A stretch of 64,000 bases of DNA from Chloroflexota bacterium (lineage in GTDB: Bacteria > Chloroflexota > Anaerolineae > Anaerolineales > Villigracilaceae), in contig JACPYX010000009.1 in assembly GCA_016195815.1 (NCBI GenBank), positions 1 through 64,000 of the forward strand, read 5' to 3'. The notes beneath the pieces are model-generated. The model saw only the letters and a list, made by a program, of their open reading frames with translations. It did not search any database and was not told where the DNA came from. Shown one piece after another: positions 1-64,000 of the stretch; the first letter of the stretch is position 1, and every line of letters starts with the position of its first letter. The position numbers were made by a program, and so were the translations under genes.

Positions 1-49
1 ACCTCGTTTGCCGTACAGAATACCATGAATTTGCACGGCAGTCAACTGC

Positions 50-120
50 CTGGCAGGGCATCTTTGGGGCAAGCTCCAGCCGCCCGTAAAGCACGGCCTG
101 GCGGAAACGCGCGTTGTTAT
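50..120 (-). pseudogene. Fragment of a paralogue of the hypothetical gene at 2419-2991
   Basis: Bases 76-110 match 2805-2839 with three mismatches. Read on the minus strand they give the same peptide core, FRQAVLYGRL, that lies in the middle of the intact hypothetical protein at 2419-2991. Homology fades on both sides and I see no start, stop or full frame, so this is the remnant of a second copy. It sits directly upstream of the MNT gene, which fits a rearranged left edge. No function is expected. Confidence 0.55.
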
Positions 121-191
121 GGTGTAGGGGGACGGGCGGGGGTCAGTGTCTTTTGGCAGGAGGGTGTTTGCGACATGGGATGAAAAAAAGG

Positions 192-197
192 TAAAAT
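192..197 (+). promoter_or_regulatory. -10 like box, leaderless start of the MNT gene
   Basis: TAAAAT lies 6 nt before the ATG at 204, the same geometry as at many other genes here. It predicts a transcript beginning at or next to the start codon. No clear -35 box is seen. Confidence 0.4.
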
Positions 198-203
198 AAG
201 GGC

Positions 204-536
204 ATGAACAGGAAAGTGCCGCTGCGTATCAGGAAACTGATGAAAGAGTTGAAGGAAGGTCTTGTCCGCATTTATGGGGACAGGTTGAAGGCCGTCTACT
301 TGTACGGGTCTTACGCGCGCGGGGAGGCGCAGTCTGATTCGGATATTGACGTGATGATCGTGCTTAAAAATTATCAAAGTTATGGGAAGGAAATTGATCG
401 TACAGGTGAATTGGTCAGTGGACTATCCCTGAACTATGGTATTAGCATTAGTCGTGTGATTATAAAGGAAATACAATGGAAGGAAAGCGATACGTCATTA
501 CTTCGTAATATCCGCGTGGACGGAGTTTCTGCATGA
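204..536 (+). CDS. MNT-type nucleotidyltransferase (minimal nucleotidyltransferase, MntA-like)
   Basis: Small nucleotidyltransferase-fold protein of 110 aa. The segment LYGSYARGEAQSDSDIDVMI at about residues 36-55 has the GSxxRGxxxxxSDxD signature with both metal-binding aspartates, so the catalytic core looks intact. Proteins of this family usually pair with a HEPN protein; some (MntA) neutralise the HEPN RNase by adding AMP to it. The stop overlaps the start of the next gene by 4 nt (ATGA), so the two are translationally coupled. The partner is a truncated chimera, so whether the pair still works as a toxin-antitoxin module is doubtful. Confidence 0.85.
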   Translation: MNRKVPLRIRKLMKELKEGLVRIYGDRLKAVYLYGSYARGEAQSDSDIDVMIVLKNYQSYGKEIDRTGELVSGLSLNYGISISRVIIKEIQWKESDTSLLRNIRVDGVSA

Positions 537-829
537 AAGAACATACTCGCAAACTGTTGGATAAAGCCATTGATGCTATTGAAGCCGCCGAGATACTCGT
601 TGATCACGAAAAACCTGACGTTGCGGCTGGTCGGGCGTATTACGCAATGTTCTATATTGCTGAGGCGCTATTGAACGAAAAGTTATTCAACCAGGTGGAA
701 ATTGACGCTGAAGTTCATACTCTCGTCTGGCCAAATGGCGCGGACTTTGACCCTTTTACAGGATTGGCTGAGCATGTAACCGAAATGAAGAAAATGGCGG
801 AGCAGTGGGGAAAGGTCAATGCGCAGTAG
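533..829 (+). CDS. Truncated HEPN protein fused to a DUF2442 C-terminal piece
   Basis: 98 aa. Residues 1-50 resemble the N-terminal helices of HEPN proteins (RAYYAMFYIAEALL at about 35-48). From about residue 52 the sequence changes to the C-terminal part of DUF2442 proteins: LFNQVEIDAEV, then LVWPNGADFDP, then a shortened AEHVTEMKKMAEQW end. The second half of the HEPN domain is gone, so ribonuclease activity is unlikely. It is coupled to the intact MNT gene by a 4-nt overlap. The last 9 nt lie inside the 194-bp direct repeat, which suggests that rearrangement shaped the gene. The family assignments are from memory of both families, not from a search. Confidence 0.65.
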   Translation: MKEHTRKLLDKAIDAIEAAEILVDHEKPDVAAGRAYYAMFYIAEALLNEKLFNQVEIDAEVHTLVWPNGADFDPFTGLAEHVTEMKKMAEQWGKVNAQ

Positions 830-1014
830 TCACGCCGCCTTTTACTGCTTCTTGCATAAAAAACTAAATTTTACAGGACCAGTGTCGGCAAAAAAATCGA
901 GAGTTCAGTTCAGATATTTACGCAGTGCTCAGTAGGACTCGGGAACTGATCTGGGATAATCCGCGTGAATTGCAGAATATTATCCATGTTATTCAAAGAA
1001 ATAGGTCAGCCCCG
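821..1014 (+). repeat. Direct repeat DR-A, copy 1 (~194 bp)
   Basis: Nearly identical to 2188-2380, same orientation, with about half a dozen substitutions and one base of length difference in an A-run. It begins in the last codons of the HEPN/DUF2442 chimera and runs into a terminator hairpin. Part of it keeps a short open frame containing TRELIWDNPRELQNI, but there is no convincing start or full gene. The two copies bracket the AbiEii-like module at 1141-1930. Confidence 0.9.
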
Positions 1015-1042
1015 AACCATCGGGTTTCGGGGCTGGCTTTTT
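1007..1042 (+). terminator. Rho-independent terminator at the end of DR-A copy 1
   Basis: Ten-base-pair stem (CAGCCCCGAA with TTCGGGGCTG) followed by GCTTTTT. It would end the MNT/HEPN transcript. Confidence 0.75.
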
Positions 1043-1140
1043 ATCTACGAACTAAAGCGACTTCTCCGCCGCGGCTTCCCCCTTGCTGTAGGGCAGGCGG
1101 CGTGTCGAAGCAATGCGAGTCGGCTTCGGAACTGTTGATT

Positions 1141-1719
1141 CTATTCTTTAAACATCTGGGCGATGTCGTCCCATAAACCTGGCATTTCAAGAACTTCCGC
1201 AAAGGACTTGGTCCACTGCTTGATGCGGGCAATATCAAGGTTGGGATATTTGTCGGCTAAAATGCGGATATCTTCCATGTCTTTTGGACGATGCGCCACG
1301 GCTTTGAGAATGATCAAGTCTTCAGGCGTGGGTAGTCGAAGCCGCAAAACTGCGTCAATTTGATATACCACACTGCGTTCGACAATCTCTTGCTCAAAAG
1401 GGAGAACTCCAAGGGAAATGTCAATGTTTGTGTTTGAAATAACGTGCTTCAAGAGCATGACGCGGCTTTTCTTTGCGAACTCAGCCGCGTTTGCAATGCG
1501 CGGCTCAATCCCTTCTCCTTTTGCCGCTTCCAACAGACGGGGAATCTCCTGGGTGGAAAGCAGGAACATTGCGTCCAGGTCTTCTGTATAACGCGCTTTT
1601 CCCAAAATGCTGACGGCGGCTCCGCCAATAATGACGCCGCGATCATCAAAACGTGAAAGAAGTCTTTGCAAAGACTCTAAAGGCTCAAAAAAGGGTTCGA
1701 TTCCATCAGGCCGATTCAT
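1141..1719 (-). CDS. AbiEii-like nucleotidyltransferase
   Basis: 192 aa from the ATG at 1719, chosen because GAGGG lies 6 nt upstream; an upstream ATG at 1773 would overlap the preceding gene more. The N-terminal segment VIIGGAAVSILGKARYTEDL followed by DAMF has the GG...R.T.DLD pattern of AbiEii/AbiGii-type nucleotidyltransferases. LPTPEDLIILKA and the ARP-KDMEDIRIL stretch further on are also typical. In AbiE systems this protein is the toxin and is paired with a DNA-binding antitoxin. Here the 74-aa protein encoded just upstream overlaps it by 14 nt and takes the partner position, but it does not look like AbiEi. The module lies between two direct repeats. Family assignment is good; the toxin role is inferred. 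Confidence 0.75.
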   Translation of the reverse strand: MNRPDGIEPFFEPLESLQRLLSRFDDRGVIIGGAAVSILGKARYTEDLDAMFLLSTQEIPRLLEAAKGEGIEPRIANAAEFAKKSRVMLLKHVISNTNIDISLGVLPFEQEIVERSVVYQIDAVLRLRLPTPEDLIILKAVAHRPKDMEDIRILADKYPNLDIARIKQWTKSFAEVLEMPGLWDDIAQMFKE

Positions 1720-1930
1720 CTGGCCCTCGTAACGCGGCCCAGCGGTTAAAGATTTCTGTTTCACCGTCATCATCGCCGCGCGCTAAACCAAGTCGAATGG
1801 AACGGCGCAAAATGGAATTCAGTTGCCGCCAATTTGTTTGCGCTGTGGACGCGCGCAATTCCTGCCGTTCGATTTCCTCAACGGCTTTCCATCGTTCGCG
1901 GTAGAACTTGATGTCGAAATCAGTGTCCAT
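1706..1930 (-). CDS. Small charged protein preceding the AbiEii-like gene
   Basis: 74 aa, start taken at the ATG at 1930 because a perfect TATAAT lies 6 nt upstream; the open frame extends further upstream, but through the palindromic and direct repeats. The protein is rich in Arg and Glu, predicted helical, with no motif I recognise. The short length and 14-nt overlap with the nucleotidyltransferase gene suggest a cotranslated partner, possibly an antitoxin or accessory subunit. That role is inferred from position only. Confidence 0.6.
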   Translation of the reverse strand: MDTDFDIKFYRERWKAVEEIERQELRASTAQTNWRQLNSILRRSIRLGLARGDDDGETEIFNRWAALRGPDESA

Positions 1931-1936
1931 GCGGTA

Positions 1937-1942
1937 ATTATA
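1937..1942 (-). promoter_or_regulatory. -10 box TATAAT of the AbiEii-like operon
   Basis: Perfect TATAAT on the minus strand, 6 nt upstream of the ATG at 1930. No good -35 at 16-18 nt. It predicts a leaderless mRNA. Confidence 0.55.
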
Positions 1943-2010
1943 GCACTCGTGATCATGATAATCCGCCCAGGCTGTTAAGGAAGAGTGGCTAATTTGGTGG
2001 GCTAAGTTAT

Positions 2011-2100
2011 ACGTCGTTGCGAGCCGCGTACTTGGCGGCGAAGCAATCTCCCCCGCAAAGGTGGGGATTGCTTCGGGGAAGAGCGCCCTCGCAAAGACGT
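2011..2100. repeat. Dispersed palindromic element, copy 1 (~90 bp)
   Basis: The ends ACGTCGTTGCGAG and CTCGCAAAGACGT are inverted repeats with one mismatch. The centre carries a second inverted pair, GAAGCAATC and GATTGCTTC. It is related to the element at 49715-49837 and more loosely to 25089-25169. It lies inside the upstream extension of the small gene at 1706-1930. Confidence 0.75.
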
Positions 2101-2187
2101 GAGCCCACTCTTTTATCCGCTCCCTGTTAAGGTGTGCGACCTCCTCGCCCCGATTATGACGATTTTTCGTTGGTGTATGGACTGGGG

Positions 2188-2380
2188 GCGCAGTAGTCAC
2201 GCCGCCTTTTACTGCTTCTTGCATAAAAAACTAAATTTTACAGGACCAGTGTCGGCAAAAAATCGAGAGTTCAGTTTAGATATTTACGCAGTACTCAGTA
2301 GGACTCGGGAACTGATCTGGGACAATCCGCGTGAATTGCAGAATATTACCCATGGTATTCAAAGAAATAGGTCAGCCCCG
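2188..2380 (+). repeat. Direct repeat DR-A, copy 2 (~193 bp)
   Basis: Second copy of the repeat at 821-1014, same orientation, ending at the same GGTCAGCCCCG terminator arm. Together the copies enclose about 1.17 kb holding the AbiEii-like module and a palindromic element. Confidence 0.9.
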
Positions 2381-2405
2381 CCCGTTGGCTCGGGGCTGAC
2401 CTTTT
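2370..2405 (+). terminator. Terminator hairpin at the end of DR-A copy 2
   Basis: Perfect 11-bp stem (GGTCAGCCCCG with CGGGGCTGACC), 10-nt loop, then TTTT. The left arm matches the one at copy 1 while the loop differs. It is convergent with the hypothetical gene ending at 2419. Confidence 0.75.
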
Positions 2406-2418
2406 ATGACTCAGCAGC

Positions 2419-2991
2419 CTACAGTGACTTCTCAGCCGTGGCTTCGCCCGTGCCGCCGGGCTGGTCGCTTACTGTAACCGCGATGCGCACATTCGTGCCT
2501 GCCGGGACGATTGTGGTTGCCGCGTACACCCAGCGTCCGCTCCTGGCCGGAGTTTCTTCCGCATCTCCGCTTTCGATGGCTTCTCCGTTGGTGTTACTAA
2601 TGCTGACGCGCAGGCGGGTCACTTGGAAGTCATCATGGGCGCGCACCACGATCGGGTCTCCCACCGCCCCTGCATAAGCCGAGAGATCCACCTCATCCAC
2701 CACCGGCGCGTTGAAGAAATCCGCAATGGTCAGTGAGAAGAGCGGCTTGCCTTTCGCCCTGGCAGCCTGTTCATAGCCCGCCTTCTTTTGCGGGTCGGCC
2801 ATTACCAGCCGCCCATAAAGTACGGCCTGACGGAAACGCTCCTGGTGCTCCAATTGCGCTTCGGTCGGCTGGATGCCGGAGCGGTCGGGTTTGCGCCCGA
2901 CCACCATTTCATCACCATAATGCTTGAAAACCAGGTCCCCCACCTGCCCCCGAATTTGTTCAAGAACCGGATTCAACTTTACTTTTGCCAT
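2419..2991 (-). CDS. Hypothetical protein
   Basis: 190 aa, start ATG at 2991 with AAGGAG upstream. I do not recognise a named family with certainty. The N-terminus (KLNPVLEQIRGQVGDLVFKH at about 4-23) followed by RKPD and a QxxRFRQAV stretch recalls DUF6266-like proteins of unknown function. The C-terminal half is rich in Val, Thr and Gly and is probably a beta-sandwich. No signal peptide or membrane segment. A degraded fragment of a second copy lies at 50-120, so the gene has been duplicated locally. Confidence 0.6.
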   Translation of the reverse strand: MAKVKLNPVLEQIRGQVGDLVFKHYGDEMVVGRKPDRSGIQPTEAQLEHQERFRQAVLYGRLVMADPQKKAGYEQAARAKGKPLFSLTIADFFNAPVVDEVDLSAYAGAVGDPIVVRAHDDFQVTRLRVSISNTNGEAIESGDAEETPARSGRWVYAATTIVPAGTNVRIAVTVSDQPGGTGEATAEKSL

Positions 2992-3507
2992 TTTTTATCT
3001 CCTTGTCTCAGTGTTGATGGGTATGAATCATGCCCTCGCAGGGGGCATGCCAACGGGCAAATCAAAAAACAACTTTTCATCATAAGCTCGTCATAAGCGC
3101 ATCATAAGCACATGCTAAGTACTGCGAGCCAGCCTGAACTTCCTGATTCCTTTTTCTTTCGACAATGAACATTTGTTCTGTTTACTTGGCGTATTTTTAC
3201 AACATTTCGCGCCATAAATCAAGGGCGGTGGAAATATTTTAAGATTCAGTCTTTTGCGCCTAACTGGCTGGTTCTATTAAATTCAGGTTTTGCGCAGAAT
3301 GATTTTGCGGCGCTCTAGGATTTTCCGTGACGCATCGCCAAATGTAGGTCGGATTGGCAATCCGACTTACGCCGTGCCGCCAGATGTGCTGATTTATCAC
3401 AGCGATTCCCAATGAACCGATTTTGTCTCCGCTGTAAGGCAGAGAGATTGAAGATATAATGTTTGCATGCTTGAGCATTCCAAAATCTCAAAATATTTGT
3501 ATACACT
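2992..3507. other. Intergenic stretch without a convincing gene
   Basis: 516 bp between divergent genes. It contains irregular repeats of CATAAGC around 3071-3118, an imperfect palindrome at 3344-3370, and a TATAAT at 3455-3460 that may serve the glycosyltransferase starting at 3508. Open frames on the minus strand show no protein-like composition. Confidence 0.5.
3344..3370. repeat. 27-nt palindrome
   Basis: GTAGGTCGGATT, 3-nt loop, AATCCGACTTAC, with one G-T pair. It resembles short REP-type palindromes found between genes in many bacteria. Only one copy was seen in the window. Confidence 0.6.
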
Positions 3508-4512
3508 ATGCATCCCTGCGTTTCGATAATTATCATCTGTTGGAATAGCAAGGAGTACCTGCCGCGCTGTCTTTCTGCTTTATCAACACAGACTTATCGG
3601 GATTTTGAAGTCATTCTGATTGATAACGGCTCCACAGATGAATCCACTGTGAGACTATTGGAAGATTATCCATATATTGATCTCCGCCTGGAGCGCTTCG
3701 AGACAAATCAAGGCTTTGCTGTCGCAAACAACATTGGCGCGCGCCTCGCTCGTGGAAGATGGCTGGCTCTGCTCAATAGCGACGCCTTTCCACAGCCGGA
3801 TTGGCTGGAACAATTACTGCAAGCGGCGGAAAACAATCCTGAATTTTCCTTCTTCGCCTCCCGCCAACTTCAAGCCCAAAACCCTGAACTGCTGGATGGG
3901 GCCGGTGATGCTTATCATCTGAGCGGCTTCGCCTGGCGTCAGTATTTTGGATATCCCGCGGATCAATTTGGCCTGGCGCCCCGGGAAGTGTTCAGCGCCT
4001 GCGCCGCGGCGGCGCTATATTCGCGCGAAGCGTTTCTACAAGCAGACGGATTTGACGAAGACTTTTTTAGTTATTATGAAGATGTGGATTTGAGCTTTCG
4101 CCTGCGCTTGCAGGGTTTTCGGTGTTTATATGTTCCGGATGCGGTCGTACAACACGTCGGCTCGGCCAGTGTGGGCGCTCGCAGCGATTTTTCGCTCTAT
4201 CACTGGCAAAGGAATCTCACCTGGTCATTTATTCAAAACATGCCGTCTGCTTTGTTGTGGAGAGCTTTGCCGTCTCATATATTGGCCAATGTGGTATTCC
4301 AGATACTTTTTACCCTTCGAGGGCATGGAGTAGTCTTCTGGAAAGCAAAGGCTGATGCTTTACGTGGCCTTTCGCTTGCCCTACGCAAACGCCGGAAAAT
4401 CCAAAATGAAAGCAAGATAGATGCCGCAAAATTGCTTTCTGCAATGGAATGTGGTTTTCTTCAACCCTATTTGCAGAATTATAATATCCGTAAATTTCTG
4501 CGGCTGGAATAA
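3508..4512 (+). CDS. Family 2 glycosyltransferase
   Basis: 334 aa GT-A fold enzyme. VSIIIICWNSKEYLPRCLSA at the N-terminus starts the nucleotide-binding fold. DNGSTDESTVRLLEDY follows, then LLNSDAFPQPDW with the metal-binding region, and SYYEDVDLSFRLRLQGFRC holds the ED motif of the acceptor site. This layout is typical of rhamnosyltransferase-like GT2 enzymes. The C-terminus has a hydrophobic stretch near residue 255 that may bind the membrane. It opens an exopolysaccharide cluster with the next three genes. No Shine-Dalgarno sequence is evident. The sugar transferred cannot be told from sequence. Confidence 0.88.
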   Translation: MHPCVSIIIICWNSKEYLPRCLSALSTQTYRDFEVILIDNGSTDESTVRLLEDYPYIDLRLERFETNQGFAVANNIGARLARGRWLALLNSDAFPQPDWLEQLLQAAENNPEFSFFASRQLQAQNPELLDGAGDAYHLSGFAWRQYFGYPADQFGLAPREVFSACAAAALYSREAFLQADGFDEDFFSYYEDVDLSFRLRLQGFRCLYVPDAVVQHVGSASVGARSDFSLYHWQRNLTWSFIQNMPSALLWRALPSHILANVVFQILFTLRGHGVVFWKAKADALRGLSLALRKRRKIQNESKIDAAKLLSAMECGFLQPYLQNYNIRKFLRLE

Positions 4513-4566
4513 ATTCCCGCAACTCTCAATATTGTCAATTCTCTGTAATTGAATTCTTCTTTATCC

Positions 4567-5532
4567 ATGCCCGAACCTCTTATCTCGATTGGCCTCGTAA
4601 CCTGGAACAGCGCGGCTCATTTGCCGGGCTGCCTAAACGCTTTGGCGAATCAGGAGTATGCTAATTTTGAATTGATCGTGGCGGACAATGCTTCCGCTGA
4701 TGATTCGCTTGAACTTGTGTTGCGGCATTATCCAAACGCAAAAGTGATTCGGAACGCTGGCAACACCGGTTTTTGCCATGCTCACAACCAGGCCATTCAG
4801 GCCTCGAAAGGCGTCTATTACCTGCCGCTTAACCCGGATGTTGAAATGAAGACGGGATACATTTCGAACTTGGTCCGCGCCTTGGAGAATCGACAGGGAT
4901 ATGGTTTGGCGGCAGGCAAGTTATTACTAATACCGCATGAAGAAGATCGCTGGCGTCTGGATTCAACCGGCCTGTTCATTGACCGGTGCCGGCGGCAGTA
5001 TTTGCGTGGACATGGCGAGATCGATCATGGTCAATATGACAAGTCTGGCGAAGTCTTTGGGGTGGATGGAGCCGCTCCCTTATATCGGCGGGAAATGTTG
5101 GAAGATATTAAAATAGATAGTCAATATTTTGACGAAAGCTTTTTTGCCCATAAAGAGGATGTAGACCTGGTCTGGCGTGCGCGTCTATTTGGATGGGGTT
5201 GCTGGTACCAACCGTTGGCAGTAGCTTATCACCGACGCAGCTTTAGACCGGGCAAGCGTGAAGCAGTCACACCCGATATTCGGGTTGACGCCATTAAGAA
5301 CCGGTATCTTTTGTTGATCAAGAACGAAACAACCTCTGGTTGGCGCCGTGATTGGTTCCATATCATCTGGTATGACTTGAAGATTCTGGCATATATCTGT
5401 TTATTCGAACGCTCCTCTCTAAAGGCTTTTAGCCTTCTCTGGCACGATTGGCCGCGGGCACAAGCATGGCGCCGGGAGATTGTCCGTCGAACTCGCGTCA
5501 AGCCTGATGATATTCTGAACTGGTTCAAATAA
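4567..5532 (+). CDS. Family 2 glycosyltransferase
   Basis: Start taken at the ATG at 4567 (321 aa, MPEPLISIGLVTWNSAAHLP); an upstream TTG at 4549 would add six residues. The GT2 core is present: VADNASADDSLELV, PLNPDVEM, and FAHKEDVDLVWRARLFGWGC. It is a paralogue of the preceding gene and follows it by 54 nt, so the two probably act in turn on the same polysaccharide repeat unit. No Shine-Dalgarno sequence is clear at either possible start. Substrate unknown. Confidence 0.86.
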   Translation: MPEPLISIGLVTWNSAAHLPGCLNALANQEYANFELIVADNASADDSLELVLRHYPNAKVIRNAGNTGFCHAHNQAIQASKGVYYLPLNPDVEMKTGYISNLVRALENRQGYGLAAGKLLLIPHEEDRWRLDSTGLFIDRCRRQYLRGHGEIDHGQYDKSGEVFGVDGAAPLYRREMLEDIKIDSQYFDESFFAHKEDVDLVWRARLFGWGCWYQPLAVAYHRRSFRPGKREAVTPDIRVDAIKNRYLLLIKNETTSGWRRDWFHIIWYDLKILAYICLFERSSLKAFSLLWHDWPRAQAWRREIVRRTRVKPDDILNWFK

Positions 5533-5580
5533 AAGAGTAATTGTGCGTTAAATTCTTGATTGCAAATAATTTTTAAACTA

Positions 5581-6339
5581 ATGACCAAAAATATCTTGGG
5601 AATTCATGTAAATCCTACAAGTTATATGGAAGCCACCCGGCAGATTTCCACATGGGCAAAGGCGGGTGAAAGCCGCTATGTTTGCGCGGCAAACGTTCAC
5701 ATGGTCATGGAAGCGTATGATGCCCTGGATTTTAGGGATATTGTCAACGCCGCAGATCTTGTGACCCCTGACGGTATGCCGCTGGTATGGATATTGCGAC
5801 GTCAAGGTAATTCAAATCAGACTCGCGTCTACGGCCCAGACTTGACTCTTGAAGTCATCGCTGCATCTACCGCCGAAAAGATCCCAGTCGGATTTTATGG
5901 TGGCACACCGGATGCGCTGGATGCCATGATCTGTATGTTTAAATCCAAGTACCCTGCACTACAGGTTGCTTACGCTTACAGCCCACCTTTCCGGCCACTG
6001 ACCGTTGATGAAGATGCTGATGTTGTTAACCACATTAAACAATCAGGTGCTAGAATCATATTTGTTGGATTAGGCTGTCCGCGCCAGGAACGTTGGATGG
6101 CCGCACACAAAGGCCAGGTATTGGCCGTAATGCTCGGCGTTGGAGCTGCTTTTGATTTTCATTCCGGGAGCAAGCGACAAGCTCCCAAATGGATGCAGGC
6201 TGTCGGCTTGGAATGGCTCTTCCGCCTCATTCAGGAGCCGCAGCGACTATGGCGGCGTTACTTTATATATAATTCCCGTTTTATTGTATTAGCTTTAAGG
6301 CAGTTATTGCGCCGGGAAAACGATAAAGGTCAGAGATAA
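5581..6339 (+). CDS. WecG/TagA/CpsF family glycosyltransferase
   Basis: 252 aa from the ATG at 5581; a TTG at 5560 would extend it by seven. Family GT26. CAANVHMVMEA near the N-terminus, TPDGMPLVW, VGLGCPRQERWMA and the C-terminal LEWLFRLIQEPQRLWRRYF are hallmarks. These enzymes transfer ManNAc, ManNAcA or a related sugar onto a lipid-linked sugar at the cytoplasmic face of the membrane. It lies four bases before the sugar phosphotransferase, consistent with making the second sugar of a polyprenyl-linked repeat unit. Confidence 0.92.
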   Translation: MTKNILGIHVNPTSYMEATRQISTWAKAGESRYVCAANVHMVMEAYDALDFRDIVNAADLVTPDGMPLVWILRRQGNSNQTRVYGPDLTLEVIAASTAEKIPVGFYGGTPDALDAMICMFKSKYPALQVAYAYSPPFRPLTVDEDADVVNHIKQSGARIIFVGLGCPRQERWMAAHKGQVLAVMLGVGAAFDFHSGSKRQAPKWMQAVGLEWLFRLIQEPQRLWRRYFIYNSRFIVLALRQLLRRENDKGQR

Positions 6340-6343
6340 ACCT

Positions 6344-7756
6344 ATGCTGCGGCGTTTCTCCACAAATTTTGCTGTCTTTTCCATGATTATGGATATTCTC
6401 ACTGTCGTCTTCAGTCTGTGGGCAATAGAACGTATCCGCCCTCTGCTCAGCCCCCTCACTTTTATCAAAGATCTCCCCGACCCGATCAGGATGCCGTTTA
6501 CGCTTTACCTGGCATTCCCAATTTTGTGGGCCCTGATTATGGCTGTATTATCAGTATACGATGGTCATAAAAACCTGCGGATCGTTGATGAGTACACCAG
6601 CCTGACTTTGAGCGCGATCTTTGCCGGGATTACCCTGGCGGGTTTCCTTTACCTGACCTATCGCGATACTTCCAGGGCCTTATTCGTATTATTCATTATC
6701 CTGACCTACGTCTTTCTGCTAACCTGGCGGGCCTTTGTTCGTATTTTATATCGAGCGCGAAATTCATCCATGAATCTCGGCCAGCATATTTTGATACTCG
6801 GGGCTGGCCTGGTCGGTCATAACGTGCAAGCCCGGATAAACGAGCACAAACATCTCGGCGTAATTATGGAAGGTTTTCTCGACGATGACCCCGCTAAACG
6901 TTCCAGCCAGCCGGACATCCTCGGAAGCCTGGACGACATCAGGATGATCATCAGGGAAAAAGGCATCACCGATGTAGTCATTGCCCTCCCTACCCGCGCC
7001 TATGAGAGAGTAAACTCGCTCGTGAGTGAATTACAGGATTTGGCGGTACAAATCTGGATCGTTCCCGATTACTTCAATCTTGCCCTGCATCAGGCCAAAA
7101 TCGAGGACTTCCTCGGGCTTCCCATGCTGGACCTGCGCGCTCCGGCCCTTATTGAAAACCAACGGCTCGTCAAGCGGGTTTTTGATCTATTTGTCGTCAT
7201 GTTGTTCCTGATCCCCGCCCTGCTATTTATGATATTGGTCTCCCTGGCAATCGTATTGGATGACGGCTTCCCGATCCTGTTCAAACAACAGCGCGTGGGA
7301 GAAAACGGCAGGCTGTTCAATATGTATAAATTCCGCACGATGGTCAGGGACGCCGAACGTCTGCGCACCATGGTCGAACAGACAGATGAACAGGGAAACC
7401 TGATCCATAAACGCCGCGACGACCCGCGCATTACAAAGGTCGGGCGGTTTCTTCGCAGATTAAGCCTGGACGAACTGCCTCAATTATTCAACGTGCTGCG
7501 CGGCCACATGAGCCTGGTGGGTCCGCGGCCCGAACTGCCCTACCTGGTGAAAAAATATCAGCCCTGGCAGCGTAAACGATTTGCCGTGCCGCAAGGCATG
7601 ACCGGCTGGTGGCAAATCCATGGGCGCAGCGACAAACCGATGCACTTGCACACGGAGGACGATCTCTACTACGTCCAGAATTATTCCATCTGGCTGGATA
7701 TTCAAATCCTGATCCGCACGATATGGATTGTCTTACGCGGCAGGGGCGCATACTAA
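6344..7756 (+). CDS. Exopolysaccharide polyprenyl-phosphate sugar phosphotransferase
   Basis: 470 aa polytopic membrane protein of the WbaP/WcaJ type. The first ~130 residues hold about four transmembrane helices. A Rossmann-like CoA-binding-type domain follows (ILGAGLVGHNVQARI). The C-terminal catalytic domain begins KRVFDLFVVMLFLIPALLF and continues through PILFKQQRVGENGRLFNMYK, KFRTM, the LSLDELPQL stretch and MSLVGPRPELPYLV. It starts lipid-linked repeat synthesis by moving a sugar-1-phosphate from a nucleotide sugar to undecaprenyl phosphate. As the last gene of the cluster it supplies the primer for the three upstream transferases. Confidence 0.93.
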   Translation: MLRRFSTNFAVFSMIMDILTVVFSLWAIERIRPLLSPLTFIKDLPDPIRMPFTLYLAFPILWALIMAVLSVYDGHKNLRIVDEYTSLTLSAIFAGITLAGFLYLTYRDTSRALFVLFIILTYVFLLTWRAFVRILYRARNSSMNLGQHILILGAGLVGHNVQARINEHKHLGVIMEGFLDDDPAKRSSQPDILGSLDDIRMIIREKGITDVVIALPTRAYERVNSLVSELQDLAVQIWIVPDYFNLALHQAKIEDFLGLPMLDLRAPALIENQRLVKRVFDLFVVMLFLIPALLFMILVSLAIVLDDGFPILFKQQRVGENGRLFNMYKFRTMVRDAERLRTMVEQTDEQGNLIHKRRDDPRITKVGRFLRRLSLDELPQLFNVLRGHMSLVGPRPELPYLVKKYQPWQRKRFAVPQGMTGWWQIHGRSDKPMHLHTEDDLYYVQNYSIWLDIQILIRTIWIVLRGRGAY

Positions 7757-7857
7757 AAAGATGCCCGTCAGGCCTGCAACCCTTCCCACTCCCCAAATTT
7801 CCACCTCGGACGACAGATCACCGTCCTCGGTCCATCGTCCACCATCCGCAATGTTTG

Positions 7858-8103
7858 TTACATCCGCAACAATGTTGTTACAGCAATATCTTCGTTTATT
7901 TCCTCCCAGTGCATCCCAATTCCATGCGCAATCAATCGCCATTTATTGCGTTGTTCAGGAGTTGCGTTATGCAGGCGCGGAAACCATTCCAATGGAACGG
8001 ACACTTCGCGCCCATCGGATAAACTGACCTGCATAGCATCCTCTGTAAAACGGACACCCATTGCAAGCACAGACGTTGGACTATGTGTTTTTAGGCTGTT
8101 CAT
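7858..8103 (-). CDS. DUF2442 domain protein
   Basis: 81 aa from the ATG at 8103, preceded by GGAGAAATGGT; an ATG at 8127 would add eight residues. VRFTEDAMQVSLSDGREVSV, PLEWFPRL, ATPEQRNKWRLI and the WEEINEDIAV end match DUF2442. Genes of this family commonly follow DUF4160 genes in two-gene modules resembling toxin-antitoxin pairs. Here it overlaps the DUF4160 frame by 23 nt. Function is unproven; a DNA-binding or antitoxin role has been suggested from context. Confidence 0.8.
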   Translation of the reverse strand: MNSLKTHSPTSVLAMGVRFTEDAMQVSLSDGREVSVPLEWFPRLHNATPEQRNKWRLIAHGIGMHWEEINEDIAVTTLLRM

Positions 8104-8309
8104 ACCATTTCTCCAGGAAGAACTCAACGTGTTCGTCTACTAATTCACGAATCTGTCGAAGCTCCTTCGAGTTGTATCCAACTGCCCAATCCAGTTCGAT
8201 TGGTGAGAGCCAAAACTTGGCAGCGTTTTCGGCGCTTTCGACGTGAATATGAGGCGGTTCATGATTAAAAGTAAAAGCGATAGCGGCCAATGACTTTGAC
8301 GGTGGGCAT
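8081..8309 (-). pseudogene. DUF4160 gene with an internal frameshift
   Basis: The ATG at 8309 opens MPTVKVIGRYRFYF, the usual N-terminus of DUF4160 proteins, then meets TAA. The rest of the domain continues in the +1 frame: NHEPPHIHVESAENAAKFWL, then the SPIELDW, KELRQIRELV and HVEFFLEKWYE segments, to the stop at 8081. The break sits on TTT-TAA, where a +1 slip keeps the Phe tRNA paired (TTT to TTT). It could therefore be a damaged gene or a programmed +1 site. Normal relatives have a few more residues here, which favours a small deletion. DUF2442 is its downstream partner. Confidence 0.7.
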
Positions 8310-8315
8310 ACGCAG

Positions 8316-8321
8316 ATTATA
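8316..8321 (-). promoter_or_regulatory. -10 box TATAAT of the DUF4160/DUF2442 pair
   Basis: Perfect TATAAT on the minus strand, 6 nt before the ATG at 8309, predicting a leaderless transcript. It lies just past the stop codon of the ABC-F gene. Confidence 0.55.
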
Positions 8322-8327
8322 CCCCGC

Positions 8328-10319
8328 TCAAATTTGTAATGCTTCCCACTCTGCAAGCCGGTCATCCATCTCACGCTGCGTGGACTCGTATTCCTTCCCC
8401 AGCCGCGTGACCTCGGCCGCGTCCGCAGGCGGGTTTTCCAACTGCGCGCCGAGTTCGGCCAGTTGTGCTTCGAGCACAGCGATCTTATTTTCAAGCTGCT
8501 GTAAATGCGCCAGCTTTCTTCTTTCGTCTTTCGCTTCCGCGCTGTGTGTTTTACGTTTTACGGGACTCGGGATTCGAGAATCGGGAATAGTCCCCGCCAA
8601 CCGCGCCGCTTCCTTCTCTCTTTCATCACGCATCTGCGAATACGTGCCCTTGAAGGCGATCATGCGCGATTCGTCCGGTTCGACTTCCCAGATTTGTGTG
8701 CCAAGCGCGTCGATCAAATAACGGTCGTGAGTCACCAGCAGGATCGTACCGGCATAATCATCCAGCACGGCCTCCAAAACTTCCTGCGAGGGAATGTCAA
8801 GATGATTGGTCGGCTCATCCAATAACAGCAAATTCGTATCCTGCAAAGCAAGTTTGGCCAAAGCTAAACGTCCGCGCTCGCCGCCGGACAGGACTTCGAC
8901 TTTTTTATACGCGTCGTCGCCGCTGAAAAGATATTTGCCGAGATACTCGCGGATCTGACCCGGCAGCCAGTTCGGCATGATGGAGCCGATCTCTTCGATC
9001 AGAGTCTTGTTCGGGTCGAGACCTTCGTGGGCTTGCGCGAAATAGCCGACGTGCAGACTCGCCCCCAGAATCACCTCACCCGCCAACGGTCCGATCTGAC
9101 CGAGGATGGTCTTCAAAAAAGTTGTCTTACCCGCGCCGTTTGGTCCGATCAGGGCCGCGCAATCGGTGCGCCGCAGTTCGAGATCCGGCGCAGAAAAAAG
9201 CAGTTTGCCGGGATATCCGACTTGCAAATCTTTGGTGCGCAGGACAAGATCGCCGGAACGTTTTTGCGAGCCAAGTTTCAAATGCAAATGCGGCAGGGTG
9301 CGGACGGGCGAACGCAGCGCGTTGACGCGTCTCTGCGCTTCTTCAACGCTGAACGGGCTGGTGGTGGTTTCGACATCCAACTGCGACCAGTTGCTGTTGA
9401 GCACCGCGTCCATGCCAACCTGCTCGATGGCCTGCACCACGCGCGTCAGCCGGCGCAGTTTGCCTTTGGCCTGCTGCACATTCTGGCCCGCAATATTTTT
9501 CTTGATGTACTCAAGGTCTTTGACCAGCTTTTCTTTTTCAGAATCAAAAACTTCCTGACGGCGGTCGGCGCGTTCCTGCCGCTGACGAAGATAGGCCGAA
9601 TAATTTCCATGATACAACTCGAACGCGCCGGGATGCAATTCGAGAATCGCATTGCAAGCCTTGTCGAGAAAATAACGGTCATGCGAAACGATGACCGCCG
9701 CGCCGTCCCACTGACTGAGATAACCTTCGAGCCATTCGACCGCCGCGATGTCGAGGTGATTAGTGGGTTCATCGAGCAGCAATAAATCGGGATCAGATAA
9801 AAGCAATCGCGCAAGAAAAGCACGCGTGCGCTGTCCGCCCGAAAGATGATCTAGCGACAAAGTGTAATCGGCCGCGTCGAAGCCCAGGCCGGTCAATACT
9901 TGTTTGATGCGCGTGATGTATGTGTATCCGCCGCGCCGCTCGAAATCTTCCTGCAATTTTCCATAACGCTCCATCACTTCATCGGCCTGCGTCGCCATCT
10001 GACTTTCGAGCTTGTGCAGTTCCTCCTGTTTTTGGATCAACTCATCGAAGACGGAATGACAGGCGTCCCATAACGTGCCGGACATTTCAAAATCCGCTTC
10101 CTGCGACAAGTACCCGATTCGGACTCCCTTTGAGCGGCTGACCGTTCCCGAGCTGGCTTCGTCCACGCCGGCCAGGATGCGCAGGAGCGTCGTCTTACCG
10201 ACGCCGTTCGGCCCGACCAGCGCCATGCGCGCGCCTTTGGATACGCTGAAAGACAGCCCGCTGAAGATATCGACCGGGCCGTAGGATTTGGAGAGGGATT
10301 TGACGGAGATGAGGGACAT
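8328..10319 (-). CDS. ABC-F family ATPase
   Basis: 663 aa with two ATP-binding domains and no membrane segments. First domain: Walker A GPNGVGKTT near residue 37, signature LSGGQRTR, Walker B LLLLDEPTNHLD. Second domain: GPNGAGKTT near 397, LSGGERGR, LLLLDEPTNHLD. The linker between them carries the charged helices of the P-site tRNA-interaction motif. A C-terminal coiled coil (about 600-663) follows. ABC-F proteins act on the ribosome, relieving stalling or resisting antibiotics. Around residues 575-586 (GTIPDSRIPSPV) the DNA is a 33-bp palindrome that looks like an in-frame insertion. Subclass is uncertain. Confidence 0.92.
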   Translation of the reverse strand: MSLISVKSLSKSYGPVDIFSGLSFSVSKGARMALVGPNGVGKTTLLRILAGVDEASSGTVSRSKGVRIGYLSQEADFEMSGTLWDACHSVFDELIQKQEELHKLESQMATQADEVMERYGKLQEDFERRGGYTYITRIKQVLTGLGFDAADYTLSLDHLSGGQRTRAFLARLLLSDPDLLLLDEPTNHLDIAAVEWLEGYLSQWDGAAVIVSHDRYFLDKACNAILELHPGAFELYHGNYSAYLRQRQERADRRQEVFDSEKEKLVKDLEYIKKNIAGQNVQQAKGKLRRLTRVVQAIEQVGMDAVLNSNWSQLDVETTTSPFSVEEAQRRVNALRSPVRTLPHLHLKLGSQKRSGDLVLRTKDLQVGYPGKLLFSAPDLELRRTDCAALIGPNGAGKTTFLKTILGQIGPLAGEVILGASLHVGYFAQAHEGLDPNKTLIEEIGSIMPNWLPGQIREYLGKYLFSGDDAYKKVEVLSGGERGRLALAKLALQDTNLLLLDEPTNHLDIPSQEVLEAVLDDYAGTILLVTHDRYLIDALGTQIWEVEPDESRMIAFKGTYSQMRDEREKEAARLAGTIPDSRIPSPVKRKTHSAEAKDERRKLAHLQQLENKIAVLEAQLAELGAQLENPPADAAEVTRLGKEYESTQREMDDRLAEWEALQI
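8562..8594. repeat. In-frame palindrome inside the ABC-F gene
   Basis: Imperfect 33-bp palindrome running from GGGACT to AGTCCC with the centre GATTCGAGAATC. It codes for about 11 residues in the linker before the C-terminal coiled coil. It shares the GATTCGGGAATCGGG-like theme with 33986-34024 in dnaG. Confidence 0.6.
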
Positions 10320-10391
10320 AAAGAAAGTGAGTAGTGAATAGTAAATAGTTTTGAGCGCCCCGAATTATAAAGCACCCTTCGCCAAATAAAG

Positions 10392-10925
10392 TCACTTTAC
10401 GATTGCATAAATATAGCTATCGCGCGGTTCGTTACCGACATTGAAACGGATTGTATTTTGTCTCAATATTCCTTCGCGCTTCATACCCACCTTTTCCATC
10501 ACATGCGCCGAGGCAAGATTTTCCACGTCACAGGTTGCAAACACGCGATAGATGCTAGGTTGTTCCAACAGCCAATTTATGACCATACGCGCGGCTTCTG
10601 TAATAAATCCTTTGCCCCAATGCGGACGCGCCAACACATAGCCGATCTCAACTTTGAAACCTGCAGGATGCATAGCAATCATCCCAACGACAGAGCTTGA
10701 ATCTTTTGGAATAATGGCAAACGAGTATGTGCTGCCATCTTCCCAATATTTCAACATCATCTCCACGATGCCATAAGTCTCATCAATATTTTTATGAGGA
10801 GTCCAGGTCATGTATCGCGTTATTTCCGGGTCTTGAGCATACGAGGCAAAGATGGCCGGTGCATCGGCCATACATGGCTTGCGAAGAATGAGTCGCTTAG
10901 TCTCGAATCGTTCAGGCGGTTTCAT
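10392..10925 (-). CDS. GNAT family N-acetyltransferase (RimJ/RimL-like)
   Basis: 177 aa. FETKRLILRKPCMADAPAIF is the usual start of RimJ/RimL-like acetyltransferases. IGYVLARPHWGKGFITEAAR holds the acetyl-CoA pyrophosphate loop. VFATCDVENLASAHVMEKVG and MKREGIL are the other family signatures. Relatives acetylate the N-terminus of ribosomal proteins or small molecules; the substrate is unknown here. Its ATG overlaps the proC stop (ATGA), so it is the second gene of a proC operon. Confidence 0.88.
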   Translation of the reverse strand: MKPPERFETKRLILRKPCMADAPAIFASYAQDPEITRYMTWTPHKNIDETYGIVEMMLKYWEDGSTYSFAIIPKDSSSVVGMIAMHPAGFKVEIGYVLARPHWGKGFITEAARMVINWLLEQPSIYRVFATCDVENLASAHVMEKVGMKREGILRQNTIRFNVGNEPRDSYIYAIVK

Positions 10926-11770
10926 TTCTCTTCTTCATCGCTCTCATGAATATGCCCAGGCTTCTCCTTGCCCAGTTCCAACGATCTTTGATACGCGGCC
11001 CAAACAGCGCGTGAAATCGCCGTGCGGAAGCCGGCTTTCTCCAAATAATACAACGCCTCCGCAGACGTTCCTCCCGGCGATGTGACCTGATTCCGCAGCG
11101 CAGCAGGATGCCGTTCAGCTTGCTCATAGAACGATGCAGAGCCTTTAATGGTTTGCAGGACCAATTGCTCGGCGATGCGGCGCGGAAAGCCCATGTGAAC
11201 GCCCGCATCTATTAATGCTTCGGTGAAAAGAAAAACGTAAGCGGGGCCCGAACCTGAGAGCGCCGTCGCCATGTCGAGATAGCTTTCATCTTCCACAAAG
11301 ACTTCAGTGCCCAACGCGCCCAGAATGGTCCGCGCAGTTGTGCGCTGTTCCTCGGTCGTCTCTTTCGAGGCGGCCCAGACCGTGATGCCCTCGCCGATCT
11401 GTCCCGGCGTATTCGGCATCGAGCGGACGATGGCCTTGTGCTTCAACCCGGCGCTGATCTTCTTCATGCTGGCGCCCGCAATGATCGAAAGCACCAGTGC
11501 GTCGGCGCGGACTCCCTTCAAGCCTTTCATTACTTCGCTCAGTCTCTGCGGCTTTACCGAGAGCACTACCACGTCCGCCTCGCGCACGGCCGCGGCGTTG
11601 TCCGTCGTCACGCGGATGCCATACTTTTTGCGCAGTTCATCCCCGCGTTCGGCGCGCGGGCCGGATGCGGTCAGGTTTTCGGGCTTTGCCAATTTCTGGC
11701 CTAATAATCCCGCGATCATGGCTTCTGCCATCACGCCTGGTCCGATAAATGCGATTTTCATTTTTATCAT
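10922..11770 (-). CDS. proC: Pyrroline-5-carboxylate reductase
   Basis: 282 aa from the ATG at 11770, chosen because GGAG lies 6 nt upstream; the next ATG at 11761 gives MKIAFIGPG directly. N-terminal NADP-binding fold IAFIGPGVMAEAMIAGLL, then VVLSVKPQ. The C-terminal dimer and active-site region is ALSGSGPAYVFLFTEALID with PGGTSAEALYYLE. It reduces pyrroline-5-carboxylate to proline with NAD(P)H in the last step of proline synthesis. It is followed by a coupled GNAT gene. Confidence 0.95.
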   Translation of the reverse strand: MIKMKIAFIGPGVMAEAMIAGLLGQKLAKPENLTASGPRAERGDELRKKYGIRVTTDNAAAVREADVVVLSVKPQRLSEVMKGLKGVRADALVLSIIAGASMKKISAGLKHKAIVRSMPNTPGQIGEGITVWAASKETTEEQRTTARTILGALGTEVFVEDESYLDMATALSGSGPAYVFLFTEALIDAGVHMGFPRRIAEQLVLQTIKGSASFYEQAERHPAALRNQVTSPGGTSAEALYYLEKAGFRTAISRAVWAAYQRSLELGKEKPGHIHESDEEEK

Positions 11771-11912
11771 AGCTGTCTCCGTTGTCATTATACTATCGGC
11801 TTTCTGCATCGAACCTGAAAAATTTAAATGGGACGCTTGCACGATTTTCAGCGGCTGAGGCTCGCAAGCCGAATAACGATTCCCGTTTACTTATGGTAAA
11901 ATTTTCGAACTC

Positions 11913-12000
11913 GGAGGGATGACCGAGCGGCTGAAGGTGCTTGTCTTGAAAACAAGTTAGGGTCACACCTACGTGGGTTCGAATCCCACTCCCTCCGCCA
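11913..12000 (+). tRNA. tRNA-Ser (anticodon TGA)
   Basis: 88 nt including an encoded CCA end. Acceptor stem GGAGGGA with TCCCTCC, anticodon loop containing TTGAAAA, a long variable arm typical of serine tRNA, and the T loop GTTCGAATC. It lies 27 nt upstream of a second serine tRNA. Confidence 0.97.
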
Positions 12001-12027
12001 GTCTCCAACTGAGACTCACAATCAAAT

Positions 12028-12119
12028 GGGGAGGTGCCAGAGTGGCTGAATGGGCTCGCCTGCTAAGTGAGTGCTGGGGTTAAACTCAGTCGCGGGTTCG
12101 AATCCCGCCCTCCCCGCCA
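12028..12119 (+). tRNA. tRNA-Ser (anticodon GCT)
   Basis: 92 nt with encoded CCA. Acceptor stem GGGGAGG with CCTCCCC, anticodon stem CTCGC/GTGAG around the loop CTGCTAA, long variable arm, T loop GTTCGAATC. Probably cotranscribed with the preceding tRNA-Ser and ended by the hairpin at 12126. Confidence 0.97.
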
Positions 12120-12125
12120 GAAAGA

Positions 12126-12151
12126 AAAACGCGTCTGCAAAGACGCGTTTT
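12126..12151 (+). terminator. Terminator after the two tRNA-Ser genes
   Basis: Perfect 11-bp stem AAAACGCGTCT / AGACGCGTTTT around a GCAA tetraloop; the stem ends in a T-run. Confidence 0.85.
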
Positions 12152-12200
12152 CGATTCATTCGCACACTCCCATTAATAGACATGAATGGTCCGCAAACTT

Positions 12201-13100
12201 TTAGGGCTTATGTTTCTGGCGTGTAATAACTGCGATGAATTCCATGATGACGCGCAGCGCAGCGAAGACCGTTGCCTCGGATGGATCGAGCGGCGGCGCA
12301 ACTTCGACCACATCCAACCCAACGAGCGGCAAACCCTGCAAAGACTTAATCAGCGTGATGACCTCGCGCGAGTTCAGGCCGCCTGCTTCGGGAATGCCGG
12401 TTCCGGGTGCGAAGGCCGGGTCGAGACAATCAATGTCGAGTGAAATATGAACCGCATCGCATTTCGATAATATCTGATGGATTTCTTTGACAATATTTTT
12501 CATGCCGCGCTCGGCTGCGTCTGCCGCGCTATAAACATTCAAGCCGCCGTTTTCGATCAGGTCAATTTCCTGGTCTTCCCACGAACGCAAGCCGACCATG
12601 CAAATATCCTCGGCCTTGATCCCAAATTCCATGCCGCGCCGCAGAACGCAGGCATGTGAAAGCCGCGAACTGTTGAAGTCGTCGCACAGATCGGGATGCG
12701 CGTCGACCCATAGCACGCCGAGACGTTTTCCGGCGAAGCGCTGGCGTTGTCCCTGAAAGATCGGGATCGTCACGGAATGATCGCCGCCGAGCAGGATGGG
12801 AACGTTCGGGAGCGCCGCTACTTTTTGGCGAATCCGCTCGAAGTCCGATTCTGGATGCGTGATTTTTATATCGCCCAGGTCGCAGATTTTTACATCCGCA
12901 AGCCGTGTGCGGTCTTCGCTGAAAGGCGTCAGATGCTGGGACCAAAAGCGTATCCGCTGCGGGCCTTGCGCCGCGCCTTTGCGCGCGCTGGCGAGGCCGT
13001 CGAACGGGAGGCCGATGATCGAGAAATCGGTTTCAGCGGGTGAAAGGTTTGGGCGGGCGAGGTCGGCCCAAAGTCCATGTGTGGCGGCGGGATCGGTCAT
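12201..13100 (-). CDS. Ureohydrolase (agmatinase/arginase family)
   Basis: 299 aa. The dinuclear manganese site is complete: GGDHSVT near residue 108, DAHPD near 133 and SLDIDCLDP near 220. GTGIPEAGGL and VGLDVVEVAPPLDPSE are also characteristic. These enzymes hydrolyse a guanidino group to release urea, from agmatine (giving putrescine) or arginine; formiminoglutamate is a third possibility. The length and the PGTGIPEAGGL motif favour the agmatinase side, but substrate cannot be settled. The gene is divergent from radA and has a GGATG-type ribosome site. Confidence 0.88.
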   Translation of the reverse strand: MTDPAATHGLWADLARPNLSPAETDFSIIGLPFDGLASARKGAAQGPQRIRFWSQHLTPFSEDRTRLADVKICDLGDIKITHPESDFERIRQKVAALPNVPILLGGDHSVTIPIFQGQRQRFAGKRLGVLWVDAHPDLCDDFNSSRLSHACVLRRGMEFGIKAEDICMVGLRSWEDQEIDLIENGGLNVYSAADAAERGMKNIVKEIHQILSKCDAVHISLDIDCLDPAFAPGTGIPEAGGLNSREVITLIKSLQGLPLVGLDVVEVAPPLDPSEATVFAALRVIMEFIAVITRQKHKP

Positions 13101-13177
13101 GTGTCATCCTTTTCGGATGATTGTATCGCACCTGAAAACAGAACATAAATTCGGTTATACTCTGCCAGCGAGGTCTT

Positions 13178-14599
13178 ATGGCTAAAACTCACACCCGTTA
13201 TGTTTGCCAGCAATGCGGACGAGTGTCCGCTTCTTACATGGGAAAATGTCCGCAGTGTGGGACGTTTAATAGCATGGTCGAGGAAATCGTGCATGATGAA
13301 CCGGTTTCCAAAGGCCCGGCCTCGGTGCGCGGATTGACCGGCCGTTCACAGCCGCGTCCGATCGGCGAGGTGGGCGGGGACGCGGAAGAGCGCGTGCATT
13401 TACCCATCGGCGAGTTTGCGCGCGTGCTGGGCGGCGGCATTGTGCCGGGTTCCATCGTGTTGGTCGGCGGCGACCCAGGCATTGGCAAATCAACGTTGAT
13501 GCTTCAAATGGCGATGGAGATGGCAAACAAACAACGCGTGCTGTATGTTTCGGGCGAAGAGTCTGAACGGCAGATCAAGATGCGCGCCACGCGCATGTTC
13601 CCGCATAGTAAAAAAGATCTGCCCGCGAATTTACTGCTGGTCACTGAAACCAATCTTGAAGTAATTCTCAATCATGTCAATGAAATCAAGCCTGATCTGT
13701 TGATTGTTGACTCGATTCAAACTGTTTATCTTTCCGAGCTTGATTCTTCCGCCGGTTCGGTTTCGCAAGTCCGTGAATGTGCCTCGCATTTACGCGAGCT
13801 TGCAAAATCAAGCGGCATCTCGGTTTTTCTGATCGGCCATGTCACCAAGGAAGGCGCCATCGCGGGTCCGCGTGTGCTCGAACACATCGTTGACACCGTG
13901 CTTTACCTTGAAGGCGACCGCTTCCAGGCTTATCGTTTATTACGTTCCGTGAAGAATCGTTTCGGCGCGACTTCCGAAGTCGGCGTGTTCGAAATGCGCG
14001 AACGCGGACTCGTCGAAGTGGCGAATCCATCCGAGGCATTTTTGGCGGAGCGCATGATCAACGCGCCCGGCTCGGCTATCGCGGTGACGATGGAGGGGAC
14101 GCGCCCGATCCTGGTCGAAATTCAGGGATTGACTTCGCCGACTCAATTTGGCAATGCGCGCCGCACGCCAAACGGCGTGGACTTCAACCGGCTCCTGCTC
14201 ATCGCGGCTGTTCTCACCCGCAGGGTTGGACTTAAACTCGCCGAGCAGGATGTCTTCGTCAATGTTGTTGGCGGCATCCAAATTGATGAACCGGCGGCAG
14301 ACCTGGCAGTCGCCGCGGCCATCGCCTCATCGTGGAAAGATGTCTCGGTGCGGGCCGATGCGGTTTTGATCGGCGAGATCGGTTTGGCCGGTGAATTGCG
14401 TATGCCGGGGCAGATCCAAGCGCGTCTGCGCGAGGCGGCCAAGCTGGGATTCAAAACTGCCATTGTGCCAAAGGCCGTGCATAAAGGGGAAGGCTGGCCG
14501 AAGGATATAGAAATCATCGAAACGAGGTCCGTTCAACAGGCGTTGGACGCGGCATTTGTCGCAGGGAAAGAATTGCCCAAGGGGCGTAAAGTAGCGTAA
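13178..14599 (+). CDS. radA: DNA repair protein RadA
   Basis: 473 aa. N-terminal zinc ribbon with two cysteine pairs (YVCQQCGRV and GKCPQCGTF), RecA-like ATPase with Walker A GGDPGIGKST, VLYVSGEES, the RadA-specific KNRFG motif in RSVKNRFGATSEVGVFEM, and a C-terminal Lon-like domain (VNVVGGIQIDEPAADLAVAA). RadA drives branch migration in homologous recombination. The start has GAGG 7 nt upstream, and a TATACT at 13156-13161 is a likely -10. Divergent from the ureohydrolase gene. Confidence 0.97.
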   Translation: MAKTHTRYVCQQCGRVSASYMGKCPQCGTFNSMVEEIVHDEPVSKGPASVRGLTGRSQPRPIGEVGGDAEERVHLPIGEFARVLGGGIVPGSIVLVGGDPGIGKSTLMLQMAMEMANKQRVLYVSGEESERQIKMRATRMFPHSKKDLPANLLLVTETNLEVILNHVNEIKPDLLIVDSIQTVYLSELDSSAGSVSQVRECASHLRELAKSSGISVFLIGHVTKEGAIAGPRVLEHIVDTVLYLEGDRFQAYRLLRSVKNRFGATSEVGVFEMRERGLVEVANPSEAFLAERMINAPGSAIAVTMEGTRPILVEIQGLTSPTQFGNARRTPNGVDFNRLLLIAAVLTRRVGLKLAEQDVFVNVVGGIQIDEPAADLAVAAAIASSWKDVSVRADAVLIGEIGLAGELRMPGQIQARLREAAKLGFKTAIVPKAVHKGEGWPKDIEIIETRSVQQALDAAFVAGKELPKGRKVA

Positions 14600-14641
14600 G
14601 TTAACGAGAAACCAGGGTCTGTGAAGTTACAATCCGCGCCT

Positions 14642-15031
14642 ATGCTTGAACAACTTAAATCCCGCGCCCGCGCCTTGAAGCGCGAGACGTTGGCGCTATA
14701 CTTTGCCGTCCGCGACCCGCGTACGCCGTGGTACGCCAAGTCTTTCGCGGCGCTCGTCATCGCTTACGCTTTCAGCCCGATAGATTTGATCCCGGACTTT
14801 ATTCCGGTGATCGGCTATCTCGACGATTTGATCCTCGTCCCGGCGGGCATCGCGTTGGCCCTGAAGATGATTCCACGCGAGGTGATGGAAGAGGCCCGTT
14901 TAACGGCGGCCGCTCAAGGTCCCGCGAGAGGCGTGGGTATGATCGGCGCGTCCGTGATTATCACGATCTGGATTGCAATCGCAGTGTGGGCTATACTTCT
15001 TGCCATCCAAATCATCCAGGAGAAATTATGA
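14642..15031 (+). CDS. DUF1232 (YkvA-like) membrane protein
   Basis: 129 aa from the ATG at 14642, which has TACAAT 8 nt upstream (14628-14633); a GTG at 14621 would extend it. The core [20 protein letters not shown] and the VIGYLDDL stretch are the DUF1232 signature: a membrane-associated helix pair with acidic residues. A second hydrophobic helix lies near the C-terminus. Function is not established in the family. Its stop overlaps the next ATG by 4 nt, so it is coupled to the acetyltransferase gene. Confidence 0.85.
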
Positions 15032-15474
15032 CCGACATCACCATCCGCCGCGCAACCCCAACAGACAAGCCCGAATGGTTGAGAATGCGGCTTGCGCTTT
15101 GGCCCGATTCATCCGCCGATGAGTTCGCACCCGAACTTGACAATATCCTGGCCGACCAATTGACGCCCGTTTTCGTCGCAGCCCGCGCGAATGGAAAACT
15201 GGGCGGCTTTCTGGAAGGCGGCACGCGCAAATATGCCGACGGCTGTGAGACCAGCCCGGTCGGTTATCTCGAAGGCTTGTACATGGATGAAGACTTGCGC
15301 GGACAGGGCATCGCTATTTTATTGATGAACGCCGCGGAAGACTGGGCGCGCTCGCTGGGCTGTCAGGAAATGGCATCCGATACGTGGCTGGAGAATGAAG
15401 CCAGTATTCAACTGCATTTGAAGAGAGGCTATGAAGAAGTGGAACGTCTCGTCCATTTTGTGAAAAGACTGTAA
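15028..15474 (+). CDS. GNAT acetyltransferase, aminoglycoside 6'-N-acetyltransferase-like
   Basis: 148 aa from the ATG at 15028, which has AGGAGA upstream; the longer frame to 14728 is a shadow of DUF1232. [20 protein letters not shown] and LWPDS are typical of AAC(6')-type proteins. [20 protein letters not shown] contains the RGxG acetyl-CoA loop, and [20 protein letters not shown] the C-terminal motif. Chromosomal relatives are often annotated as aminoglycoside acetyltransferases, but the natural substrate is unknown. Cotranscribed with DUF1232. Confidence 0.82.
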
Positions 15475-15590
15475 TTGGCACTTCGCGAAAAGGTTTCGTA
15501 GCGGCGACTAAAGTCGTTATTACGGTTTCGTGATCTACCGATAAGCAATTTACAGCGCGGCTTTGGCGTGAAAAGACAAAGCGAGGAAAC

Positions 15591-16133
15591 ATAAAAAAGT
15601 TGTTTTTGTTTCTGCTCGCATGGGCGCTCGCATCCTGCGGCGCGCCCCCTGTCACTGAAACACAGGAGGCCAATATGAGCCTATCCATTTCAAGCGCGGC
15701 CTTTGCGCCCGGACAATCCATTCCGGCCAAATATTCCTGCAGCGGCCGCAACATTTCTCCCGACCTGGCGTGGACGAACGCGCCGGCCGCGGCGAAATCT
15801 TTTGCGCTGATCGTGGACGATCCCGATGCGCCCGCTGGAACGTGGGTGCATTGGGTATTATTCAACATCCCTGTGTCCACAAATCGTTTGGCCGAAGCCG
15901 TTGCGCCCGGGGGGCAGCTTGCGGACGGAAGTTTGCAGGGGGAAAATTCGTCCGGCAATTTGGGCTACGACGGGCCTTGCCCGCCTTCGGGCATGCATCG
16001 CTATTTCTTCAAACTCTACGCACTCGACACGGTTTTGAATTTGTCGTCCGGCGCGGGAAAAGAGCAATTGCTAAAAGCCATGGAAGGTCATATCCTGGCT
16101 CAGGGCGAATTGATGGGGACGTTCAGCAGATAA
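15591..16133 (+). CDS. PEBP/YbhB family lipoprotein with an apparent ATA start
   Basis: The frame opens with ATA AAA AAG TTG TTT at 15591, 6 nt after the ribosome site GAGG. Reading from ATA gives a textbook lipoprotein signal: KK, a hydrophobic core, then the lipobox LASC near residue 17. Starting at the TTG at 15600 loses the positive charges. The ATA is therefore either a rare initiation codon or a mutated ATG. The mature part is a phosphatidylethanolamine-binding-protein fold: FALIVDDPDAPAGTWVHWVL, GYDGPCPPSGMHRYFFKLYA, then the ALDTVLNL segment. The ligand is unknown; the family includes small-molecule-binding and inhibitor proteins. Confidence 0.85.
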   Translation: MKKLFLFLLAWALASCGAPPVTETQEANMSLSISSAAFAPGQSIPAKYSCSGRNISPDLAWTNAPAAAKSFALIVDDPDAPAGTWVHWVLFNIPVSTNRLAEAVAPGGQLADGSLQGENSSGNLGYDGPCPPSGMHRYFFKLYALDTVLNLSSGAGKEQLLKAMEGHILAQGELMGTFSR

Positions 16134-16172
16134 AATTTTAGATGCCGCCGGCGCAATATCGCTCACCCGCAA

Positions 16173-16206
16173 CAGGCGGATTTATTTGAAGTCTGCCTGG
16201 TTTTTT
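16173..16206 (+). terminator. Terminator after the PEBP gene
   Basis: CAGGCGGA pairs with TCTGCCTG (one G-U), 11-nt loop, then G and six T. The coaBC promoter box starts only 7 nt further on. Confidence 0.7.
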
Positions 16207-16213
16207 AAGGAAG

Positions 16214-16219
16214 TATAAT
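16214..16219 (+). promoter_or_regulatory. -10 box TATAAT of coaBC
   Basis: Perfect TATAAT 8 nt before the ATG at 16228, with no Shine-Dalgarno sequence between them. It predicts a leaderless mRNA. Confidence 0.6.
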
Positions 16220-16227
16220 CAGCCTGT

Positions 16228-17463
16228 ATGGGCATCATCAATGGAAAACATATTTTGCTCGGCGTGACAGGCTCCATTGCCGCTTTCAAGGCCGCGGATT
16301 TGGCGTCAAAGCTGACGCAACTCGGCGCGCAGATGGATGTCATCCTCACGCCTGCCGCGGAAAAGTTCATCACGCCGCTCACAATGCAATCCGTCACAGG
16401 CCGCAAGGCTTACACCGAATCCGATCTATGGAGCGGCGAAGCGCACGTTCTTCATATTGGTCTCGGCAAAAGCGCCGACCTGCTCGTGATCGCGCCCTGC
16501 ACGGCCAACACCATTTCCAAACTCGCACACGGCGCGGCGGATAATTTGCTGACCATCACCGCGCTGGCGGCACAGAGCCCACTAATTATTGCACCCGCCA
16601 TGGACGGCGGCATGTTCGATCACCCGGCCACGCAGGAGAATCTCGCAAAGTTAAAAGAGCGCGGCGCGTACGTCGCCGGCCCGACGCAGGGACATCTCGC
16701 CTCGGGACTTTCAGGCGCGGGACGTCTGCTCGAAGTTGCGGATCTCATCGGTCACATCCGCTTCGTTCTCGGACGCCGCGGGCGGCTCGCCGCTAAAAAA
16801 GTTTTAATTACCGCTGGCGGGACTCAGGAACCTCTCGACCCAGTGCGTGTTCTCACCAACAAATCTTCAGGCCGGCAGGGCTACGCGCTGGCCCAATCTG
16901 CAATTGAGGCGGGCGCAGAGGTCACATTGATCACAACGCCGACATCCTTAACTCTGCCAATTGGAGCGCGCGTGATCAATGTGCAGACTGCACAGCAAAT
17001 GCTGGAGGCCGTGTTGAAAGAATGCGCGCAGGCCGATGCGCTGATCATGGCCGCGGCGGTGGCGGACTTCCGCCCGAAGCAGGCCGCGCGAAACAAGCTG
17101 AAGAAACAGGATGGGATTCCGCAGATCGAACTCGAAGCGACGGAAGACATCCTCGAAGCGGTGTCTGCTCAAAAATCGAGAAAGCTTGCGCTGAGCACAG
17201 TCGAAGCGAAGCGGCCGCGCATCACGGTCGGATTCGCGGCTGAGTCACGCGATCTGCTCGAAAATGCAAGCGAGAAACTCCGCTCCAAACATTTGGATTT
17301 TATCGCCGCCAACGACATATCAGCGCAAGACGCGGGCTTCAATGTTGAAACAAACCGCGTTACGCTTTTATTTGCGGATGGAAAAAAAGAATCTTTGCCG
17401 TTGATGAACAAGACCGAGGTGGCCGAGGCCATCCTCGAACATGTCGCGGCACTCCTGGAGTAA
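16228..17463 (+). CDS. coaBC: Bifunctional phosphopantothenoylcysteine decarboxylase / phosphopantothenate-cysteine ligase
   Basis: 411 aa, two enzymes in one chain. The N-terminal flavoprotein CoaC begins HILLGVTGSIAAFKAADLAS and includes LHIGLGKSADLLVIAPCTAN with the active-site His, and APAMDGGMFDHPATQ. The C-terminal CoaB ligase begins VLITAGGTQEPLDPVRVLTN with KSSGRQG, then ALIMAAAVADFRPK. Together they convert 4'-phosphopantothenate plus cysteine to 4'-phosphopantetheine for coenzyme A synthesis. A phosphoesterase gene follows after 2 nt. Confidence 0.96.
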   Translation: MGIINGKHILLGVTGSIAAFKAADLASKLTQLGAQMDVILTPAAEKFITPLTMQSVTGRKAYTESDLWSGEAHVLHIGLGKSADLLVIAPCTANTISKLAHGAADNLLTITALAAQSPLIIAPAMDGGMFDHPATQENLAKLKERGAYVAGPTQGHLASGLSGAGRLLEVADLIGHIRFVLGRRGRLAAKKVLITAGGTQEPLDPVRVLTNKSSGRQGYALAQSAIEAGAEVTLITTPTSLTLPIGARVINVQTAQQMLEAVLKECAQADALIMAAAVADFRPKQAARNKLKKQDGIPQIELEATEDILEAVSAQKSRKLALSTVEAKRPRITVGFAAESRDLLENASEKLRSKHLDFIAANDISAQDAGFNVETNRVTLLFADGKKESLPLMNKTEVAEAILEHVAALLE

Positions 17464-17465
17464 TC

Positions 17466-18197
17466 ATGCGCATTCTGGTCATTTCGGACATTCATGCAAA
17501 TTACACTGCACTGGAGGCTGTGGTCAACGACGCCGGAATGGTGGATGAAACCTGGTGCCTCGGCGACCTGGTCGGCTATGGGCCGGACCCGAACGCGGTC
17601 GTGGAGCAGGTGCGCGAACTGCCGCATTTGACCTGCATTCTCGGCAATCACGATGTGGCCGTGATCGGCAAGATGCCTTTTGAAGCATTCAACGGGGACG
17701 CGCGCCGCTCGTTGATCTGGACGGAGAAAGTGATGACCGCCGACAACATGAACTTTATGCGCACGCTTCCACAGAACGTGAAGGTGCGCGGCGATGTCAG
17801 CATGGCACACGGAAGCCCGCGCGACCCGATTTGGGAATATGTGTTGAACACGCTTTCGGCGCGGTTGAACTTCGACCATTTCGACACGCCTTATTGTTTT
17901 GTAGGACATACACACGCACAGGTCATGTTCCAGTTGAGTGAGCAGAATGACCGCGTCACTTTGGAGGGTACAAAGCCGGCTGAGGCAATGCGGCTGATGC
18001 CGCGCGCTATTTTGAATCCGGGTTCGGTGGGCCAGCCGCGCGACCGTGATCCGCGCGCGGCGTATGCGATCTACGATTCAAAGGCGCACACTTGGGAAGC
18101 GCGGCGGGCGGAATACAACATCGCCGAGGTGCAACGGAGAATTCGCGAAGCAGGCCTGCCCGAGAAACACGCGATAAGATTGTCGGAAGGTTGGTAG
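17466..18197 (+). CDS. Metallophosphoesterase (YfcE/diadenosine-tetraphosphatase-like)
   Basis: 243 aa calcineurin-like phosphoesterase. All metal-binding motifs are visible in order: VISDIHANYTALEAV, CLGDLVGYGPDPNAV, ILGNHDVAV, MAHGSPRDP and FVGHTHAQVMF, followed by NPGSVGQPRDRDPRAAYAIY. The last is typical of the YfcE/bacterial Ap4A-hydrolase-like subgroup. It probably hydrolyses a phosphodiester or nucleotide; the substrate is unknown. It follows coaBC directly with GGAG upstream, so the two form an operon ended by the hairpin at 18204. Confidence 0.9.
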   Translation: MRILVISDIHANYTALEAVVNDAGMVDETWCLGDLVGYGPDPNAVVEQVRELPHLTCILGNHDVAVIGKMPFEAFNGDARRSLIWTEKVMTADNMNFMRTLPQNVKVRGDVSMAHGSPRDPIWEYVLNTLSARLNFDHFDTPYCFVGHTHAQVMFQLSEQNDRVTLEGTKPAEAMRLMPRAILNPGSVGQPRDRDPRAAYAIYDSKAHTWEARRAEYNIAEVQRRIREAGLPEKHAIRLSEGW

Positions 18198-18203
18198 GTC
18201 GAG

Positions 18204-18235
18204 AAAATATCCAGCGTTTAAGCGCTGGATATTTT
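18204..18235 (+). terminator. Terminator after the coaBC operon
   Basis: AAAATATCCAGCG and CGCTGGATATTTT form a 13-bp stem with a 6-nt loop, ending in a T-run. Confidence 0.85.
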
Positions 18236-18313
18236 ATTTCACGGAACTTTCCATCCGCATCGGCGTCTGTTGAAGAGAAATCAACCTTGCGTTTTCCCTT
18301 GAAGGAGGAAGAC

Positions 18314-19270
18314 ATGAAACGGATTCTTGTTATCATCGTCATCGTTGCGGCAGTCGCATTGTCAGCTTGCGGGGCTCAGCGAGCGGCGGCTCCTGCGCCG
18401 TATGCAATCGGCGGAGGCGCGCCTCAATCTGCTCCAACTGCTCCGATGGAAGTTCCCGCGCCGGCCTTCGTAGACTCAGCCAAATCTTTCGCCCCGAGTC
18501 AGTCAGGCATTGTCACAACTAATTCATCCGCTCCTGTGACCGACCGCCTCGTCATCCAAAACGCGGACCTGACGATTGTGGTCAAGGATGTGAATGGGCG
18601 CGCCAAAGCAATTCAAGATATGGCAAAGCAAATGGGCGGATTCGTGGTCTCGGTCAACATCGGCCAGACGTATGCCAATGACGGCGCGCAAGTACCGCAA
18701 GCGCAGGTTGTCGTCCGCGTGCCGGCAGACAAATTGGATGCCGCGCTGGAACAGGTCAAGAAAGACGCGGTGGATGTCCAGAATGAAACGCGTTCAGGGC
18801 AGGATGTCACCAGCCAATACGTTGACTTGAAGTCGCAACTCACAGCCAAGCAGGCCGCCGAAGCGCAACTGCTCAAGATCATGGAAGGCGCGACAAAGAC
18901 CGAAGATGTGCTGGCCGTGTACGCACAACTGCAACAAATCCAGAGCGACATCCAGGTGCTCAAAGGCCAGATCAAATATTATGAAGAGTCCGCCGCGCTG
19001 TCAGCCATTAGCGTGAACATTGTAGCGGAGGAAACCATAAAGCCGCTCGTGGTCGCCGGCTGGAAACCGCAAGGCGTGGCACGCGACGCCATCCAGAATC
19101 TGATCTACTTCTGGCAGGGCTTCATTGACTGGCTGATCGGCTTCGCCCTGTATACCCTGCCGGTTCTGATCACCATCGGCATCCCGCTTTACCTGCTCTT
19201 CCTGCTCGTGCGCTGGATCTTCCGCAAGGTTCGCCAGCCCAAAGCCAAAATAGAAGAGCCAAAGAGTTAA
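18314..19270 (+). CDS. DUF4349 lipoprotein
   Basis: 318 aa from the ATG at 18314 (AAGGAGG 7 nt upstream); the longer upstream frame is spurious. N-terminal lipoprotein signal with lipobox LSAC. A low-complexity Pro/Ala linker follows. The DUF4349 domain starts near residue 75 (TDRLVIQNADLTIVVKDV), continues with DMAKQMGGFVVSVN, and includes a coiled coil around 175-215. A C-terminal transmembrane helix (LYTLPVLITIGIPLYLLFLL) and a basic tail follow, so the protein is lipid-anchored outside and also spans the membrane. Function of the family is unknown; it is common in Chloroflexota and Firmicutes. Confidence 0.88.
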   Translation: MKRILVIIVIVAAVALSACGAQRAAAPAPYAIGGGAPQSAPTAPMEVPAPAFVDSAKSFAPSQSGIVTTNSSAPVTDRLVIQNADLTIVVKDVNGRAKAIQDMAKQMGGFVVSVNIGQTYANDGAQVPQAQVVVRVPADKLDAALEQVKKDAVDVQNETRSGQDVTSQYVDLKSQLTAKQAAEAQLLKIMEGATKTEDVLAVYAQLQQIQSDIQVLKGQIKYYEESAALSAISVNIVAEETIKPLVVAGWKPQGVARDAIQNLIYFWQGFIDWLIGFALYTLPVLITIGIPLYLLFLLVRWIFRKVRQPKAKIEEPKS

Positions 19271-19290
19271 TCACCCAAACGGCTCTTGCG

Positions 19291-19330
19291 TTATACCCCT
19301 TTCCCCAAAAAGGAGAGGGGTATAATTTTG
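19291..19330 (+). terminator. Hairpin combining the DUF4349 terminator with the rsmG -10 box
   Basis: TTATACCCCTTTCC pairs with GGAGAGGGGTATAA (one mismatch), followed by TTTTG. The last bases of the stem and the T-run form TATAAT at 19321-19326, which lies 9 nt before the rsmG start codon. The same bases appear to end one transcript and start the next. Confidence 0.65.
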
Positions 19331-19335
19331 AAACA

Positions 19336-20046
19336 ATGGACAAGCTCATCAAAAACGCGCAGGAACTTTTTCACGTCAACCTGGGCGGGCGTCATGTCAT
19401 GTCGCTCATCACCTACGAACGCGAACTGCTTGAATGGAACCAAAAATTTAATTTGACCGCCATTCGAGACACGGAAGCCATCCGCACCAAACATTTTCTG
19501 GACTCATTTTCCTGTGTGCTGGCGTGGGGCGCGAATCCGCCGCATCATCTCATTGACGTTGGAACGGGCGCCGGTTTCCCGGGCCTGCCCCTCAAGATTT
19601 TATATCCCCAGTTAAAACTGACGCTGGTCGAGTCGGTCGGCAAAAAGGCCATGTTCTGCCAGCACATCGTCCGCGTGCTGGGACTCGACAGCGTGAACGT
19701 CATCCATGCCCGCGCCGAAGATCTTGGTCACAAGCCGGAACATCGCGAACAATATGACTGGGCAGTGGCGCGCGCCGTTGCCGGCATGAATATCCTGGTC
19801 GAATATCTTTTGCCGCTCGTCAAAGTCGGCGGGACGATGCTGGCACAAAAAGGTGAAAGCGGGCCCGCCGAGGCACAGTCCGCTGAAAAGGCCATGAAAT
19901 TATTGGGCGGAAAATTACAGCAGATTCTGCCGGTCAACTTGCCGGGCGTAGCCGATGACAGATTTTTAGTATTGGTTCACAAGTCCGCGGCCACGCCGCC
20001 AAAATATCCGCGCAAGGCGGGCGCGCCGATGAAACAGCCGTTGTAG
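19336..20046 (+). CDS. rsmG: 16S rRNA (guanine527-N7)-methyltransferase RsmG
   Basis: 236 aa class I methyltransferase. YERELLEWNQKFNLTAIRD near the N-terminus and HFLDSFS are RsmG signatures. LIDVGTGAGFPGLPLKILYP is the SAM-binding motif I, and ARAVAGMNILVEYLLPLVKV follows later. It methylates G527 of 16S rRNA; loss gives low-level streptomycin resistance in other bacteria. The ATG follows a TATAAT by 9 nt without a Shine-Dalgarno sequence, so the mRNA is probably leaderless. It is convergent with the ferritin gene. Confidence 0.95.
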   Translation: MDKLIKNAQELFHVNLGGRHVMSLITYERELLEWNQKFNLTAIRDTEAIRTKHFLDSFSCVLAWGANPPHHLIDVGTGAGFPGLPLKILYPQLKLTLVESVGKKAMFCQHIVRVLGLDSVNVIHARAEDLGHKPEHREQYDWAVARAVAGMNILVEYLLPLVKVGGTMLAQKGESGPAEAQSAEKAMKLLGGKLQQILPVNLPGVADDRFLVLVHKSAATPPKYPRKAGAPMKQPL

Positions 20047-20085
20047 CGCGGAGGTACATCGCGCCTTGCGAACCGGAGAATCTCT

Positions 20086-20577
20086 TTATTCGCCGCGTTT
20101 GCCGAGACGATGATCGAGCATCAGCACAGCCGTGCCGCGCGCGTCGATCATTTCCAATTGCTGGACGATCTCCATCACGTTCTTTTCCTCTTCCACCTGC
20201 TCGGTGATGAACCACTGCAATGTGACCTGCGCCGGATAGTCTTTCTCTTTCAGGGCCAGCTCATACAGCGCGTAGATGGATGCAGTCACTTTGGCCTCGT
20301 GTTCAGCCACCTGCTTGAACAAATCCAGCGAAGTCTTCCAATCCGTTTCAGGCGCCTGAATGGCTTTCAGCAGGACCTGTCCGCCGCGCTCGACAAGGAA
20401 ATCGAACAGTTTCATGGCATGTGCGCGTTCCTCGCCTTCCTGCACGCGCATCCACTTTGCAAAGCCGGGCAGATTTTTCTCCTCGAAATAGGCGGCCATC
20501 GAGAGATACAAGTATGAGGAATACAACTCTTTGTTGATCTGATCGTTGATCGCATCCTGCATTGATTTAGGGATCAT
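20086..20577 (-). CDS. ftnA: Ferritin
   Basis: 163 aa four-helix iron-storage protein of the bacterial non-haem ferritin type. NKELYSSYLYLSMAAYFEEK holds the first ferroxidase ligands. VQEGEERAHAMKLFDFLVER has the E..H pair, and FITEQVEEEKNVMEIVQQLE the third helix ligands. It assembles into a 24-mer that oxidises and stores iron in the cytoplasm. Start ATG with AAGGAG upstream. A cupin gene lies upstream on the same strand, 33 nt away. Confidence 0.94.
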   Translation of the reverse strand: MIPKSMQDAINDQINKELYSSYLYLSMAAYFEEKNLPGFAKWMRVQEGEERAHAMKLFDFLVERGGQVLLKAIQAPETDWKTSLDLFKQVAEHEAKVTASIYALYELALKEKDYPAQVTLQWFITEQVEEEKNVMEIVQQLEMIDARGTAVLMLDHRLGKRGE

Positions 20578-20610
20578 AGGTTTCTCCTTGATTGAGTATG
20601 TAACATTAGC

Positions 20611-20976
20611 CTAACAACTCACATCATCTACAATTGTAATCCTATCTTCCTTGTTGGGGATAATACACAGGAATTCAAAAGGTTCTTCGCCCGAGTTTTG
20701 ATACGAGTGAATCGCGCCTTCAGGGATGAAAACCACGTCGCCGGTTTTGACACGATAGGTCTCATCGCCGATGGTGATGGCGGCCTGTCCGCGCAAAACA
20801 TATTGCTCATGCTCGACGGTGTTCGTGTGGCGCGGCATGCCTCCGCCCTTTTGCATGGAAAATTTCCGCAGGGCGAAGTTCGGGCCTTCCTTTGAAGAGA
20901 TCAAAACCTGAATGGTCGTATCTTTTCCGGCAGCGACATCTTTCGCTTCGACATCGGTTGAATGTTTGACTGGCAT
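20611..20976 (-). CDS. Cupin domain protein
   Basis: 121 aa single-domain cupin. MPRHTNTVEHEQYVLRGQAA corresponds to motif 1 (metal-binding His residues and Glu) and IPEGAIHSYQN to motif 2. The C-terminus ends in a Cys. Small cupins bind a metal and are involved in varied reactions or in sensing; no substrate can be assigned. Its place upstream of ferritin might suggest a metal-related role, but that is a guess. Confidence 0.85.
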   Translation of the reverse strand: MPVKHSTDVEAKDVAAGKDTTIQVLISSKEGPNFALRKFSMQKGGGMPRHTNTVEHEQYVLRGQAAITIGDETYRVKTGDVVFIPEGAIHSYQNSGEEPFEFLCIIPNKEDRITIVDDVSC

Positions 20977-20984
20977 TTTTACTC

Positions 20985-21062
20985 CGTTCTTTTTTGAGCC
21001 GCGAAATTTTTTCTTTTCTTCGTGTCCTTGGTGTCACTTCGACTTCGCTCAGTGCAGGCCTT
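20985..21062. repeat. Low-complexity intergenic phrase (TTCGTGTCCTTGGTGTCAC type)
   Basis: Short spacer between recF and the cupin gene. It contains CTTCGTGTCCTTGGTG, a motif seen again in altered form at 26204-26270. It appears to be one of several dispersed degenerate repeat types of this genome. Confidence 0.4.
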
Positions 21063-21067
21063 CGTAG

Positions 21068-22270
21068 TTAATCTTTTTTCACACTTCCATCCTGCACTTT
21101 CCATACTTCTGACTTCTCCACAAACTCCGGCGTAAACATCTTGGCGTCGGTGGCGGTAAATAAAACCTGCTCACCCTCTCCCACATATTTTAGCAAATCG
21201 GCGCGCCGTTGCAGATCAAGCTCGGCCATCACTTCATCGAGCAGGATCACCGGCCATTCGCCCGTGCGTTCCTTCATCCAATTCACTTCGGCGAGTTTCA
21301 ATGCAAGTAACATCGTCCGCACCTGGCCGCGCGAGCCGTAATCGCCCAGGTCAATGCCATTGGCAAGGAAACGCAATTCGTCGCGATGCGGGCCGATGGT
21401 GGTCACGCCGCGCGCGATCTCCTCGGAGCGGATTTCTTTCAGCCGCGACAAAAAGCCTTTGCGGATGTCGTCCGCTTTGAGGGCGGAGCGATCCGTGTCC
21501 GTCGTCAACTTCATGCCGATCTGCCCGTCGGGATTCGGCAATGGATCATACGCGGGTTCATAATTCAATCGCAGGACTTCCCTGCCGTGCGTCAACTCGC
21601 GGTGGACGCGCGCCGCGAGGCGTTCGATCTGCTGGACGGCCTCGATGCGCCACTGAATGATCTGCGCGCCGAGCCGCGCCAGCGTTTCATCCCAGACTTC
21701 AAGCTGGCCGCCGTTTCCTCCGCTTTCGTTCAACGCTTTGAGCAGAGCATTGCGCTGACTGAGCGCCTGGCTGTATTCGCTCAACACACCCGCATAAGCC
21801 GGGACGGCCTGCGCCAGGGCAAGGTTGAGATAACGCCGGCGCTCGTCGGGGCCGTCTTCGATGATGCCCGACATCTGCGGCACAAAGATGACCGCATTGA
21901 AGTAACCGGTGATATCGTTGATCTGTTTTTTCACGCCATCCAGCAAAACTTCCTTTCGCAAACGCTGACCGTTGATGCCGGTCGGTTCGAGGATCAAACG
22001 CGCTTCGAGTTTGTGGTTTTTTCTGCCGCGTTCATACTCCGCAACAAGGCGCGCCACAGCCAAAGGATTCTTGGCTTCAATAAAGTTAACCAGTTGACGG
22101 TCGCTGTGAGTTTGAAAAGACGCGAAGGATGCCAGGAAATAAATTGCTTCGAGGATGCTGGTCTTGCCCTGCCCGTTATCGCCCACCAGCAAAACAACCC
22201 GCCGGGGTACGTCAATATCCAGGCGGGCAAAGTTGCGGAAGTTGGTGAGGGAGAGGTGTTTGAGGAACAT
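21068..22270 (-). CDS. recF: DNA replication and repair protein RecF
   Basis: 400 aa SMC-like ATPase. LKHLSLTNFRNFARLDIDVP at the N-terminus, Walker A GDNGQGKTSILEAIYFLASF, and the C-terminal signature and Walker B region (YGSRGQVRTMLLALKLAEV, then VILLDEVMAELD). RecF binds gapped DNA and loads RecA with RecO and RecR. It starts within the stop of def (TAATG), so both are one operon. It is not next to dnaA/dnaN here, unlike the classical arrangement. Confidence 0.95.
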   Translation of the reverse strand: MFLKHLSLTNFRNFARLDIDVPRRVVLLVGDNGQGKTSILEAIYFLASFASFQTHSDRQLVNFIEAKNPLAVARLVAEYERGRKNHKLEARLILEPTGINGQRLRKEVLLDGVKKQINDITGYFNAVIFVPQMSGIIEDGPDERRRYLNLALAQAVPAYAGVLSEYSQALSQRNALLKALNESGGNGGQLEVWDETLARLGAQIIQWRIEAVQQIERLAARVHRELTHGREVLRLNYEPAYDPLPNPDGQIGMKLTTDTDRSALKADDIRKGFLSRLKEIRSEEIARGVTTIGPHRDELRFLANGIDLGDYGSRGQVRTMLLALKLAEVNWMKERTGEWPVILLDEVMAELDLQRRADLLKYVGEGEQVLFTATDAKMFTPEFVEKSEVWKVQDGSVKKD

Positions 22271-22794
22271 TAGACCATATCTTCTTCTTCATCCACCGAC
22301 GGCTTCCAAACTTTTGTGGCGCGATCCGGGAAGACGACTCCGTTCAGATGGTCCACTTCATGCTGGAAGATACGCGCCAGCCAGCCTTCGGCTTTGAGCT
22401 TCATCGGCTGTCCGCGCCGATTGAGGCCTTTAAGTTGGATTGTCGAATGGCGTTCCACTTCACCGACCAGGCCGGGGATGGAGAGACAGCCTTCCACGCC
22501 CAGTTCCTTTTCTTCCGAGAACTTCACGATTTCAGGATTGATCATCACATATAGTTTTTTGGGACCTTCGATGATTTCGCCGTTTTCATCTTCTTCATCT
22601 TCTCCGTATTCGACCACGATCAGGCGATCAGAGATTCCAACCTGCGGCGCGGCCAGCCCGACGCCGGGCGCTTCGCGCATCGTTTCGATCATGTCGTCAA
22701 TCAGGGTTTGCAAATTTTTCTCGAATTTAGTGATGGGCCGCGCCTTGCGCCGCAGGACCGGGTCTGGAAGTGTTACGATGGTTCTTAATGCCAT
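22270..22794 (-). CDS. def: Peptide deformylase
   Basis: 174 aa. All three active-site motifs are present: GVGLAAPQVG, EGCLSIPGL (metal-ligand Cys) and FQHEVDHLNGVVF (the HExxH zinc/iron ligands and catalytic Glu). It removes the formyl group from nascent protein N-termini. Start ATG with GAGG upstream; it overlaps recF by one base. An acidic insertion (DEEDENGEIIEGPKKL) between the first and second motifs is typical of this type. Confidence 0.96.
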   Translation of the reverse strand: MALRTIVTLPDPVLRRKARPITKFEKNLQTLIDDMIETMREAPGVGLAAPQVGISDRLIVVEYGEDEEDENGEIIEGPKKLYVMINPEIVKFSEEKELGVEGCLSIPGLVGEVERHSTIQLKGLNRRGQPMKLKAEGWLARIFQHEVDHLNGVVFPDRATKVWKPSVDEEEDMV

Positions 22795-22841
22795 GAATCA
22801 ACCTCATAAAATGATCAAGTTCAAAAAATCGTCCCCCGATT

Positions 22842-24548
22842 TTACTCTTTTTTCGGCTCGGACTCGGAGGCATCCTCTTCCTTGTAAAATTCCCTGGCGT
22901 TTTCGTGATACGCCGCCAGCCAGTCGGCCATGCGCTCGCGTTCCATGGCGGCTTCGGCCTCGCGCTTTTTTGCGATGCGCGCCGCGCGGCGGCGGTCAAT
23001 ATCGGCCTGCACCGAAGCCGGGTCGAGCACATCTTCGAAAGCCAGCTTGGTGCCGCCGACGCTGATCTCCACCGTTCCGAAATTGAGCAAATATCCGGCC
23101 AGTCCGACGCGTTTGTATTCCATGCTCAGGATGTTTTCGAGCGGCGCGGCGCGGCGTTCCTCCGTGCCCCACGGTTTGCGGTCCAGGTCAAGGATCTGGT
23201 CTGGCGTGACCTGGAACTTGTCATTGCTCCAGTCAACGTATTGATAGATCCACCAGCCAATCAAAGGAATCAGGAGGATCGGCAGGGCGGCCATGGTTGT
23301 ATCCACTTTGAGGCCGTTGGCGGTGTCGAAAAGTTTTTCACCCGGCGTACGGACCAAAGTAAACAGCCGGATAATCAAGCCAGAGAGGACCAGCAGAATC
23401 AAAAGGGTTGGCTGCCACACCTGCCGCCACAACACATACACATGTTTGCGATATGTGATCGTGCCGCTGTCTTCCGTCCGCATTTTGAACCAGTTGGCCG
23501 TGGCGGCGTCCAACAGCGAGGGGCGATACGGCCCGCGGATGATTGCCTGCTTTTCGAGCGGTGCAGACTCTTGAGTCTTTTCATCCATTTTCAAGCCCAA
23601 CTTCTCGCGGATGGTGTTCCGCATGGCGTCCTTTTCTGCGCGTGAGGCAAAATGTTTGGTGCGGCCCCATTGTTCCTCGATCATCTGTGCGGCCTGGTAC
23701 GGATGCGAGACGTGATTGAACGGAAGTTTGCCCACAAACGTACGGACGATAACGTGACCGTAATCGAAGAAACGGCCGGTCGCGTCTGTTTCAACGCCAA
23801 CAGAGAGGACCGTGCTGAGCGGCGCTTCCTGGCGGCTGTCGTACAGTCCGACTACTTTCTCAAGCCAGACAGCGCGCTGATTGGTCACGATGTAATAATC
23901 GTTGCCCCAATCAATCCAGTTCCAAACCGCCCAGCCAAGGATGACAAGGAATGAAACTCCGGCCAGTGAAATTGCCACCAGCGAGCGGAGTAAAAAGAAG
24001 GCCACCATCAAAGCAATCGGCACGACCAGCGAAAAAGCGGGAGCGCTCAAGGCTCGCAGCAAGAGAACGAGATGTTTGCGCGCCACAAAATAAATGACTT
24101 CGTCGGGCCACAACCATTTGAACCTCTGTTGGCGCGCCAGCCTGCGGCTGGCAATCGAAACTTCAAAAGCGGCCTTCAATTTGGAGAAACGTTTGAGGAG
24201 TTCGTTGAATTGATCGCGCGAGAGCGAGAACAGCAAGGTCTTTTCGGAGGCGCGCACCGTTGCCGAGCGCTTTCGCTTCTCATAAAGGGCTTCCTCGCCG
24301 AAATAATCGCCGCCCACCAGGAAGGCCAATTCCACCTTCCCCTTGCGGCTCGTCTGCGTGATACTCACCCTGCCCTGATAAATAATGTAGAAGCGCTCCG
24401 CCGCGGCGCCTTCCTCAAAAATTGCACTCCCCTCTTCATAGGCCTCTTCCGTCAAATTCTCCGCCACAGGCGTCAGTTCTTCATCCTTCAAATCATGGAA
24501 GAGATGAATCCTGCGAAGATAAGCCACGCGCGCCGGGATCGGGATCAC
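22842..24548 (-). CDS. Cyclic nucleotide-binding domain protein with membrane PH-like domains
   Basis: 568 aa, GTG start. Residues about 12-120 form a cNMP-binding domain (LFHDLKDEELTPVAENL, then GDYFGEEALYEKRKRSATVR). It has the phosphate-binding GEEALY motif but no DNA-binding helix-turn-helix. Two blocks follow, each a hydrophobic pair (about 175-225 and 370-430) plus a bacterial PH-like domain (WGNDYYIVTNQRAVWLEKVV; WSNDKFQVTPDQILDLDR). It may be a membrane sensor of cyclic nucleotide. A highly charged tail ends the protein. It lies 4 nt after the redoxin gene. Confidence 0.85.
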   Translation of the reverse strand: MIPIPARVAYLRRIHLFHDLKDEELTPVAENLTEEAYEEGSAIFEEGAAAERFYIIYQGRVSITQTSRKGKVELAFLVGGDYFGEEALYEKRKRSATVRASEKTLLFSLSRDQFNELLKRFSKLKAAFEVSIASRRLARQQRFKWLWPDEVIYFVARKHLVLLLRALSAPAFSLVVPIALMVAFFLLRSLVAISLAGVSFLVILGWAVWNWIDWGNDYYIVTNQRAVWLEKVVGLYDSRQEAPLSTVLSVGVETDATGRFFDYGHVIVRTFVGKLPFNHVSHPYQAAQMIEEQWGRTKHFASRAEKDAMRNTIREKLGLKMDEKTQESAPLEKQAIIRGPYRPSLLDAATANWFKMRTEDSGTITYRKHVYVLWRQVWQPTLLILLVLSGLIIRLFTLVRTPGEKLFDTANGLKVDTTMAALPILLIPLIGWWIYQYVDWSNDKFQVTPDQILDLDRKPWGTEERRAAPLENILSMEYKRVGLAGYLLNFGTVEISVGGTKLAFEDVLDPASVQADIDRRRAARIAKKREAEAAMERERMADWLAAYHENAREFYKEEDASESEPKKE

Positions 24549-24552
24549 GCTG

Positions 24553-25062
24553 TTATTCTACTGCTTCGCGCACGATGGCGCAACCATAGGCCGGAGTCTC
24601 CGTCAGCGCTGGCAAACGCCCATCGAGCAGGGACTCCACCGCCTCGTCCAGAAAGAAGCGGGCCGGCTTTCTCTGGCGGAAGGTGACATCATCCACCGCG
24701 CCGCGATAACGCAGGATACCGCCGCGGTCCATTACAAAGACGTGAGGCGTGGTCTGCGCGCTGAATAAATCCGCGGCGACTTGTTCCGCGTCTCTCAGGA
24801 CGATGGGCAGGCGGCGCGTTTTAGCGGCCTCTGCAACACTTTGATTTGACTCGCTTCGATTCGCGGCGACGGACAACACGACCACGTCTTCGCGCCATTG
24901 CGCGGACATTGCCATTATGGCGCGGTCGGTGCGCTCGGAATGCGGGCATTCGCACGACCAAAAGTTGACGATGACGATCCTGCCGCGGTAATCGCCGAGA
25001 TGATGAAGATTGCCATCGAGATCGGGCAAGGAAAAATCGGGAACGGGTTTGTTGATTTGCAC
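24553..25062 (-). CDS. Thioredoxin-fold redoxin protein (TlpA/AhpC-TSA-like)
   Basis: 169 aa from the GTG at 25062, which has a perfect TATAAT 6 nt upstream; the longer frame runs into a palindromic repeat. KPVPDFSLPDLDGNLHHLGD and the RGRIVIVNFWSCECPHSE stretch place the redox site in a thioredoxin fold, with Cys-Glu-Cys-Pro instead of the usual CxxC. TTPHVFVMDRGGILRYRGAV holds the cis-Pro loop, and RYRGAVDD continues the family's end. It probably reduces a thiol or peroxide in the cytoplasm, since no signal peptide is visible from this start. Operon with the cNMP-binding protein. Confidence 0.85.
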   Translation of the reverse strand: MQINKPVPDFSLPDLDGNLHHLGDYRGRIVIVNFWSCECPHSERTDRAIMAMSAQWREDVVVLSVAANRSESNQSVAEAAKTRRLPIVLRDAEQVAADLFSAQTTPHVFVMDRGGILRYRGAVDDVTFRQRKPARFFLDEAVESLLDGRLPALTETPAYGCAIVREAVE

Positions 25063-25068
25063 AAATGA

Positions 25069-25074
25069 ATTATA
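25069..25074 (-). promoter_or_regulatory. -10 box TATAAT of the redoxin gene
   Basis: Perfect TATAAT 6 nt before the GTG at 25062 on the minus strand; this decides the start. Divergent from the promoter box at 25179. Confidence 0.6.
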
Positions 25075-25088
25075 TCTTTCAATATGGT

Positions 25089-25169
25089 ATTGCGAGGAGC
25101 GCTGGTCGAGCAGCCGCGCTTGTTTTGAAATTGCCACGCCGCCTCCCGGCGGATCGCAAGCAATGACAT
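25089..25169. repeat. Dispersed palindromic element, degenerate copy
   Basis: Begins ATTGCGAG and ends with CGCAAGCAATGAC. It is related to the palindromic elements at 2011-2100 and 49715-49837, but the middle is diverged. It lies between the two divergent leaderless genes. Confidence 0.5.
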
Positions 25170-25178
25170 TCGCCATGA

Positions 25179-25184
25179 TAAAAT
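25179..25184 (+). promoter_or_regulatory. -10 like box of the membrane protein gene
   Basis: TAAAAT 8 nt before the ATG at 25193, with no Shine-Dalgarno sequence. Confidence 0.45.
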
Positions 25185-25192
25185 CACAACCT

Positions 25193-26200
25193 ATGAAAAA
25201 ATGGCAATTCTGGCTCGGTGTTCTAATCAGTGTGGTCTTCATTTGGCTGGCCCTGCGCGGCCTGCGTCTCGACCAGTTTTGGGGCGCCGTTAAAACAGCA
25301 AACTATTGGTGGCTGATTCCGGGCATCGGTGTGTATTTCGTCGGCGTGTGGGTGCGGGCGTGGAGATGGCATTATCTGCTTGGCCCGATCAAAAAGATTC
25401 CGACCAACTCGATGTTTCCCATCACGACCATCGGTTACATGGGTAATAACATTTATCCGGCGCGCGCCGGCGAAGTGTTACGCGCGGTAATCTTGAAGCG
25501 CAGGGAAGGCGTATCGGTTTCCGCTTCGCTGGCAACCATCATCGTCGAAAGAATCTTCGACGGCGTGGTGATGCTGGCGTTTGTCTTCGTCAATCTGCCG
25601 GAACTGGCCAGGTTGACGGGCGGCTCCGGCTTCGTCGGCAATATTCAACAAGTGGCTGTGATTGGAACGGGAGTCTTCCTCGGCGCGCTGGCGATCTTTT
25701 TGCTGGCGGCCATGTTTCCGCACACAACCGCAAAAGTTATGCTGTGGTTCATCGAACATCTCGCGCCCAAACGTCTGCATGAACGAATTACGAGTTTGAT
25801 GAATAAATTTCTAGACGGGCTTGCCTCGCTGCGCTCGCCGCTCAATGTCTTGATGGTCTTTTTTACTTCGGTCATCATCTGGCTTCTTGAGACCGGAAAA
25901 TACTGGTTCGTGATGCAGGCTTTCAATTTCAAGGTTTCGTTCTTCGCATTGATGTTGATGAACGGCATCGTCAATCTGGCGACGACCATTCCGTCTGCGC
26001 CGGGATACATTGGCACGTTCGACGCGCCGGGCATCGCCGTGTTGACGGCTTATGGCGTTGACCAGGCCACCGCCGCAGGTTACACATTGACCCTGCACGT
26101 CGCGCTGTGGCTTCCCATCACCCTGCTGGGCGCGTATTTCCTGGCACGCGAAGGAATCAAATGGAGCGATTCGCTCCGCTCTGAGACGAAAGAAAATTAA
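25193..26200 (+). CDS. Lysylphosphatidylglycerol synthase-like transmembrane protein (UPF0104/AglD type)
   Basis: 335 aa from the ATG at 25193; the frame upstream is a repeat. About eight transmembrane helices. VWVRAWRWHYLLGPIKKIPT, GYMGNNIYPARAGEVLRAVI and the later IPSAPGYIGTFDAPGIAVL are the conserved loops of the LPG_synthase_TM family. It lacks the catalytic domain of MprF, so it probably acts as a flippase or lipid-modifying helper. Archaeal AglD relatives act in protein glycosylation. The specific role is unknown. A flavin oxidoreductase gene follows. Confidence 0.88.
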   Translation: MKKWQFWLGVLISVVFIWLALRGLRLDQFWGAVKTANYWWLIPGIGVYFVGVWVRAWRWHYLLGPIKKIPTNSMFPITTIGYMGNNIYPARAGEVLRAVILKRREGVSVSASLATIIVERIFDGVVMLAFVFVNLPELARLTGGSGFVGNIQQVAVIGTGVFLGALAIFLLAAMFPHTTAKVMLWFIEHLAPKRLHERITSLMNKFLDGLASLRSPLNVLMVFFTSVIIWLLETGKYWFVMQAFNFKVSFFALMLMNGIVNLATTIPSAPGYIGTFDAPGIAVLTAYGVDQATAAGYTLTLHVALWLPITLLGAYFLAREGIKWSDSLRSETKEN

Positions 26201-26203
26201 CTA

Positions 26204-26270
26204 CAAAGGCACAAAGAACACAGAGTTTTTCTTTGTGAACCCAAGAGTTCTTCGTGTCTCTGTGGTGAAA
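26204..26270. repeat. Palindromic low-complexity spacer
   Basis: CACAAAGAACACAGAG on the left mirrors CTTCGTGTCTCTGTGG on the right, with a shorter inner pair (CACAAAG/CTTTGTG). A related phrase occurs at 20985-21062. It fills the gap upstream of the FAD oxidoreductase gene, just before its ribosome site. Confidence 0.5.
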
Positions 26271-26280
26271 AGGATAAATA

Positions 26281-27585
26281 ATGAAAATCGCGATTATCGG
26301 CGCGGGGTTTGGCGGCATGGCGGCCGCCTACGATCTTAGAAGAGCGGGGCATCAGGTAATCATTTTCGAATCTGCCGATTACGTCGGCGGACTGGCGAGC
26401 GGATTCAAAGAGCCGCATTGGGATTGGTCGGTCGAGAAGTTCTATCACCATTGGTTTCAATCGGATAAATCCATGCTCAGCCTGATCCATGAACTGGGTT
26501 GGGACGACAAGGTCGTCTTTCCGCGTCCATACACCGTTTTGCTTCACAACGGCAAATGGTATCCGTTCGACTCGATCCTGAAGGTGCTTCTTTTTCCGGG
26601 ACTTGGATTCGGACTCGACAAAATCCGTTTTGGCTTCGTCGGAGCCTATCTCCGTTTAACGAACAACTGGAAAGCTTTGGAAAAAAATACCGCCCATGAA
26701 TGGATGCCAAAGTACGCGGGCCGCGAAGTTTATCGGAAGATGTGGGAACCGCTGTTGATCGGCAAGTTCGGGCCGTACTATAAACAAGTCAACATGGCGT
26801 GGATGTGGGCGCGGCTCAAAGCGCGCACCACGCGTCTCGGCACGTTCGAAGGCGGCTTCCAGAATTTCGCAAATATGTTTGCCAAAAAACTGCGGGATTC
26901 GGGAGTCGAGATTCGGCTGAGGGCAATGGTCAAGTCTATTAAACGGGAGCCGGATAAGGGTCTCGTAATTGAGGCGGGAGAAAAGGAAGCGTTCGATAAA
27001 GTTCTCATCACCGCCTCGCCAAATTTGATGACGAAGTTGTGTCCCGATCTGCCGGAAAATTATTTGAAGGGTCTGCTCGAGTTGAAATCCATGGGCGCGG
27101 TGGTGATGGTCGTGTCGCTCAAGCGCCAACTTTCGGAACAGGGCTATTACTGGTTCAACCTGCCGAAAGAAGAAGGCTATCCTTTTCTGGCTTTGGTGGA
27201 GCATACGAATTTTGTTTCACCCGAACATTTCGGCGGCGATCATATTGTGTACGCGGGCGATTATCTCGAAACGGGCCACGAATATTTTTCGATGAGCGAC
27301 GAGCAGTTGTTGGAACAATTCACGCCCGCCTTTAAAAAATTCAATCCCGCCTTCGAAAAAGATTGGGTGAAGAAGGTCTGGGTATTCAAAACAAATTATG
27401 CCCAGCCCGTGCCTTTGTTGGATCATTCGAAAAACATCCCCGCGATTCAAACGCCGATTGAGGGGTTGTATTTCGCTTCGATGAGCCAGGTCTATCCATG
27501 GGACCGCGGCACGAATTTTGCAGTGGAGATCGGAAGACGCGCGGCAAAGATGATGTTATCGGAAGCGGCCGAGAGAGCCAAATAA
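26281..27585 (+). CDS. FAD/NAD(P)-dependent oxidoreductase (amine oxidase/protoporphyrinogen oxidase-like)
   Basis: 434 aa flavoprotein. The N-terminal dinucleotide fold is IAIIGAGFGGMAAAYDLRRA with the acidic end of strand 2 in VIIFESADYVGGLASGFKEP. The C-terminal end (YFASMSQVYPWDRGTNFAVE) is typical of the NAD(P)-binding amine oxidase/UDP-galactopyranose mutase-like group found in polysaccharide or lipid clusters. The substrate is unknown. Start ATG preceded by AAGGAT. Its last 30 nt overlap the convergent small membrane protein gene. Confidence 0.88.
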   Translation: MKIAIIGAGFGGMAAAYDLRRAGHQVIIFESADYVGGLASGFKEPHWDWSVEKFYHHWFQSDKSMLSLIHELGWDDKVVFPRPYTVLLHNGKWYPFDSILKVLLFPGLGFGLDKIRFGFVGAYLRLTNNWKALEKNTAHEWMPKYAGREVYRKMWEPLLIGKFGPYYKQVNMAWMWARLKARTTRLGTFEGGFQNFANMFAKKLRDSGVEIRLRAMVKSIKREPDKGLVIEAGEKEAFDKVLITASPNLMTKLCPDLPENYLKGLLELKSMGAVVMVVSLKRQLSEQGYYWFNLPKEEGYPFLALVEHTNFVSPEHFGGDHIVYAGDYLETGHEYFSMSDEQLLEQFTPAFKKFNPAFEKDWVKKVWVFKTNYAQPVPLLDHSKNIPAIQTPIEGLYFASMSQVYPWDRGTNFAVEIGRRAAKMMLSEAAERAK

Positions 27586-27927
27586 AAGCTGGAGGAGTCC
27601 CAGCAGGCCCACCAATAAAATGATCACACCGATGATCAGTCTGAACTCGGCCAGAGCATTTCCCAATCGTCCAAGCGATGGGCCAATGGAGGGAATGGAC
27701 CGCAGCGCGCTGGCCGCCAGAACGAACCCGGCCAAAATCAACAGGATGCCCTGGAGGCTGAACAGTTCGAGAATACCGAGAACGATGGCGACGACTCCAA
27801 TCACAACGTCAAACGCGCTCAGCCAGCCTGCAAACTTTTCCAGCGAGGGCCCAATGCCGGGGACTTTACGCAGGGCGTCGCTGAGCAGAACCAGTCCGGC
27901 CAAAATGGAAACAATTATGGTGATCAT
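27556..27927 (-). CDS. Small membrane protein made of two internal repeats
   Basis: 123 aa, four hydrophobic segments. The two halves are repeats of each other: ILAGLVLLSDALRKVPGIGP and ILAGFVLAASALRSIPSIGP each lead through a short soluble turn into a second helix (VIGVVAIVLGILELF; IIGVIILLVGLLGLL). This points to gene duplication of a two-helix unit. No known function. Its ATG overlaps the TGA of a 19-codon frame just upstream (ATGA), and its end overlaps the oxidoreductase gene by 30 nt. Confidence 0.75.
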   Translation of the reverse strand: MITIIVSILAGLVLLSDALRKVPGIGPSLEKFAGWLSAFDVVIGVVAIVLGILELFSLQGILLILAGFVLAASALRSIPSIGPSLGRLGNALAEFRLIIGVIILLVGLLGLLQLLFGSLGRFR

Positions 27928-27983
27928 TTTTTATCCAATTGCAGCAGGGCGGCAGTGAACCGGAAACGATGTATGCCTTTCAT
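27924..27983 (-). CDS. Short upstream reading frame coupled to the repeat membrane protein
   Basis: 19 codons from the ATG at 27983, with a strong AAGGAG 9 nt upstream, ending in TGA that overlaps the next ATG (ATGA). The peptide is basic with a short hydrophobic middle. The downstream gene has no ribosome site of its own, so it probably depends on translation of this frame. It may be a leader peptide; no function of its own is known. Confidence 0.45.
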   Translation of the reverse strand: MKGIHRFRFTAALLQLDKK

Positions 27984-28363
27984 GGTTGTTCGCTCCTTTC
28001 AAACTTATAAAGATTTGCGAATATCAAGTTCATAAAGATATTTTATGGCGCCAATGACTTAAGATGAAAGAGAACCATTCGGACTAGATGAAATAATGGC
28101 AGACACCCGAGACCTTGTTGATTTCGGGTGTCTGCTGAGAGGAGGAGAATTTAAGGTTTCGCTTTCGCCTTATGATTGCATTCTAATGCGCCAAGATGAC
28201 GCGGCCATGACACGCCCTTAAGCGTAATCTTATTTTCCTCGCCCAAAGATAGACGTTTTGAAAAAAAAACTTTGCAACATGTGAAATGAAGTGTACAATA
28301 GCAGCGTCAAAACTTTGTAACGCCGCGCCTGCGGCGTTCCCTTAACCCAAAAGGAGAATCCCC
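27984..28363. other. Intergenic region upstream of ssb
   Basis: 380 bp without a gene. It contains a 12-bp perfect inverted repeat at 28099-28135 (GCAGACACCCGA / TCGGGTGTCTGC, 13-nt loop) not followed by a T-run, the ssb promoter at 28272-28299, and a leader hairpin at 28319-28338. Confidence 0.6.
28272..28299 (+). promoter_or_regulatory. Promoter of ssb
   Basis: TTGCAA and TACAAT separated by 16 nt, giving a leader of about 60 nt. The leader holds a GC-rich stem AACGCCGC / GCGGCGTT (28319-28338) just before the AAGGAG ribosome site, which could tune ssb translation. Confidence 0.6.
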
Positions 28364-28792
28364 ATGTACCACACCATTATTATCGTCGGCAATCTCGGCA
28401 AGGACCCCGAAATGCGTTACACCCCTTCGGGTCAGGCTGTGACCTCGTTCTCGGTCGCATCGAATCGCAAATACACCGCCTCCAACGGCGAGCAGGTCAG
28501 CGAGACCATCTGGTTCCGCGTTTCGGCCTGGGGCAAACAAGCCGAGATTTGCAATCAATATCTCAAGAAAGGCTCCAAAGTTTTGATCGAAGGCCGCCTA
28601 ACTCCTGACAAGACCACCGGCGGCCCGCGCATCTGGCAAAAGCAGGATGGTTCCTCCGGCGCTTCGTTTGAAATTACTGCCGGAACCGTTCGATTCCTGA
28701 GTTCACGCGGCGAAGGCGAAGCCAGCGGCGGCGGTATGCCCGCTGACAGCGGCGACTTCTCCGCTCCCGCCGAAGACGATATTCCCTTCTAA
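28364..28792 (+). CDS. ssb: Single-stranded DNA-binding protein
   Basis: 142 aa. N-terminal OB-fold: TIIIVGNLGKDPEMRYTPSG, SFSVASNRKY, ETIWFRVSAWGKQAEICNQY and LIEGRLTPD. A short Gly/Ser-rich linker leads to the acidic tail ending DDIPF, which recruits partner proteins. It covers single-stranded DNA in replication and repair. It is somewhat shorter than E. coli SSB (178 aa) through a shorter linker. Strong AAGGAG site; ended by the hairpin at 28802. Two genes further on is a translin homologue. Confidence 0.97.
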   Translation: MYHTIIIVGNLGKDPEMRYTPSGQAVTSFSVASNRKYTASNGEQVSETIWFRVSAWGKQAEICNQYLKKGSKVLIEGRLTPDKTTGGPRIWQKQDGSSGASFEITAGTVRFLSSRGEGEASGGGMPADSGDFSAPAEDDIPF

Positions 28793-28801
28793 ATAATCAG
28801 C

Positions 28802-28830
28802 AAGGACACAGCAAAATTGCTGTGTCCTTT
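28802..28830 (+). terminator. Terminator after ssb
   Basis: Perfect 11-bp stem AAGGACACAGC / GCTGTGTCCTT, 6-nt loop, with the T-run starting inside the stem end. Confidence 0.8.
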
Positions 28831-28849
28831 AACAAAAACTGGAAATCTT

Positions 28850-29170
28850 ATGGTCCTCCCCAAACCGCAAGGCCCCATTCTTGAAATCCCGCCAGGCATG
28901 GAAACGGTCTATAGCAACCTGGCGCGCATCTCCCACTCTCCCGCTGACATCGTGATAGATTTTGCGCAACTGCTTCCGGCAGAGACAAAAGCCGTGGTCA
29001 AGTCGCGCGTATTGATGTCGCCGCTTTCGGCCAAGTTGTTATTGCGCGCATTGACAGAAAATATTGCCCGTTACGAAGCCGCCTTTGGCGAGATCAGCGT
29101 ACCGGTCAATTCGACGCTGGCCGAAACCCTTTTCAAACCGCACCAGCCGCCGGAACCGCCTAAAGAATAA
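28850..29170 (+). CDS. DUF3467 domain protein
   Basis: 106 aa from the ATG at 28850 with GGAAA upstream; an earlier in-frame start would lie inside the terminator. GMETVYSNLARISHSPADIV and the IDFAQLLP stretch, followed by SRVLMSPLSAKLLLRALTEN, match DUF3467. The family is of unknown function and widespread in bacteria and archaea. It is followed after 8 nt by the translin-family gene, so the two are probably cotranscribed. Confidence 0.85.
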   Translation: MVLPKPQGPILEIPPGMETVYSNLARISHSPADIVIDFAQLLPAETKAVVKSRVLMSPLSAKLLLRALTENIARYEAAFGEISVPVNSTLAETLFKPHQPPEPPKE

Positions 29171-29178
29171 GAGTTATC

Positions 29179-29868
29179 ATGCACAAACTTGAAGGCATTA
29201 CCGAAAAGATCCGCGCCGGCTTCGACGCGCGCACCGCGGCGCGCGACCGGGCCCTGTCGCAGGCGCGCCAATTGACGCGCGCCTGCTCGCTCGCCATCCG
29301 CGCTGTCCATCGCGACGAGACGGATGTGATGGACGAACATTTATCAGAAGCGGGAAAATTAGCCGAGACTCTGAAAAACGACCTGGCAAAATATCCCGAC
29401 TTGTTCTTTGCAGGCTACACACAAGATGCGCTGAAGGAATATGTCGAAGCCAATGTCACTTGCGCGCTAATCCAAAACAAGCCGCTGCTCACGCCTGATG
29501 AATTGGGCGTGGCTGATGCAACTTATTTGAACGGCATGGCCGAGGTGGTCGGCGAATTGCGGCGCAGGATCATGGATATTTTGCGTCACGGTTATTCCCA
29601 AGAGGCAGAACGTTTGCTCACCATTATGGATGATATTTATTCGGTGCTGGTCACCATGGATTATCCCGACGCGATCACGAACGGCCTGCGCCGCCAGACT
29701 GACCTGGCGCGCGGCATTATCGAGAAGACACGCGGCGACATCACATTCAGTCTGCGCGGCGAACATCTTGAACAAGCCATCGGGCGACTGAGCGCTCAAT
29801 TAAACGGCAGCCAGCCGGAAGTCAATGAAAGAGGCGAACGCGTTTCTCCATCCGGCCAGGAAGAATAA
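29179..29868 (+). CDS. Translin family protein
   Basis: 229 aa, all-helical. DRALSQARQLTRACSLAIRA, the YTQDALKEYVEANV helix with its acidic residues, and the MDILRHGYSQEAERLLTIMD, DIYSVLVTMDYPDAI and LRRQTDLARGIIEKTRGDIT segments correspond to the translin fold. Eukaryotic translin, with TRAX, binds and cleaves single-stranded RNA as an octamer; bacterial and archaeal homologues are little studied. Located between DUF3467 and a membrane protein gene, near ssb. Catalytic residues could not be confirmed by eye. Confidence 0.8.
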   Translation: MHKLEGITEKIRAGFDARTAARDRALSQARQLTRACSLAIRAVHRDETDVMDEHLSEAGKLAETLKNDLAKYPDLFFAGYTQDALKEYVEANVTCALIQNKPLLTPDELGVADATYLNGMAEVVGELRRRIMDILRHGYSQEAERLLTIMDDIYSVLVTMDYPDAITNGLRRQTDLARGIIEKTRGDITFSLRGEHLEQAIGRLSAQLNGSQPEVNERGERVSPSGQEE

Positions 29869-29873
29869 GTCAA

Positions 29874-30494
29874 ATGGCAAAAGCAGGCAGACGTTATCCA
29901 CTTGTTATTTATACGCGCATGATAGACCGCTGGTGGCCGGCCATCTTCTTTCTTGGGCTGGCCCTGCTGGCATTGGCCTGGCCGTTCTATCAAGATTTAT
30001 ATACGCGGCTGACCGAACCGTGGCGCTGGATGACCCTGGCCGGATTGGGCGCAGCCGTGATCTTGGTATCGCTCATCATGCTGGCGCTGCGCAAGAGCGC
30101 ATACGTGCAGCCGTTTGGTGACCATTTATTGCTCGCCACACCCTTCCTGCGGATGAATATTTCTTACCGCCGAATCCTGCGCACCACAACCGCCAGCATG
30201 GCGTCCCTGTTTCCTTCCAAAAGTTTGCGCGGCATGAAGCGCGAGATCATCGAACCCCTGGCCTCTATGACCGCAGTGGTCATGGAACTGAACGCTTTTC
30301 CCATTTCACGCAGCGTGTTAAAATTTTTTCTTTCTTCTTTTTTCTTCAAAGATCAGACGCCGCATTTTGTGATCCTCACCCAAAACTGGATGGGGTTCAG
30401 CACTGAACTTGAGAGTCTGCGCGCCAGCGGGAATCAACCCCTGCAACATCGAACTGCAAACCAGTCCATTCTTTCCAAACTGCCGAAGAAATGA
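29874..30494 (+). CDS. Membrane protein of unknown function
   Basis: 206 aa. Two transmembrane helices near the N-terminus (WWPAIFFLGLALLALAWPFY and WMTLAGLGAAVILVSLIMLA) precede a soluble domain of PH-like appearance (SAYVQPFGDHLLLATPFLRM). No family is recognised with confidence. Its stop overlaps the next start (ATGA), so it is coupled to the nucleoside enzyme gene. It seems to belong to the DUF3467-translin transcription unit. Confidence 0.75.
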   Translation: MAKAGRRYPLVIYTRMIDRWWPAIFFLGLALLALAWPFYQDLYTRLTEPWRWMTLAGLGAAVILVSLIMLALRKSAYVQPFGDHLLLATPFLRMNISYRRILRTTTASMASLFPSKSLRGMKREIIEPLASMTAVVMELNAFPISRSVLKFFLSSFFFKDQTPHFVILTQNWMGFSTELESLRASGNQPLQHRTANQSILSKLPKK

Positions 30495-30913
30495 ATATTT
30501 ATTTTGCCTGTTCCATCACGGGCGGACGCGAATACGAGCGCATCTATCAGGACCTGACGGCGGCCCTGCTGGCGGACGGCCACACCATCCCGACCGCGCG
30601 CCTGGCCGACTCGAACGTCGTGCTGACGGAAGAGGCCGTTTCGCCGCGCGAAGTGTACGAACGCGATGTGATCTGGATGCGCGCAGCCGACGCATTGATC
30701 GCAGAAGTCAGCGTGCCATCGCATGGCGTTGGGTATGAAATTGGCTTCGCCTTGAACGCAGGTAAACCGGTTTTATGTTTATATCAGGACGGGCGTAAAA
30801 TCTCGAAGATGATCGGCGGCAACCCTCACCCGAACTTGCTGGTCGAGGCCTATAAAGATGTGGGTGAAGCCATCAAGCTGGCAAAAAATTTTCTCGAAGG
30901 CATACAAAGTTAG
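30491..30913 (+). CDS. Nucleoside 2-deoxyribosyltransferase / DNPH1-like hydrolase
   Basis: 140 aa. NIYFACSITGGREYERIYQD is the N-terminal nucleotide-handling loop with the SIxGG motif of the DNPH1 branch. YERDVIWMRAADALIAEVSV and PSHGVGYEIGFALNAGKPVL carry the catalytic Glu of this fold (GxxxExG). DNPH1 enzymes cleave deoxynucleoside 5'-monophosphates and clean up modified nucleotides; deoxyribosyltransferases move the base. The motif form favours the hydrolase branch. It ends the operon at the hairpin 30914-30942. Confidence 0.87.
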   Translation: MNIYFACSITGGREYERIYQDLTAALLADGHTIPTARLADSNVVLTEEAVSPREVYERDVIWMRAADALIAEVSVPSHGVGYEIGFALNAGKPVLCLYQDGRKISKMIGGNPHPNLLVEAYKDVGEAIKLAKNFLEGIQS

Positions 30914-30942
30914 AAGTCCGGCATGGAGCGCCGGACTTTTTA
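30914..30942 (+). terminator. Terminator between convergent operons
   Basis: AAGTCCGGC / GCCGGACTT stem with a 7-nt loop, then TTT. It separates the nucleoside enzyme gene from the convergent sigma factor gene. Confidence 0.75.
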
Positions 30943-30958
30943 TGTTCATCGAACAATC

Positions 30959-32590
30959 TTATAAATAATCCCTCAATTGCCGGCTGCGCGAAGGATGGCG
31001 CAATTTACGCAAAGCCTTGGCCTCGATCTGACGAATGCGTTCGCGCGTTACATCGAAATGGCGGCTGACTTCCTCCAGTGTGTGTTCTCTGCCATCCATC
31101 AAACCGAAGCGCATCTCAAGCACCTGGCGCTCGCGCTCTGAAAGCGCAGCCAGCACGTGATGGATCTGCTCACGCAGCATCTCGCGCGAAGCGGCGTCCA
31201 AGGGCTCGATTGCATCCTCATCTTCGATGAAATCACCCAACGAACTTGAATCTTCGTCCCCCACCGGTCCTTCGAGCGAGGCTGGTTCCTCGGCGGAGCG
31301 AAGCACACGGTCTATTTTCTGCATGGCATATTCCAGGCGGCTCTGAATTGCAGGGTCGAGCAGAGTGCCTTCAGACTGTGAACGCATTACGGCCTGCACG
31401 TCTGCCGCGGGAAGATACCCGACTTCCAAAGCCAGTTCGCTGTTATTTGGTTCGCGCCCCAGCACCTGGGTCAGATGTCTTTGAGCGCGCAGGATGCGCG
31501 AAATGGCTTCAAACAAATGCACCGGGATGCGGATGGTGCGCGCCTGCTCGGCAATCGAGCGGTTGATGGACTGGCGGATCCACCAGGTGGCATACGTGCT
31601 GAATTTGAAACCGCGCCGCGGGTCGAATTTTCCGACCGCGCGCAATAAACCGAAATTACCCTCCTGAATTAGATCGAGGAATGAGATGCCGCGCCCGAGA
31701 TATTTTTTGGCAATGCTTACCACCAGGCGCAGGTTGGCGCGCACGATGGAATGATTCGCTTCCTCGGCGCGGACTTTAACGGCATCCATTTCACGGAGCA
31801 GGACCGCCTCTTTAGGCAGATTCTGTTTAAGGGTCCGTGCGACCGGCAGTTTATGACGATCCTGAATGTAGCTTGAAAGCCAGTCCGCACAGTCTGAGGG
31901 CAGGAGGTAGAAACACAGGAAAACACTATAAGCCCGGCGCGCCATATCATCCCAAAGCGGATCATGCCCCCACCGATCGCTTGCCAGGTAATGGCGCAGG
32001 TAAGACGGCGCATCCTGCTCCCAGCCATGATGCAAAGCCTGAGCCTCTGCCAGAATTAAACACAGGTCCGGCAGGCTGGTCTGCAGGCGTTCGGCATCTT
32101 CGCCAAAACGCTGCCAGGATGTAAGCAATTCAGAAATAAGGCTTTGATAAACCCCCACAGCCCGCAGCGTGCCCTTGCGAACAGGGCGCAGGCGGAACGC
32201 AGCCAGGATGCGGTTTGCTTCGATCAAGGTAGCCAGCCGGAATTCGCTATCCGAATCCAGCAGTTTGACCAGCCCGATCTCGCGCAGGTAAAGCCGCACC
32301 GGGTCTTCGGATAGTTCGGCGGCGAGCTCAGGACGATGTTTGATGAGCGACTCCTCAAGCGATTCTTCGAGCGCGTCTTCGTCCGCCCGGATGAGGTCCG
32401 GCTCGGCTGGTTCGAACACGCTCTCGCCCGATTCGAGTTCGTCATCGAACTCAGTCTCTTCAACGGGAGCTTTCTTGTTGCGTTCCGGCAGGACGGACTC
32501 TTCGAACGGCGCATCCTTCTTTCGAAGCAAGCGCGCCTTGCCCTTCAGTTCCCCTTTTTGAGACGGTACGGCTTTTTTCTTAGCAGCCAT
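30959..32590 (-). CDS. rpoD: Primary sigma-70 factor (RpoD/SigA type)
   Basis: 543 aa from the ATG at 32590. The N-terminus is Lys/Glu-rich. Region 1.2 ([16 protein letters not shown]) lies near 97-111. A nonconserved insert spans about 130-275. Regions 2.1-2.4 follow at 280-355 ([40 protein letters not shown]), region 3 at 356-440, and region 4.2 at 505-535 ([20 protein letters not shown]). It directs RNA polymerase to housekeeping promoters, consistent with the TATAAT boxes in this window. Region 3 carries extra residues around 403-430. It sits downstream of dnaG, as in many bacteria. Confidence 0.93.
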
Positions 32591-32653
32591 GATTGTTTCA
32601 CCGCGGAGAGATTTTATTGATCTCCGCGCTCCCTGCACGCTCTGCGTTGAATT

Positions 32654-34582
32654 CTACTCTTGCCGTTTCAATGTTATCTTCCGATTTGCCTGGTCGAGAT
32701 CGCGCAGCAAACGCGCGTATTGCATCACCAATTCCTGATAAGAAGCCGCGCGCAGGCCGCCTGCCTGATGGGCCTCCTCCTGCAAAAACCTTAACTGATT
32801 CAAATTTTCGCCAGCCGCCACGCGGCGCAATTTGATGACGCCGCGCAGTAATTCTTCCATCACTTTCTCTTCGAGAGGCTCAACCTTTTCAGCCTGCGCC
32901 AGCAACTCACGCGACAATTCCTGCAGTTGCTCCGGTAACGCATCCACCACAAACTTGTGGTGTTCGCTTTTATCCTGCTCCACTGATTGACGGATCAGCC
33001 CGAACAACATTTGATAATCAGTATACTCGAAATCCTGCACCGTTAAAATCGCCAGGCCGAACTGTTGCAGTTGGCGGTCCAGCCGGTAAAGAAGTTCGGG
33101 CTTACGGAACAAAACACCGATGATGTAAGCCTCGATCTTTGAGCTGGACGATACCGCCACAGCGACCTGCGCGGACTCTTGGGCTTGTTTCTGCCCAACC
33201 GGTCTTGATCGCTTCACGCGCGGACCCTGAACCTGCGCGCCGATTAACGCGCGTTCATCCACCCGCAACATGCGCGCCAATTGCTGACGATATGTATCGC
33301 GTTCCATTGCGCTGGGCAGGTCTTCGATCAGCGGCAGGACCTGCGACGCAATTTGATTCTTGATCTTCGGATCATTGATATTTTGTCCCGCCGTGAGTGT
33401 CTCCATTACATGCGTGACGATGGGGTTGGCATTCTCGATCAAACGCTTCCATTCATTTTTGTCGCGCGCCACGATCTCATCGGGATCCAGGTCGTCAGGC
33501 ATGGATGCCACGCGCAAATCCGCTTGCAGGCGCGCTTCATTTCTGAGCAGGCCGCGCGCATCGAAGCCGAGTTCGCCCTCGTGATCCATGGCGGAACGCG
33601 CAGCTGCGAGCCCGCGCAGAACGGCTTTCTGTCCGGCAGTATCCGGGTCGAGCGCGAGGACGATGCGGCGCGTGAACTTCTTGAGCAAACGTAACTGATC
33701 TTCAGTCAGCGCGGTGCCCATCGGCGAGACGACGTTTTCGTATCCGGCCTGATGCAGCGCAATCACGTCCAGATAACCTTCAACAATCACGGCCTGGTCT
33801 GCGGTGCGAATGGGTTTACGCGCTCGATCCAAGCCATATAGCAAATGGCCTTTGGTGAAGATCGGCGTTTCGGGAGAATTCAAAAATTTGGGAATATCGT
33901 TCGCATCCACGATGCGCGCGCCGAAGCCGGCCATCTTCCCATTTTCATTACGAATCGGAATCATGATGCGGTTGCGGAAGCGGTCGTAAATCCGGGATTC
34001 GGAGTTCGATATTCGGGAATCGGGTTCGCGTTCTGTGGCTAAACCCGCGTCAATCAGGTCTTGCAGAGTGTAGCCGCGTTGGCTGAAATGCTTGAGGGCG
34101 TTGTCGAAGCCTGGAGGCGCGTAGCCCAGGCCAAAAGTCTCGATGGTTGCGTCGCCAAGTCCGCGCTTTTCGCGCAGATAGGTTAATACATCCTTGTTGT
34201 TGAACAGATGTGTACGATAAAAAATAATTGCATCTTCGAGGAGGACGCGCAAATGTTCGTGCGCTTCCTTGACTTCAGGTTTTTCCGCAACGTACGACTC
34301 AACCTTCACGCCTGCACGGTCAGCCAGTGTCTGCAGGGCCTCTTTGAAATCAATCCCGTCTTTCTTCATCACGAACTTGAAAATATCGCCGCCTTCGTTG
34401 CATTCACCGAAACAACGCCATGTGCCGGTCTCAGGCCAGACGACAAAAGCCGGCGTGTTCTTGTTGGCGTGGAAGGGGCAGAAGCCGGTGTAGTTCTTGC
34501 CCGCATGGCGCAATTTGACTCCGGCCTCGGAGACGAGGTCTACAATATCTATGCGGGATTTGATTTCATCAATAGTGGACAT
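32654..34582 (-). CDS. dnaG: DNA primase
   Basis: 642 aa. Zinc-binding domain with C35, H38, C57 and C61 (GFCPFHANK; WRCFGEC). The RNA-polymerase domain covers about 105-370, with YDRFRNRIMIPIRNENGKMA and the TOPRIM region (AVIVEGYLDVIALHQAGYEN; LALDPDTAGQKA). A C-terminal DnaB-binding helical domain follows. It makes the RNA primers for replication. Around residues 186-199 the DNA carries a GATTCGGGAATC-type palindrome that looks inserted in frame. The ATG follows a TATAAT by 8 nt. Confidence 0.96.
   Translation of the reverse strand: MSTIDEIKSRIDIVDLVSEAGVKLRHAGKNYTGFCPFHANKNTPAFVVWPETGTWRCFGECNEGGDIFKFVMKKDGIDFKEALQTLADRAGVKVESYVAEKPEVKEAHEHLRVLLEDAIIFYRTHLFNNKDVLTYLREKRGLGDATIETFGLGYAPPGFDNALKHFSQRGYTLQDLIDAGLATEREPDSRISNSESRIYDRFRNRIMIPIRNENGKMAGFGARIVDANDIPKFLNSPETPIFTKGHLLYGLDRARKPIRTADQAVIVEGYLDVIALHQAGYENVVSPMGTALTEDQLRLLKKFTRRIVLALDPDTAGQKAVLRGLAAARSAMDHEGELGFDARGLLRNEARLQADLRVASMPDDLDPDEIVARDKNEWKRLIENANPIVTHVMETLTAGQNINDPKIKNQIASQVLPLIEDLPSAMERDTYRQQLARMLRVDERALIGAQVQGPRVKRSRPVGQKQAQESAQVAVAVSSSSKIEAYIIGVLFRKPELLYRLDRQLQQFGLAILTVQDFEYTDYQMLFGLIRQSVEQDKSEHHKFVVDALPEQLQELSRELLAQAEKVEPLEEKVMEELLRGVIKLRRVAAGENLNQLRFLQEEAHQAGGLRAASYQELVMQYARLLRDLDQANRKITLKRQE
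33986..34024. repeat. In-frame palindrome inside dnaG
   Basis: GGATTC at the left and GAATCGGG at the right flank a related central motif (TTCGATATTCGG). It adds about ten residues (PDSRISNSES) before the conserved YDRFRNR motif, where other primases have a short loop. The theme is shared with 8562-8594. Confidence 0.55.
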
Positions 34583-34590
34583 GCAATGGA

Positions 34591-34619
34591 ATTATAGACG
34601 CCCTTGAGGGGATTAGCAA
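34591..34619 (-). promoter_or_regulatory. Promoter of dnaG
   Basis: On the minus strand TTGCTA and TATAAT are 17 nt apart, and TATAAT is 8 nt from the ATG, predicting a leaderless dnaG-rpoD transcript. This is one of the few short-gap cases with a recognisable -35. Confidence 0.65.
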
Positions 34620-34627
34620 ATGAAATT

Positions 34628-34660
34628 AAAAAAATGCGGGGCAGCGTATGCCGCCCCGCA
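34628..34660 (-). terminator. Terminator of the Asn/Ser/Ala-rich protein gene
   Basis: TGCGGGGC / GCCCCGCA stem with a 10-nt loop, followed on the minus strand by seven T. Confidence 0.8.
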
Positions 34661-34681
34661 GGGAAGAGATGAAACGTAAAT

Positions 34682-35110
34682 TTACTTTCCGCTCCATAGG
34701 CTGCCGTTGGCGCTTCCCTGACCGCCAAAGATCAGGTCGAGAAACGAGCCACCGTTGGACGTATTCACCGAGCCCTGAGCATTCGCGCTCGCGCCAGCAT
34801 TCGCCAGTCCATGATTGAAGACATCCTGCAGCGCCGTGCTTAAGCCGGCGCCGCCATTTGCCTCAACAGATGCTGAAGCAGAATTTTTCGAATCAGCAGA
34901 GGCGCCGGCGTTTATATCCGTCGAAACTTGAACGTTCGTATTGCTGGTCACGTTCGAAACGGTTTGCGCCGCGAAGTCCGTTACCTGCGCGACCGTCGCT
35001 TCGACTCGTTGAGCGGCTTGCTCGATCTTGCCGCGCACGTTCGCGTTCAAGCCGGCAGTCACAGCCATGCTGAGCGCCAAAGAGAGAAGAACTTGAGCAA
35101 TTGTTTTCAT
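34682..35110 (-). CDS. Secreted Asn/Ser/Ala-rich low-complexity protein
   Basis: 142 aa from the ATG at 35110, with GGAGGT 7 nt upstream. A signal peptide occupies the first ~25 residues (TIAQVLLSLALSMAVTAGLN). A helical stretch to about residue 55 follows (KIEQAAQRVEATVAQV). The remainder is low complexity with many Asn, Ser, Ala and Gly, and no Cys. It recalls secreted matrix or surface fibre proteins. No homologous family is recognised. Its leader (AATTTGGAGGTAGC) closely resembles that of the next gene upstream. Confidence 0.75.
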   Translation of the reverse strand: MKTIAQVLLSLALSMAVTAGLNANVRGKIEQAAQRVEATVAQVTDFAAQTVSNVTSNTNVQVSTDINAGASADSKNSASASVEANGGAGLSTALQDVFNHGLANAGASANAQGSVNTSNGGSFLDLIFGGQGSANGSLWSGK

Positions 35111-35191
35111 TGTAGCTACCTCCAAATTGGTTTCGACCTTTCCGGTCGTTCACCTAGCATAACGAGGCAGGCATCAAAGTGTCACGCACCA

Positions 35192-35229
35192 TTAAGTCAA
35201 AGGCAGCCGCAAGGCTGCCTTTGACTTAA
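35192..35229 (-). terminator. Long perfect hairpin after the small membrane protein gene
   Basis: 17-bp perfect stem TTAAGTCAAAGGCAGCC / GGCTGCCTTTGACTTAA with a GCAA loop on the plus strand. It begins 5 nt after the gene ending at 35234. There is no strong T-run, but the position fits a terminator or RNA-stabilising structure. Confidence 0.65.
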
Positions 35230-35233
35230 CTTA

Positions 35234-35542
35234 TTATCTCTTTGTATTTATCCGAGTTGTCAGCTCGAGCCAGATATGACGCCCGGAATCCCACAGCGGT
35301 GTAAAGACCGATGAGATTTGTTCCCATGCAAGCGATACTTGCTCAGCGCCAGATCGTTCGCCCGACTTCAATTGGGCCATCCAATCCTGGGTCACTGCCG
35401 AAAAATCCGTCTTCACCGACACAAAAAAAGTTTTTGTGTCGTCCCAACTCTTGATCGTTTTTTCATGCGCCTGCGGGTTGAATCCAAGCCACACGCCAAG
35501 CCCAAGCCCCAACACAAATAATACGGCAAATGTTTTGAACAT
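35234..35542 (-). CDS. Small single-span membrane protein
   Basis: 102 aa from the ATG at 35542 with GGAGGTAGC directly upstream. One N-terminal transmembrane helix (FKTFAVLFVLGLGLGVWLGF) is followed by a soluble amphipathic region rich in Trp and Ser. No known family. It shares its ribosome-site leader with the secreted protein gene downstream; the pair lies behind the sigma/DUF5667 operon. Confidence 0.65.
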   Translation of the reverse strand: MFKTFAVLFVLGLGLGVWLGFNPQAHEKTIKSWDDTKTFFVSVKTDFSAVTQDWMAQLKSGERSGAEQVSLAWEQISSVFTPLWDSGRHIWLELTTRINTKR

Positions 35543-35609
35543 GCTACCTCCAATTCGTCTGGGACTACTCAATTTAATAAGACGACAAAGGCAACAAAAT
35601 GTTATGGAG

Positions 35610-36362
35610 CTATGGGTTCAAAATTGGAATCTGAACAGTCGGAGCAACGGCAGGTAAAAGCGATGGGACGATTGCTGGCAAAAGTTGAGGCGCAGGAGTC
35701 GGCGGGACAAGGATCGGATTCGAACTCGAAGGCAAAAGGATATTATCCAGATCGGGGACGGAGACTCCGGCCTTGGATAATTTTTCCTGGTGGGCTTTCA
35801 ACACAGGCAGGATGCGTTCATCGCTCTGCGCGTCCCTCTCGGACTTCAAACGGATCAGCACTTCGTTGTAACCGTTCAACGCCTCGGCTTTGCGCGCCGG
35901 GTCTGCGGCGATGATCGTCAACTCGCCTATGCGTCGGTCAGCCAGACTCAAATCCACCGCGACCCGGTCAGGCGCGACCGCGCGCCAGACACGCTCGCTC
36001 GATAATTTCCATGGATACAAACTTTCTCCCGGTAACGCGCTCTGCGCGAAGGCCGTGCCGGTAATGAAGAACGCGGCCACCAGCACGGCCAAACTGACAG
36101 CCACGCGCCAGGCTGAAGAGAATCCCCACACGCGGCGGCGCGGATGTGCCTGCATGTGCGCGTATAGCTCCGTCCGCGCGCGCGCCTTGAACGCCGGCGA
36201 AGGCTGAATTGCGCGCCCGCGTTCGATCTTCAGCGCGGTTTGCAGAAGCGGCTTCAACTGCGCGGCATGTTCGGGGTGACGCGCCAGGCATTCATCCAGA
36301 GAGGAAGCGCCGCTGGACATTTCCGTCAGGCAGTTATCGAGGATCAAGTCAAAATTATCCAT
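35610..36362 (-). CDS. DUF5667 domain membrane protein, likely regulator of the ECF sigma factor
   Basis: 250 aa from the ATG at 36362, which overlaps the stop of the sigma factor gene by 8 nt. N-terminal helical part (FDLILDNCLTEMSSGASSLD, then ECLARHPEHAAQLKPLL) resembles small anti-sigma domains. One transmembrane helix lies near residue 95 (WRVAVSLAVLVAAFFITGTA). Outside the membrane is a DUF5667 domain (ALPGESLYPWKLSSERVWRA). The C-terminus is Pro-rich. Overlap with the ECF gene and this topology suggest a membrane anti-sigma factor; that is inferred. Confidence 0.82.
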   Translation of the reverse strand: MDNFDLILDNCLTEMSSGASSLDECLARHPEHAAQLKPLLQTALKIERGRAIQPSPAFKARARTELYAHMQAHPRRRVWGFSSAWRVAVSLAVLVAAFFITGTAFAQSALPGESLYPWKLSSERVWRAVAPDRVAVDLSLADRRIGELTIIAADPARKAEALNGYNEVLIRLKSERDAQSDERILPVLKAHQEKLSKAGVSVPDLDNILLPSSSNPILVPPTPAPQLLPAIVPSLLPAVAPTVQIPILNP

Positions 36363-36933
36363 AAGATTTCTCGGTTTCCAAATATTTTGCAAGAGCCTGT
36401 AACGCCCGCATCTGCAAAGCGCGGATGGCGCCCTCGCCCTTGCTCATCTGTCTGGCAATTTCACGAGTGTCCAAACCGGCGATGAACTTCAGGATCAGCA
36501 CCTCTTGTTGGTCCTCGGTCAGAAACTGCAATGCGTCTCGCATGGTCTGCAATTCAAATTTCAATTGAACTTGCTCGTCTACGGCCGGGCTGTCAGCCGA
36601 TAAAGCACCCACCTCGTCGAGCGGAACGGTTTCCTTGCGCGTGCGGTAATGGTCAATCACTTGATTTCTCGCAATCGTATAAAGCCATGCCAGGAAATGA
36701 CTGCTGGGTTTGTAGCGGGAAAGGTTTTCCCAGGCCTTGAGGAAGACTTGAGACGTGAGGTCTTCTGCGGTCTGGTCGTCGCTCACCCGGAAATAGACGT
36801 AGCGATAGACGCGCTGGAAATAAGCGTCGTACAATCGGGCAAACGAGTCTGCATCACCAGATTGTGCTTCATGGACCAGGCGTGCCTCTTCTGGGAGCGG
36901 TGCATTCGAGCGAACGGCTTCACCGGTTTTCAC
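36355..36933 (-). CDS. ECF-type RNA polymerase sigma factor
   Basis: 192 aa, GTG start with GGATGAG upstream. Region 2: DSFARLYDAYFQRVYRYVYF, DQTAEDLTSQVFLKAWENLS and WLYTIARNQVIDHYR. Region 4: LQFLTEDQQEVLILKFIAGL and TREIARQMSKGEGAIRALQM. It redirects RNA polymerase under an unknown stimulus. The overlapping DUF5667 protein is its probable membrane regulator. Confidence 0.92.
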   Translation of the reverse strand: MKTGEAVRSNAPLPEEARLVHEAQSGDADSFARLYDAYFQRVYRYVYFRVSDDQTAEDLTSQVFLKAWENLSRYKPSSHFLAWLYTIARNQVIDHYRTRKETVPLDEVGALSADSPAVDEQVQLKFELQTMRDALQFLTEDQQEVLILKFIAGLDTREIARQMSKGEGAIRALQMRALQALAKYLETEKSYG

Positions 36934-37482
36934 AATGTCTCATCCTTATTAACGATACCATTAAGAATCTGTTATGAAGCCCCTCCTGTTTGAACAGGAA
37001 GGTTTCGGCATAGAAATTTTAATTCATTGATCTTCAGCTTTGAAATATTGATTTAATATACTGGCAATTTGTTGCACAAAAGGTTCAAACATAATATTCC
37101 CATGGAAACAATCTATGGAATGTACAATCAATTTCTTAATTCCCACTTTCTTCCAGCCGTGATCTGTTTCGCCGCCTTCCAGCATCTGTTGGCGGCTCGC
37201 CAGAAACATAACCACTCGGCCATCATACGGCTCCGGCTCATAAGCAATGGAGGCCGCAACGTTTGCCCGTTCAACGCGATCATATACCGCAGAACTCTCC
37301 GAGTAACGAGAACGAATCTCGTTCATTTTCCGCGCCTCTTTGGACTCGTTCAATTTATACTTCCACAGGTTAACGTAATAGCCGATATAAGCGCCCAAGC
37401 CTTGTATCCCGCCGCTCTGCAATGTCTGCATGTGTTTTCGGGCAAGCAACAAGGGATTTAGTTTGTTGGAACTCGTTCCTAG

Positions 37483-38317
37483 AAGTTGTCTCAAAAATGG
37501 TTAGAATGGGTTCAAGCCTGAGATGGGAGCGAACCCATGGATCTCAAAGACGAACAATGGGAAGTGATAAAGCGGTTGATACCAAAGCCAGTGATACGCC
37601 CCGATGGGCGTGGCAGACCCAGAGTGAAAGACCGAGAGATTCTGAACGGCATCCTGTGGATCATGCGAACCGGAGCTTCATGGCGCGACTTGCCAGATCG
37701 GTATCCACCGTACCAAACTTGCCACCGCAGGTTCCAGGAATGGGTGCGAGCAGGAGTGTTTGAACAGATGTTGCGAGCGCTGGCCAAGGATGTCAAGGAG
37801 CGTGGCAAGCTGGATTTGACGGAATGTTTCATCGATGGCACCTTTGTCATCGCAAAAAAGGGGGCCGCGGGGTGGGAAAAACCAAGCGGGGCAAGGGCAG
37901 CAAACTCATGGCAGTGGCAGATAGCACTGGTCTTCCTATCGCCATATGCGTTGAAAGTGCTTCGCCGCATGAAGTCCGACTGGTCGAAAGAACGCTCGAA
38001 CATCGCTTCACGAAGGAGCGCCCAAGAAAACTGATTGGAGATCGGGCTTACGACAGCGACCCCTTGGACGAGAGACTGCGCAAACAAGGTATCGAACTGA
38101 TCGCACCCCACAAGACCAACCGCAAGAAATCCCCCACCCAGGACGGTAGACCTCTGCGGCGCTATCGAAATCGCTGGAAGATTGAGCGCCTGTTCGCCTG
38201 GCTCCAAAACTTTCGGAGGATACAGACCCGTCATGAATATATCCTTGAAAATTATCTCGCTTTCGTTTTGTTAGGCTGCATGGTTATTTTCCTCAGATCC
38301 TGTTTTTGAGACAACTT
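37483..38317 (+). mobile_element. IS5-family insertion sequence (835 bp)
   Basis: Perfect 15-bp terminal inverted repeats AAGTTGTCTCAAAAA / TTTTTGAGACAACTT, bounded by CTAG duplications. It holds one transposase gene split into two overlapping frames. Size, CTAG-type target and frameshifted DDE transposase fit the IS5 family (IS427-like group). It is inserted in the thioesterase part of the NRPS-like gene. Confidence 0.92.
37537..38309 (+). CDS. IS5-family DDE transposase, made by frameshift
   Basis: Frame A starts at 37537 ([18 protein letters not shown]) with the first catalytic Asp in CFIDGTFV, and runs out of the conserved sequence after about 110 codons. Frame B carries on from about 37860 to 38309, with GDRAYDSD (second Asp) and [18 protein letters not shown] (Glu). 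The frames meet at AAAAAAGGGGG (37854-37864), a classical slippery run for -1 frameshifting in IS elements. The product cuts and joins the IS ends. It may be active, since ends and duplications are intact. Confidence 0.88.
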
Positions 38318-40532
38318 CTAGTTTCATTTCAGCTAAATAGGTATCGAGCATTCCGACCAAGGCGATCTTCTCACTCTGGCGAAGAAGCCTTTGCGCCATT
38401 TCATAAGCCACTAATCCACCGCTGGATTCGCCTAGAAAATAATAGGGACCTTCCGGTTGAATCTTTCTGATTTCCACCAAACAATCGAGGGCGATTTCCT
38501 CGATGGTGGCTTTGATCTCTTCACCGGCTTCAAAACCGCGCGAGCGGATGAAATATACCGGCTGGTCACTCGATAAATAACGGAGTAGACGATGGAATCG
38601 AATCGGGTTGCCGCCCTTGCCGCCAATACAGAAAAGCGGCTTTCCATCACCACCGGTTCTGATCGAAATGGCGATGGACTCGGGATCGAAATAGATTTCG
38701 TTCCGCAGGAGTTCGGCTTGCTGACGTATAGTCGAAGCGCGGGAAATGATCGCTACCGGCATTTTTCGAGCAAACGCTTCTTCAATGGACAGCATCAGGC
38801 GAACGGCCAGCAGCGAATCGCCGCCAACATCGAAAAAGTTATCTTTAACACCGATCTGTTTTATTTTGAAAGTCTCCTGCCAAATAGCAGTCAACCGACG
38901 CTCGACATCGTCCGTTGGTCGATCTTCCTCTTGCAGTGCGCGTTCAAAGTCAACAGCTGGCAAGGCCTTTTTATCCACTTTACCATTAATATTAAGCGGC
39001 AATGCATCCAGAAAAACAAAGAAGGTTGGAATCATATAGGCTGGCAATTTTTTTCCAGACCTTTGCGAAACGCGGACGGATCGCACGGCACAAAAGGTTT
39101 GACAACTAAATAAGCAACTAATTGTTTTTGAGCGGGATCATGACGCGCAGGAATTGCGACCACGACCGCTTGTCGCACGCTATGCAGATCATAAATGGCT
39201 TGCTCTATCTCGGTTAAGTCAACTCTATACGCACGGATTTTGACAATATTATCCTTGCGCCCCAAATGTTCCAGTTGCCCGTTCGGGAGGAGCCGCCCAA
39301 GGTCGTTGGAATAATAGATGCGTTTCGATGGATCGTTTGGGTCGGCATGATAGACCGCATCGGTCATCTCGGGCTTGTTCCAATACCCGTATGGAAGATA
39401 TTTGCTGCGAATGGCAATTTCGCCCACCTCGCCTTGCGGCAGGGAATGGCGTTCCTCATCCACGATGAGAATCTCCTTGCCAGGCAACGGAAGCCCCAGG
39501 GAAATCGTTTCCTGAGGAATATCGCTATCGTAACGGACGAAGTTGACGCTAAGGAGGGTTGCCTCACTCATCGCAAACGCACAGCCCAAAACCGTCCTCT
39601 CCGAGAACAAAGACTGCCATATGCGGATATCCTCTGCCTGTATCGTTTCACTACCGGTCAACAAAATCCTCAAATGCGGAAAATGACGCCAGGTGTTTTC
39701 AAGCACACCCATGAACGAGCGCAACAGGCTGGAGGACACCTGCAAAATAGTGATCCGTTTTTCCTCCACAAAGGCGGCGAATGCCAGCATATTCATGCGC
39801 CTGAGATCAACAGGATACAGGGTCCCACCGCACAGCAACGTGGGAAACAGAGGCGAGACCGACCAAGAAAAACTGCATGAAAAAGGAAGGGGCTGTTTGT
39901 CATGCGGGTTCATACAATATAGATTGATAACGGTTATTAAGAAATGATTTAAGCTGTGGTGAGTATAAACCACGCCTTTAGGTCGCCCGATCGAACCAGA
40001 TGTGTAATAGACTGCCATGAGATTTTCAGGGGATCGGCGAACAAAAATCTTTCCGTCGTTCCCCTTCAACGCATCCATTTCGATAATCGAAACAGATTGA
40101 TCCGCAATACTACGCGCCAAAGCAGAGTTGTTTGAATTGCTGACGATCAAGCGCGCTCCAAAATCGGCAAGCATGTTCGCCAGCATTTCAGGCGGGTTAA
40201 CAAGATCCAAGACCGAATAAATCTTCCCCGCTTTTAAAACCGCCAGAACAGCAATGACCTGTGAGAGTCCCTGCTCTACCAGAATAGCAACAGGCTCTTC
40301 TTTGTCCCCCATCCGCTCAAGGATGTAATTCGCCAGTTGATTCGTTAAACGATCCAATTCGCGATAGGAAATTTTCCGGCCATCCGCCTCAAGCGCAATT
40401 CGGTCCGCATAACGTTCGTATGCCTCCTGAAGCAGCTCCTGCGTCGAACATCCGGCTTTCTCAAATGGGAACGGCTGATAACCATCGGGGATCGGTACAA
40501 TCGATTTTGGATTGACAGGAACAGACATATCT

Positions 40533-43500
40533 TTAGAACCCTTCAAGTTTGCTGAGATCGGCAACTCCGTTTGAGAGCGCCGCAATTCTTTGCAGGAGTG
40601 CGAGGCGATTTTCTTTCAAAGTCTTATCATCTGCCATGACCAGCACTTTATCAAAAAACTCATTGACGGCGGGAATCATCGGCATAAACGCGTTCAGGAA
40701 ATCGTCCACGCTTCCTTCCGCCCTCGAAGCGGACTCGGCTTTCTCCAGGGCTTTGGACAACGCCTGCTCCTGTTTTTCGGCAAAGTACTTTTTATCAACT
40801 TTGAAGATTTCTTTTTGATCGCGCGTAATTCTTACACAGCGCGCGAACGCAGGCAGAATCTCATGCCAATCTTCGCGCTCCACCCACGCCTGGAGTTGCT
40901 TCACGGCTCGGGCCGACGCGGCCGGGTTGGCGGATTGCTCCGCAAGGATGGCATCCACCACATCGTGCTTGTAGCCCGCATCATTTAATACAACTTTCAA
41001 ACGACCCGCCAGAAAATCTAAAATTTGTTTCTGCACTTCATCACTGACTTTGACCGGCTGCGTCTTGGCAGATTTTTTCACGGCTTCAGCGAGATCAAAA
41101 TCAACATCATGCTCGATCAACGGCTGGACAACACCAATCGCGGCGCGGCGTAGGCCGAACGGATCTTTCGCGCCAGTGGGAGCGAGTCCTGCCGCGAAAA
41201 GGCCGACCAACGAGTCGAGTCTGTCAGCCAATGCAACCGCGAGACCAGCCCTCGTTTTTGGCACAGCTTGATATTGCTCACCGATTGCGTCAGCCACTTC
41301 TTTAGGTTCGCCAGAACGCAAAGCATATTCACGTCCTATCACACCTTGAAGGGACGTCATTTCAGTGACCATTTGAGTCACGAGGTCGGCTTTGGCGAGG
41401 AAGGTTGCGCGGTGCGTGTTACGTGTTTCGTGTTCCGTTAGTCCGAGCATGGCCGCGAGTTGATCGGCAAGTTTCAATATGCGTTCGGATTTATCCAACA
41501 TCGAGCCAAGTTTGGTGTGGAAGGTAAGTCCAGAAAGTTGTGCGCGATAATCTTCAAGGGGACGCTTGACATCTTCGCGGACAAAGAAGTTCGCATCCGC
41601 AAAGCGCGCGCCGAGGACATGTTCGTTCCCTTCGCGGACGGTGTCCACGCCAATGTCGTCGCCGTTGCGGATGGCAATAAAGTGAGGCAAAAGGGATGTG
41701 TCAGGTTGCCCAGTATCAAGTGTCAGATTCTTGCTCGACTTGACACTTGATCCAGGAACACTTGACACCTTTCGTACAGGGAAATATCTCTGATGTTTCT
41801 TCATCACGGAAATCAACACGTCGCGCGGCAGGGACAGGAATTCTTCACTGAACCCGCCCATGACGGCGGTGGGCAATTCGATGAGATTCGCCACTTCGCT
41901 GAGAAGATCATCATCAATGATGGCTTCGCCGCCGACGAGGGACGCCGCCTGCTTGACCTGCTCCAGGATGGAGGCTTTGCGTTCTTCCTTATCCAAAACG
42001 ATTCCCGATTCCCGAATCACGTTGAAATATTTATCCGCAGAAGGTATTTTGATTTCGGGTGAGTCGTAGGGGCGCAGGCCGCGCGTCACATTACCTGATG
42101 TCACGCCCGCGCATTCAAATGGAATCACCTGATCGCCGAGCAGTGCCACGTACCAGCGAATCGGACGAGAGAACGAAACGCCAGAGTCGTTCCAGCGCAT
42201 GGACTTCTCGAACTTGATGCTCTCCACCAACTTTGGCAACGCTTCGGCAAGGACTTCGGGAGTCGGGCGTCCTTTTTGCTTCACAACTGCGAAGACATAT
42301 TTGCCGCCGTTCTCTTCGCGGACTTCAAGGTCTTCGACTTTGATTCCGTTTTTCTTTGCAAAGCCTTGCGCGGCGGGAGAGGCGATTCCATTTTTATCGA
42401 AGGCCTTATCCGCCGGCGGACCTTTGACGAGCTCTTCGCGGTCAGGTTGATTCGGGGCGAGAGAGTCAATCGAAACGGCGAGCCGCCTCGGGGTCGAAAA
42501 GATGCGGACGTCTTTGTGGTCAAGATGAAGTTCATCGAGCAGAGTCGGCACACGGGCTGTCAAATGCGCGTGAGTAGTATCCACATCAGAAGCGGGGAGT
42601 TCTTCAATGCCGATTTCGAAGAGCAGGGATTGGGGAGTAGTGAGTAGAGAGTAGGCAGCGGGTTTACCAGTCTCTATTCTCTTTTCACTACTCTCTTCCA
42701 ATAACGGATATTCAAGCCCCTTGCGCTGTTCGCTATAACTTTCAGCCACCTTGCGAGCCAGTTCCCTTATCCTTCTAAAAAACGCCTGTCTTTCTGCAAC
42801 AGAGATCGCGCCACGTGTATCTAAAATATTGAACGAGTGCGAACATTTCAAAACGTAGTCGTGCGCGGGGACGATCAGACCCGCGGCGAGACAGGCGTCG
42901 GCTTCGGCGGAGAAGAGGTCATACATTTTGCGGACGCGTTCGACGTCGGCGGTTTCGAAATAATATTTGGAATGTTCAAATTCTTCCTGACGGCGAATCT
43001 CGCCATAACTTACACCCGCGCCCCATTCTTCATCCCAGATGGCTTTGGCATTGTTGAGCGCGATCAGGATGCGTTCGAGTCCGTAAGTGATCTCAACCGA
43101 GACGGGGTCAAGCGCCACGCCGCCCATCTGCTGGAAGTAGGTGAACTGCGTGATCTCCTGCCCGTCGAGCCAGACCTCCCAGCCCAAGCCCCAGGCGGAG
43201 ATGGCAGGCTGTTCCCAGTTGTCTTCCACGAAGCGGATGTCGTGTTTACGCGGGTCAATGCCGAGGGCTTTGAGCGACTCGAGATAGAGTTCCTGCGGAT
43301 TGCCGGGATCAGGTTTGAGAATCACTTGAAATTGAGTATGCAATTGAAAGCGGTTGGGGTTCTCGCCGTAACGCCCGTCATCCGGGCGGACAGATGGCTC
43401 GACGTAAGCGACGTTCCACGGTTCGGGTCCGAGCACGCGCAGGAAGGTGTTGGGATTCATCGTCCCTGCGCCGACCTGGGTGTAGTAGGGCTGTGTGATC

Positions 43501-43565
43501 AGGCATCCGTGCGAGGCCCAGAAGGATTGGAGGTTGAGGATGATTTCTTGAAAGGAGGAAGACAT
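40533..43565 (-). CDS. glyQS: Glycyl-tRNA synthetase, fused alpha and beta subunits
   Basis: 1010 aa. Residues 1-285 are the catalytic alpha subunit ([49 protein letters not shown]). From about 315 the beta subunit follows ([20 protein letters not shown]-type body; C-terminal DALR-like anticodon-binding region). It charges tRNA-Gly. Fusions of GlyQ and GlyS are known in some phyla. The linker at about 290-310 and a stretch at about 598-622 are coded by palindromic DNA that appears inserted in frame, and [12 protein letters not shown] near 710 is coded by a CGTGTT triplicate. A -10 box lies at 43613. Confidence 0.95.
41414..41435. repeat. Short tandem CGTGTT motif inside glyQS
   Basis: Three imperfect copies of CGTGTTN in a row within the beta-subunit coding region, giving an unusual THETR-like polar run. 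It resembles the other low-complexity phrases in this genome. Confidence 0.45.
41715..41751. repeat. In-frame palindrome inside glyQS (beta subunit)
   Basis: Perfect 11-bp arms ATCAAGTGTCA / TGACACTTGAT around 15 nt, with a further TTGACAC copy at about 41763. It codes for Ser/Asp/Thr-rich residues between FPVRK and [11 protein letters not shown], where other GlyS proteins have only a few residues. Confidence 0.6.
42636..42694. repeat. In-frame palindrome in the GlyQ-GlyS linker
   Basis: Arms of 20 bp, GAGTAGTGAGTAGAGAGTAG and CTATTCTCTTTTCACTACTC, pair with three mismatches around a 19-nt centre. They encode part of the linker between the alpha and beta parts. A related phrase (GTGAGTAGTGAATAGTAAATAG type) lies in the ABC-F leader at about 10327-10349. 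Confidence 0.65.
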
Positions 43566-43612
43566 AGTTATCAGTGACCAGTTTTCAGTTGGCAGATTTT
43601 TGTTGCGAGGGG

Positions 43613-43618
43613 ATTATA
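43613..43618 (-). promoter_or_regulatory. -10 box TATAAT upstream of glyQS
   Basis: Perfect TATAAT on the minus strand 47 nt before the glyQS start. The leader contains a quasi-repeated AACTGAAAACTGGTCACTGA phrase and no T-box element. Confidence 0.5.
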
Positions 43619-43633
43619 ACTGATGGAGAATGG

Positions 43634-43672
43634 AAAATGGATCATGGAGGGTATACCATGATCCATCTTTTT
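43634..43672 (-). terminator. Bidirectional terminator hairpin
   Basis: Perfect 11-bp stem ATGGATCATGG / CCATGATCCAT with T-runs on both strands. On the minus strand it would end the TIR-like gene transcript. Confidence 0.7.
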
Positions 43673-43736
43673 GCGCTTCACGCGACGGGGAAAGTTGATT
43701 CTGTTTCGAGGGGCATTTATCTGCGCCTTTGCCAGG

Positions 43737-44432
43737 CTATTTTTTTTCTTTTTTCCTTTGCTCCTTAATCGACTCGGCTTTCGCTAATCTCTTTTCGATA
43801 AAAGGAGATGATGGAGGTCCTTCACGTCTAGTGTTATTTAGTTGATTGTTTAAGACAACCAGCTCGCTCTTTACATCTCCAACACTAAGATAAATATTCT
43901 CCAGCTGCTCTAAAAGATTTAGCAAAGTTTCCTTCTCTGCATCCGATTTAGGACTATCAAAAATTCCTTTAAGTTGGCGAACCTGAAGAACATACGGGAT
44001 GATAATATTTTCATCTGCTTCGATTGAGCGTATCTGGTATCTCAATTCGTTTTTCGCCTTTTCAGCAGCCTCAACATTATCTATCCTAATTGGAATTACA
44101 CGGAAATCATATACATCAAAGGGAATTTTTTCGCCTTGCTTCATTACATGAATGGTTGGTTTTTGAAGAAGATGTCGAATTGCAAGTTCATAAAATACGT
44201 TAGGATTGCCCTCTGTTAAATCTGCAACAACAAGAGCATCCTCAACTAGGTGCTTCATTATCTCTAGCGTTATCGAGCCTGGTCTAGAAATAGAGTCTGA
44301 CCGTACTGGATTCTCATACTTAAATTCTGAAGTAACGGGTGTAATTATATATTTGAGAATCTGATCAGACCAGTCACGTGTAGGCGTTTTTTCATCTCCA
44401 ATTGGACCGATGAAGAAACAGGTTTTGTTCAT
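43737..44432 (-). CDS. TIR-like / nucleoside deoxyribosyltransferase-like protein, possible defence effector
   Basis: 231 aa. NKTCFFIGPIGDEKTPTRDW opens a flavodoxin-like fold; HLVEDALVVADLTEGNPNVF followed by YELAIRH is the diagnostic ADLTxxNPNVFYELxxxH motif of TIR-like nucleotide-hydrolase families, with the conserved Glu. Residues 170-231 form a charged coiled coil ending in a Lys-rich tail. Relatives occur in bacterial conflict and nucleotide-signalling systems and may hydrolyse NAD or nucleotides. AT-rich composition unlike the neighbouring core genes suggests transfer. A CBS protein gene lies 71 nt upstream on the same strand. The activity is inferred. Confidence 0.7.
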   Translation of the reverse strand: MNKTCFFIGPIGDEKTPTRDWSDQILKYIITPVTSEFKYENPVRSDSISRPGSITLEIMKHLVEDALVVADLTEGNPNVFYELAIRHLLQKPTIHVMKQGEKIPFDVYDFRVIPIRIDNVEAAEKAKNELRYQIRSIEADENIIIPYVLQVRQLKGIFDSPKSDAEKETLLNLLEQLENIYLSVGDVKSELVVLNNQLNNTRREGPPSSPFIEKRLAKAESIKEQRKKEKK

Positions 44433-44503
44433 GATTATCCTCGCTTACAGCTATTTTCGAAACGAATGCTATTCTTTACTTAGACAGTAAAAAAATAACA
44501 ACA

Positions 44504-44881
44504 TCAATACTGGTTAAGAACATCGGTAATACTAACCATACCAACAATACTCCCGCTTCCATCCATTACTGGCAAATGCTTGACACCAGCATTTATCATT
44601 TCCTCCCTTGCTTTTTCTATCGTCCAATCGGAACGAGCAGTATGTGTTATGGGTGAAGCATATGTCCCTACAAGTATGACGTTGGGATCATTGCCTGAGT
44701 CAAGGGCAATTAGGAAATCCGTATCAGTAAAAATGCGCCATAGCCGTCCTCCACGCGGAGGGCGTATCAATACACTATGCGTTCCTCTTGCTCTCATTAC
44801 TTGGAGGGCTGATTCAACGCTATCATCTGGCTCTACTGTTACCAGACTTTTAGTCATAATTTCCCGAACATACTGAGCCAT
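44504..44881 (-). CDS. Tandem CBS domain protein
   Basis: 125 aa, two CBS motifs. VREIMTKSLVTVEPDDSVES opens the first and GVKHLPVMDGSGSIVGMVSI closes the second. CBS pairs bind AMP, ATP, NAD or similar ligands and control partner proteins. It stands alone here with AGGAG before the ATG. Its place upstream of a TIR-like protein gene makes a nucleotide-sensing partner role possible, but the 71-nt gap means cotranscription is not certain. Confidence 0.88.
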   Translation of the reverse strand: MAQYVREIMTKSLVTVEPDDSVESALQVMRARGTHSVLIRPPRGGRLWRIFTDTDFLIALDSGNDPNVILVGTYASPITHTARSDWTIEKAREEMINAGVKHLPVMDGSGSIVGMVSITDVLNQY

Positions 44882-44993
44882 ATTGTCTCCTAAATTTTGT
44901 CAATAGGCGTATCAATAAGCAAATTATATGCAATTATCATGTTTATCAAAAGCAATTTATCTTGCAATTTGCCAATTCCCAATCTGCCCTGGG

Positions 44994-45184
44994 AGGAGTT
45001 TGGCTTTGTCCAGCCACACATCCACACGCCGTCTTCCCTGGCACCGCCCGCCAGGGCAGGTGTGGTGAGGCGGGCCCTTCGGGAGCGCATTGACGCGGTC
45101 ACAGCCTGTGCCACGAAGTGGTATCCGCGTGGGCGTGGCATAAAAATACTTTCAAAGGTCGTTTTGATTCAATCATAAATGTCC
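44994..45184 (+). repeat. Direct repeat DR-B, copy 1 (~190 bp)
   Basis: Imperfect direct repeat of 45899-46081. The best matching blocks are AGGAGTTTGGCTTTGTC, CCCTGGCACCGCCCG and GTGCCACGAAGTGGTATCCG. It ends in a diverged AT-rich tail. The two copies flank the MntA-HepT type gene pair. Inverted pieces such as TGCCAC/GTGGCA occur inside, but there are no integron attC core sites. Confidence 0.8.
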
Positions 45185-45230
45185 CACCGAAAATGGTGTA
45201 ATTGAATTATACGAGCATTTTCACCTGTTG

Positions 45231-45236
45231 TATAAT
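45231..45236 (+). promoter_or_regulatory. -10 box TATAAT of the MNT-HEPN pair
   Basis: Perfect TATAAT 6 nt before the ATG at 45243. A TTGAAT lies 23 nt further upstream, too far for a standard -35. Predicts a leaderless transcript. Confidence 0.6.
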
Positions 45237-45242
45237 CAAAGC

Positions 45243-45539
45243 ATGACACGCACCCGAAGGACTGTAATCGCCCGCATCCGCAAGCACCGCGCCCAATTGA
45301 CCAAATTGGGCGTGAAGTCATTGTCCCTGTTTGGGTCGGTTGCCCGCAGGGAAGAACGCCCAGACAGTGATGTGGACATCCTTGTTGAGTTCAAAGGGAA
45401 AGCTACGTTTGATCGTTATATGGACACAAAATTCTATCTGGAAGATTTACTTGGCTGCAAAGTTGATCTCGTTACGCCAAAGGCGATCAAACCGCGCATG
45501 AAACCGTTCATTATGCAGGATTTAATCCATGTCGCGTGA
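45243..45539 (+). CDS. mntA: MNT nucleotidyltransferase (MntA-type antitoxin)
   Basis: 98 aa from the ATG at 45243, decided by the TATAAT 6 nt upstream; an in-frame ATG at 45228 lies upstream of that box. LSLFGSVARREERPDSDVDI has the GSxxRxxxxxxSDxD catalytic motif with both Asp residues. LLGCKVDLVTPKAIKPRMKP is the usual C-terminal segment. In characterised MntA-HepT systems this enzyme adds AMP residues to a Tyr of the HEPN toxin and silences it. It overlaps the HEPN gene by 11 nt. The gene symbol reflects family, not proof. Confidence 0.88.
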   Translation: MTRTRRTVIARIRKHRAQLTKLGVKSLSLFGSVARREERPDSDVDILVEFKGKATFDRYMDTKFYLEDLLGCKVDLVTPKAIKPRMKPFIMQDLIHVA

Positions 45540-45867
45540 CGAATCTCTTTATCTCGCAGATATTCAAGAGAGCTGTGAAAAGGTCTTGAGGTTTACAAAG
45601 GGGATGACATACAAAGACTTCGTCCATGATGACTTGCGCTTTGATGCAGTTCTACGCAATCTGGAAATCATTGGTGAAGCCGTAAAGAACATTTCGGAAG
45701 AAACTCGGCAAAAATATCCCAATGTGAAATGGCGCAAAATTGCAAGCTTCCGCGATATTGTAGCTCATGAATATTTTGGAATTAACGATGAAACAGTCTG
45801 GGATATTGTTGAGAACGAGATTCCCGCCTTGTTGGAAATTGTGAAAATTATGCTTGGGGAAAGGTAA
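45529..45867 (+). CDS. hepT: HEPN ribonuclease (HepT-type toxin, DUF86)
   Basis: 112 aa, all-helical. The active-site motif RX4HXY is intact in SFRDIVAHEYFGI near residue 83; the Tyr is the residue AMPylated in studied pairs. LRNLEIIGEAVKNISEETRQ and WDIVENEIPALLEIVKIM complete the DUF86 fold. It is expected to cleave RNA unless modified by its MNT partner. Unlike the chimera at 533-829, this pair looks complete. It sits between the two DR-B copies. Confidence 0.9.
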   Translation: MSRDESLYLADIQESCEKVLRFTKGMTYKDFVHDDLRFDAVLRNLEIIGEAVKNISEETRQKYPNVKWRKIASFRDIVAHEYFGINDETVWDIVENEIPALLEIVKIMLGER

Positions 45868-45898
45868 CACACAAACCTATTTTGCGTTTTCGGGTAGC

Positions 45899-46081
45899 AG
45901 GAGTTTGGCTTTGTCGAACCACGCGTCCACGTCGTTTTCCCTGGCACCGCCCGTCAGGGCATGTGTGGTCAGGCGGCGTAGAGTCCGCGCACGGGGTCAC
46001 GGCCTGTGCCACGAAGTGGTATCCGCGTGGGCATGACACAGAAAAACTTTGAGGGGTCGCTTTGGTTCGGACATATCCGTC
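45899..46081 (+). repeat. Direct repeat DR-B, copy 2 (~183 bp)
   Basis: Second copy of the repeat at 44994-45184, same orientation, roughly three quarters identical by eye. It begins 31 nt after the HEPN stop codon and ends just before the Doc toxin gene that reads the other way. Confidence 0.8.
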
Positions 46082-46084
46082 CTG

Positions 46085-46471
46085 CTACGATAATTCGGTA
46101 ATATGGTTTCTCAACCAATCGGTAAATGTACTGCGATCTACTTTGCCAGAAGCAACATCAAGCACAACTTCCACTTGTTCGTCCACGCTTGCGGAAATCT
46201 CGTAGCCGTTCAACATCAGAAAGGTTTCCAGCGCGGCATGGCCTGCACGTTTATTTCCATCAACAAAGGGATGATTTTGAATCAATGAAAATCCGAGCGC
46301 CGAGGCTTTTTCTACAATCGTTGGATATAACTCTTCACCGTTAAAAGTCATGCGCGGCTGGGCAACTGCCGATTCCAATGCGCCGAGATCGAGAATTCCC
46401 ACCGAACCGCTCGATTGATCCATCACGCGGCTGTAAATTTCCAATACTTCTCCCACCGTTAAATAACGCAT
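46085..46471 (-). CDS. doc: Doc-type Fic toxin (death-on-curing family)
   Basis: 128 aa. The Fic-fold catalytic motif is LIQNHPFVDGNKRAGHAALE near residue 62-81, with the HPFxDGNKR form of Doc and Fic enzymes. YLTVGEVLEIYSRV at the N-terminus and ALESAVAQPRMTFNG are typical of Doc. Doc phosphorylates EF-Tu and stops translation. The gene overlaps the upstream small antitoxin-like gene by one base (TAATG), as expected of a type II module. An MNT gene lies upstream of both. Confidence 0.88.
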   Translation of the reverse strand: MRYLTVGEVLEIYSRVMDQSSGSVGILDLGALESAVAQPRMTFNGEELYPTIVEKASALGFSLIQNHPFVDGNKRAGHAALETFLMLNGYEISASVDEQVEVVLDVASGKVDRSTFTDWLRNHITELS

Positions 46472-46668
46472 TATGCTAGCCGTTTGTATAAATCTGCGTT
46501 CTTGCTCAATACTCGTTCCACAATTTTTTGAAAATCATCCAGCGGACGGGTCAATAGCTCTTCAAGGCTGGCACGCACTAATTCTTCGGGCGCAACGCGA
46601 AAACGCTCGGCAATTTCTTGCAGTTTCTTTACTCGTTCATCGGGTAATGTAATGGTAAATGTAGTCAT
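46471..46668 (-). CDS. Ribbon-helix-helix antitoxin-like protein
   Basis: 65 aa. TFTITLPDERVKKLQEIAER and the FRVAPEELVRASLEELLTRP stretch give a ribbon-helix-helix DNA-binding N-terminus. The C-terminal tail (VERVLSKNADLYKRLA) is the likely toxin-neutralising segment. It replaces Phd as the partner of Doc here. It probably represses its own operon. Its stop overlaps the doc start. Confidence 0.85.
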   Translation of the reverse strand: MTTFTITLPDERVKKLQEIAERFRVAPEELVRASLEELLTRPLDDFQKIVERVLSKNADLYKRLA

Positions 46669-46695
46669 AAGTTACCTGCTTTCTCTTACCAATCT

Positions 46696-46989
46696 CTAGG
46701 TGACACGAATCAACTCCCCCATCACACGATCTTTTATATAAGGCTTCAAACTATCAGGAGTCCCCAAGTCAACGGGACAGCCAAGCAGTTTTTCAAGGTA
46801 ATCCTGCAAAGCAAACAAGCCAAAATACCCAACAGGACGGCTGAACTCCACAAGCAAATCCACGTCACTGGTTGATGTAGCTTCATTCCTTGCCACTGAA
46901 CCAAACAGCAGCAAGGATTTCACACCGAATTGTATTGTCAGTTCGGAGCTTTTTCGTTTCAAGGCTTGGAGAACAATGTCCTGTTTCAC
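46696..46989 (-). CDS. MNT nucleotidyltransferase without an adjacent HEPN gene
   Basis: 97 aa from the GTG at 46989, which lies 7 nt downstream of a TATAAT. LLLFGSVARNEATSTSDVDL has the full catalytic motif, and LLGCPVDLGTPDSLKPYIKD the family C-terminus. The next genes on the strand are the RHH/Doc pair, 28 nt away, not a HEPN gene, so its target is not evident. It is clearly related to the MNT at 45243 but not a recent copy. Confidence 0.85.
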   Translation of the reverse strand: MKQDIVLQALKRKSSELTIQFGVKSLLLFGSVARNEATSTSDVDLLVEFSRPVGYFGLFALQDYLEKLLGCPVDLGTPDSLKPYIKDRVMGELIRVT

Positions 46990-46996
46990 ATCAAAT

Positions 46997-47002
46997 ATTA
47001 TA
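46997..47002 (-). promoter_or_regulatory. -10 box TATAAT of the MNT-RHH-Doc group
   Basis: Perfect TATAAT on the minus strand, 7 nt before the GTG at 46989; supports that start and a leaderless transcript. Confidence 0.5.
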
Positions 47003-47251
47003 CGTCAATTACTCGCCCACAGCCTTGCGGGTTCCAATTCCCAATCATCCATCAACGGACTTGAGCGGACGGCGTCCGCTTTTATCCGCGATTCCGTGAA
47101 GGAGCCCGTTTACGAATGTGTCCGCGCGGTCTTTGACCAGGCGGGTGTGGTCAACCCGATCCTGCGGGGAGCTTGACAGTCGGCTGTTAAAGATGTTTGA
47201 CGTTCGTGGTAAACTGACCGTTGAAAACAATGAAAAGGTGTTTTACGCCTC

Positions 47252-48247
47252 ATGTCTACCAGAACCGTAACCAGCGTCGCTTGCGCTAACATCGCATTCA
47301 TAAAATACTGGGGCAACCGCGACGAGTCATTGCGCCTGCCTGCCAACGGTTCGATCTCAATGAACCTGGATGGACTCTTCACGCGTACCAGCGTTACTTT
47401 CTCCGCATCAACCCAGACCGATAAACTGTTCCTGAACAAAACATCTATTCACGGCCCCGGCCTTGATCGCGTCAGCGCCATGCTCGATCTGGTGCGCGGC
47501 ATGGCCGGGACGAATCAACGCGCTGAAGTTATCAGCGAGAATAACTTTCCATCCGGCGCGGGGATCGCATCATCCGCATCAGCGTTTGCGGCTTTGGCTC
47601 TCGCGTCCAGCAAGGCCGCGGGGCTGGACTTGAGCGAGCGCGACCTCTCGCGCCTGGCGCGTCGCGGCTCGGGTTCCGCGTCACGCTCCATTCCCGCCGG
47701 ATTCGTTGAATGGCAGGCCGGCACGGACGATGAGGATTCGTTCGCTGTTTCGATCGCGCCTCCCGCACACTGGCAATTGGCGGACTGTATCGCTATTGTC
47801 AGTTCTGTTCATAAAAAAACCGGTTCCACCGAGGGTCATGCCATCGCAAAGACGAGTCCATTGCAAAATGCGCGCGTGGCCGATGCGCCGCGCCGGCTGG
47901 ACTTGTGCCGCCGCGCGATTCTGGACCGCGATTTCGATGCGCTGGCGGCAATCGTCGAACTTGATTCGGATATGATGCACGCTGTGATGATGACTTCATC
48001 GCCGGCCCTGCACTACTGGCAACCCGCCAGCCTGGCGGTGATGAAAGCCGTCCAACAGTGGCGCGAGGAGGGAAGTCCGGTTTGTTATACGGTGGATGCC
48101 GGGGCGAATATCCACGTCATTTGTCTGGAAAAAGAAGCGGAGCAGATTGCGTTGCGTTTGCGTAAGATCGCAGGTGTTAAAGATGTGCTTACGGCGCGCC
48201 CGGGTGGTTCGGCAAAAGTGATAGAGCAAAAACAAATTGTCGAATGA
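47252..48247 (+). CDS. mvaD: Diphosphomevalonate decarboxylase
   Basis: 331 aa GHMP-kinase superfamily enzyme. SVACANIAFIKYWGNRDESL and the RLPANGSISMNLDG stretch are the N-terminal substrate loop; FPSGAGIASSASAFAALALA is the ATP-binding loop; GSGSASRSIPAGFVEW and YTVDAGANIHVICLEKEAE complete the fold. It makes isopentenyl diphosphate from diphosphomevalonate, so the organism has at least the end of the mevalonate pathway. AAGGTG precedes the start. gatA follows after 12 nt. Confidence 0.95.
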   Translation: MSTRTVTSVACANIAFIKYWGNRDESLRLPANGSISMNLDGLFTRTSVTFSASTQTDKLFLNKTSIHGPGLDRVSAMLDLVRGMAGTNQRAEVISENNFPSGAGIASSASAFAALALASSKAAGLDLSERDLSRLARRGSGSASRSIPAGFVEWQAGTDDEDSFAVSIAPPAHWQLADCIAIVSSVHKKTGSTEGHAIAKTSPLQNARVADAPRRLDLCRRAILDRDFDALAAIVELDSDMMHAVMMTSSPALHYWQPASLAVMKAVQQWREEGSPVCYTVDAGANIHVICLEKEAEQIALRLRKIAGVKDVLTARPGGSAKVIEQKQIVE

Positions 48248-48259
48248 CATGAAAAATAT

Positions 48260-49714
48260 ATGACCGATCTCATCAACCTCACTCTCACTGAAATGCAAGC
48301 CGGGCTCGCCAACGGCGATTTTTCCAGCCGTGAACTCGTCCAGGCCGCGCTGAAACGGATCGAGTCTTCCGATGCAAAGACGCACGCCTTTTTGCATTTG
48401 GCAAAAGAGTCTGCGTTGAAGCAGGCAGAAGAATCAGACCGACAGCGGAAAACCGACAAGCGTCAACCATTGTTGGGCATTCCCATCGCCATCAAAGATG
48501 TGTTGAGCGTTGAAAGCCTGCCCTGCACGGCAGGTTCGAAAATTCTCGAAGGTTATGTGCCTCCGTTCACTGCCACGTCAGTAAAGAAATTGATCGAAGC
48601 GGGCGTTGTCATCATCGGCAAAACCAATACCGACGAATTTGCGATGGGATCGTCCACCGAAAATTCCGCTTACGGCGTGACGCATAATCCATGGGACTTG
48701 ATGCGCGTGCCCGGCGGTTCATCCGGCGGAAGCGCGGCAGCAGTCGCAGCGCGATATGTCCCCGCCGCGCTCGGCACCGACACCGGCGGCTCGGTGCGCC
48801 AGCCCGCCTCGTTGTGCGGCGTGACCGGACTCAAAACCACGTATGGCCGCGTCTCGCGTTATGGATTAATTGCATTTGGCTCGTCGCTCGATACGGTCGG
48901 CGCGTTTGGCCGGACCGCCGAAGATGTGGCGCAGATTTTTTCTGTCATGGCCGGACGCGATGAAAAAGATGCAACCTCGGCAGATGCGCCGGTTCCGCAG
49001 ATCAAATTCGGTGGCGACGCGCTGCGCGGATTAAAGATCGGGGTGCCGAAAGAATATTTTATTGGCGGCATCCAGCCCGAAGTCGAGGAAAAGACGCGGG
49101 CGGCCATCGCGCAGTTGAAGTCGCTCGGCGCGGAAATCCGCGAGATCAGCCTGCCGCATACCGAGTACGCGCTTCCCGTCTATTACATCATCGCGCCTGC
49201 CGAGGCGTCTGCGAACCTGGCGCGTTTCGACGGCGTGCGTTACGGCCCGCGCGCGGATGCCGATAATTTGTGGGATGTGTTCTTCAAAACGCGCGGTGGT
49301 AAATTTGGACCGGAGGTGACGCGGCGCGTGATGATCGGGACGTACGCGCTTTCGGCGGGATATTACGACGCGTATTACGGACAGGCGCAGAAAGTTCGCA
49401 CGCTCATCAAACGGGACTTTGAGGCGGCCTTCGGCGACGTGGACCTGATCGCCGCCCCGACCGCGCCGGAGACGGCTTTCAAAATTGGCGAACATGTGAA
49501 TGACCCGCTGGCGATGTATCTGGAAGATGTGTTCACTTTGCCTGCAAACCTGGCAGGCGTGCCGGGGATTTCTTTCAACTGCGGATTCGATAACAATAAT
49601 CTGCCGGTCGGTTTACAATTGATCGCCCCGCACTTTCGCGAAGATTTGTTATTGCACGCCGCGCACGCGTATCAGCAGGTCACGGATTGGCATAAACGAT
49701 CACCAAAATTTTAA
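48260..49714 (+). CDS. gatA: Aspartyl/glutamyl-tRNA amidotransferase subunit A
   Basis: 484 aa amidase-signature protein. Catalytic Lys in GIPIAIKDVLSVESLPCTAG; the Ser-cisSer-Lys triad continues in PGGSSGGSAAAVAARYVPAA and LGTDTGGSVRQPASLCGVTG, then LKTTYGRVSRYGLIAFGSSL. GatCAB converts Glu-tRNA(Gln) and Asp-tRNA(Asn) to Gln- and Asn-tRNA. GatB and GatC are not in the window. A palindromic element directly follows its stop codon. Confidence 0.95.
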   Translation: MTDLINLTLTEMQAGLANGDFSSRELVQAALKRIESSDAKTHAFLHLAKESALKQAEESDRQRKTDKRQPLLGIPIAIKDVLSVESLPCTAGSKILEGYVPPFTATSVKKLIEAGVVIIGKTNTDEFAMGSSTENSAYGVTHNPWDLMRVPGGSSGGSAAAVAARYVPAALGTDTGGSVRQPASLCGVTGLKTTYGRVSRYGLIAFGSSLDTVGAFGRTAEDVAQIFSVMAGRDEKDATSADAPVPQIKFGGDALRGLKIGVPKEYFIGGIQPEVEEKTRAAIAQLKSLGAEIREISLPHTEYALPVYYIIAPAEASANLARFDGVRYGPRADADNLWDVFFKTRGGKFGPEVTRRVMIGTYALSAGYYDAYYGQAQKVRTLIKRDFEAAFGDVDLIAAPTAPETAFKIGEHVNDPLAMYLEDVFTLPANLAGVPGISFNCGFDNNNLPVGLQLIAPHFREDLLLHAAHAYQQVTDWHKRSPKF

Positions 49715-49837
49715 ATGTCATTGCGAGCCGCGCTCTTTGCGGCGAAGCAATCTCATCATTCAAATTTGGGGATTGCTTCGCTGGGTCTCGATATGGCGGA
49801 AGAACACCGCCTACTCGACCAGCGCTTGCAATGACAT
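49715..49837. repeat. Dispersed palindromic element, copy 3 (123 bp)
   Basis: Perfect 10-bp terminal inverted repeats ATGTCATTGC / GCAATGACAT. Inner inverted pair GAAGCAATC and GATTGCTTC. No coding capacity. It resembles a MITE or large REP unit and is related to 2011-2100. Confidence 0.85.
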
Positions 49838-49855
49838 TGTGTAAATGGAGAAATT

Positions 49856-50833
49856 ATGAATATCTTTATCACCGGCGGCGCGGGATATATCGGCTCAGCC
49901 ACCGCTGAAGCATTGATCGAGGCCGGGCATTCTGTCACGGTTTACGATTCGCTTGTCACGGGTCATCGCGGCGCGGTTCCGAGCGGGGCGAAATTTATCC
50001 ATGCCGCGCTGGATGATTCGCATGCGCTGGCCGAAGCATTGACTAAACAAAAGTTCGACGCAGTCATGCACTTCGCGGCTTTCATCGAAGCGGGCGAATC
50101 AATGAAAGACCCCGGACGATTCTTTCACAACAACTTCACCAATTCGTTGACTTTAATGGAAACCGCCGTGCGGGCGGGCGTGAAAAAATTTGCGCTTTCG
50201 TCCACTGCCGCTGTTTATCAATCCAGCGAAGAACCTCTGACCGAAGACTCTCCGCTTGGCCCAACCAATGTTTATGGTCAGACAAAACTGATGACCGAGC
50301 AGGCATTGGATTGGTATCGCCAGATTCATGGGTTACATTTCGCCGCGCTGAGATATTTCAATGCCTGCGGCGCGTTGCCCGGACGCGGCGAGGCGCACCA
50401 GCCCGAATCGCACTTGATCCCGCGCGTGTTGCAGATCGCGCTTGGACAATCCGAAGCTGCGACCATTTATGGCGCGGATTACCCGACGCCGGACGGAACC
50501 TGCATCCGCGATTACATCCACATCGCAGACCTTGTGTCCGCGCATTTGCTGGCTCTCGACGCGCTCGAAAAAAGCGACAAGCTGATTTACAACGTCGGAA
50601 GCGGGAACGGCTTTTCGGTGCGCGAAGTGATCGAGACGGCGCGCAAAGTCACGGGTCACGCCATTCCCGTCAGCGAGTCCGCGCGCAGGCCCGGCGATTC
50701 GGCGCGATTGGTCGCATCCTCCGAAAAGATCCGCCGCGAACTGGGCTGGAAACCAAAACATGATAATATGCAGGATATTCTCTCGAGCGCATGGGCATGG
50801 CACAAGTCGCATCCAAAAGGATATGAAGAATGA
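49856..50833 (+). CDS. galE: UDP-glucose 4-epimerase
   Basis: 325 aa extended short-chain dehydrogenase. NIFITGGAGYIGSATAEALI is the NAD-binding GxxGxxG loop, STAAVYQ the catalytic Ser/Thr region, VYGQTKLMTEQ the YxxxK pair. LRYFNACGALPGRGEAHQPE and the DGTCIRDYIHIADLVSAHL stretch are strongly GalE. It interconverts UDP-glucose and UDP-galactose and so supplies sugars for polysaccharides such as those of the cluster at 3508-7756. It overlaps the next gene by 4 nt. Confidence 0.95.
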   Translation: MNIFITGGAGYIGSATAEALIEAGHSVTVYDSLVTGHRGAVPSGAKFIHAALDDSHALAEALTKQKFDAVMHFAAFIEAGESMKDPGRFFHNNFTNSLTLMETAVRAGVKKFALSSTAAVYQSSEEPLTEDSPLGPTNVYGQTKLMTEQALDWYRQIHGLHFAALRYFNACGALPGRGEAHQPESHLIPRVLQIALGQSEAATIYGADYPTPDGTCIRDYIHIADLVSAHLLALDALEKSDKLIYNVGSGNGFSVREVIETARKVTGHAIPVSESARRPGDSARLVASSEKIRRELGWKPKHDNMQDILSSAWAWHKSHPKGYEE

Positions 50834-51522
50834 ATTTTTCGTTTCATCGCGTTCCGCTTGGCATAGATAATTGTTTTTTATTGCGCGGCGAGCACACCAT
50901 CTTCATTGATGGCGGCGCGCCGGGCGGTTTGAATTCTTTCGTCAAACACATGCAGCAACTCAATGTGGACCCGCAACAAATTGAGTTGATCATCCTCACG
51001 CACGGACACTGGGATCACATTGCATCATTGAGCGGCGTAAAGGAAATGACCGGTGCAAAAGTCGCCATTCATCAGCGCGACCAGTTCATGGTCGAGACCG
51101 GCGCGCCGCCGTTCCCGGCAGGTGTGAACGGGTACGGCAAGACCATGTCGTGGATGGCGAAGGGATTGATTCACCCGCATCTGCCGCCGATCAAAGTGGA
51201 CATGGTTCTTGATGACAACGGCTTGTCTTTAAAAAATTATGGCATTCCGGGCAAGGTGGTTTACACGCCCGGCCATTCAATGGGACACGTCAGCATTTTG
51301 CTTGATTCGGGCGATGCGCTCGTCGGCGATATGGCGATGAACGACTGGTATCTGCGCAGGACGCCCGGCCTGCCCATCCTGGCCGATGACATCCACATGG
51401 TTGTCAAAAGTTGGAAGAAGATCCTGCCGATGGGCATCAAAAGAATTTATCCCGCGCACGGCATGGATTTTCCGGTGGACGTGATCGAAAAAGAAATTGC
51501 TACATTCGAGGCGAAGAAATGA
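50830..51522 (+). CDS. Metallo-beta-lactamase fold hydrolase
   Basis: 230 aa. The dimetal site is visible: LTHGHWDHIASLSGVKEM (HxHxDH), TPGHSMGHVSILL and GDMAMNDW with the bridging Asp. The C-terminal HGMDFP supplies a last His. Relatives include glyoxalase II-like thioesterases and lactonases; the substrate is unknown. It is coupled by 4-nt overlaps to galE before and the M50 protease after, so the three form one operon. Confidence 0.9.
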   Translation: MNFSFHRVPLGIDNCFLLRGEHTIFIDGGAPGGLNSFVKHMQQLNVDPQQIELIILTHGHWDHIASLSGVKEMTGAKVAIHQRDQFMVETGAPPFPAGVNGYGKTMSWMAKGLIHPHLPPIKVDMVLDDNGLSLKNYGIPGKVVYTPGHSMGHVSILLDSGDALVGDMAMNDWYLRRTPGLPILADDIHMVVKSWKKILPMGIKRIYPAHGMDFPVDVIEKEIATFEAKK

Positions 51523-52172
51523 AATTCCTGACTTTTGTCGTCGTGCTGGTCGGCTGGATTTTGTCGCTCAGTTTGCATGAATTTTCGCACGCACTGGTCG
51601 CGTATTATGGCGGCGATACCAGCGTGAAAGAAAAAGGGTATCTCACTTTCAACCCGCTCAAATATACTCATCCGGTTTATTCATTGCTCCTGCCATTGAT
51701 CTTTCTTCTGCTCGGCGGGATCGGCCTGCCCGGCGGCGCGGTCTACATCGAGACGGCGCGGTTGCGAAGCCGCAAATGGATCAGCGCGGTATCGCTGGCG
51801 GGGCCCGCCTCGAATCTCGTGCTTGCGATTTTACTTGGCGTGATCCTGCGCTTCGCTCCCGTGACTTCGAACGGGGTTTGGCCGGGCTTGGCTTTTCTGG
51901 CCTTTTTGCAGGTTTCCGCTTTGGCCCTCAACCTGATCCCGCTCCCGCCCTTCGACGGCTTTGGCGCCATCGAACCTTATCTGCCCAACAGCATCCGCAT
52001 GGCGATGGCCCAGACGCGCGGAATGCTTCCATTCGTGGTTTTCTTTCTTCTTTGGAACGTGCCTTTGGTTTATGAAAACTTTTGGGGATTGGTCACATTG
52101 CTGGCACAAATAGCAGGCGTGCCGCTTCGGCTTGCGGCGCTGGGATTAAATCAATTTCGATTTTGGGGCTGA
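51519..52172 (+). CDS. Site-2 protease family (M50) membrane protein
   Basis: 217 aa from the ATG at 51519, which overlaps the previous stop by 4 nt; the longer frame is a shadow. About five transmembrane helices. LHEFSHALVAYYGGD gives the zinc HExxH motif, and LNLIPLPPFDGFGAIEPYLP the second motif with the zinc-binding Asp (NxxPxxxxDG). Such proteases cut transmembrane substrates inside the membrane. The substrate is unknown. Confidence 0.9.
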   Translation: MKFLTFVVVLVGWILSLSLHEFSHALVAYYGGDTSVKEKGYLTFNPLKYTHPVYSLLLPLIFLLLGGIGLPGGAVYIETARLRSRKWISAVSLAGPASNLVLAILLGVILRFAPVTSNGVWPGLAFLAFLQVSALALNLIPLPPFDGFGAIEPYLPNSIRMAMAQTRGMLPFVVFFLLWNVPLVYENFWGLVTLLAQIAGVPLRLAALGLNQFRFWG

Positions 52173-52178
52173 ACGAAA

Positions 52179-52210
52179 CCTCCCGCGATTTGGCGGGAGG
52201 CATTATTTTA
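52179..52210 (+). terminator. Terminator of the galE operon
   Basis: CCTCCCGC / GCGGGAGG stem with a 6-nt loop followed by an AT-rich tail with TTATTTTA. Placed between convergent genes. Confidence 0.7.
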
Positions 52211-52227
52211 CAACTACTACACGATGG

Positions 52228-52572
52228 TCATTTATCATCCGCGAGATGAAAGTGATGCAGGAAACGATGAAAGATCGGCGCGGCCAGCACGCCGACCGAG
52301 GCCAGCAGGATCACGCCGGAATACAACGCGTAAAACGACGCAAAGATCTTGCCTGCCGGGGTTTGCAGCCGGTCCACCGGGCCCATGCCGCCCAGGATCA
52401 TCGAAGCATTCAACAGAGAGTCGATCCACGACAAGCCTTCGAGGAAGTGGTAGCCGAGCATCCCGATGCCGAGCGAAATAAAGAGAATGCCCGCGCCAAT
52501 CACAGCATTTAAAGCCAGGCGCTTAAGAAATTTCCGGCGGCTTGCCAGCGGCTGCTTGTGGTGTTCGTACAT
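52228..52572 (-). CDS. Two-helix membrane protein resembling a pore domain without a selectivity filter
   Basis: 114 aa with GGAGG 3 nt before the ATG. First helix at about 22-45 (LNAVIGAGILFISLGIGMLG); a re-entrant-like segment SWIDSLLNASMILGGMGPVD; then LQTPAGKIFASFYALYSGVI leading into the second helix. This order (outer helix, pore loop, TPxGKIFASFYAL inner helix) is that of two-helix potassium-channel domains, but the TVGYG filter is replaced by GGMGP. Function unknown. It is convergent with the galE operon. Confidence 0.65.
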   Translation of the reverse strand: MYEHHKQPLASRRKFLKRLALNAVIGAGILFISLGIGMLGYHFLEGLSWIDSLLNASMILGGMGPVDRLQTPAGKIFASFYALYSGVILLASVGVLAAPIFHRFLHHFHLADDK

Positions 52573-52699
52573 TCAACCTCCATCTATAAAATATGTCGGC
52601 GAACAGAGTGCGCCTCCGCAGTTCCCGTAAATCTTAGCATAAATGCGCAAAGAGTCAACTGATCATCGCCTTCAGGCAGCGGCCTCTTATTTTCTCAAG

Positions 52700-52705
52700 T
52701 AAAAT
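52700..52705 (+). promoter_or_regulatory. -10 like box of the GT-C gene
   Basis: TAAAAT 6 nt before the ATG at 52712, with no Shine-Dalgarno sequence. Confidence 0.4.
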
Positions 52706-52711
52706 CAACCC

Positions 52712-54295
52712 ATGAGAGTCGCACAAACCAACTCCTCGGGCAAAATCATCCAGGGAATTCTTCTCAGCATCTTGATGGTCCTGCTCGCCTTGACTGTATT
52801 GATCCAGGCCAATCCCGGCAAGAAAACCCCCGGGCGCGATTATGGCTTCTATGTTTATATAGGCGATGAAATCCTGCGCGGCAAATTGCCTTATCGAGAT
52901 GCCTGGGAAAGCAAGCCGCCCGCCATCTTTTATCTAAATGCCGCTGCCCTCTGGCTCGGTCATGGCTCACGCTGGGGCGTCTGGGCCGTGGAAATATTAT
53001 CGCTTCTGATCGCTGAGGCCGTCTCCTTCAATCTCATGAAGAAATTGTGGGGCACATGGCCTGCCCTCTTTGGATTACTGCTCTGGTTATATGGATTGAG
53101 CCGCTCTTTGCTTGGCGGCAACCTGACCGAAGAATATCCTTTGCCCCTGCACTTCATCGCATTGGCGCTCTTCCTGAAACTGATCCCAAACCCGCAAAAA
53201 AGACTGCCCAATTTCCTGCTTGGATTATCGTTCGCACTCGTCTTTTTATTCAGGCCGAACAACGCGGCCATCGAAGCCGCCATCATTCTGATCATACTCA
53301 TTGCCCAGGCCGTTCAACGGAACTTCCGTAACATCCTCACGCATCTTCTCTGGATCGGAAGCGGTGCGGCGTTACCGCTGGCTTTCACTGCGCTTTATTT
53401 CTGGTCGCGCGGGCTTCTATCCGACCTGCTGAATGCGTCGATTCTGTATAACCTGGCCTATAGCGGCACACAGATTACATCTTCATCTCCATTCCTTTAT
53501 GGTTTTCGGATGTTCGGCGTGGGCATGTGGATTGCCTTGGCTGGTTATTTTATTGCAGCCTTTCAGATAAAAAATGCGGCCAGTCATGGATACCTTTACC
53601 TGCTTCTGCTCATTGGCTCGCCAATGGTGATCTACTTAAGCGATCCGGCCAAACGAAATTACGATCATTATTATATGAACTGGCTCCCTTTCCTTGCCCT
53701 GCTCGGAAGCCTGGTATTTTATTTTCTGCAATCAAAACTTCTGCCGCGGTCAAGAGACTCCGCCAATCTAAATCTGGCTGGCATCGCCATCGCTTTGGTC
53801 CTCAGCCTTTTTTACTTTTTTTCGAATAGTGTGGCATCCGATTATCAAAGGGTAATGGCGCGCGTTGGAAACCGGGAAAAGATCGGACTTGATACGCGTT
53901 CGCCCATAGCAACTTATGTAAACGAACACACAAAACCCGGCGATCTCGTCTTGTTCTGGGGCGCTTACCCGGGCGAGAATTTCATGTCGGATCGCGAGTC
54001 GCCGAGCGCCGTGCTTTTTTATCCGCTGTTCGTAAAATCGGATATTTCCACACAGCTTGACGATCAATTCCTGCGCGAGCTCAAAAAGAACAGACCCGTT
54101 ATGATCGTTGACATGGGCGATTACGAGGCGCTTTCCCTTGATCCCATAGAACGCCGCAAACGCCTCGACGCGGGAGTGGGCTGGCAATACCTGCCTGATA
54201 ATATTGATGAAGTATTTGCTTTTATAGACCAGAACTATTCCCGAATAGCCAATGTCAAAGGCATGGGTGTTTATCGCTTGAAAGGCACACAATAA
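52712..54295 (+). CDS. GT-C type integral membrane glycosyltransferase-like protein
   Basis: 527 aa with about ten transmembrane helices. After the first helix comes GRDYGFYVYIGDEILRGKLP and YRDAWESKPPAIFYLNAAAL. These contain the acidic residues found in the first external loop of GT39-like (PMT/ArnT) enzymes. The C-terminal ~150 residues are a soluble domain (TKPGDLVLFWGAYPGENFMS). Members transfer sugars from polyprenyl-phosphate donors outside the membrane. The acceptor is unknown. rlmB follows 4 nt later. Confidence 0.8.
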   Translation: MRVAQTNSSGKIIQGILLSILMVLLALTVLIQANPGKKTPGRDYGFYVYIGDEILRGKLPYRDAWESKPPAIFYLNAAALWLGHGSRWGVWAVEILSLLIAEAVSFNLMKKLWGTWPALFGLLLWLYGLSRSLLGGNLTEEYPLPLHFIALALFLKLIPNPQKRLPNFLLGLSFALVFLFRPNNAAIEAAIILIILIAQAVQRNFRNILTHLLWIGSGAALPLAFTALYFWSRGLLSDLLNASILYNLAYSGTQITSSSPFLYGFRMFGVGMWIALAGYFIAAFQIKNAASHGYLYLLLLIGSPMVIYLSDPAKRNYDHYYMNWLPFLALLGSLVFYFLQSKLLPRSRDSANLNLAGIAIALVLSLFYFFSNSVASDYQRVMARVGNREKIGLDTRSPIATYVNEHTKPGDLVLFWGAYPGENFMSDRESPSAVLFYPLFVKSDISTQLDDQFLRELKKNRPVMIVDMGDYEALSLDPIERRKRLDAGVGWQYLPDNIDEVFAFIDQNYSRIANVKGMGVYRLKGTQ

Positions 54296-54299
54296 ATAA

Positions 54300-55037
54300 A
54301 TGAAGGAATTTATATACTCACGCAACGCCGTCTATGAGACTCTGCGCGCCAAACGCAGGGAGGTCTTTCGCATTCAGGTCGCCGAAGGGGCTCAGGAAAA
54401 AGGCCGCCTCGACGATATTCTGCGTATGGCCAAAGAGCGCAAGATTCCAATTGAGCGCGTAGCGCGTCCGCGGTTGGATAAAGTTCACCAGAACAATCAG
54501 GGTGTGGTGGCCGAAGTCAGTGCTTATACATACAGTGACCTGGTTGACATACTCGAATATGCCCGCCGGAAGAACGAACAACCTTTCGTGCTGATCATCG
54601 ACTCACTGCAAGACCCGCAGAATTTCGGCGCTTTGCTCCGCACGGCGGAAGCACTCGGCGTGCATGGCGTGGTCATCCCGCTGGCGCACGCCGTTGAAGT
54701 CACGCCGGCCGCGGTCAATGCTTCATCGGGCGCGAGCGAACATTTACGCGTAACACAATCGAATCTCTCGCAAGCCATTGATGCGTTGAAAGACTCGGAT
54801 GTGTGGATTGTCGGCATTGACCAGAATGGCGAAACTGTCAGCGAAAAAACGAACCGTCATTTGCAGGGCGCGATTGGGTTGGTGGTCGGCGCGGAGGGGG
54901 AAGGAATCCGCCAACTGGTCCGATCGAAGTGCGATATCCTGTTAAAACTGCCCATGCGCGGACAAGTCGAATCGCTCAACGCCGCGGTAGCCGGTTCTGT
55001 TGCGTTATATCTCGCTTATTTCGCGCGAAATAAATAA
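54300..55037 (+). CDS. rlmB: 23S rRNA (guanosine-2'-O-)-methyltransferase RlmB-like (TrmH family)
   Basis: 245 aa SPOUT enzyme. The N-terminal substrate-binding domain (FIYSRNAVYETLRAKRREVF, then a HQNNQGVVAEVSAY stretch) leads to the catalytic knot: LIIDSLQDPQNFGALLRTAE with the motif 1 Asn, GLVVGAEGEGIRQLVRSKCD (motif 2), LKLPMRGQVESLNAAVAGSV (motif 3). It methylates a ribose in 23S rRNA, G2251 in E. coli. Target inferred from family. Confidence 0.93.
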   Translation: MKEFIYSRNAVYETLRAKRREVFRIQVAEGAQEKGRLDDILRMAKERKIPIERVARPRLDKVHQNNQGVVAEVSAYTYSDLVDILEYARRKNEQPFVLIIDSLQDPQNFGALLRTAEALGVHGVVIPLAHAVEVTPAAVNASSGASEHLRVTQSNLSQAIDALKDSDVWIVGIDQNGETVSEKTNRHLQGAIGLVVGAEGEGIRQLVRSKCDILLKLPMRGQVESLNAAVAGSVALYLAYFARNK

Positions 55038-55094
55038 TCGGCGCGTCTACCGCAGGCAATCCGTGTTTATACCTACAATCGAAGGAGACATGAT

Positions 55095-55469
55095 ATGGGT
55101 ACAGATTTCAAATTGACAACTGAACAGACTCAAGGCAAAGTCCCCGTCACGATTATTCATCTCGGCGGCTGGCTGGATACGAAAAGCGAAGGTCAGATGG
55201 TGGATGCCGTTCAAAAGGCAAAAGATAACGGGGCCAAATTTGTCCTGCTTGAATTGTCCAATATGGATACGATCACCAGCGCGGGTATTCGATCCATGCA
55301 AAAAGCCTATCAGATCTTAACGCCAAAAGATAATGCCTACAAAACCGCTTACTTGAAATTGTGCAATGCTCCCGCCCAGATCTATCAAGTATTGGGAATC
55401 ACGGGCTTTTTGGCCAATGTTCCAATGTATGAAAGTATGCAGGACGCTATAGACTCGTTCCAGGAATAA
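55095..55469 (+). CDS. STAS domain protein (anti-sigma factor antagonist-like)
   Basis: 124 aa. VTIIHLGGWLDTKSEGQMVD is strand 1-2 of the STAS fold, and FVLLELSNMDTITSAGIRSM carries the conserved Asp/Ser region that kinases phosphorylate in SpoIIAA relatives (here T-S-A-G). LGITGFLANVPMYESMQDAI closes the domain. It probably acts in a partner-switching pathway; no kinase or phosphatase gene is adjacent. AAGGAG is upstream of the ATG. Confidence 0.88.
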   Translation: MGTDFKLTTEQTQGKVPVTIIHLGGWLDTKSEGQMVDAVQKAKDNGAKFVLLELSNMDTITSAGIRSMQKAYQILTPKDNAYKTAYLKLCNAPAQIYQVLGITGFLANVPMYESMQDAIDSFQE

Positions 55470-55485
55470 ACAAAATTATTCCGCC

Positions 55486-55523
55486 AAAATGTTCACGAAG
55501 ATTTGCTTCGTGAACATTTTTGT
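55486..55523 (+). terminator. Terminator after the STAS gene
   Basis: Perfect 15-bp stem AAAATGTTCACGAAG / CTTCGTGAACATTTT with a 5-nt loop and a following T. Confidence 0.88.
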
Positions 55524-55601
55524 TTTTAGCCGACATAAGCGGGGCTTTGTGGTTTAATAGACCGGTCAGACCAATTAGACTTGCAAAACTTGGAGACCAA
55601 T

Positions 55602-56927
55602 ATGCCACAAGCCGTATTCCACTTCCCGCGCGGATTCTTATGGGGTACAGTCACCGCATCCCATCAAGTTGAGGGCAACAACACCAACAACAACTGGTGG
55701 AAGTGGGAACAAGAGGGCCACACCAATGGGACATCTGGTCTGGCCTGTGATTGGTGGGGCGGACGCTGGCGCGAAGACTTCGACCGCGCCGCTGAAGCCG
55801 GCCAGAACGCACACCGCTTCTCGGTGGAGTGGAGCCGCATCCAACCTGCGCCGAATCAATGGGACGAGGATGCCTTGGAAAAATACCGCGCCATGTTGCG
55901 CGGACTGCGCGAGCGCGGCATACTGCCGATGGTTACACTGCATCATTTCACCGATCCGCTTTGGGTTTGGGAACACGGCGCATGGGAAAGTGCGGAGACC
56001 GCGGGACTGTTCGAGAAGTTCGTCCGCAAAACAGTGGATGCGCTCAAGGAGTATTGCTCACTGTGGTGCACGATCAACGAGCCGAACGTCTACGCCCTGA
56101 GTGGATACGCCAACGGCGCATTCCCGCCCGGCGCGCATAATATCAAGCGCGCGGTCGGCGTCGAAGCCAACATGCTGCGGGCGCACGCCGCCGCCTATCG
56201 CGCCATTCATCAGATCCAGCCCGAAGCGCGCGTCGGTTATGCCTTGCATTACCGTCCGATGGTGGCGAAAAATAAATGGTCGCCGCTCGATGCGCTCATG
56301 CGCAGCCTTCGTTATGAGGGAATCAACATGGCATTCCCGTCAGCCATCAGCACAGGCGTGTTGAAATCGCCGGTTGGAAATCTATCCGTGCCCGAAGCCA
56401 AAGGCACGCAGGATTATCTCGGCCTCAACTATTATTCGCTCGACAGAATTTCATTCCATCTTGGCAAACCGAAGGACCTTTTCACACATTCCGATTTTCA
56501 CGAAGACGCCGATCTCAGCGATAACAATTTCATCGCCAACATCCCAGAAGGCTTTTACGAATCGATCAAGTGGGCTGTGCGGACGTATCCCAACACTCCT
56601 ATCATCGTCACCGAGAATGGCGTGGAAGATTCGGACGATCACATGCGTCCGCGTTATCTCGCGCAGCACGTTCATCAAATGTGGCGCGCTACAAATTTCA
56701 ACTGGCCGGTCAAGGGATATTTCCACTGGTCGCTGGTGGATAACTTCGAATGGGAACGCGGCTGGACTCAACGCTTCGGACTCTGGGAACTCGACGTTGA
56801 GACTCAGAAGCGCACCAAACGCCCCAGCGCGGACTTATATGCGGCCATCTGCAAAGAAAACGGACTCTCATCTGACATGGTCGCCAAATATTGCCCCGAA
56901 GTTTCCGAAAAGATTTTCCCAAGTTAA
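55602..56927 (+). CDS. Family 1 glycoside hydrolase (beta-glucosidase-like)
   Basis: 441 aa from the ATG at 55602 (GGAG 6 nt upstream); a TTG at 55581 would add seven. FPRGFLWGTVTASHQVEGNN is the GH1 N-terminal signature. The acid/base Glu is in WCTINEPNVYALSGY and the nucleophile Glu in IIVTENGVEDSDD. GYFHWSLVDNFEWERGWTQR and FGLWELD form the substrate pocket end. It hydrolyses beta-linked glucosides or galactosides in the cytoplasm, since no signal peptide is seen. Confidence 0.94.
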   Translation: MPQAVFHFPRGFLWGTVTASHQVEGNNTNNNWWKWEQEGHTNGTSGLACDWWGGRWREDFDRAAEAGQNAHRFSVEWSRIQPAPNQWDEDALEKYRAMLRGLRERGILPMVTLHHFTDPLWVWEHGAWESAETAGLFEKFVRKTVDALKEYCSLWCTINEPNVYALSGYANGAFPPGAHNIKRAVGVEANMLRAHAAAYRAIHQIQPEARVGYALHYRPMVAKNKWSPLDALMRSLRYEGINMAFPSAISTGVLKSPVGNLSVPEAKGTQDYLGLNYYSLDRISFHLGKPKDLFTHSDFHEDADLSDNNFIANIPEGFYESIKWAVRTYPNTPIIVTENGVEDSDDHMRPRYLAQHVHQMWRATNFNWPVKGYFHWSLVDNFEWERGWTQRFGLWELDVETQKRTKRPSADLYAAICKENGLSSDMVAKYCPEVSEKIFPS

Positions 56928-56964
56928 TTTATAGGGCAGAGCGACTCCCTATGATTGCGGCAAC

Positions 56965-56994
56965 AAAAAACGGCCTCCCAAATGGGAGGCCGTT
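56965..56994 (-). terminator. Terminator of the 49-aa membrane protein gene
   Basis: Perfect 11-bp stem AACGGCCTCCC / GGGAGGCCGTT with a 4-nt loop; on the minus strand it is followed by a run of T. It supports a real gene on the minus strand upstream. Confidence 0.8.
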
Positions 56995-57013
56995 GACGAA
57001 CAAAAAGCTGATG

Positions 57014-57163
57014 TTATTGGCCGATCAAGGCGAGCACGGCGTAGCCGAGGGCGAGAATGCCAATAACCGGCGCGGCATAGGGAAACGCCCAAAAAGCGGC
57101 GATACCCGAAAGCAGGAAGAACAACCACATGCACCAACCGGAAATTGTACTGGGAAACTTCAT
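57014..57163 (-). CDS. Small two-helix membrane protein (49 aa)
   Basis: 49 codons from the ATG at 57163 to TAA at 57014. AAGGAG lies 8 nt upstream, and a strong terminator follows 20 nt after the stop. After a short N-terminus (MKFPSTISGWC) come two hydrophobic helices separated by FPYAAPVIG. No known family; no charged residues in the second half. A good ribosome site and its own terminator make this gene convincing although it is very short. Confidence 0.75.
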   Translation of the reverse strand: MKFPSTISGWCMWLFFLLSGIAAFWAFPYAAPVIGILALGYAVLALIGQ

Positions 57164-57258
57164 GCTACACTCTCCTTCGTGACATAGATTTGACTGTCCA
57201 CACAGACAGTTCTATCATGTAGAACACAGATATGTTTTGGGGGTTACGCGCCGCGTGG

Positions 57259-57264
57259 TAAAAT
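57259..57264 (+). promoter_or_regulatory. -10 like box of the ABC exporter operon
   Basis: TAAAAT about 60 nt upstream of the ATG at 57326; the leader contains the hairpin at 57287-57318. Confidence 0.4.
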
Positions 57265-57286
57265 TCCAACAGACTTCCTCCTGCGC

Positions 57287-57318
57287 AGCCTGCCGCATCT
57301 GACAGCGGGAGGCTTTTT
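57287..57318 (+). promoter_or_regulatory. Leader hairpin with T-run before the ABC exporter (attenuator candidate)
   Basis: AGCCTGCCGC pairs with GCGGGAGGCT (one mismatch, 8-nt loop) and is followed by TTTT, 7 nt before the start codon. The upstream CCTCCTGC at 57277-57284 can pair with the same GCGGGAGG, giving an alternative fold. The GGGAGG in the right arm is also the only ribosome-site-like sequence, so folding could control transcription or translation. Confidence 0.5.
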
Positions 57319-57325
57319 CCAGCCT

Positions 57326-59089
57326 ATGACTTTCCTCACCGCACCTGCCGAATTTACCCTTACCCGTGAAATTTCAGAACGTACCAAAGGCCCAATCCGC
57401 TGGATCTGGTCACACGCCGTTCGTTATTGGCCTATTCTGACGATGCTGGTCATCGGCGCAATTGGCAATGCCGCGCTGGCTGCGGTTGTCCCCGTATTAG
57501 TGGGTAACGCATTCAACGACATGCTCAAAGCAAATCCAGATGTCAGGATACTCATCCCGCTGGCTTTAATTCTGGGCGGCTCGCAGATCATCCGCGGCGT
57601 CCTGCAATTCGGGCGCAACTTCGGCGCGGAACTCATGGCGCAAAAGATCGAGCGCGACATCCGCGACGAGTTGTACGTTTCCCTGCTCGGAAAAAGCATG
57701 ACCTTCCACAACCTGCAGCCGGTCGGCGATACGATGGCGCGCTCCACAAACGATGTGCGCGAGGTCAATTTTATGTTCAGCCCCGGCATCAACCTCGTGG
57801 TCGGCTCGTCGCTTTTCATGATCATCCCATTCTTCGTTGTGCCGCGTTATTCTCCCGCGTTGCTGCTCACGCCCTCAGTTTTTGCAATCGCTTATTTCAT
57901 CTCGCTCGCCCAATATCTCAAAACCATGTCGCCGGTCACCGACGAAGTGCGCGGCACCTTCGGCGACATGAACACGCACCTTTCCGAGGCGCTCGACGGC
58001 GTGGAAATTATGAAAGGCGCGGCGCAGGAAGGCGCGGAAGTTGAGACGTTTGTCACCAACGCGCGGCGTGTTCGCAATGCCTTCGTCCATCAGGGCGACA
58101 TCGAAGCCCGCTTCCTTCCCAATCTCTTGATAGGTCTTGCCTATGCGTTCGGACTTTTCCATGCCCTGATTCTCTTCCGCGCCGGCGTGATCAACACCGG
58201 CGGCGTGGTCGCCTATTTTGGCCTGCTGCGCATGTTGGAATTTCCGACCTTCACGTCTTCTTTCGCCTATACTCAAATCTCCTCCGGAATTTCCAGTGCG
58301 CGCCGCATTTTAGAACTTATCAACAGCGAAACCAACCTCGACCAGAACGCTTCAGGCCGGACCCAAACCATACGCGGCGAAATTGAATTTCGCGGCGTTT
58401 CGTTTGCTTATCCGAGCGGCAAATCTGTTTTGCAGGATATTTCATTCAAGATCAAGCCCGGACAAACAGTCGCCATCGTCGGGCAGACCGGCGCAGGCAA
58501 AACTTCATTGGTCAAACTCATCAACCGCACCTACGACGCCACTGCCGGGCAAATCCTCGTGGACGGCATAGACGTCCGCGACTGGAATCTCGCATCATTG
58601 CGCGGGCAGATTTCCATGATCGAGCAGGATATCTTTTTATTCTCGCGTTCGGTCAGTGACAACATTTCATTTGGAAAACCGGGTGCGACGCGCGAAATAG
58701 TTGAAAGCGCGGCGCAGGCCGCCCAGGCGCACGAGTTCATCCAGACGTTTAGCAACAGTTATGACACCGTCATCGGCGAACGCGGCGTAACACTCTCGGG
58801 CGGACAGCGTCAACGTCTGGCGCTGGCACGCGCCTTTTTAACGGATCCCCGCCTGCTCATCCTGGACGATTCGACCAGCGCAATTGATTCCGCCACCGAA
58901 GACAAAATCCAGCGCGCGATTGCCAACGCGGCCAAAGGCCGCACGACGATCCTCATCACACATCGTTTGTCGCAGATCCGCTGGGCAGATCTCATCATTG
59001 TGCTGCGCGGCGGGAAAATCGCCGCGCTGGGAAGCCATGAGGAGTTGATGAAAACCTCCGAGGCTTACAGCCGTATATTCAGGGAATGA
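57326..59089 (+). CDS. ABC exporter half-transporter (degenerate-site partner)
   Basis: 587 aa. Six transmembrane helices in residues ~35-320 and a C-terminal ATP-binding domain: Walker A GQTGAGKTS, signature LSGGQRQR, Walker B LLILDDSTSAID, switch His in LITHRLSQ. The catalytic Glu after the Walker B Asp is replaced by Asp (LDD instead of LDE), as in the degenerate subunit of heterodimeric exporters such as TM287/288. The partner is the gene at 59644, which has a normal LDE but a changed signature. Substrate unknown, probably a lipid or drug. Confidence 0.92.
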   Translation: MTFLTAPAEFTLTREISERTKGPIRWIWSHAVRYWPILTMLVIGAIGNAALAAVVPVLVGNAFNDMLKANPDVRILIPLALILGGSQIIRGVLQFGRNFGAELMAQKIERDIRDELYVSLLGKSMTFHNLQPVGDTMARSTNDVREVNFMFSPGINLVVGSSLFMIIPFFVVPRYSPALLLTPSVFAIAYFISLAQYLKTMSPVTDEVRGTFGDMNTHLSEALDGVEIMKGAAQEGAEVETFVTNARRVRNAFVHQGDIEARFLPNLLIGLAYAFGLFHALILFRAGVINTGGVVAYFGLLRMLEFPTFTSSFAYTQISSGISSARRILELINSETNLDQNASGRTQTIRGEIEFRGVSFAYPSGKSVLQDISFKIKPGQTVAIVGQTGAGKTSLVKLINRTYDATAGQILVDGIDVRDWNLASLRGQISMIEQDIFLFSRSVSDNISFGKPGATREIVESAAQAAQAHEFIQTFSNSYDTVIGERGVTLSGGQRQRLALARAFLTDPRLLILDDSTSAIDSATEDKIQRAIANAAKGRTTILITHRLSQIRWADLIIVLRGGKIAALGSHEELMKTSEAYSRIFRE

Positions 59090-59128
59090 ATCAGGAGCAT
59101 AATTCGTTTCTAGAGAAAGGAAGTGAAA

Positions 59129-59626
59129 ATGAAAACACGTTTACTGGTAACCATTCTTGTTCCAGTGCTTGTCGCTTTGTTCGTTCCCGCCGCTGTTCTG
59201 GCGAAAGGCAATTTCTCCTTTATCGTCATACAGGGCAGCGGCGTTGATGGAAAACTCCGCTCCACCGACCCGGCGCTCACGGATGACTTCTTCGCCTTTG
59301 CAGATTTTTCCAGCGCTCGAACCGACCAGCCGGCCAGGCCGGGGCCAGGCTACGAAGTCATTCGCTATTACGATGACAACGGCCGCGAATTTGCGTTCGA
59401 CCATTTACATTATTACCCTGAAACAGGCTATGTATATTACGACGGGATCGTGGGCGGCTGGTCGGAGTATGATGGAAAATGGTATATCGCCAATCCGAAT
59501 ATCAAAGATTCGTTTGAAAATATATTCCTAAAGCAGACCCAATCCGCCGCTCCTTTTATTGCAGCAGCCGCACTGTCATTGCTTTTCGTTCTTGCTTTCA
59601 TGTTTCGCCCAACCGCAACACACTGA
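59129..59626 (+). CDS. Membrane-anchored extracytoplasmic protein inside the ABC exporter operon
   Basis: 165 aa from the ATG at 59129 (AAGGAAG upstream). N-terminal signal peptide (LLVTILVPVLVALFVPAAVL), an extracytoplasmic domain rich in Tyr and Asp (RPGPGYEVIRYYDDNGREFA; YPETGYVYYDGIVGG), and a C-terminal transmembrane helix (APFIAAAALSLLFVLAFMF). No known family. Placed between the two half-transporter genes, it may be an accessory of the exporter; inference from position. Confidence 0.75.
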   Translation: MKTRLLVTILVPVLVALFVPAAVLAKGNFSFIVIQGSGVDGKLRSTDPALTDDFFAFADFSSARTDQPARPGPGYEVIRYYDDNGREFAFDHLHYYPETGYVYYDGIVGGWSEYDGKWYIANPNIKDSFENIFLKQTQSAAPFIAAAALSLLFVLAFMFRPTATH

Positions 59627-59643
59627 TTACTGGATACTAATTC

Positions 59644-61458
59644 ATGGGCTTCTTTGCCGGACTTAACGAGGAAAAATACGACCGTCAATACACCGACCGC
59701 CAGTTGGTGAATCGCATTTTTGATTTTTTCAGGCCGCAGACCGCGCGGCTGGTCTGGGTGTCTGCGTTGGTTGTTGCCATTGCGGCCATCGGTGCGTCCC
59801 TGCCGATTGTCGTCAGCCGCATGGTGGACCTGCTCAAAGATCAACCGTCGGTCAACTCCATCTGGCTGGTTTTCTTTATTTTGCTGGCGGTGGGCGTTGC
59901 CATTTGGGGTTTGAACTGGGCGCGGCGCAGCATGGTCATCCGCGCGGTGGGCGATGTGGTGCTCGAACTGCGCAGCCGCGCCTTCCAGGCCGCCGCCGAA
60001 CATGACCTTTCTTTCTACGATCAATTTTCATCGGGACGCATCGTCTCGCGCATCACGTCCGACACGAACGATTTCGGGCAACTGGTGGTCATCGTTACCG
60101 ACGTGACCTCGCAGATTTTTCAGGCCCTGATCCTGGGCGTGGTCTTATTCAAGACCGAATGGCGCATGGCGCTTTTGCTGGTTTCCTTCCTGCCTTTCAT
60201 CTTCGGCATTACCATCGGCTTCCGCAATCTCGCGCGCCGCGTCACCAAACGCGGCATGCAAGCCATGGCAGACGTCAACCAGGCCATTAAGGAAACCGTC
60301 AGCGGCATCGCCATCGCCAAGAATTTCCGCCAGGAAGAAAGCATCTTCGTATCGTTCGACGAAGCCAACCAGCAATCGTATAACGTCAATGTTCGGCGCG
60401 GTTTTGTGTTGTCGCTGGTCTTTCCAGTTTTGAACGCCGTCAGCGGAGTATTCGTCGGCATCCTTGTTTATGCAGGCGGATTGAGCATCACGCAGGGCAT
60501 GGTCACGGTCGGCGCGTGGTATCTGTTCATTATGAGTCTCGACCAATTCTTCTTCCCCGTTTTGAATCTCTCGGCCTTCTGGGCGCAGATTCAGTCGGGG
60601 CTGTCGGCCGCGGAACGAGTCTACGCTTTGATAGATGCCGACCCGAACGTCATCCAGAAAGAGACGCGGGACGTTCCCCGCCTAAAAGGCGAGGTCTGCT
60701 TCGAGCATCTTAATTTCCGTTACACGGATAAAGAGCCGATCCTGACGGATTTCAACCTGTGCGTCCAACCCGGAGAGAATCTTGCGCTGGTGGGACACAC
60801 CGGCGCGGGCAAGTCTTCCATTGCAAAGTTGATCGCGCGCTTCTATGAATTTCAGGAAGGCCGCCTGACGATTGATGGACACGACATCCGCACTTTCGAT
60901 CTGCAACAATATCGAAAACAACTCGGCATCGTTTCGCAAGTGCCTTTTCTTTTTTCGGGAACGGTCGCGCAAAATATTCGTTATGCCGCGCCGGATGTGA
61001 GCGAAGCCGATATGCTTGAAATGGCAAAACGCATTGGCGGCGGCGAATGGCTGGAGACCCTGCCCGACGGCCTGCGCACCGAAGTCGGTGAGCGCGGCAA
61101 CCACCTCTCGATGGGACAGCGCCAGCTTGTGGCGTTGATGCGCGTCCTCGTTCAGCGCCCCGCCATTTTTATCCTGGATGAAGCGACTGCCAGTATTGAT
61201 CCCTTCACCGAGTGGCAGATCCAGCAGGCGTTGAATCTCATCCTTGAAAACGCAACCAGTATTTTGATCGCGCATCGGTTGTCAACAGTCAGGGCGGCTG
61301 ACCGTATCGTCGTGATGGAAAAAGGGCATCTCATCCAGGAAGGCAATCACGAGTCCCTGCTCAAACAGGGCGGGCATTATGCCACACTCTATAACACTTA
61401 TTTCAGGCACCAAAGCCTCGCATATGTCGAACAAGCGCGGAGCATGGTAAATGAATAA
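59644..61458 (+). CDS. ABC exporter half-transporter (consensus Walker B partner)
   Basis: 604 aa. Transmembrane domain with six helices (about 45-335) and ATP-binding domain: Walker A GHTGAGKSS, Walker B IFILDEATASID with the catalytic Glu, switch His in LIAHRLST. The signature is LSMGQRQL instead of LSGGQ. With the other subunit's LDD this forms one degenerate and one active ATP site, the pattern of heterodimeric exporters. It exports an unknown substrate. Confidence 0.92.
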   Translation: MGFFAGLNEEKYDRQYTDRQLVNRIFDFFRPQTARLVWVSALVVAIAAIGASLPIVVSRMVDLLKDQPSVNSIWLVFFILLAVGVAIWGLNWARRSMVIRAVGDVVLELRSRAFQAAAEHDLSFYDQFSSGRIVSRITSDTNDFGQLVVIVTDVTSQIFQALILGVVLFKTEWRMALLLVSFLPFIFGITIGFRNLARRVTKRGMQAMADVNQAIKETVSGIAIAKNFRQEESIFVSFDEANQQSYNVNVRRGFVLSLVFPVLNAVSGVFVGILVYAGGLSITQGMVTVGAWYLFIMSLDQFFFPVLNLSAFWAQIQSGLSAAERVYALIDADPNVIQKETRDVPRLKGEVCFEHLNFRYTDKEPILTDFNLCVQPGENLALVGHTGAGKSSIAKLIARFYEFQEGRLTIDGHDIRTFDLQQYRKQLGIVSQVPFLFSGTVAQNIRYAAPDVSEADMLEMAKRIGGGEWLETLPDGLRTEVGERGNHLSMGQRQLVALMRVLVQRPAIFILDEATASIDPFTEWQIQQALNLILENATSILIAHRLSTVRAADRIVVMEKGHLIQEGNHESLLKQGGHYATLYNTYFRHQSLAYVEQARSMVNE

Positions 61459-61481
61459 AACGAAAAAGGAAGAAGCGCGGC

Positions 61482-62126
61482 TTGAACAACTTGGTTGATT
61501 TTTTCCAGACAATTGTGTTTTATATAAAGGGCGGCCAACTGCCGGAAATGGGGATTTGGACTTATCTTCTTCTGGCAGTATTGGTTGCCATAGAAGGGCC
61601 GATCGCGACTTTGCTTGGGGCCGCGGCGGCCTCCGCTGGTTTGATGCGCCCCTGGTCGGTGTTCTTCGCGGCGGCTATCGGCAACATCACAGCCGATACA
61701 TTATGGTATTCGATTGGATATATGGGCAGGATCGAATGGCTGTTCCATTTTGGAAAACGGCTTGGACTGCGGCGCGATCTGCTTGAACATTTGAAACATA
61801 ATATGGATAAGCACGCCACCAAAATTTTGTTCCTCGCCAAATTGACAGTCAGTTTTGTAATCCCATCTTTGATCACAGCCGGGTTGCTGCGCCTGCCATT
61901 GAGACGCTGGTTTCCTGCGCTCATCGTTGCCGAAACGATCTGGACAGGTTCACTGGTGCTGATCGGATTTTATACAACCGAAGCCATCAAACGCGTGGAA
62001 CGAGGCATTGAATATGCCGTCCTGACGGCTTCGATCCTGTTTGTAATTTTTCTGATCCTGGCCGGCCGGCGTTTAATAAAAGCATGGGATAAAGACGAGC
62101 CTGACGCGGTCTCTAACAAATCTTGA
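61482..62126 (+). CDS. DedA family membrane protein
   Basis: 214 aa, TTG start at 61482; the start is uncertain because no ATG lies nearby in frame before residue 24. LLAVLVAIEGPIATLLGAAA and the AAAIGNITADTLWYSIGYMG and ITAGLLRLPLRRWFPALIVA segments match DedA/SNARE-associated proteins with the conserved E, G and R residues of the re-entrant loops. Members act in polyprenyl-phosphate or phospholipid transport and membrane homeostasis. Placed between the ABC exporter and a lipid- or sugar-related GT4. Confidence 0.85.
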   Translation: MNNLVDFFQTIVFYIKGGQLPEMGIWTYLLLAVLVAIEGPIATLLGAAAASAGLMRPWSVFFAAAIGNITADTLWYSIGYMGRIEWLFHFGKRLGLRRDLLEHLKHNMDKHATKILFLAKLTVSFVIPSLITAGLLRLPLRRWFPALIVAETIWTGSLVLIGFYTTEAIKRVERGIEYAVLTASILFVIFLILAGRRLIKAWDKDEPDAVSNKS

Positions 62127-62145
62127 TATAACCGGGATACTATCC

Positions 62146-63318
62146 ATGCGTATTTTGATCTCTGGCACCACATATCATCCCGCCCTGAACGGGCAGGCGA
62201 TCTTCACGGTTAATCTCGCAGAAGGGCTGGCAAAACAGGGACACGAGGTGGTGGCCGTATACCCATCCGAACAAGGCAAGGCTTATAGCCGGACCCGGAA
62301 CGGGGTCCGATTGGAAACCGTCAGTTCGTTCAGCCTGTCGTTCCTGCACCCAGACTCATTCGTCCCGCTCCCATCCATCAAAAGAGTCCGCCAAATTTTG
62401 GATGATTTTCAGCCAGACATTGTGCATATTCAGGATCATTATCCCACCTGCCGTTCGGTGGTGATCGAATCAAAAAAGCGAAAGCTCAAAATTGTGGGGA
62501 CGAATCATTTCATGCCGGAAAATCTGGCGCCCTACATCCCCGGCCTGTCAAAGATCAAACCGCTTTATAACCGGCTTCTCTGGAACTGGATGCTGGAAGT
62601 TTACAATCGTGTGGATGTCGTAACGACCCAGTCGCGCGTCGCGGCGGATATTGTGCGCGCACAGGGATTGCGCGTGCCGGTCTTTCCCGCCTCCTGCGGC
62701 ATTGACTTGAACCAATTCCGTCCCGATCCATCCGTTGACCGTTTGGCCTGCCGCGCGCGTTATGGGCTTGATCCTGGCCGGACGATTTTTCTCTTCGTCG
62801 GCCGTGTGGACAAAGAGAAGCGGCTCGATGTGCTTTTGCGGGCATTCCAATATTTGAAGCGCGATGATATTCAGCTCGCGATTGCCGGAAGCGGCGCGGA
62901 ATTGAATGAATTACAGGCGCTGGCAAAAAAATTAAACCTCGGCGAACGCGTGCGTTTCACCGGTTTCATCCATGAAAACCTGCATGTTCTGCTTAACAGC
63001 GCTGATATTTTCACCATGCCAAGCGAAGCGGAATTATTGAGCATTGCTTCGCTGGAAGCCATGGCTTGTGGGCGCCCCGTTTTGCTGGCGGACGCGGTCG
63101 CCCTGCCGGAACTGGTCACACAGGGAGTCAACGGCTATTTATTCAAGCCTGGCGATTCGAAAGACGCCGCGCATTTCATGGAATTGCTGGCGGATCAATC
63201 TGAACGATGGGACGAGATGGGCAGGGCCGGCGTCGAAAAAGCGCAATATCACAGCCTTGAAAATACGATCAAACGTTATGAAGCTTTATATAAAGATGCG
63301 CTGAAAAAAACTTCGTGA
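62146..63318 (+). CDS. Family 4 glycosyltransferase
   Basis: 390 aa GT-B fold. N-terminal domain starts ILISGTTYHPALNGQAIFTV with the acceptor-side loop. The C-terminal domain begins TIFLFVGRVDKEKRLDVLLR and carries MPSEAELLSIASLEAMACGR, the EX7E nucleotide-sugar motif, then VNGYLFKPGDSKDAAHFM. It resembles diacylglycerol glucosyltransferases and phosphatidylinositol mannosyltransferases. Probably glycosylates a lipid; donor and acceptor unknown. Confidence 0.9.
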   Translation: MRILISGTTYHPALNGQAIFTVNLAEGLAKQGHEVVAVYPSEQGKAYSRTRNGVRLETVSSFSLSFLHPDSFVPLPSIKRVRQILDDFQPDIVHIQDHYPTCRSVVIESKKRKLKIVGTNHFMPENLAPYIPGLSKIKPLYNRLLWNWMLEVYNRVDVVTTQSRVAADIVRAQGLRVPVFPASCGIDLNQFRPDPSVDRLACRARYGLDPGRTIFLFVGRVDKEKRLDVLLRAFQYLKRDDIQLAIAGSGAELNELQALAKKLNLGERVRFTGFIHENLHVLLNSADIFTMPSEAELLSIASLEAMACGRPVLLADAVALPELVTQGVNGYLFKPGDSKDAAHFMELLADQSERWDEMGRAGVEKAQYHSLENTIKRYEALYKDALKKTS

Positions 63319-63337
63319 GCGGGTCATGAAGTTTTTT
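63305..63337 (+). terminator. Terminator of the GT4 gene overlapping its end
   Basis: AAAAAACTTC / GAAGTTTTTT stem with a 13-nt loop ending in a T-run. The left arm lies inside the last codons of the glycosyltransferase gene. Confidence 0.7.
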
Positions 63338-63343
63338 GGGGAG

Positions 63344-63372
63344 TTGAATCCGGGCATGTTTTCCTCTATACT
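63344..63372 (+). promoter_or_regulatory. Promoter of the endonuclease-fold gene
   Basis: TTGAAT and TATACT with a 17-nt spacer, followed by a 30-nt leader with GAGAGGAGAAC as ribosome site. Confidence 0.65.
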
Positions 63373-63401
63373 GTCTTTATCGTCTGAGAGGAGAACACGA
63401 T

Positions 63402-64000
63402 ATGTCCACTCAATATCATTTCGCTTTTTGGAATCTCGAAAATCTCTTCGACATCGAAGGCTCGCCGCGCCGCGAAGAAAAAGTTGCACGTGTCATCGGC
63501 AGTGACATCAAAGGCTGGACGCAGGCACTGTTGGATAAGAAGATCAGCCAGCTATCCTCCATCATCCGGCAGATGAATTCAAGCCGCGGACCAGACCTGC
63601 TCGGTATCAGTGAGGCTGAAAATCGCTTTGTAGTTGATTTGCTGGCGCAAAGCCTGGCGCCGCTTGGGCGAAATTATCAGGTTATCCATCACGATTCTCC
63701 AGATCGCCGCGGCATTGACATTGCCTTCATCTACGATGGAAATTTGCTGGAAGTCCCGGAACCACTCGCAGACAATGTGTTCAGCCACTTTGTCCTGCGC
63801 CGGACCGCCACCCGCGACATCCTGCAAGTCACATTCAAGACGAAAGCACACCAGCGCGAGTTGATCGTGATGGGGAATCACTGGCCTTCGCGCAGCGGAG
63901 GCGAAGCCGAATCCGATGCGTACCGAGCGATGGCAGGCGAGACCCTGGCTTATTTCCACGAGCGCGTGCTTGAGGTCAAGGGAGACGCGGCAGCCGTCAT
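63402..64000 (+). CDS. Endonuclease/exonuclease/phosphatase family protein (partial)
   Basis: Starts at the ATG at 63402 and runs off the window (about 199 codons seen). YHFAFWNLENLFDIEGSPRR is the usual first strand and Asn-containing motif of EEP proteins; LLGISEAENRFVVDLLAQSL carries the Glu metal ligand; DIAFIYDG and VMGNHWPSRSGGE the next motifs. EEP enzymes cleave phosphodiester bonds in nucleic acids or lipids. The substrate is unknown. The C-terminal half is missing from the window. Confidence 0.85.
   Translation, partial: MSTQYHFAFWNLENLFDIEGSPRREEKVARVIGSDIKGWTQALLDKKISQLSSIIRQMNSSRGPDLLGISEAENRFVVDLLAQSLAPLGRNYQVIHHDSPDRRGIDIAFIYDGNLLEVPEPLADNVFSHFVLRRTATRDILQVTFKTKAHQRELIVMGNHWPSRSGGEAESDAYRAMAGETLAYFHERVLEVKGDAAAV

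Follow-up and report, generated by a model that had tools for sequence, protein, structure and literature searches.

Tandem heptanucleotide arrays, some with inverted arms, in essential genes of a Chloroflexota bacterium: possible traces of slippage and fold-back template switching

The DNA analysed, referred to below as the window, was a stretch of 64,000 nucleotides from a Chloroflexota draft genome (contig JACPYX010000009.1, positions 1 to 64,000). On the reverse strand, the window encoded a fused glycyl-tRNA synthetase, GlyQS, of 1010 amino acids (40533..43565), which was assigned by the Pfam domains tRNA-synt_2e and tRNA_synt_2f and by a profile match to the solved GlyQS 7lu4. This gene carried several of the hairpin and heptamer features described here, which were located in the GlyQ-GlyS linker, in a GlyS loop, at residues 709-717, and at residue 514. 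Also encoded on this strand were an ABC-F protein of 663 amino acids (8328..10319; Pfam ABC_tran, ABC_tran_Xtn, and ABC_tran_CTD) and DnaG, of 642 amino acids (32654..34582; Pfam Zn_ribbon_DnaG, DNAG_N, and Toprim). Period 7 accounted for 9 of the 23 Tandem Repeats Finder rows for the window, and six loci passed a period-7 scan (8513-8534, 10326-10349, 30324-30346, 41413-41438, 41998-42021, and 42633-42655). Among them, the AGTGAAT heptamers at 10326..10349 on the forward strand lay immediately upstream of the ABC-F start codon and in no listed ORF, and the TTTTTTC-type heptamers at 30324..30346, also on the forward strand, lay within ORF 29874-30494. The GlyS-loop hairpin and the dnaG insert of this genome fell below the threshold of the scan, the latter with a score of 10/14.

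Repeats of other kinds were also observed in the window. About 190 nt were duplicated at 821-1014 and 2188-2380, with the copies 1366-1367 nt apart and identity at 100% over 75 nt and at 96% over 124 nt; an imperfect duplication at 44994-45184 and 45899-46082 (~900 nt apart) had 80-90% identity. A 44-nt palindrome-like repeat, GTCATTGCGAGCCGC...GCGGCGAAGCAATCTC, occurred in two copies (86%) at 2007-2050 and 49711-49754. A perfect 19-nt inverted repeat (37479-37497 / 38303-38321, 805 nt apart) stood on either side of ORF 37512-38234 and resembled the ends of a small mobile element.

In the GlyQ-GlyS linker, an imperfect palindrome had been predicted at 42636-42694, and it was confirmed as a hairpin at 42633..42694 on the reverse strand, whose 20-nt arms (42635-42654 / 42674-42693) were 85% complementary. 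The left arm contained GAGTAGT-type heptamers with a period-7 score of 12/14, and the word run read GAGTAGT GAGTAGA GAGTAGG. Folded as single-stranded DNA, the hairpin reached -10.8 kcal/mol, whereas shuffles averaged -4.87 kcal/mol (z -3.1), and 1 of 200 shuffles was as good. The further claim that this palindrome adds residues was contradicted by the linker lengths, with a median of 87 nt in 29 array-bearing genomes versus 84 nt in 21 other genomes. Linker arrays scoring at least 11/14 were found in 29 of the 50 genomes and consisted of 24 different words. At 12/14, there were 23 linker arrays at period 7, 3 at period 8, 2 at period 11, and 0 at periods 5, 6, 9, and 10. Two pairs of closely similar linkers were observed separately. 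The linkers of relatives G021 and G022 (L012, L011) differed at 1 of 78 nt, though their GlyQS genes were 82% identical; other blocks of these genes also reached 0.97-0.98, which may reflect either shared descent or a mosaic produced by recombination. In G019 and G028 (L014, L016), whose genes were 73% identical, a long compound linker was nearly letter-identical around a CCCTGAGCGAAGTCGAAGGG-like core, which we take to resemble a repeat familiar from other genomes.

The GlyS-loop hairpin, formed by CTTGACA-type words, was located at 41698..41768 on the reverse strand by its inverted-repeat arms and its fold. A palindrome had been predicted at 41715-41751; it was present and proved larger than claimed, with 28-nt arms (41698-41725 / 41741-41768) that were 79% complementary. 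Its fold had a z of -4.2, and 0 of 200 shuffles were as good, making it stronger than the linker hairpin. This loop did add residues, as had been proposed: it measured 81 nt here versus 15 nt between the same flanks in many relatives, and the loop following KKHQRYFPV extended up to 144 nt across the genomes. The CGTGTTA heptamers of GlyS residues 709-717 (41413..41438, reverse strand) were detected by both Tandem Repeats Finder and the period-7 scan. Period 7 (10/12) occurred at residues 700-724 in 10 genomes, and other periods from 4 to 12 occurred in 0-1. This segment was 75 nt in the window, in 10/10 genomes with an array, and in 32/40 others; by this comparison of lengths over 50 genomes, the array adds no residues. 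The GATTCCC heptamers at residue 514 (41998..42021, reverse strand), found by the same two methods, encoded IRESGIVLD, which aligned without gaps to the homologous IREAGIVLD; homologues keep these residues, and the run is possibly due to chance. A second class of coding palindrome, in frame and G-rich or GTAG-tagged (GGGAGAGGG type; GTAGGGGCG...CGCCCCTAC) but without period 7, was noticed at the same sites in other relatives, in the GlyS loops of L004, L006, L007, L008, L017, and L330 and in the ABC-F linkers of L306 and L310.

In the ABC-F gene, Tandem Repeats Finder detected three period-7 runs at 8513..8594 on the reverse strand (CTTTCGT, 8514-8533; GTTTTAC, 8548-8562; CGGGAAT, 8561-8588), in the linker N-terminal of the C-terminal domain. 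Only 8513-8534 passed the period-7 scan, and this array encoded KDERRKLA, with similar residues in homologues. The palindrome proposed at 8562-8594 folded no better than shuffles (z -0.69 for 8556-8600 and -0.08 for 8510-8600), and no added residues could be recognized, as the lengths of 8 array-bearing genes (123-150 nt) overlapped those of 22 others (114-186 nt). In dnaG, the GATTCCC/GAATCCC-like insert at 33986..34024 on the reverse strand exceeded the commonest form by 24 nt and was also found in G004 (L277). The palindrome proposed for it folded like shuffles (z -0.06 for 33975-34035), but the addition of residues was upheld, with a segment of 105 nt here and in two others versus 81 nt in 17/30 homologues. 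A strict period-7 scan of 30 dnaG genes returned 0 arrays versus 1, 2, and 2 at periods 4, 5, and 8; dnaG thus provides no evidence for the heptamer reading. Conservation of the residues in homologues, named beforehand as an argument against inserted elements, was found for KDERRKLA of ABC-F and IRESGIVLD of GlyS; for dnaG and the GlyS loop, in turn, homologues without the extra residues exist. Overall, two of the four in-frame palindromes of the original prediction (linker and GlyS) folded beyond shuffles and two (ABC-F and dnaG) did not, and its proposal that essential genes tolerate in-frame DNA of partly palindromic character was supported. The theme common to the sites is tandem 7-nt words, some of them set as inverted arms, and not one palindrome family.

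A GlyQS match was obtained in 69 genomes, of which 50 were aligned, some with incomplete genes; the rest were fragmented or not included. In these 50 genomes, GlyQS carried 70 period-7 arrays, compared with 3, 5, 0, and 2 at periods 5, 8, 10, and 11, and 67 of the 70 fell in the 15-residue bins 285-300, 600-615, 705, and 915-945. An AlphaFold2 model of the GlyQS of the window was built from 28 aligned sequences (mean pLDDT 71.7, pTM 0.47; the GlyQ half was partly poor). Residues 284-304 and 603-621 were below pLDDT 50 in this model, as were parts of the GlyQ half, and the remaining array places were predicted to lie at or beside the breaks between helices 689-707/711-723, 900-915/931-947, and 931-947/953-973. 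The model was consistent with the proposal that the elements fall in loops or linkers, in that the array sites of GlyQS were largely predicted disorder or helix breaks, though parts of the GlyQ half scored equally low.

To the genome at large, we applied the scan in a sample of 864 kb (the window and 40 further 20-kb stretches, out of a 3.16 Mb draft genome), with a lag-7 match at 13/14 or 12/14 positions, thresholds of our own choosing. The 13/14 criterion gave 25 loci at period 7, and it gave 0-2 loci at each of the other periods from 1 to 13 except period 12 (6 loci); period 14, the double unit, had 12 loci, and periods 18, 21, and 27 had 4-6. One block-shuffled copy of the scanned sequence yielded 0 loci at period 7. 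With the 12/14 criterion, 54 loci were obtained at period 7 versus 4, 9, 3, 2, and 1 at periods 5, 8, 10, 11, and 13. The period-7 loci lay inside ORFs of at least 150 amino acids in 42 of 54 cases, where such ORFs, called greedily and mechanically, made up 85.8% of the sequence; 36 of these 42 sat within the span from 5% to 75% of the ORF length. The arrays were about 20-80 nt long, and many of the words contained no GGG on inspection. An inverted partner with a stem score of at least 10 was found for 15 of 53 arrays versus 3 of 212 control places, indicating that hairpins are a real yet minority form among the arrays. Stop-free words were also considered as a sign of selection and set aside: the in-ORF arrays were mostly stop-free on the coding strand, but ORF calling requires this, and the argument is circular.

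The original prediction had called for a search for further copies in the genome. Related words did recur: CGATTCCCGATTCCC had 20 matches at 14 places with at most 1 mismatch versus 0 for its reversed control, and CTTGACACTTGACAC had 28 matches with at most 2 mismatches versus 2 in the control. The linker word GTGAGTAGTGAGTAG, with at most 2 mismatches, was barely above its control (9 versus 5). Many different words were present within one genome. Among relatives, AATTACCAATTACC (AATTACC x2) had 155 matches in G021, 4 in the present genome, and none in 40 of 61 genomes, with a total of 315 over the 61 genomes versus 12 for the reversed control, overlapping matches being counted separately. The 20 matches of GATTCCCGATTCCC were distributed over 9 of the 61 genomes, with 0 for its control, and GATTCCC x3 was also frequent in Xanthomonadaceae and Moorena among the matches listed. 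The density of arrays varied widely: G021 had 9 in one 20-kb stretch and 49 in 260 kb, the present genome 66 in 864 kb (with finer merging), G012 1 in 80 kb, and G164 0 in 60 kb; for the wider phylum, five genomes (G066, G078, G081, G120, and G150) were sampled over 220 kb and contained 0. Only 23 of 49 arrays in G021 and 17 of 33 in G172 lay in ORFs, and this lower share indicates that the high genic share is a trait of the present genome. As a separate observation, G172:C3, where it aligned to G021:C5:167108, held arrays of 8-nt words (ACAGGTAC type) over at least 154 nt; period 8 thus occurs in some relatives.

The two halves of a hairpin that was written as a whole would be expected to match each other in the same genome but not between different genomes. 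For the linker, the mean complementarity of the halves was 8.51 within versus 5.64 across genomes (n=50; permutation p 5e-5). The loop halves gave 8.91 within versus 4.99 across in the 22 of 50 genomes with a loop of at least 45 nt (permutation p 5e-5). A small effect was also observed for the GlyS 915|945 stretches, which flank a helix (6.36 within versus 5.63 across; n=50; permutation p 2.5e-4); the spacer between them was 33 nt in 12/12 genomes inspected, and in G017 the 915 stretch held GACCGTGGACGGTGG and the 945 stretch CCACCGTCCACCGTC. For six control pairs taken from other parts of the gene, the difference was -0.1 to 0.3, and two of them reached p 0.02-0.03. Dinucleotide shuffles of the halves gave 6.26, 6.37, and 5.86 for the linker, the loop, and 915|945, with maxima of 200 shuffles of 6.73, 7.00, and 6.34, respectively.

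Turnover of the words was followed in G021 and G172, two species of one genus with ~90 kb in common at 90% identity. Many arrays were retained with small changes, and one, at 163818, had a single additional 7-nt unit. At the same site of the GlyS loop, AATTACC in one species faced AAAGTCG/AAGGTCG in the other, and in an apparent intergenic spacer (G021:C5:128602; stop and start codons read by eye), ACTGATC faced AAATCGT. Two further word differences, at GlyS 915 and 199888, involved a G172 array below threshold, which applies to 2 of the 4 differences. At GlyS residue 705, AATTACC words were present in G172 and absent from G021 (75 and 78 nt), and they occurred in the same register in G003, G028, G134, and G172, four genomes with scattered positions on the tree. 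At 113969, 198740, and 75542, the automatic flank-anchored comparison of G021 with G172 was unreliable, and other comparisons were used there. In genus g8, with 4 of 5 genomes aligned, the GlyS loops comprised no array, two AACCTTC forms of unequal length, and AATTACC, and on a GlyQS tree calculated without linker and loop, the words were mostly scattered. As for the window itself, 17 of 55 ORFs had a homologue of at least 50% identity in the available stretches of six relatives, too few for a listing of indels by synteny. The occurrence of different words at one site in most run-bearing species hints, at the level of sequence comparison, at a mutation process that may rewrite tolerant stretches of proteins.

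Considering these results together, we propose that the features are heptamer-array elements produced by 7-nt slippage and fold-back template switching, and we put the probability of this inferred mechanism at roughly one half. Arrays would lengthen in 7-nt steps through slippage, which would cover the tandem units and the one-unit differences. Fold-back template switching during replication, in the manner of quasi-palindrome correction, would then copy one arm as its reverse complement over neighbouring sequence, and the palindrome would thus be written over a permissive coding stretch instead of being inserted as an element. Such switching would cover the matching arms, the arms that flank a helix, and replacement at constant length, and words would spread through the genome whenever the switch led to a different array that carried a matching word, as may occasionally happen. 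Selection would act as a filter only on frame, stops, and fold, with the protein tolerating the result. Since 7 cannot be divided by 3, the three frames of a strand all translate an array into one and the same cyclic heptapeptide, and a stop-free word is therefore safe in any frame. More tentatively, a distinct mutational process may overwrite permissive stretches of essential genes with 7-nt arrays and their reverse-complement partners, at a pace that leaves species of one genus with different words at the same codons; protein linkers would then evolve through templated overwriting and not through point mutation or insertion.

The slippage and template-switching model is favoured by the period-7 excess, the covariation of arms, the constant lengths, the one-unit difference between sisters, and the replacement of words in sisters. 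Against it, no event was observed directly, the nearest pair differing at 10% of sites, and 38 of 53 arrays had no strong inverted partner. Bursts of one word in a lineage (AATTACC in G021) and the shared register at residue 705 need copying between loci or species, for which the model accounts only loosely. Constant length could equally reflect insertion plus deletion kept by selection, and dnaG and the GlyS loop grew.

The growth of dnaG and the GlyS loop counts in favour of the main rival, which we consider less likely: mobile palindromic elements, like RPE, REP, or MITE, would be inserted and removed by a trans-acting enzyme, the hot sites would be insertion-tolerant places, and each species would have different families. 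A 57-nt insert in the dnaG of G172 relative to G021 would fit such elements, as would the abundance of a single word in one lineage, the palindromes without period 7 that some relatives have at these GlyS and ABC-F positions, and the Y1 transposase domains in 57 of 61 relatives' genomes (7 matches in G021). However, the elements have no common sequence, only the 7-nt words being common, and words were replaced at constant length at three sites. At the 90% identity of G021 and G172, the ends of the arrays were blurred. The present draft genome yielded no stand-alone Y1 transposase, its sole Y1_Tnp match lying inside a 548-aa ORF. This match (L209, G000:C20:21021-21380) is in an ORF with counterparts of ~520-610 aa in many relatives and may represent a repurposed Y1 domain. 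A RAYT/REP origin was accordingly rejected for the present genome; shorter transposases exist in relatives, where such a link may hold.

An improbable alternative is that ready-made segments were imported from other species by recombination. Such import would explain the single difference in 78 nt between the G021 and G022 linkers in genes of 82% identity, although this likeness may be shared descent, and other blocks of the gene also reach 0.97-0.98. It would likewise account for AATTACC in one register at residue 705 in four tree-scattered genomes, but the flanks of these four cases were unlike by eye, and import leaves the origin of the words and the matching of arms unaccounted for. Quite improbable as well is that the hairpins are selected DNA or mRNA signals for translation pausing, mRNA stability, or linker folding. 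The spacer in which G021 and G172 keep a heptamer hairpin, similar in size but built from different words, points in this direction, as does the maintained linker length; 21 of 50 linkers without an array at 11/14, the short GlyS loop of many genomes, and the coincidence of the sites with predicted disorder or helix breaks argue against such a signal. Chance or codon-driven periodicity in low-complexity sequence may explain weak single cases (GATTCCC in conserved GlyS, the ABC-F run that encodes KDERRK, the folds of the ABC-F and dnaG sites, and the linker word at 9 versus 5) but is refuted for the set by the period-specific excess in the present genome and in GlyQS genes, the reversed controls (0 versus 20, 2 versus 28, and 12 versus 315 in 61 genomes), and the arrays retained between G021 and G172.

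The arrays at orthologous coding sites can be aligned over 50 genomes, so that 7-nt growth, arm matching, and word replacement are traceable site by site. If overwriting is true, it would be a route by which essential proteins change abruptly at several residues, one not captured by ordinary substitution models, and the question "why seven?" would become testable.

The tandem heptanucleotides of cyanobacteria are named STRR. The features of the window had been likened to the Rickettsia elements, and they share with these the presence of palindromic DNA in frame in conserved genes, where it is tolerated (PMC2229807). The Rickettsia elements are reported as an inserting family of 105-146 bp, unlike the present features, which are shorter (~20-80 nt), have no family sequence, and often add no length (PMC2229807). 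With 24 words in 29 linkers, a strong partner for 15 of 53 arrays, and several sites without added residues, membership of such a family was not supported. Heptameric repeats are reported to be over-represented in many bacterial genomes, with their origin and role described as not settled (PMC4692102); an explanation quoted there links slippage to the length of DNA that the polymerase holds. According to that paper, the repeats of Xanthomonas and Nostoc (GGGAATC / GGGGA(C/T)T) are mostly intergenic and under-represented in coding regions (PMC4692102). They and the cyanobacterial repeats resemble the present arrays in their genome-wide tandem 7-nt units, inverted arrangements, and variable unit number, and the GATTCCC word occurs in the window; here, in contrast, 42 of 54 loci are in ORFs, words are many, and turnover takes place at orthologous coding sites (PMC4692102). 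In our own scans, 7 of 84 arrays of other words lay in ORFs at Moorena loci chosen via GATTCCC (coding fraction 0.71), and 17 Xanthomonas loci gave 29 seed-like arrays and 1 other, where choosing the loci via that word biases the seed-like counts. Searches of the open-licence PMC literature brought up no paper that deals with heptamer arrays of Chloroflexota or with a turnover of words within coding sequence. Geobacter metallireducens has four-unit heptanucleotide elements (GGACCGG, 49 copies), which, like the present arrays, are found within as well as between genes; they differ in forming one alignable family per genome, and the part of the paper drawn upon mentions neither word turnover nor matching arms (PMC2700814). 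The TAACTGA repeats of Beggiatoaceae are likewise 7-nt direct repeats, common to distant phyla and with few within ORFs, but in the text used here they consist of a single word, lie mostly upstream of start codons, and have rare related heptamers (PMC4679880). Template switching between inverted-repeat arms has been reported for yeast coding DNA and for the origin of hairpins in RNA genes (PMC8604942, PMC8794818). Such quasi-palindrome switching makes arms alike and produces multi-nucleotide changes in coding DNA, as proposed here, whereas the sections of these papers used here mention no 7-nt tandem word or repeated replacement of whole arms (PMC8604942, PMC8794818). Collectively, judged by their sequences, the features are a variant of heptameric repeats and not Rickettsia palindromic elements, and their closest counterparts are the repeats of cyanobacteria, Xanthomonas, and Geobacter.
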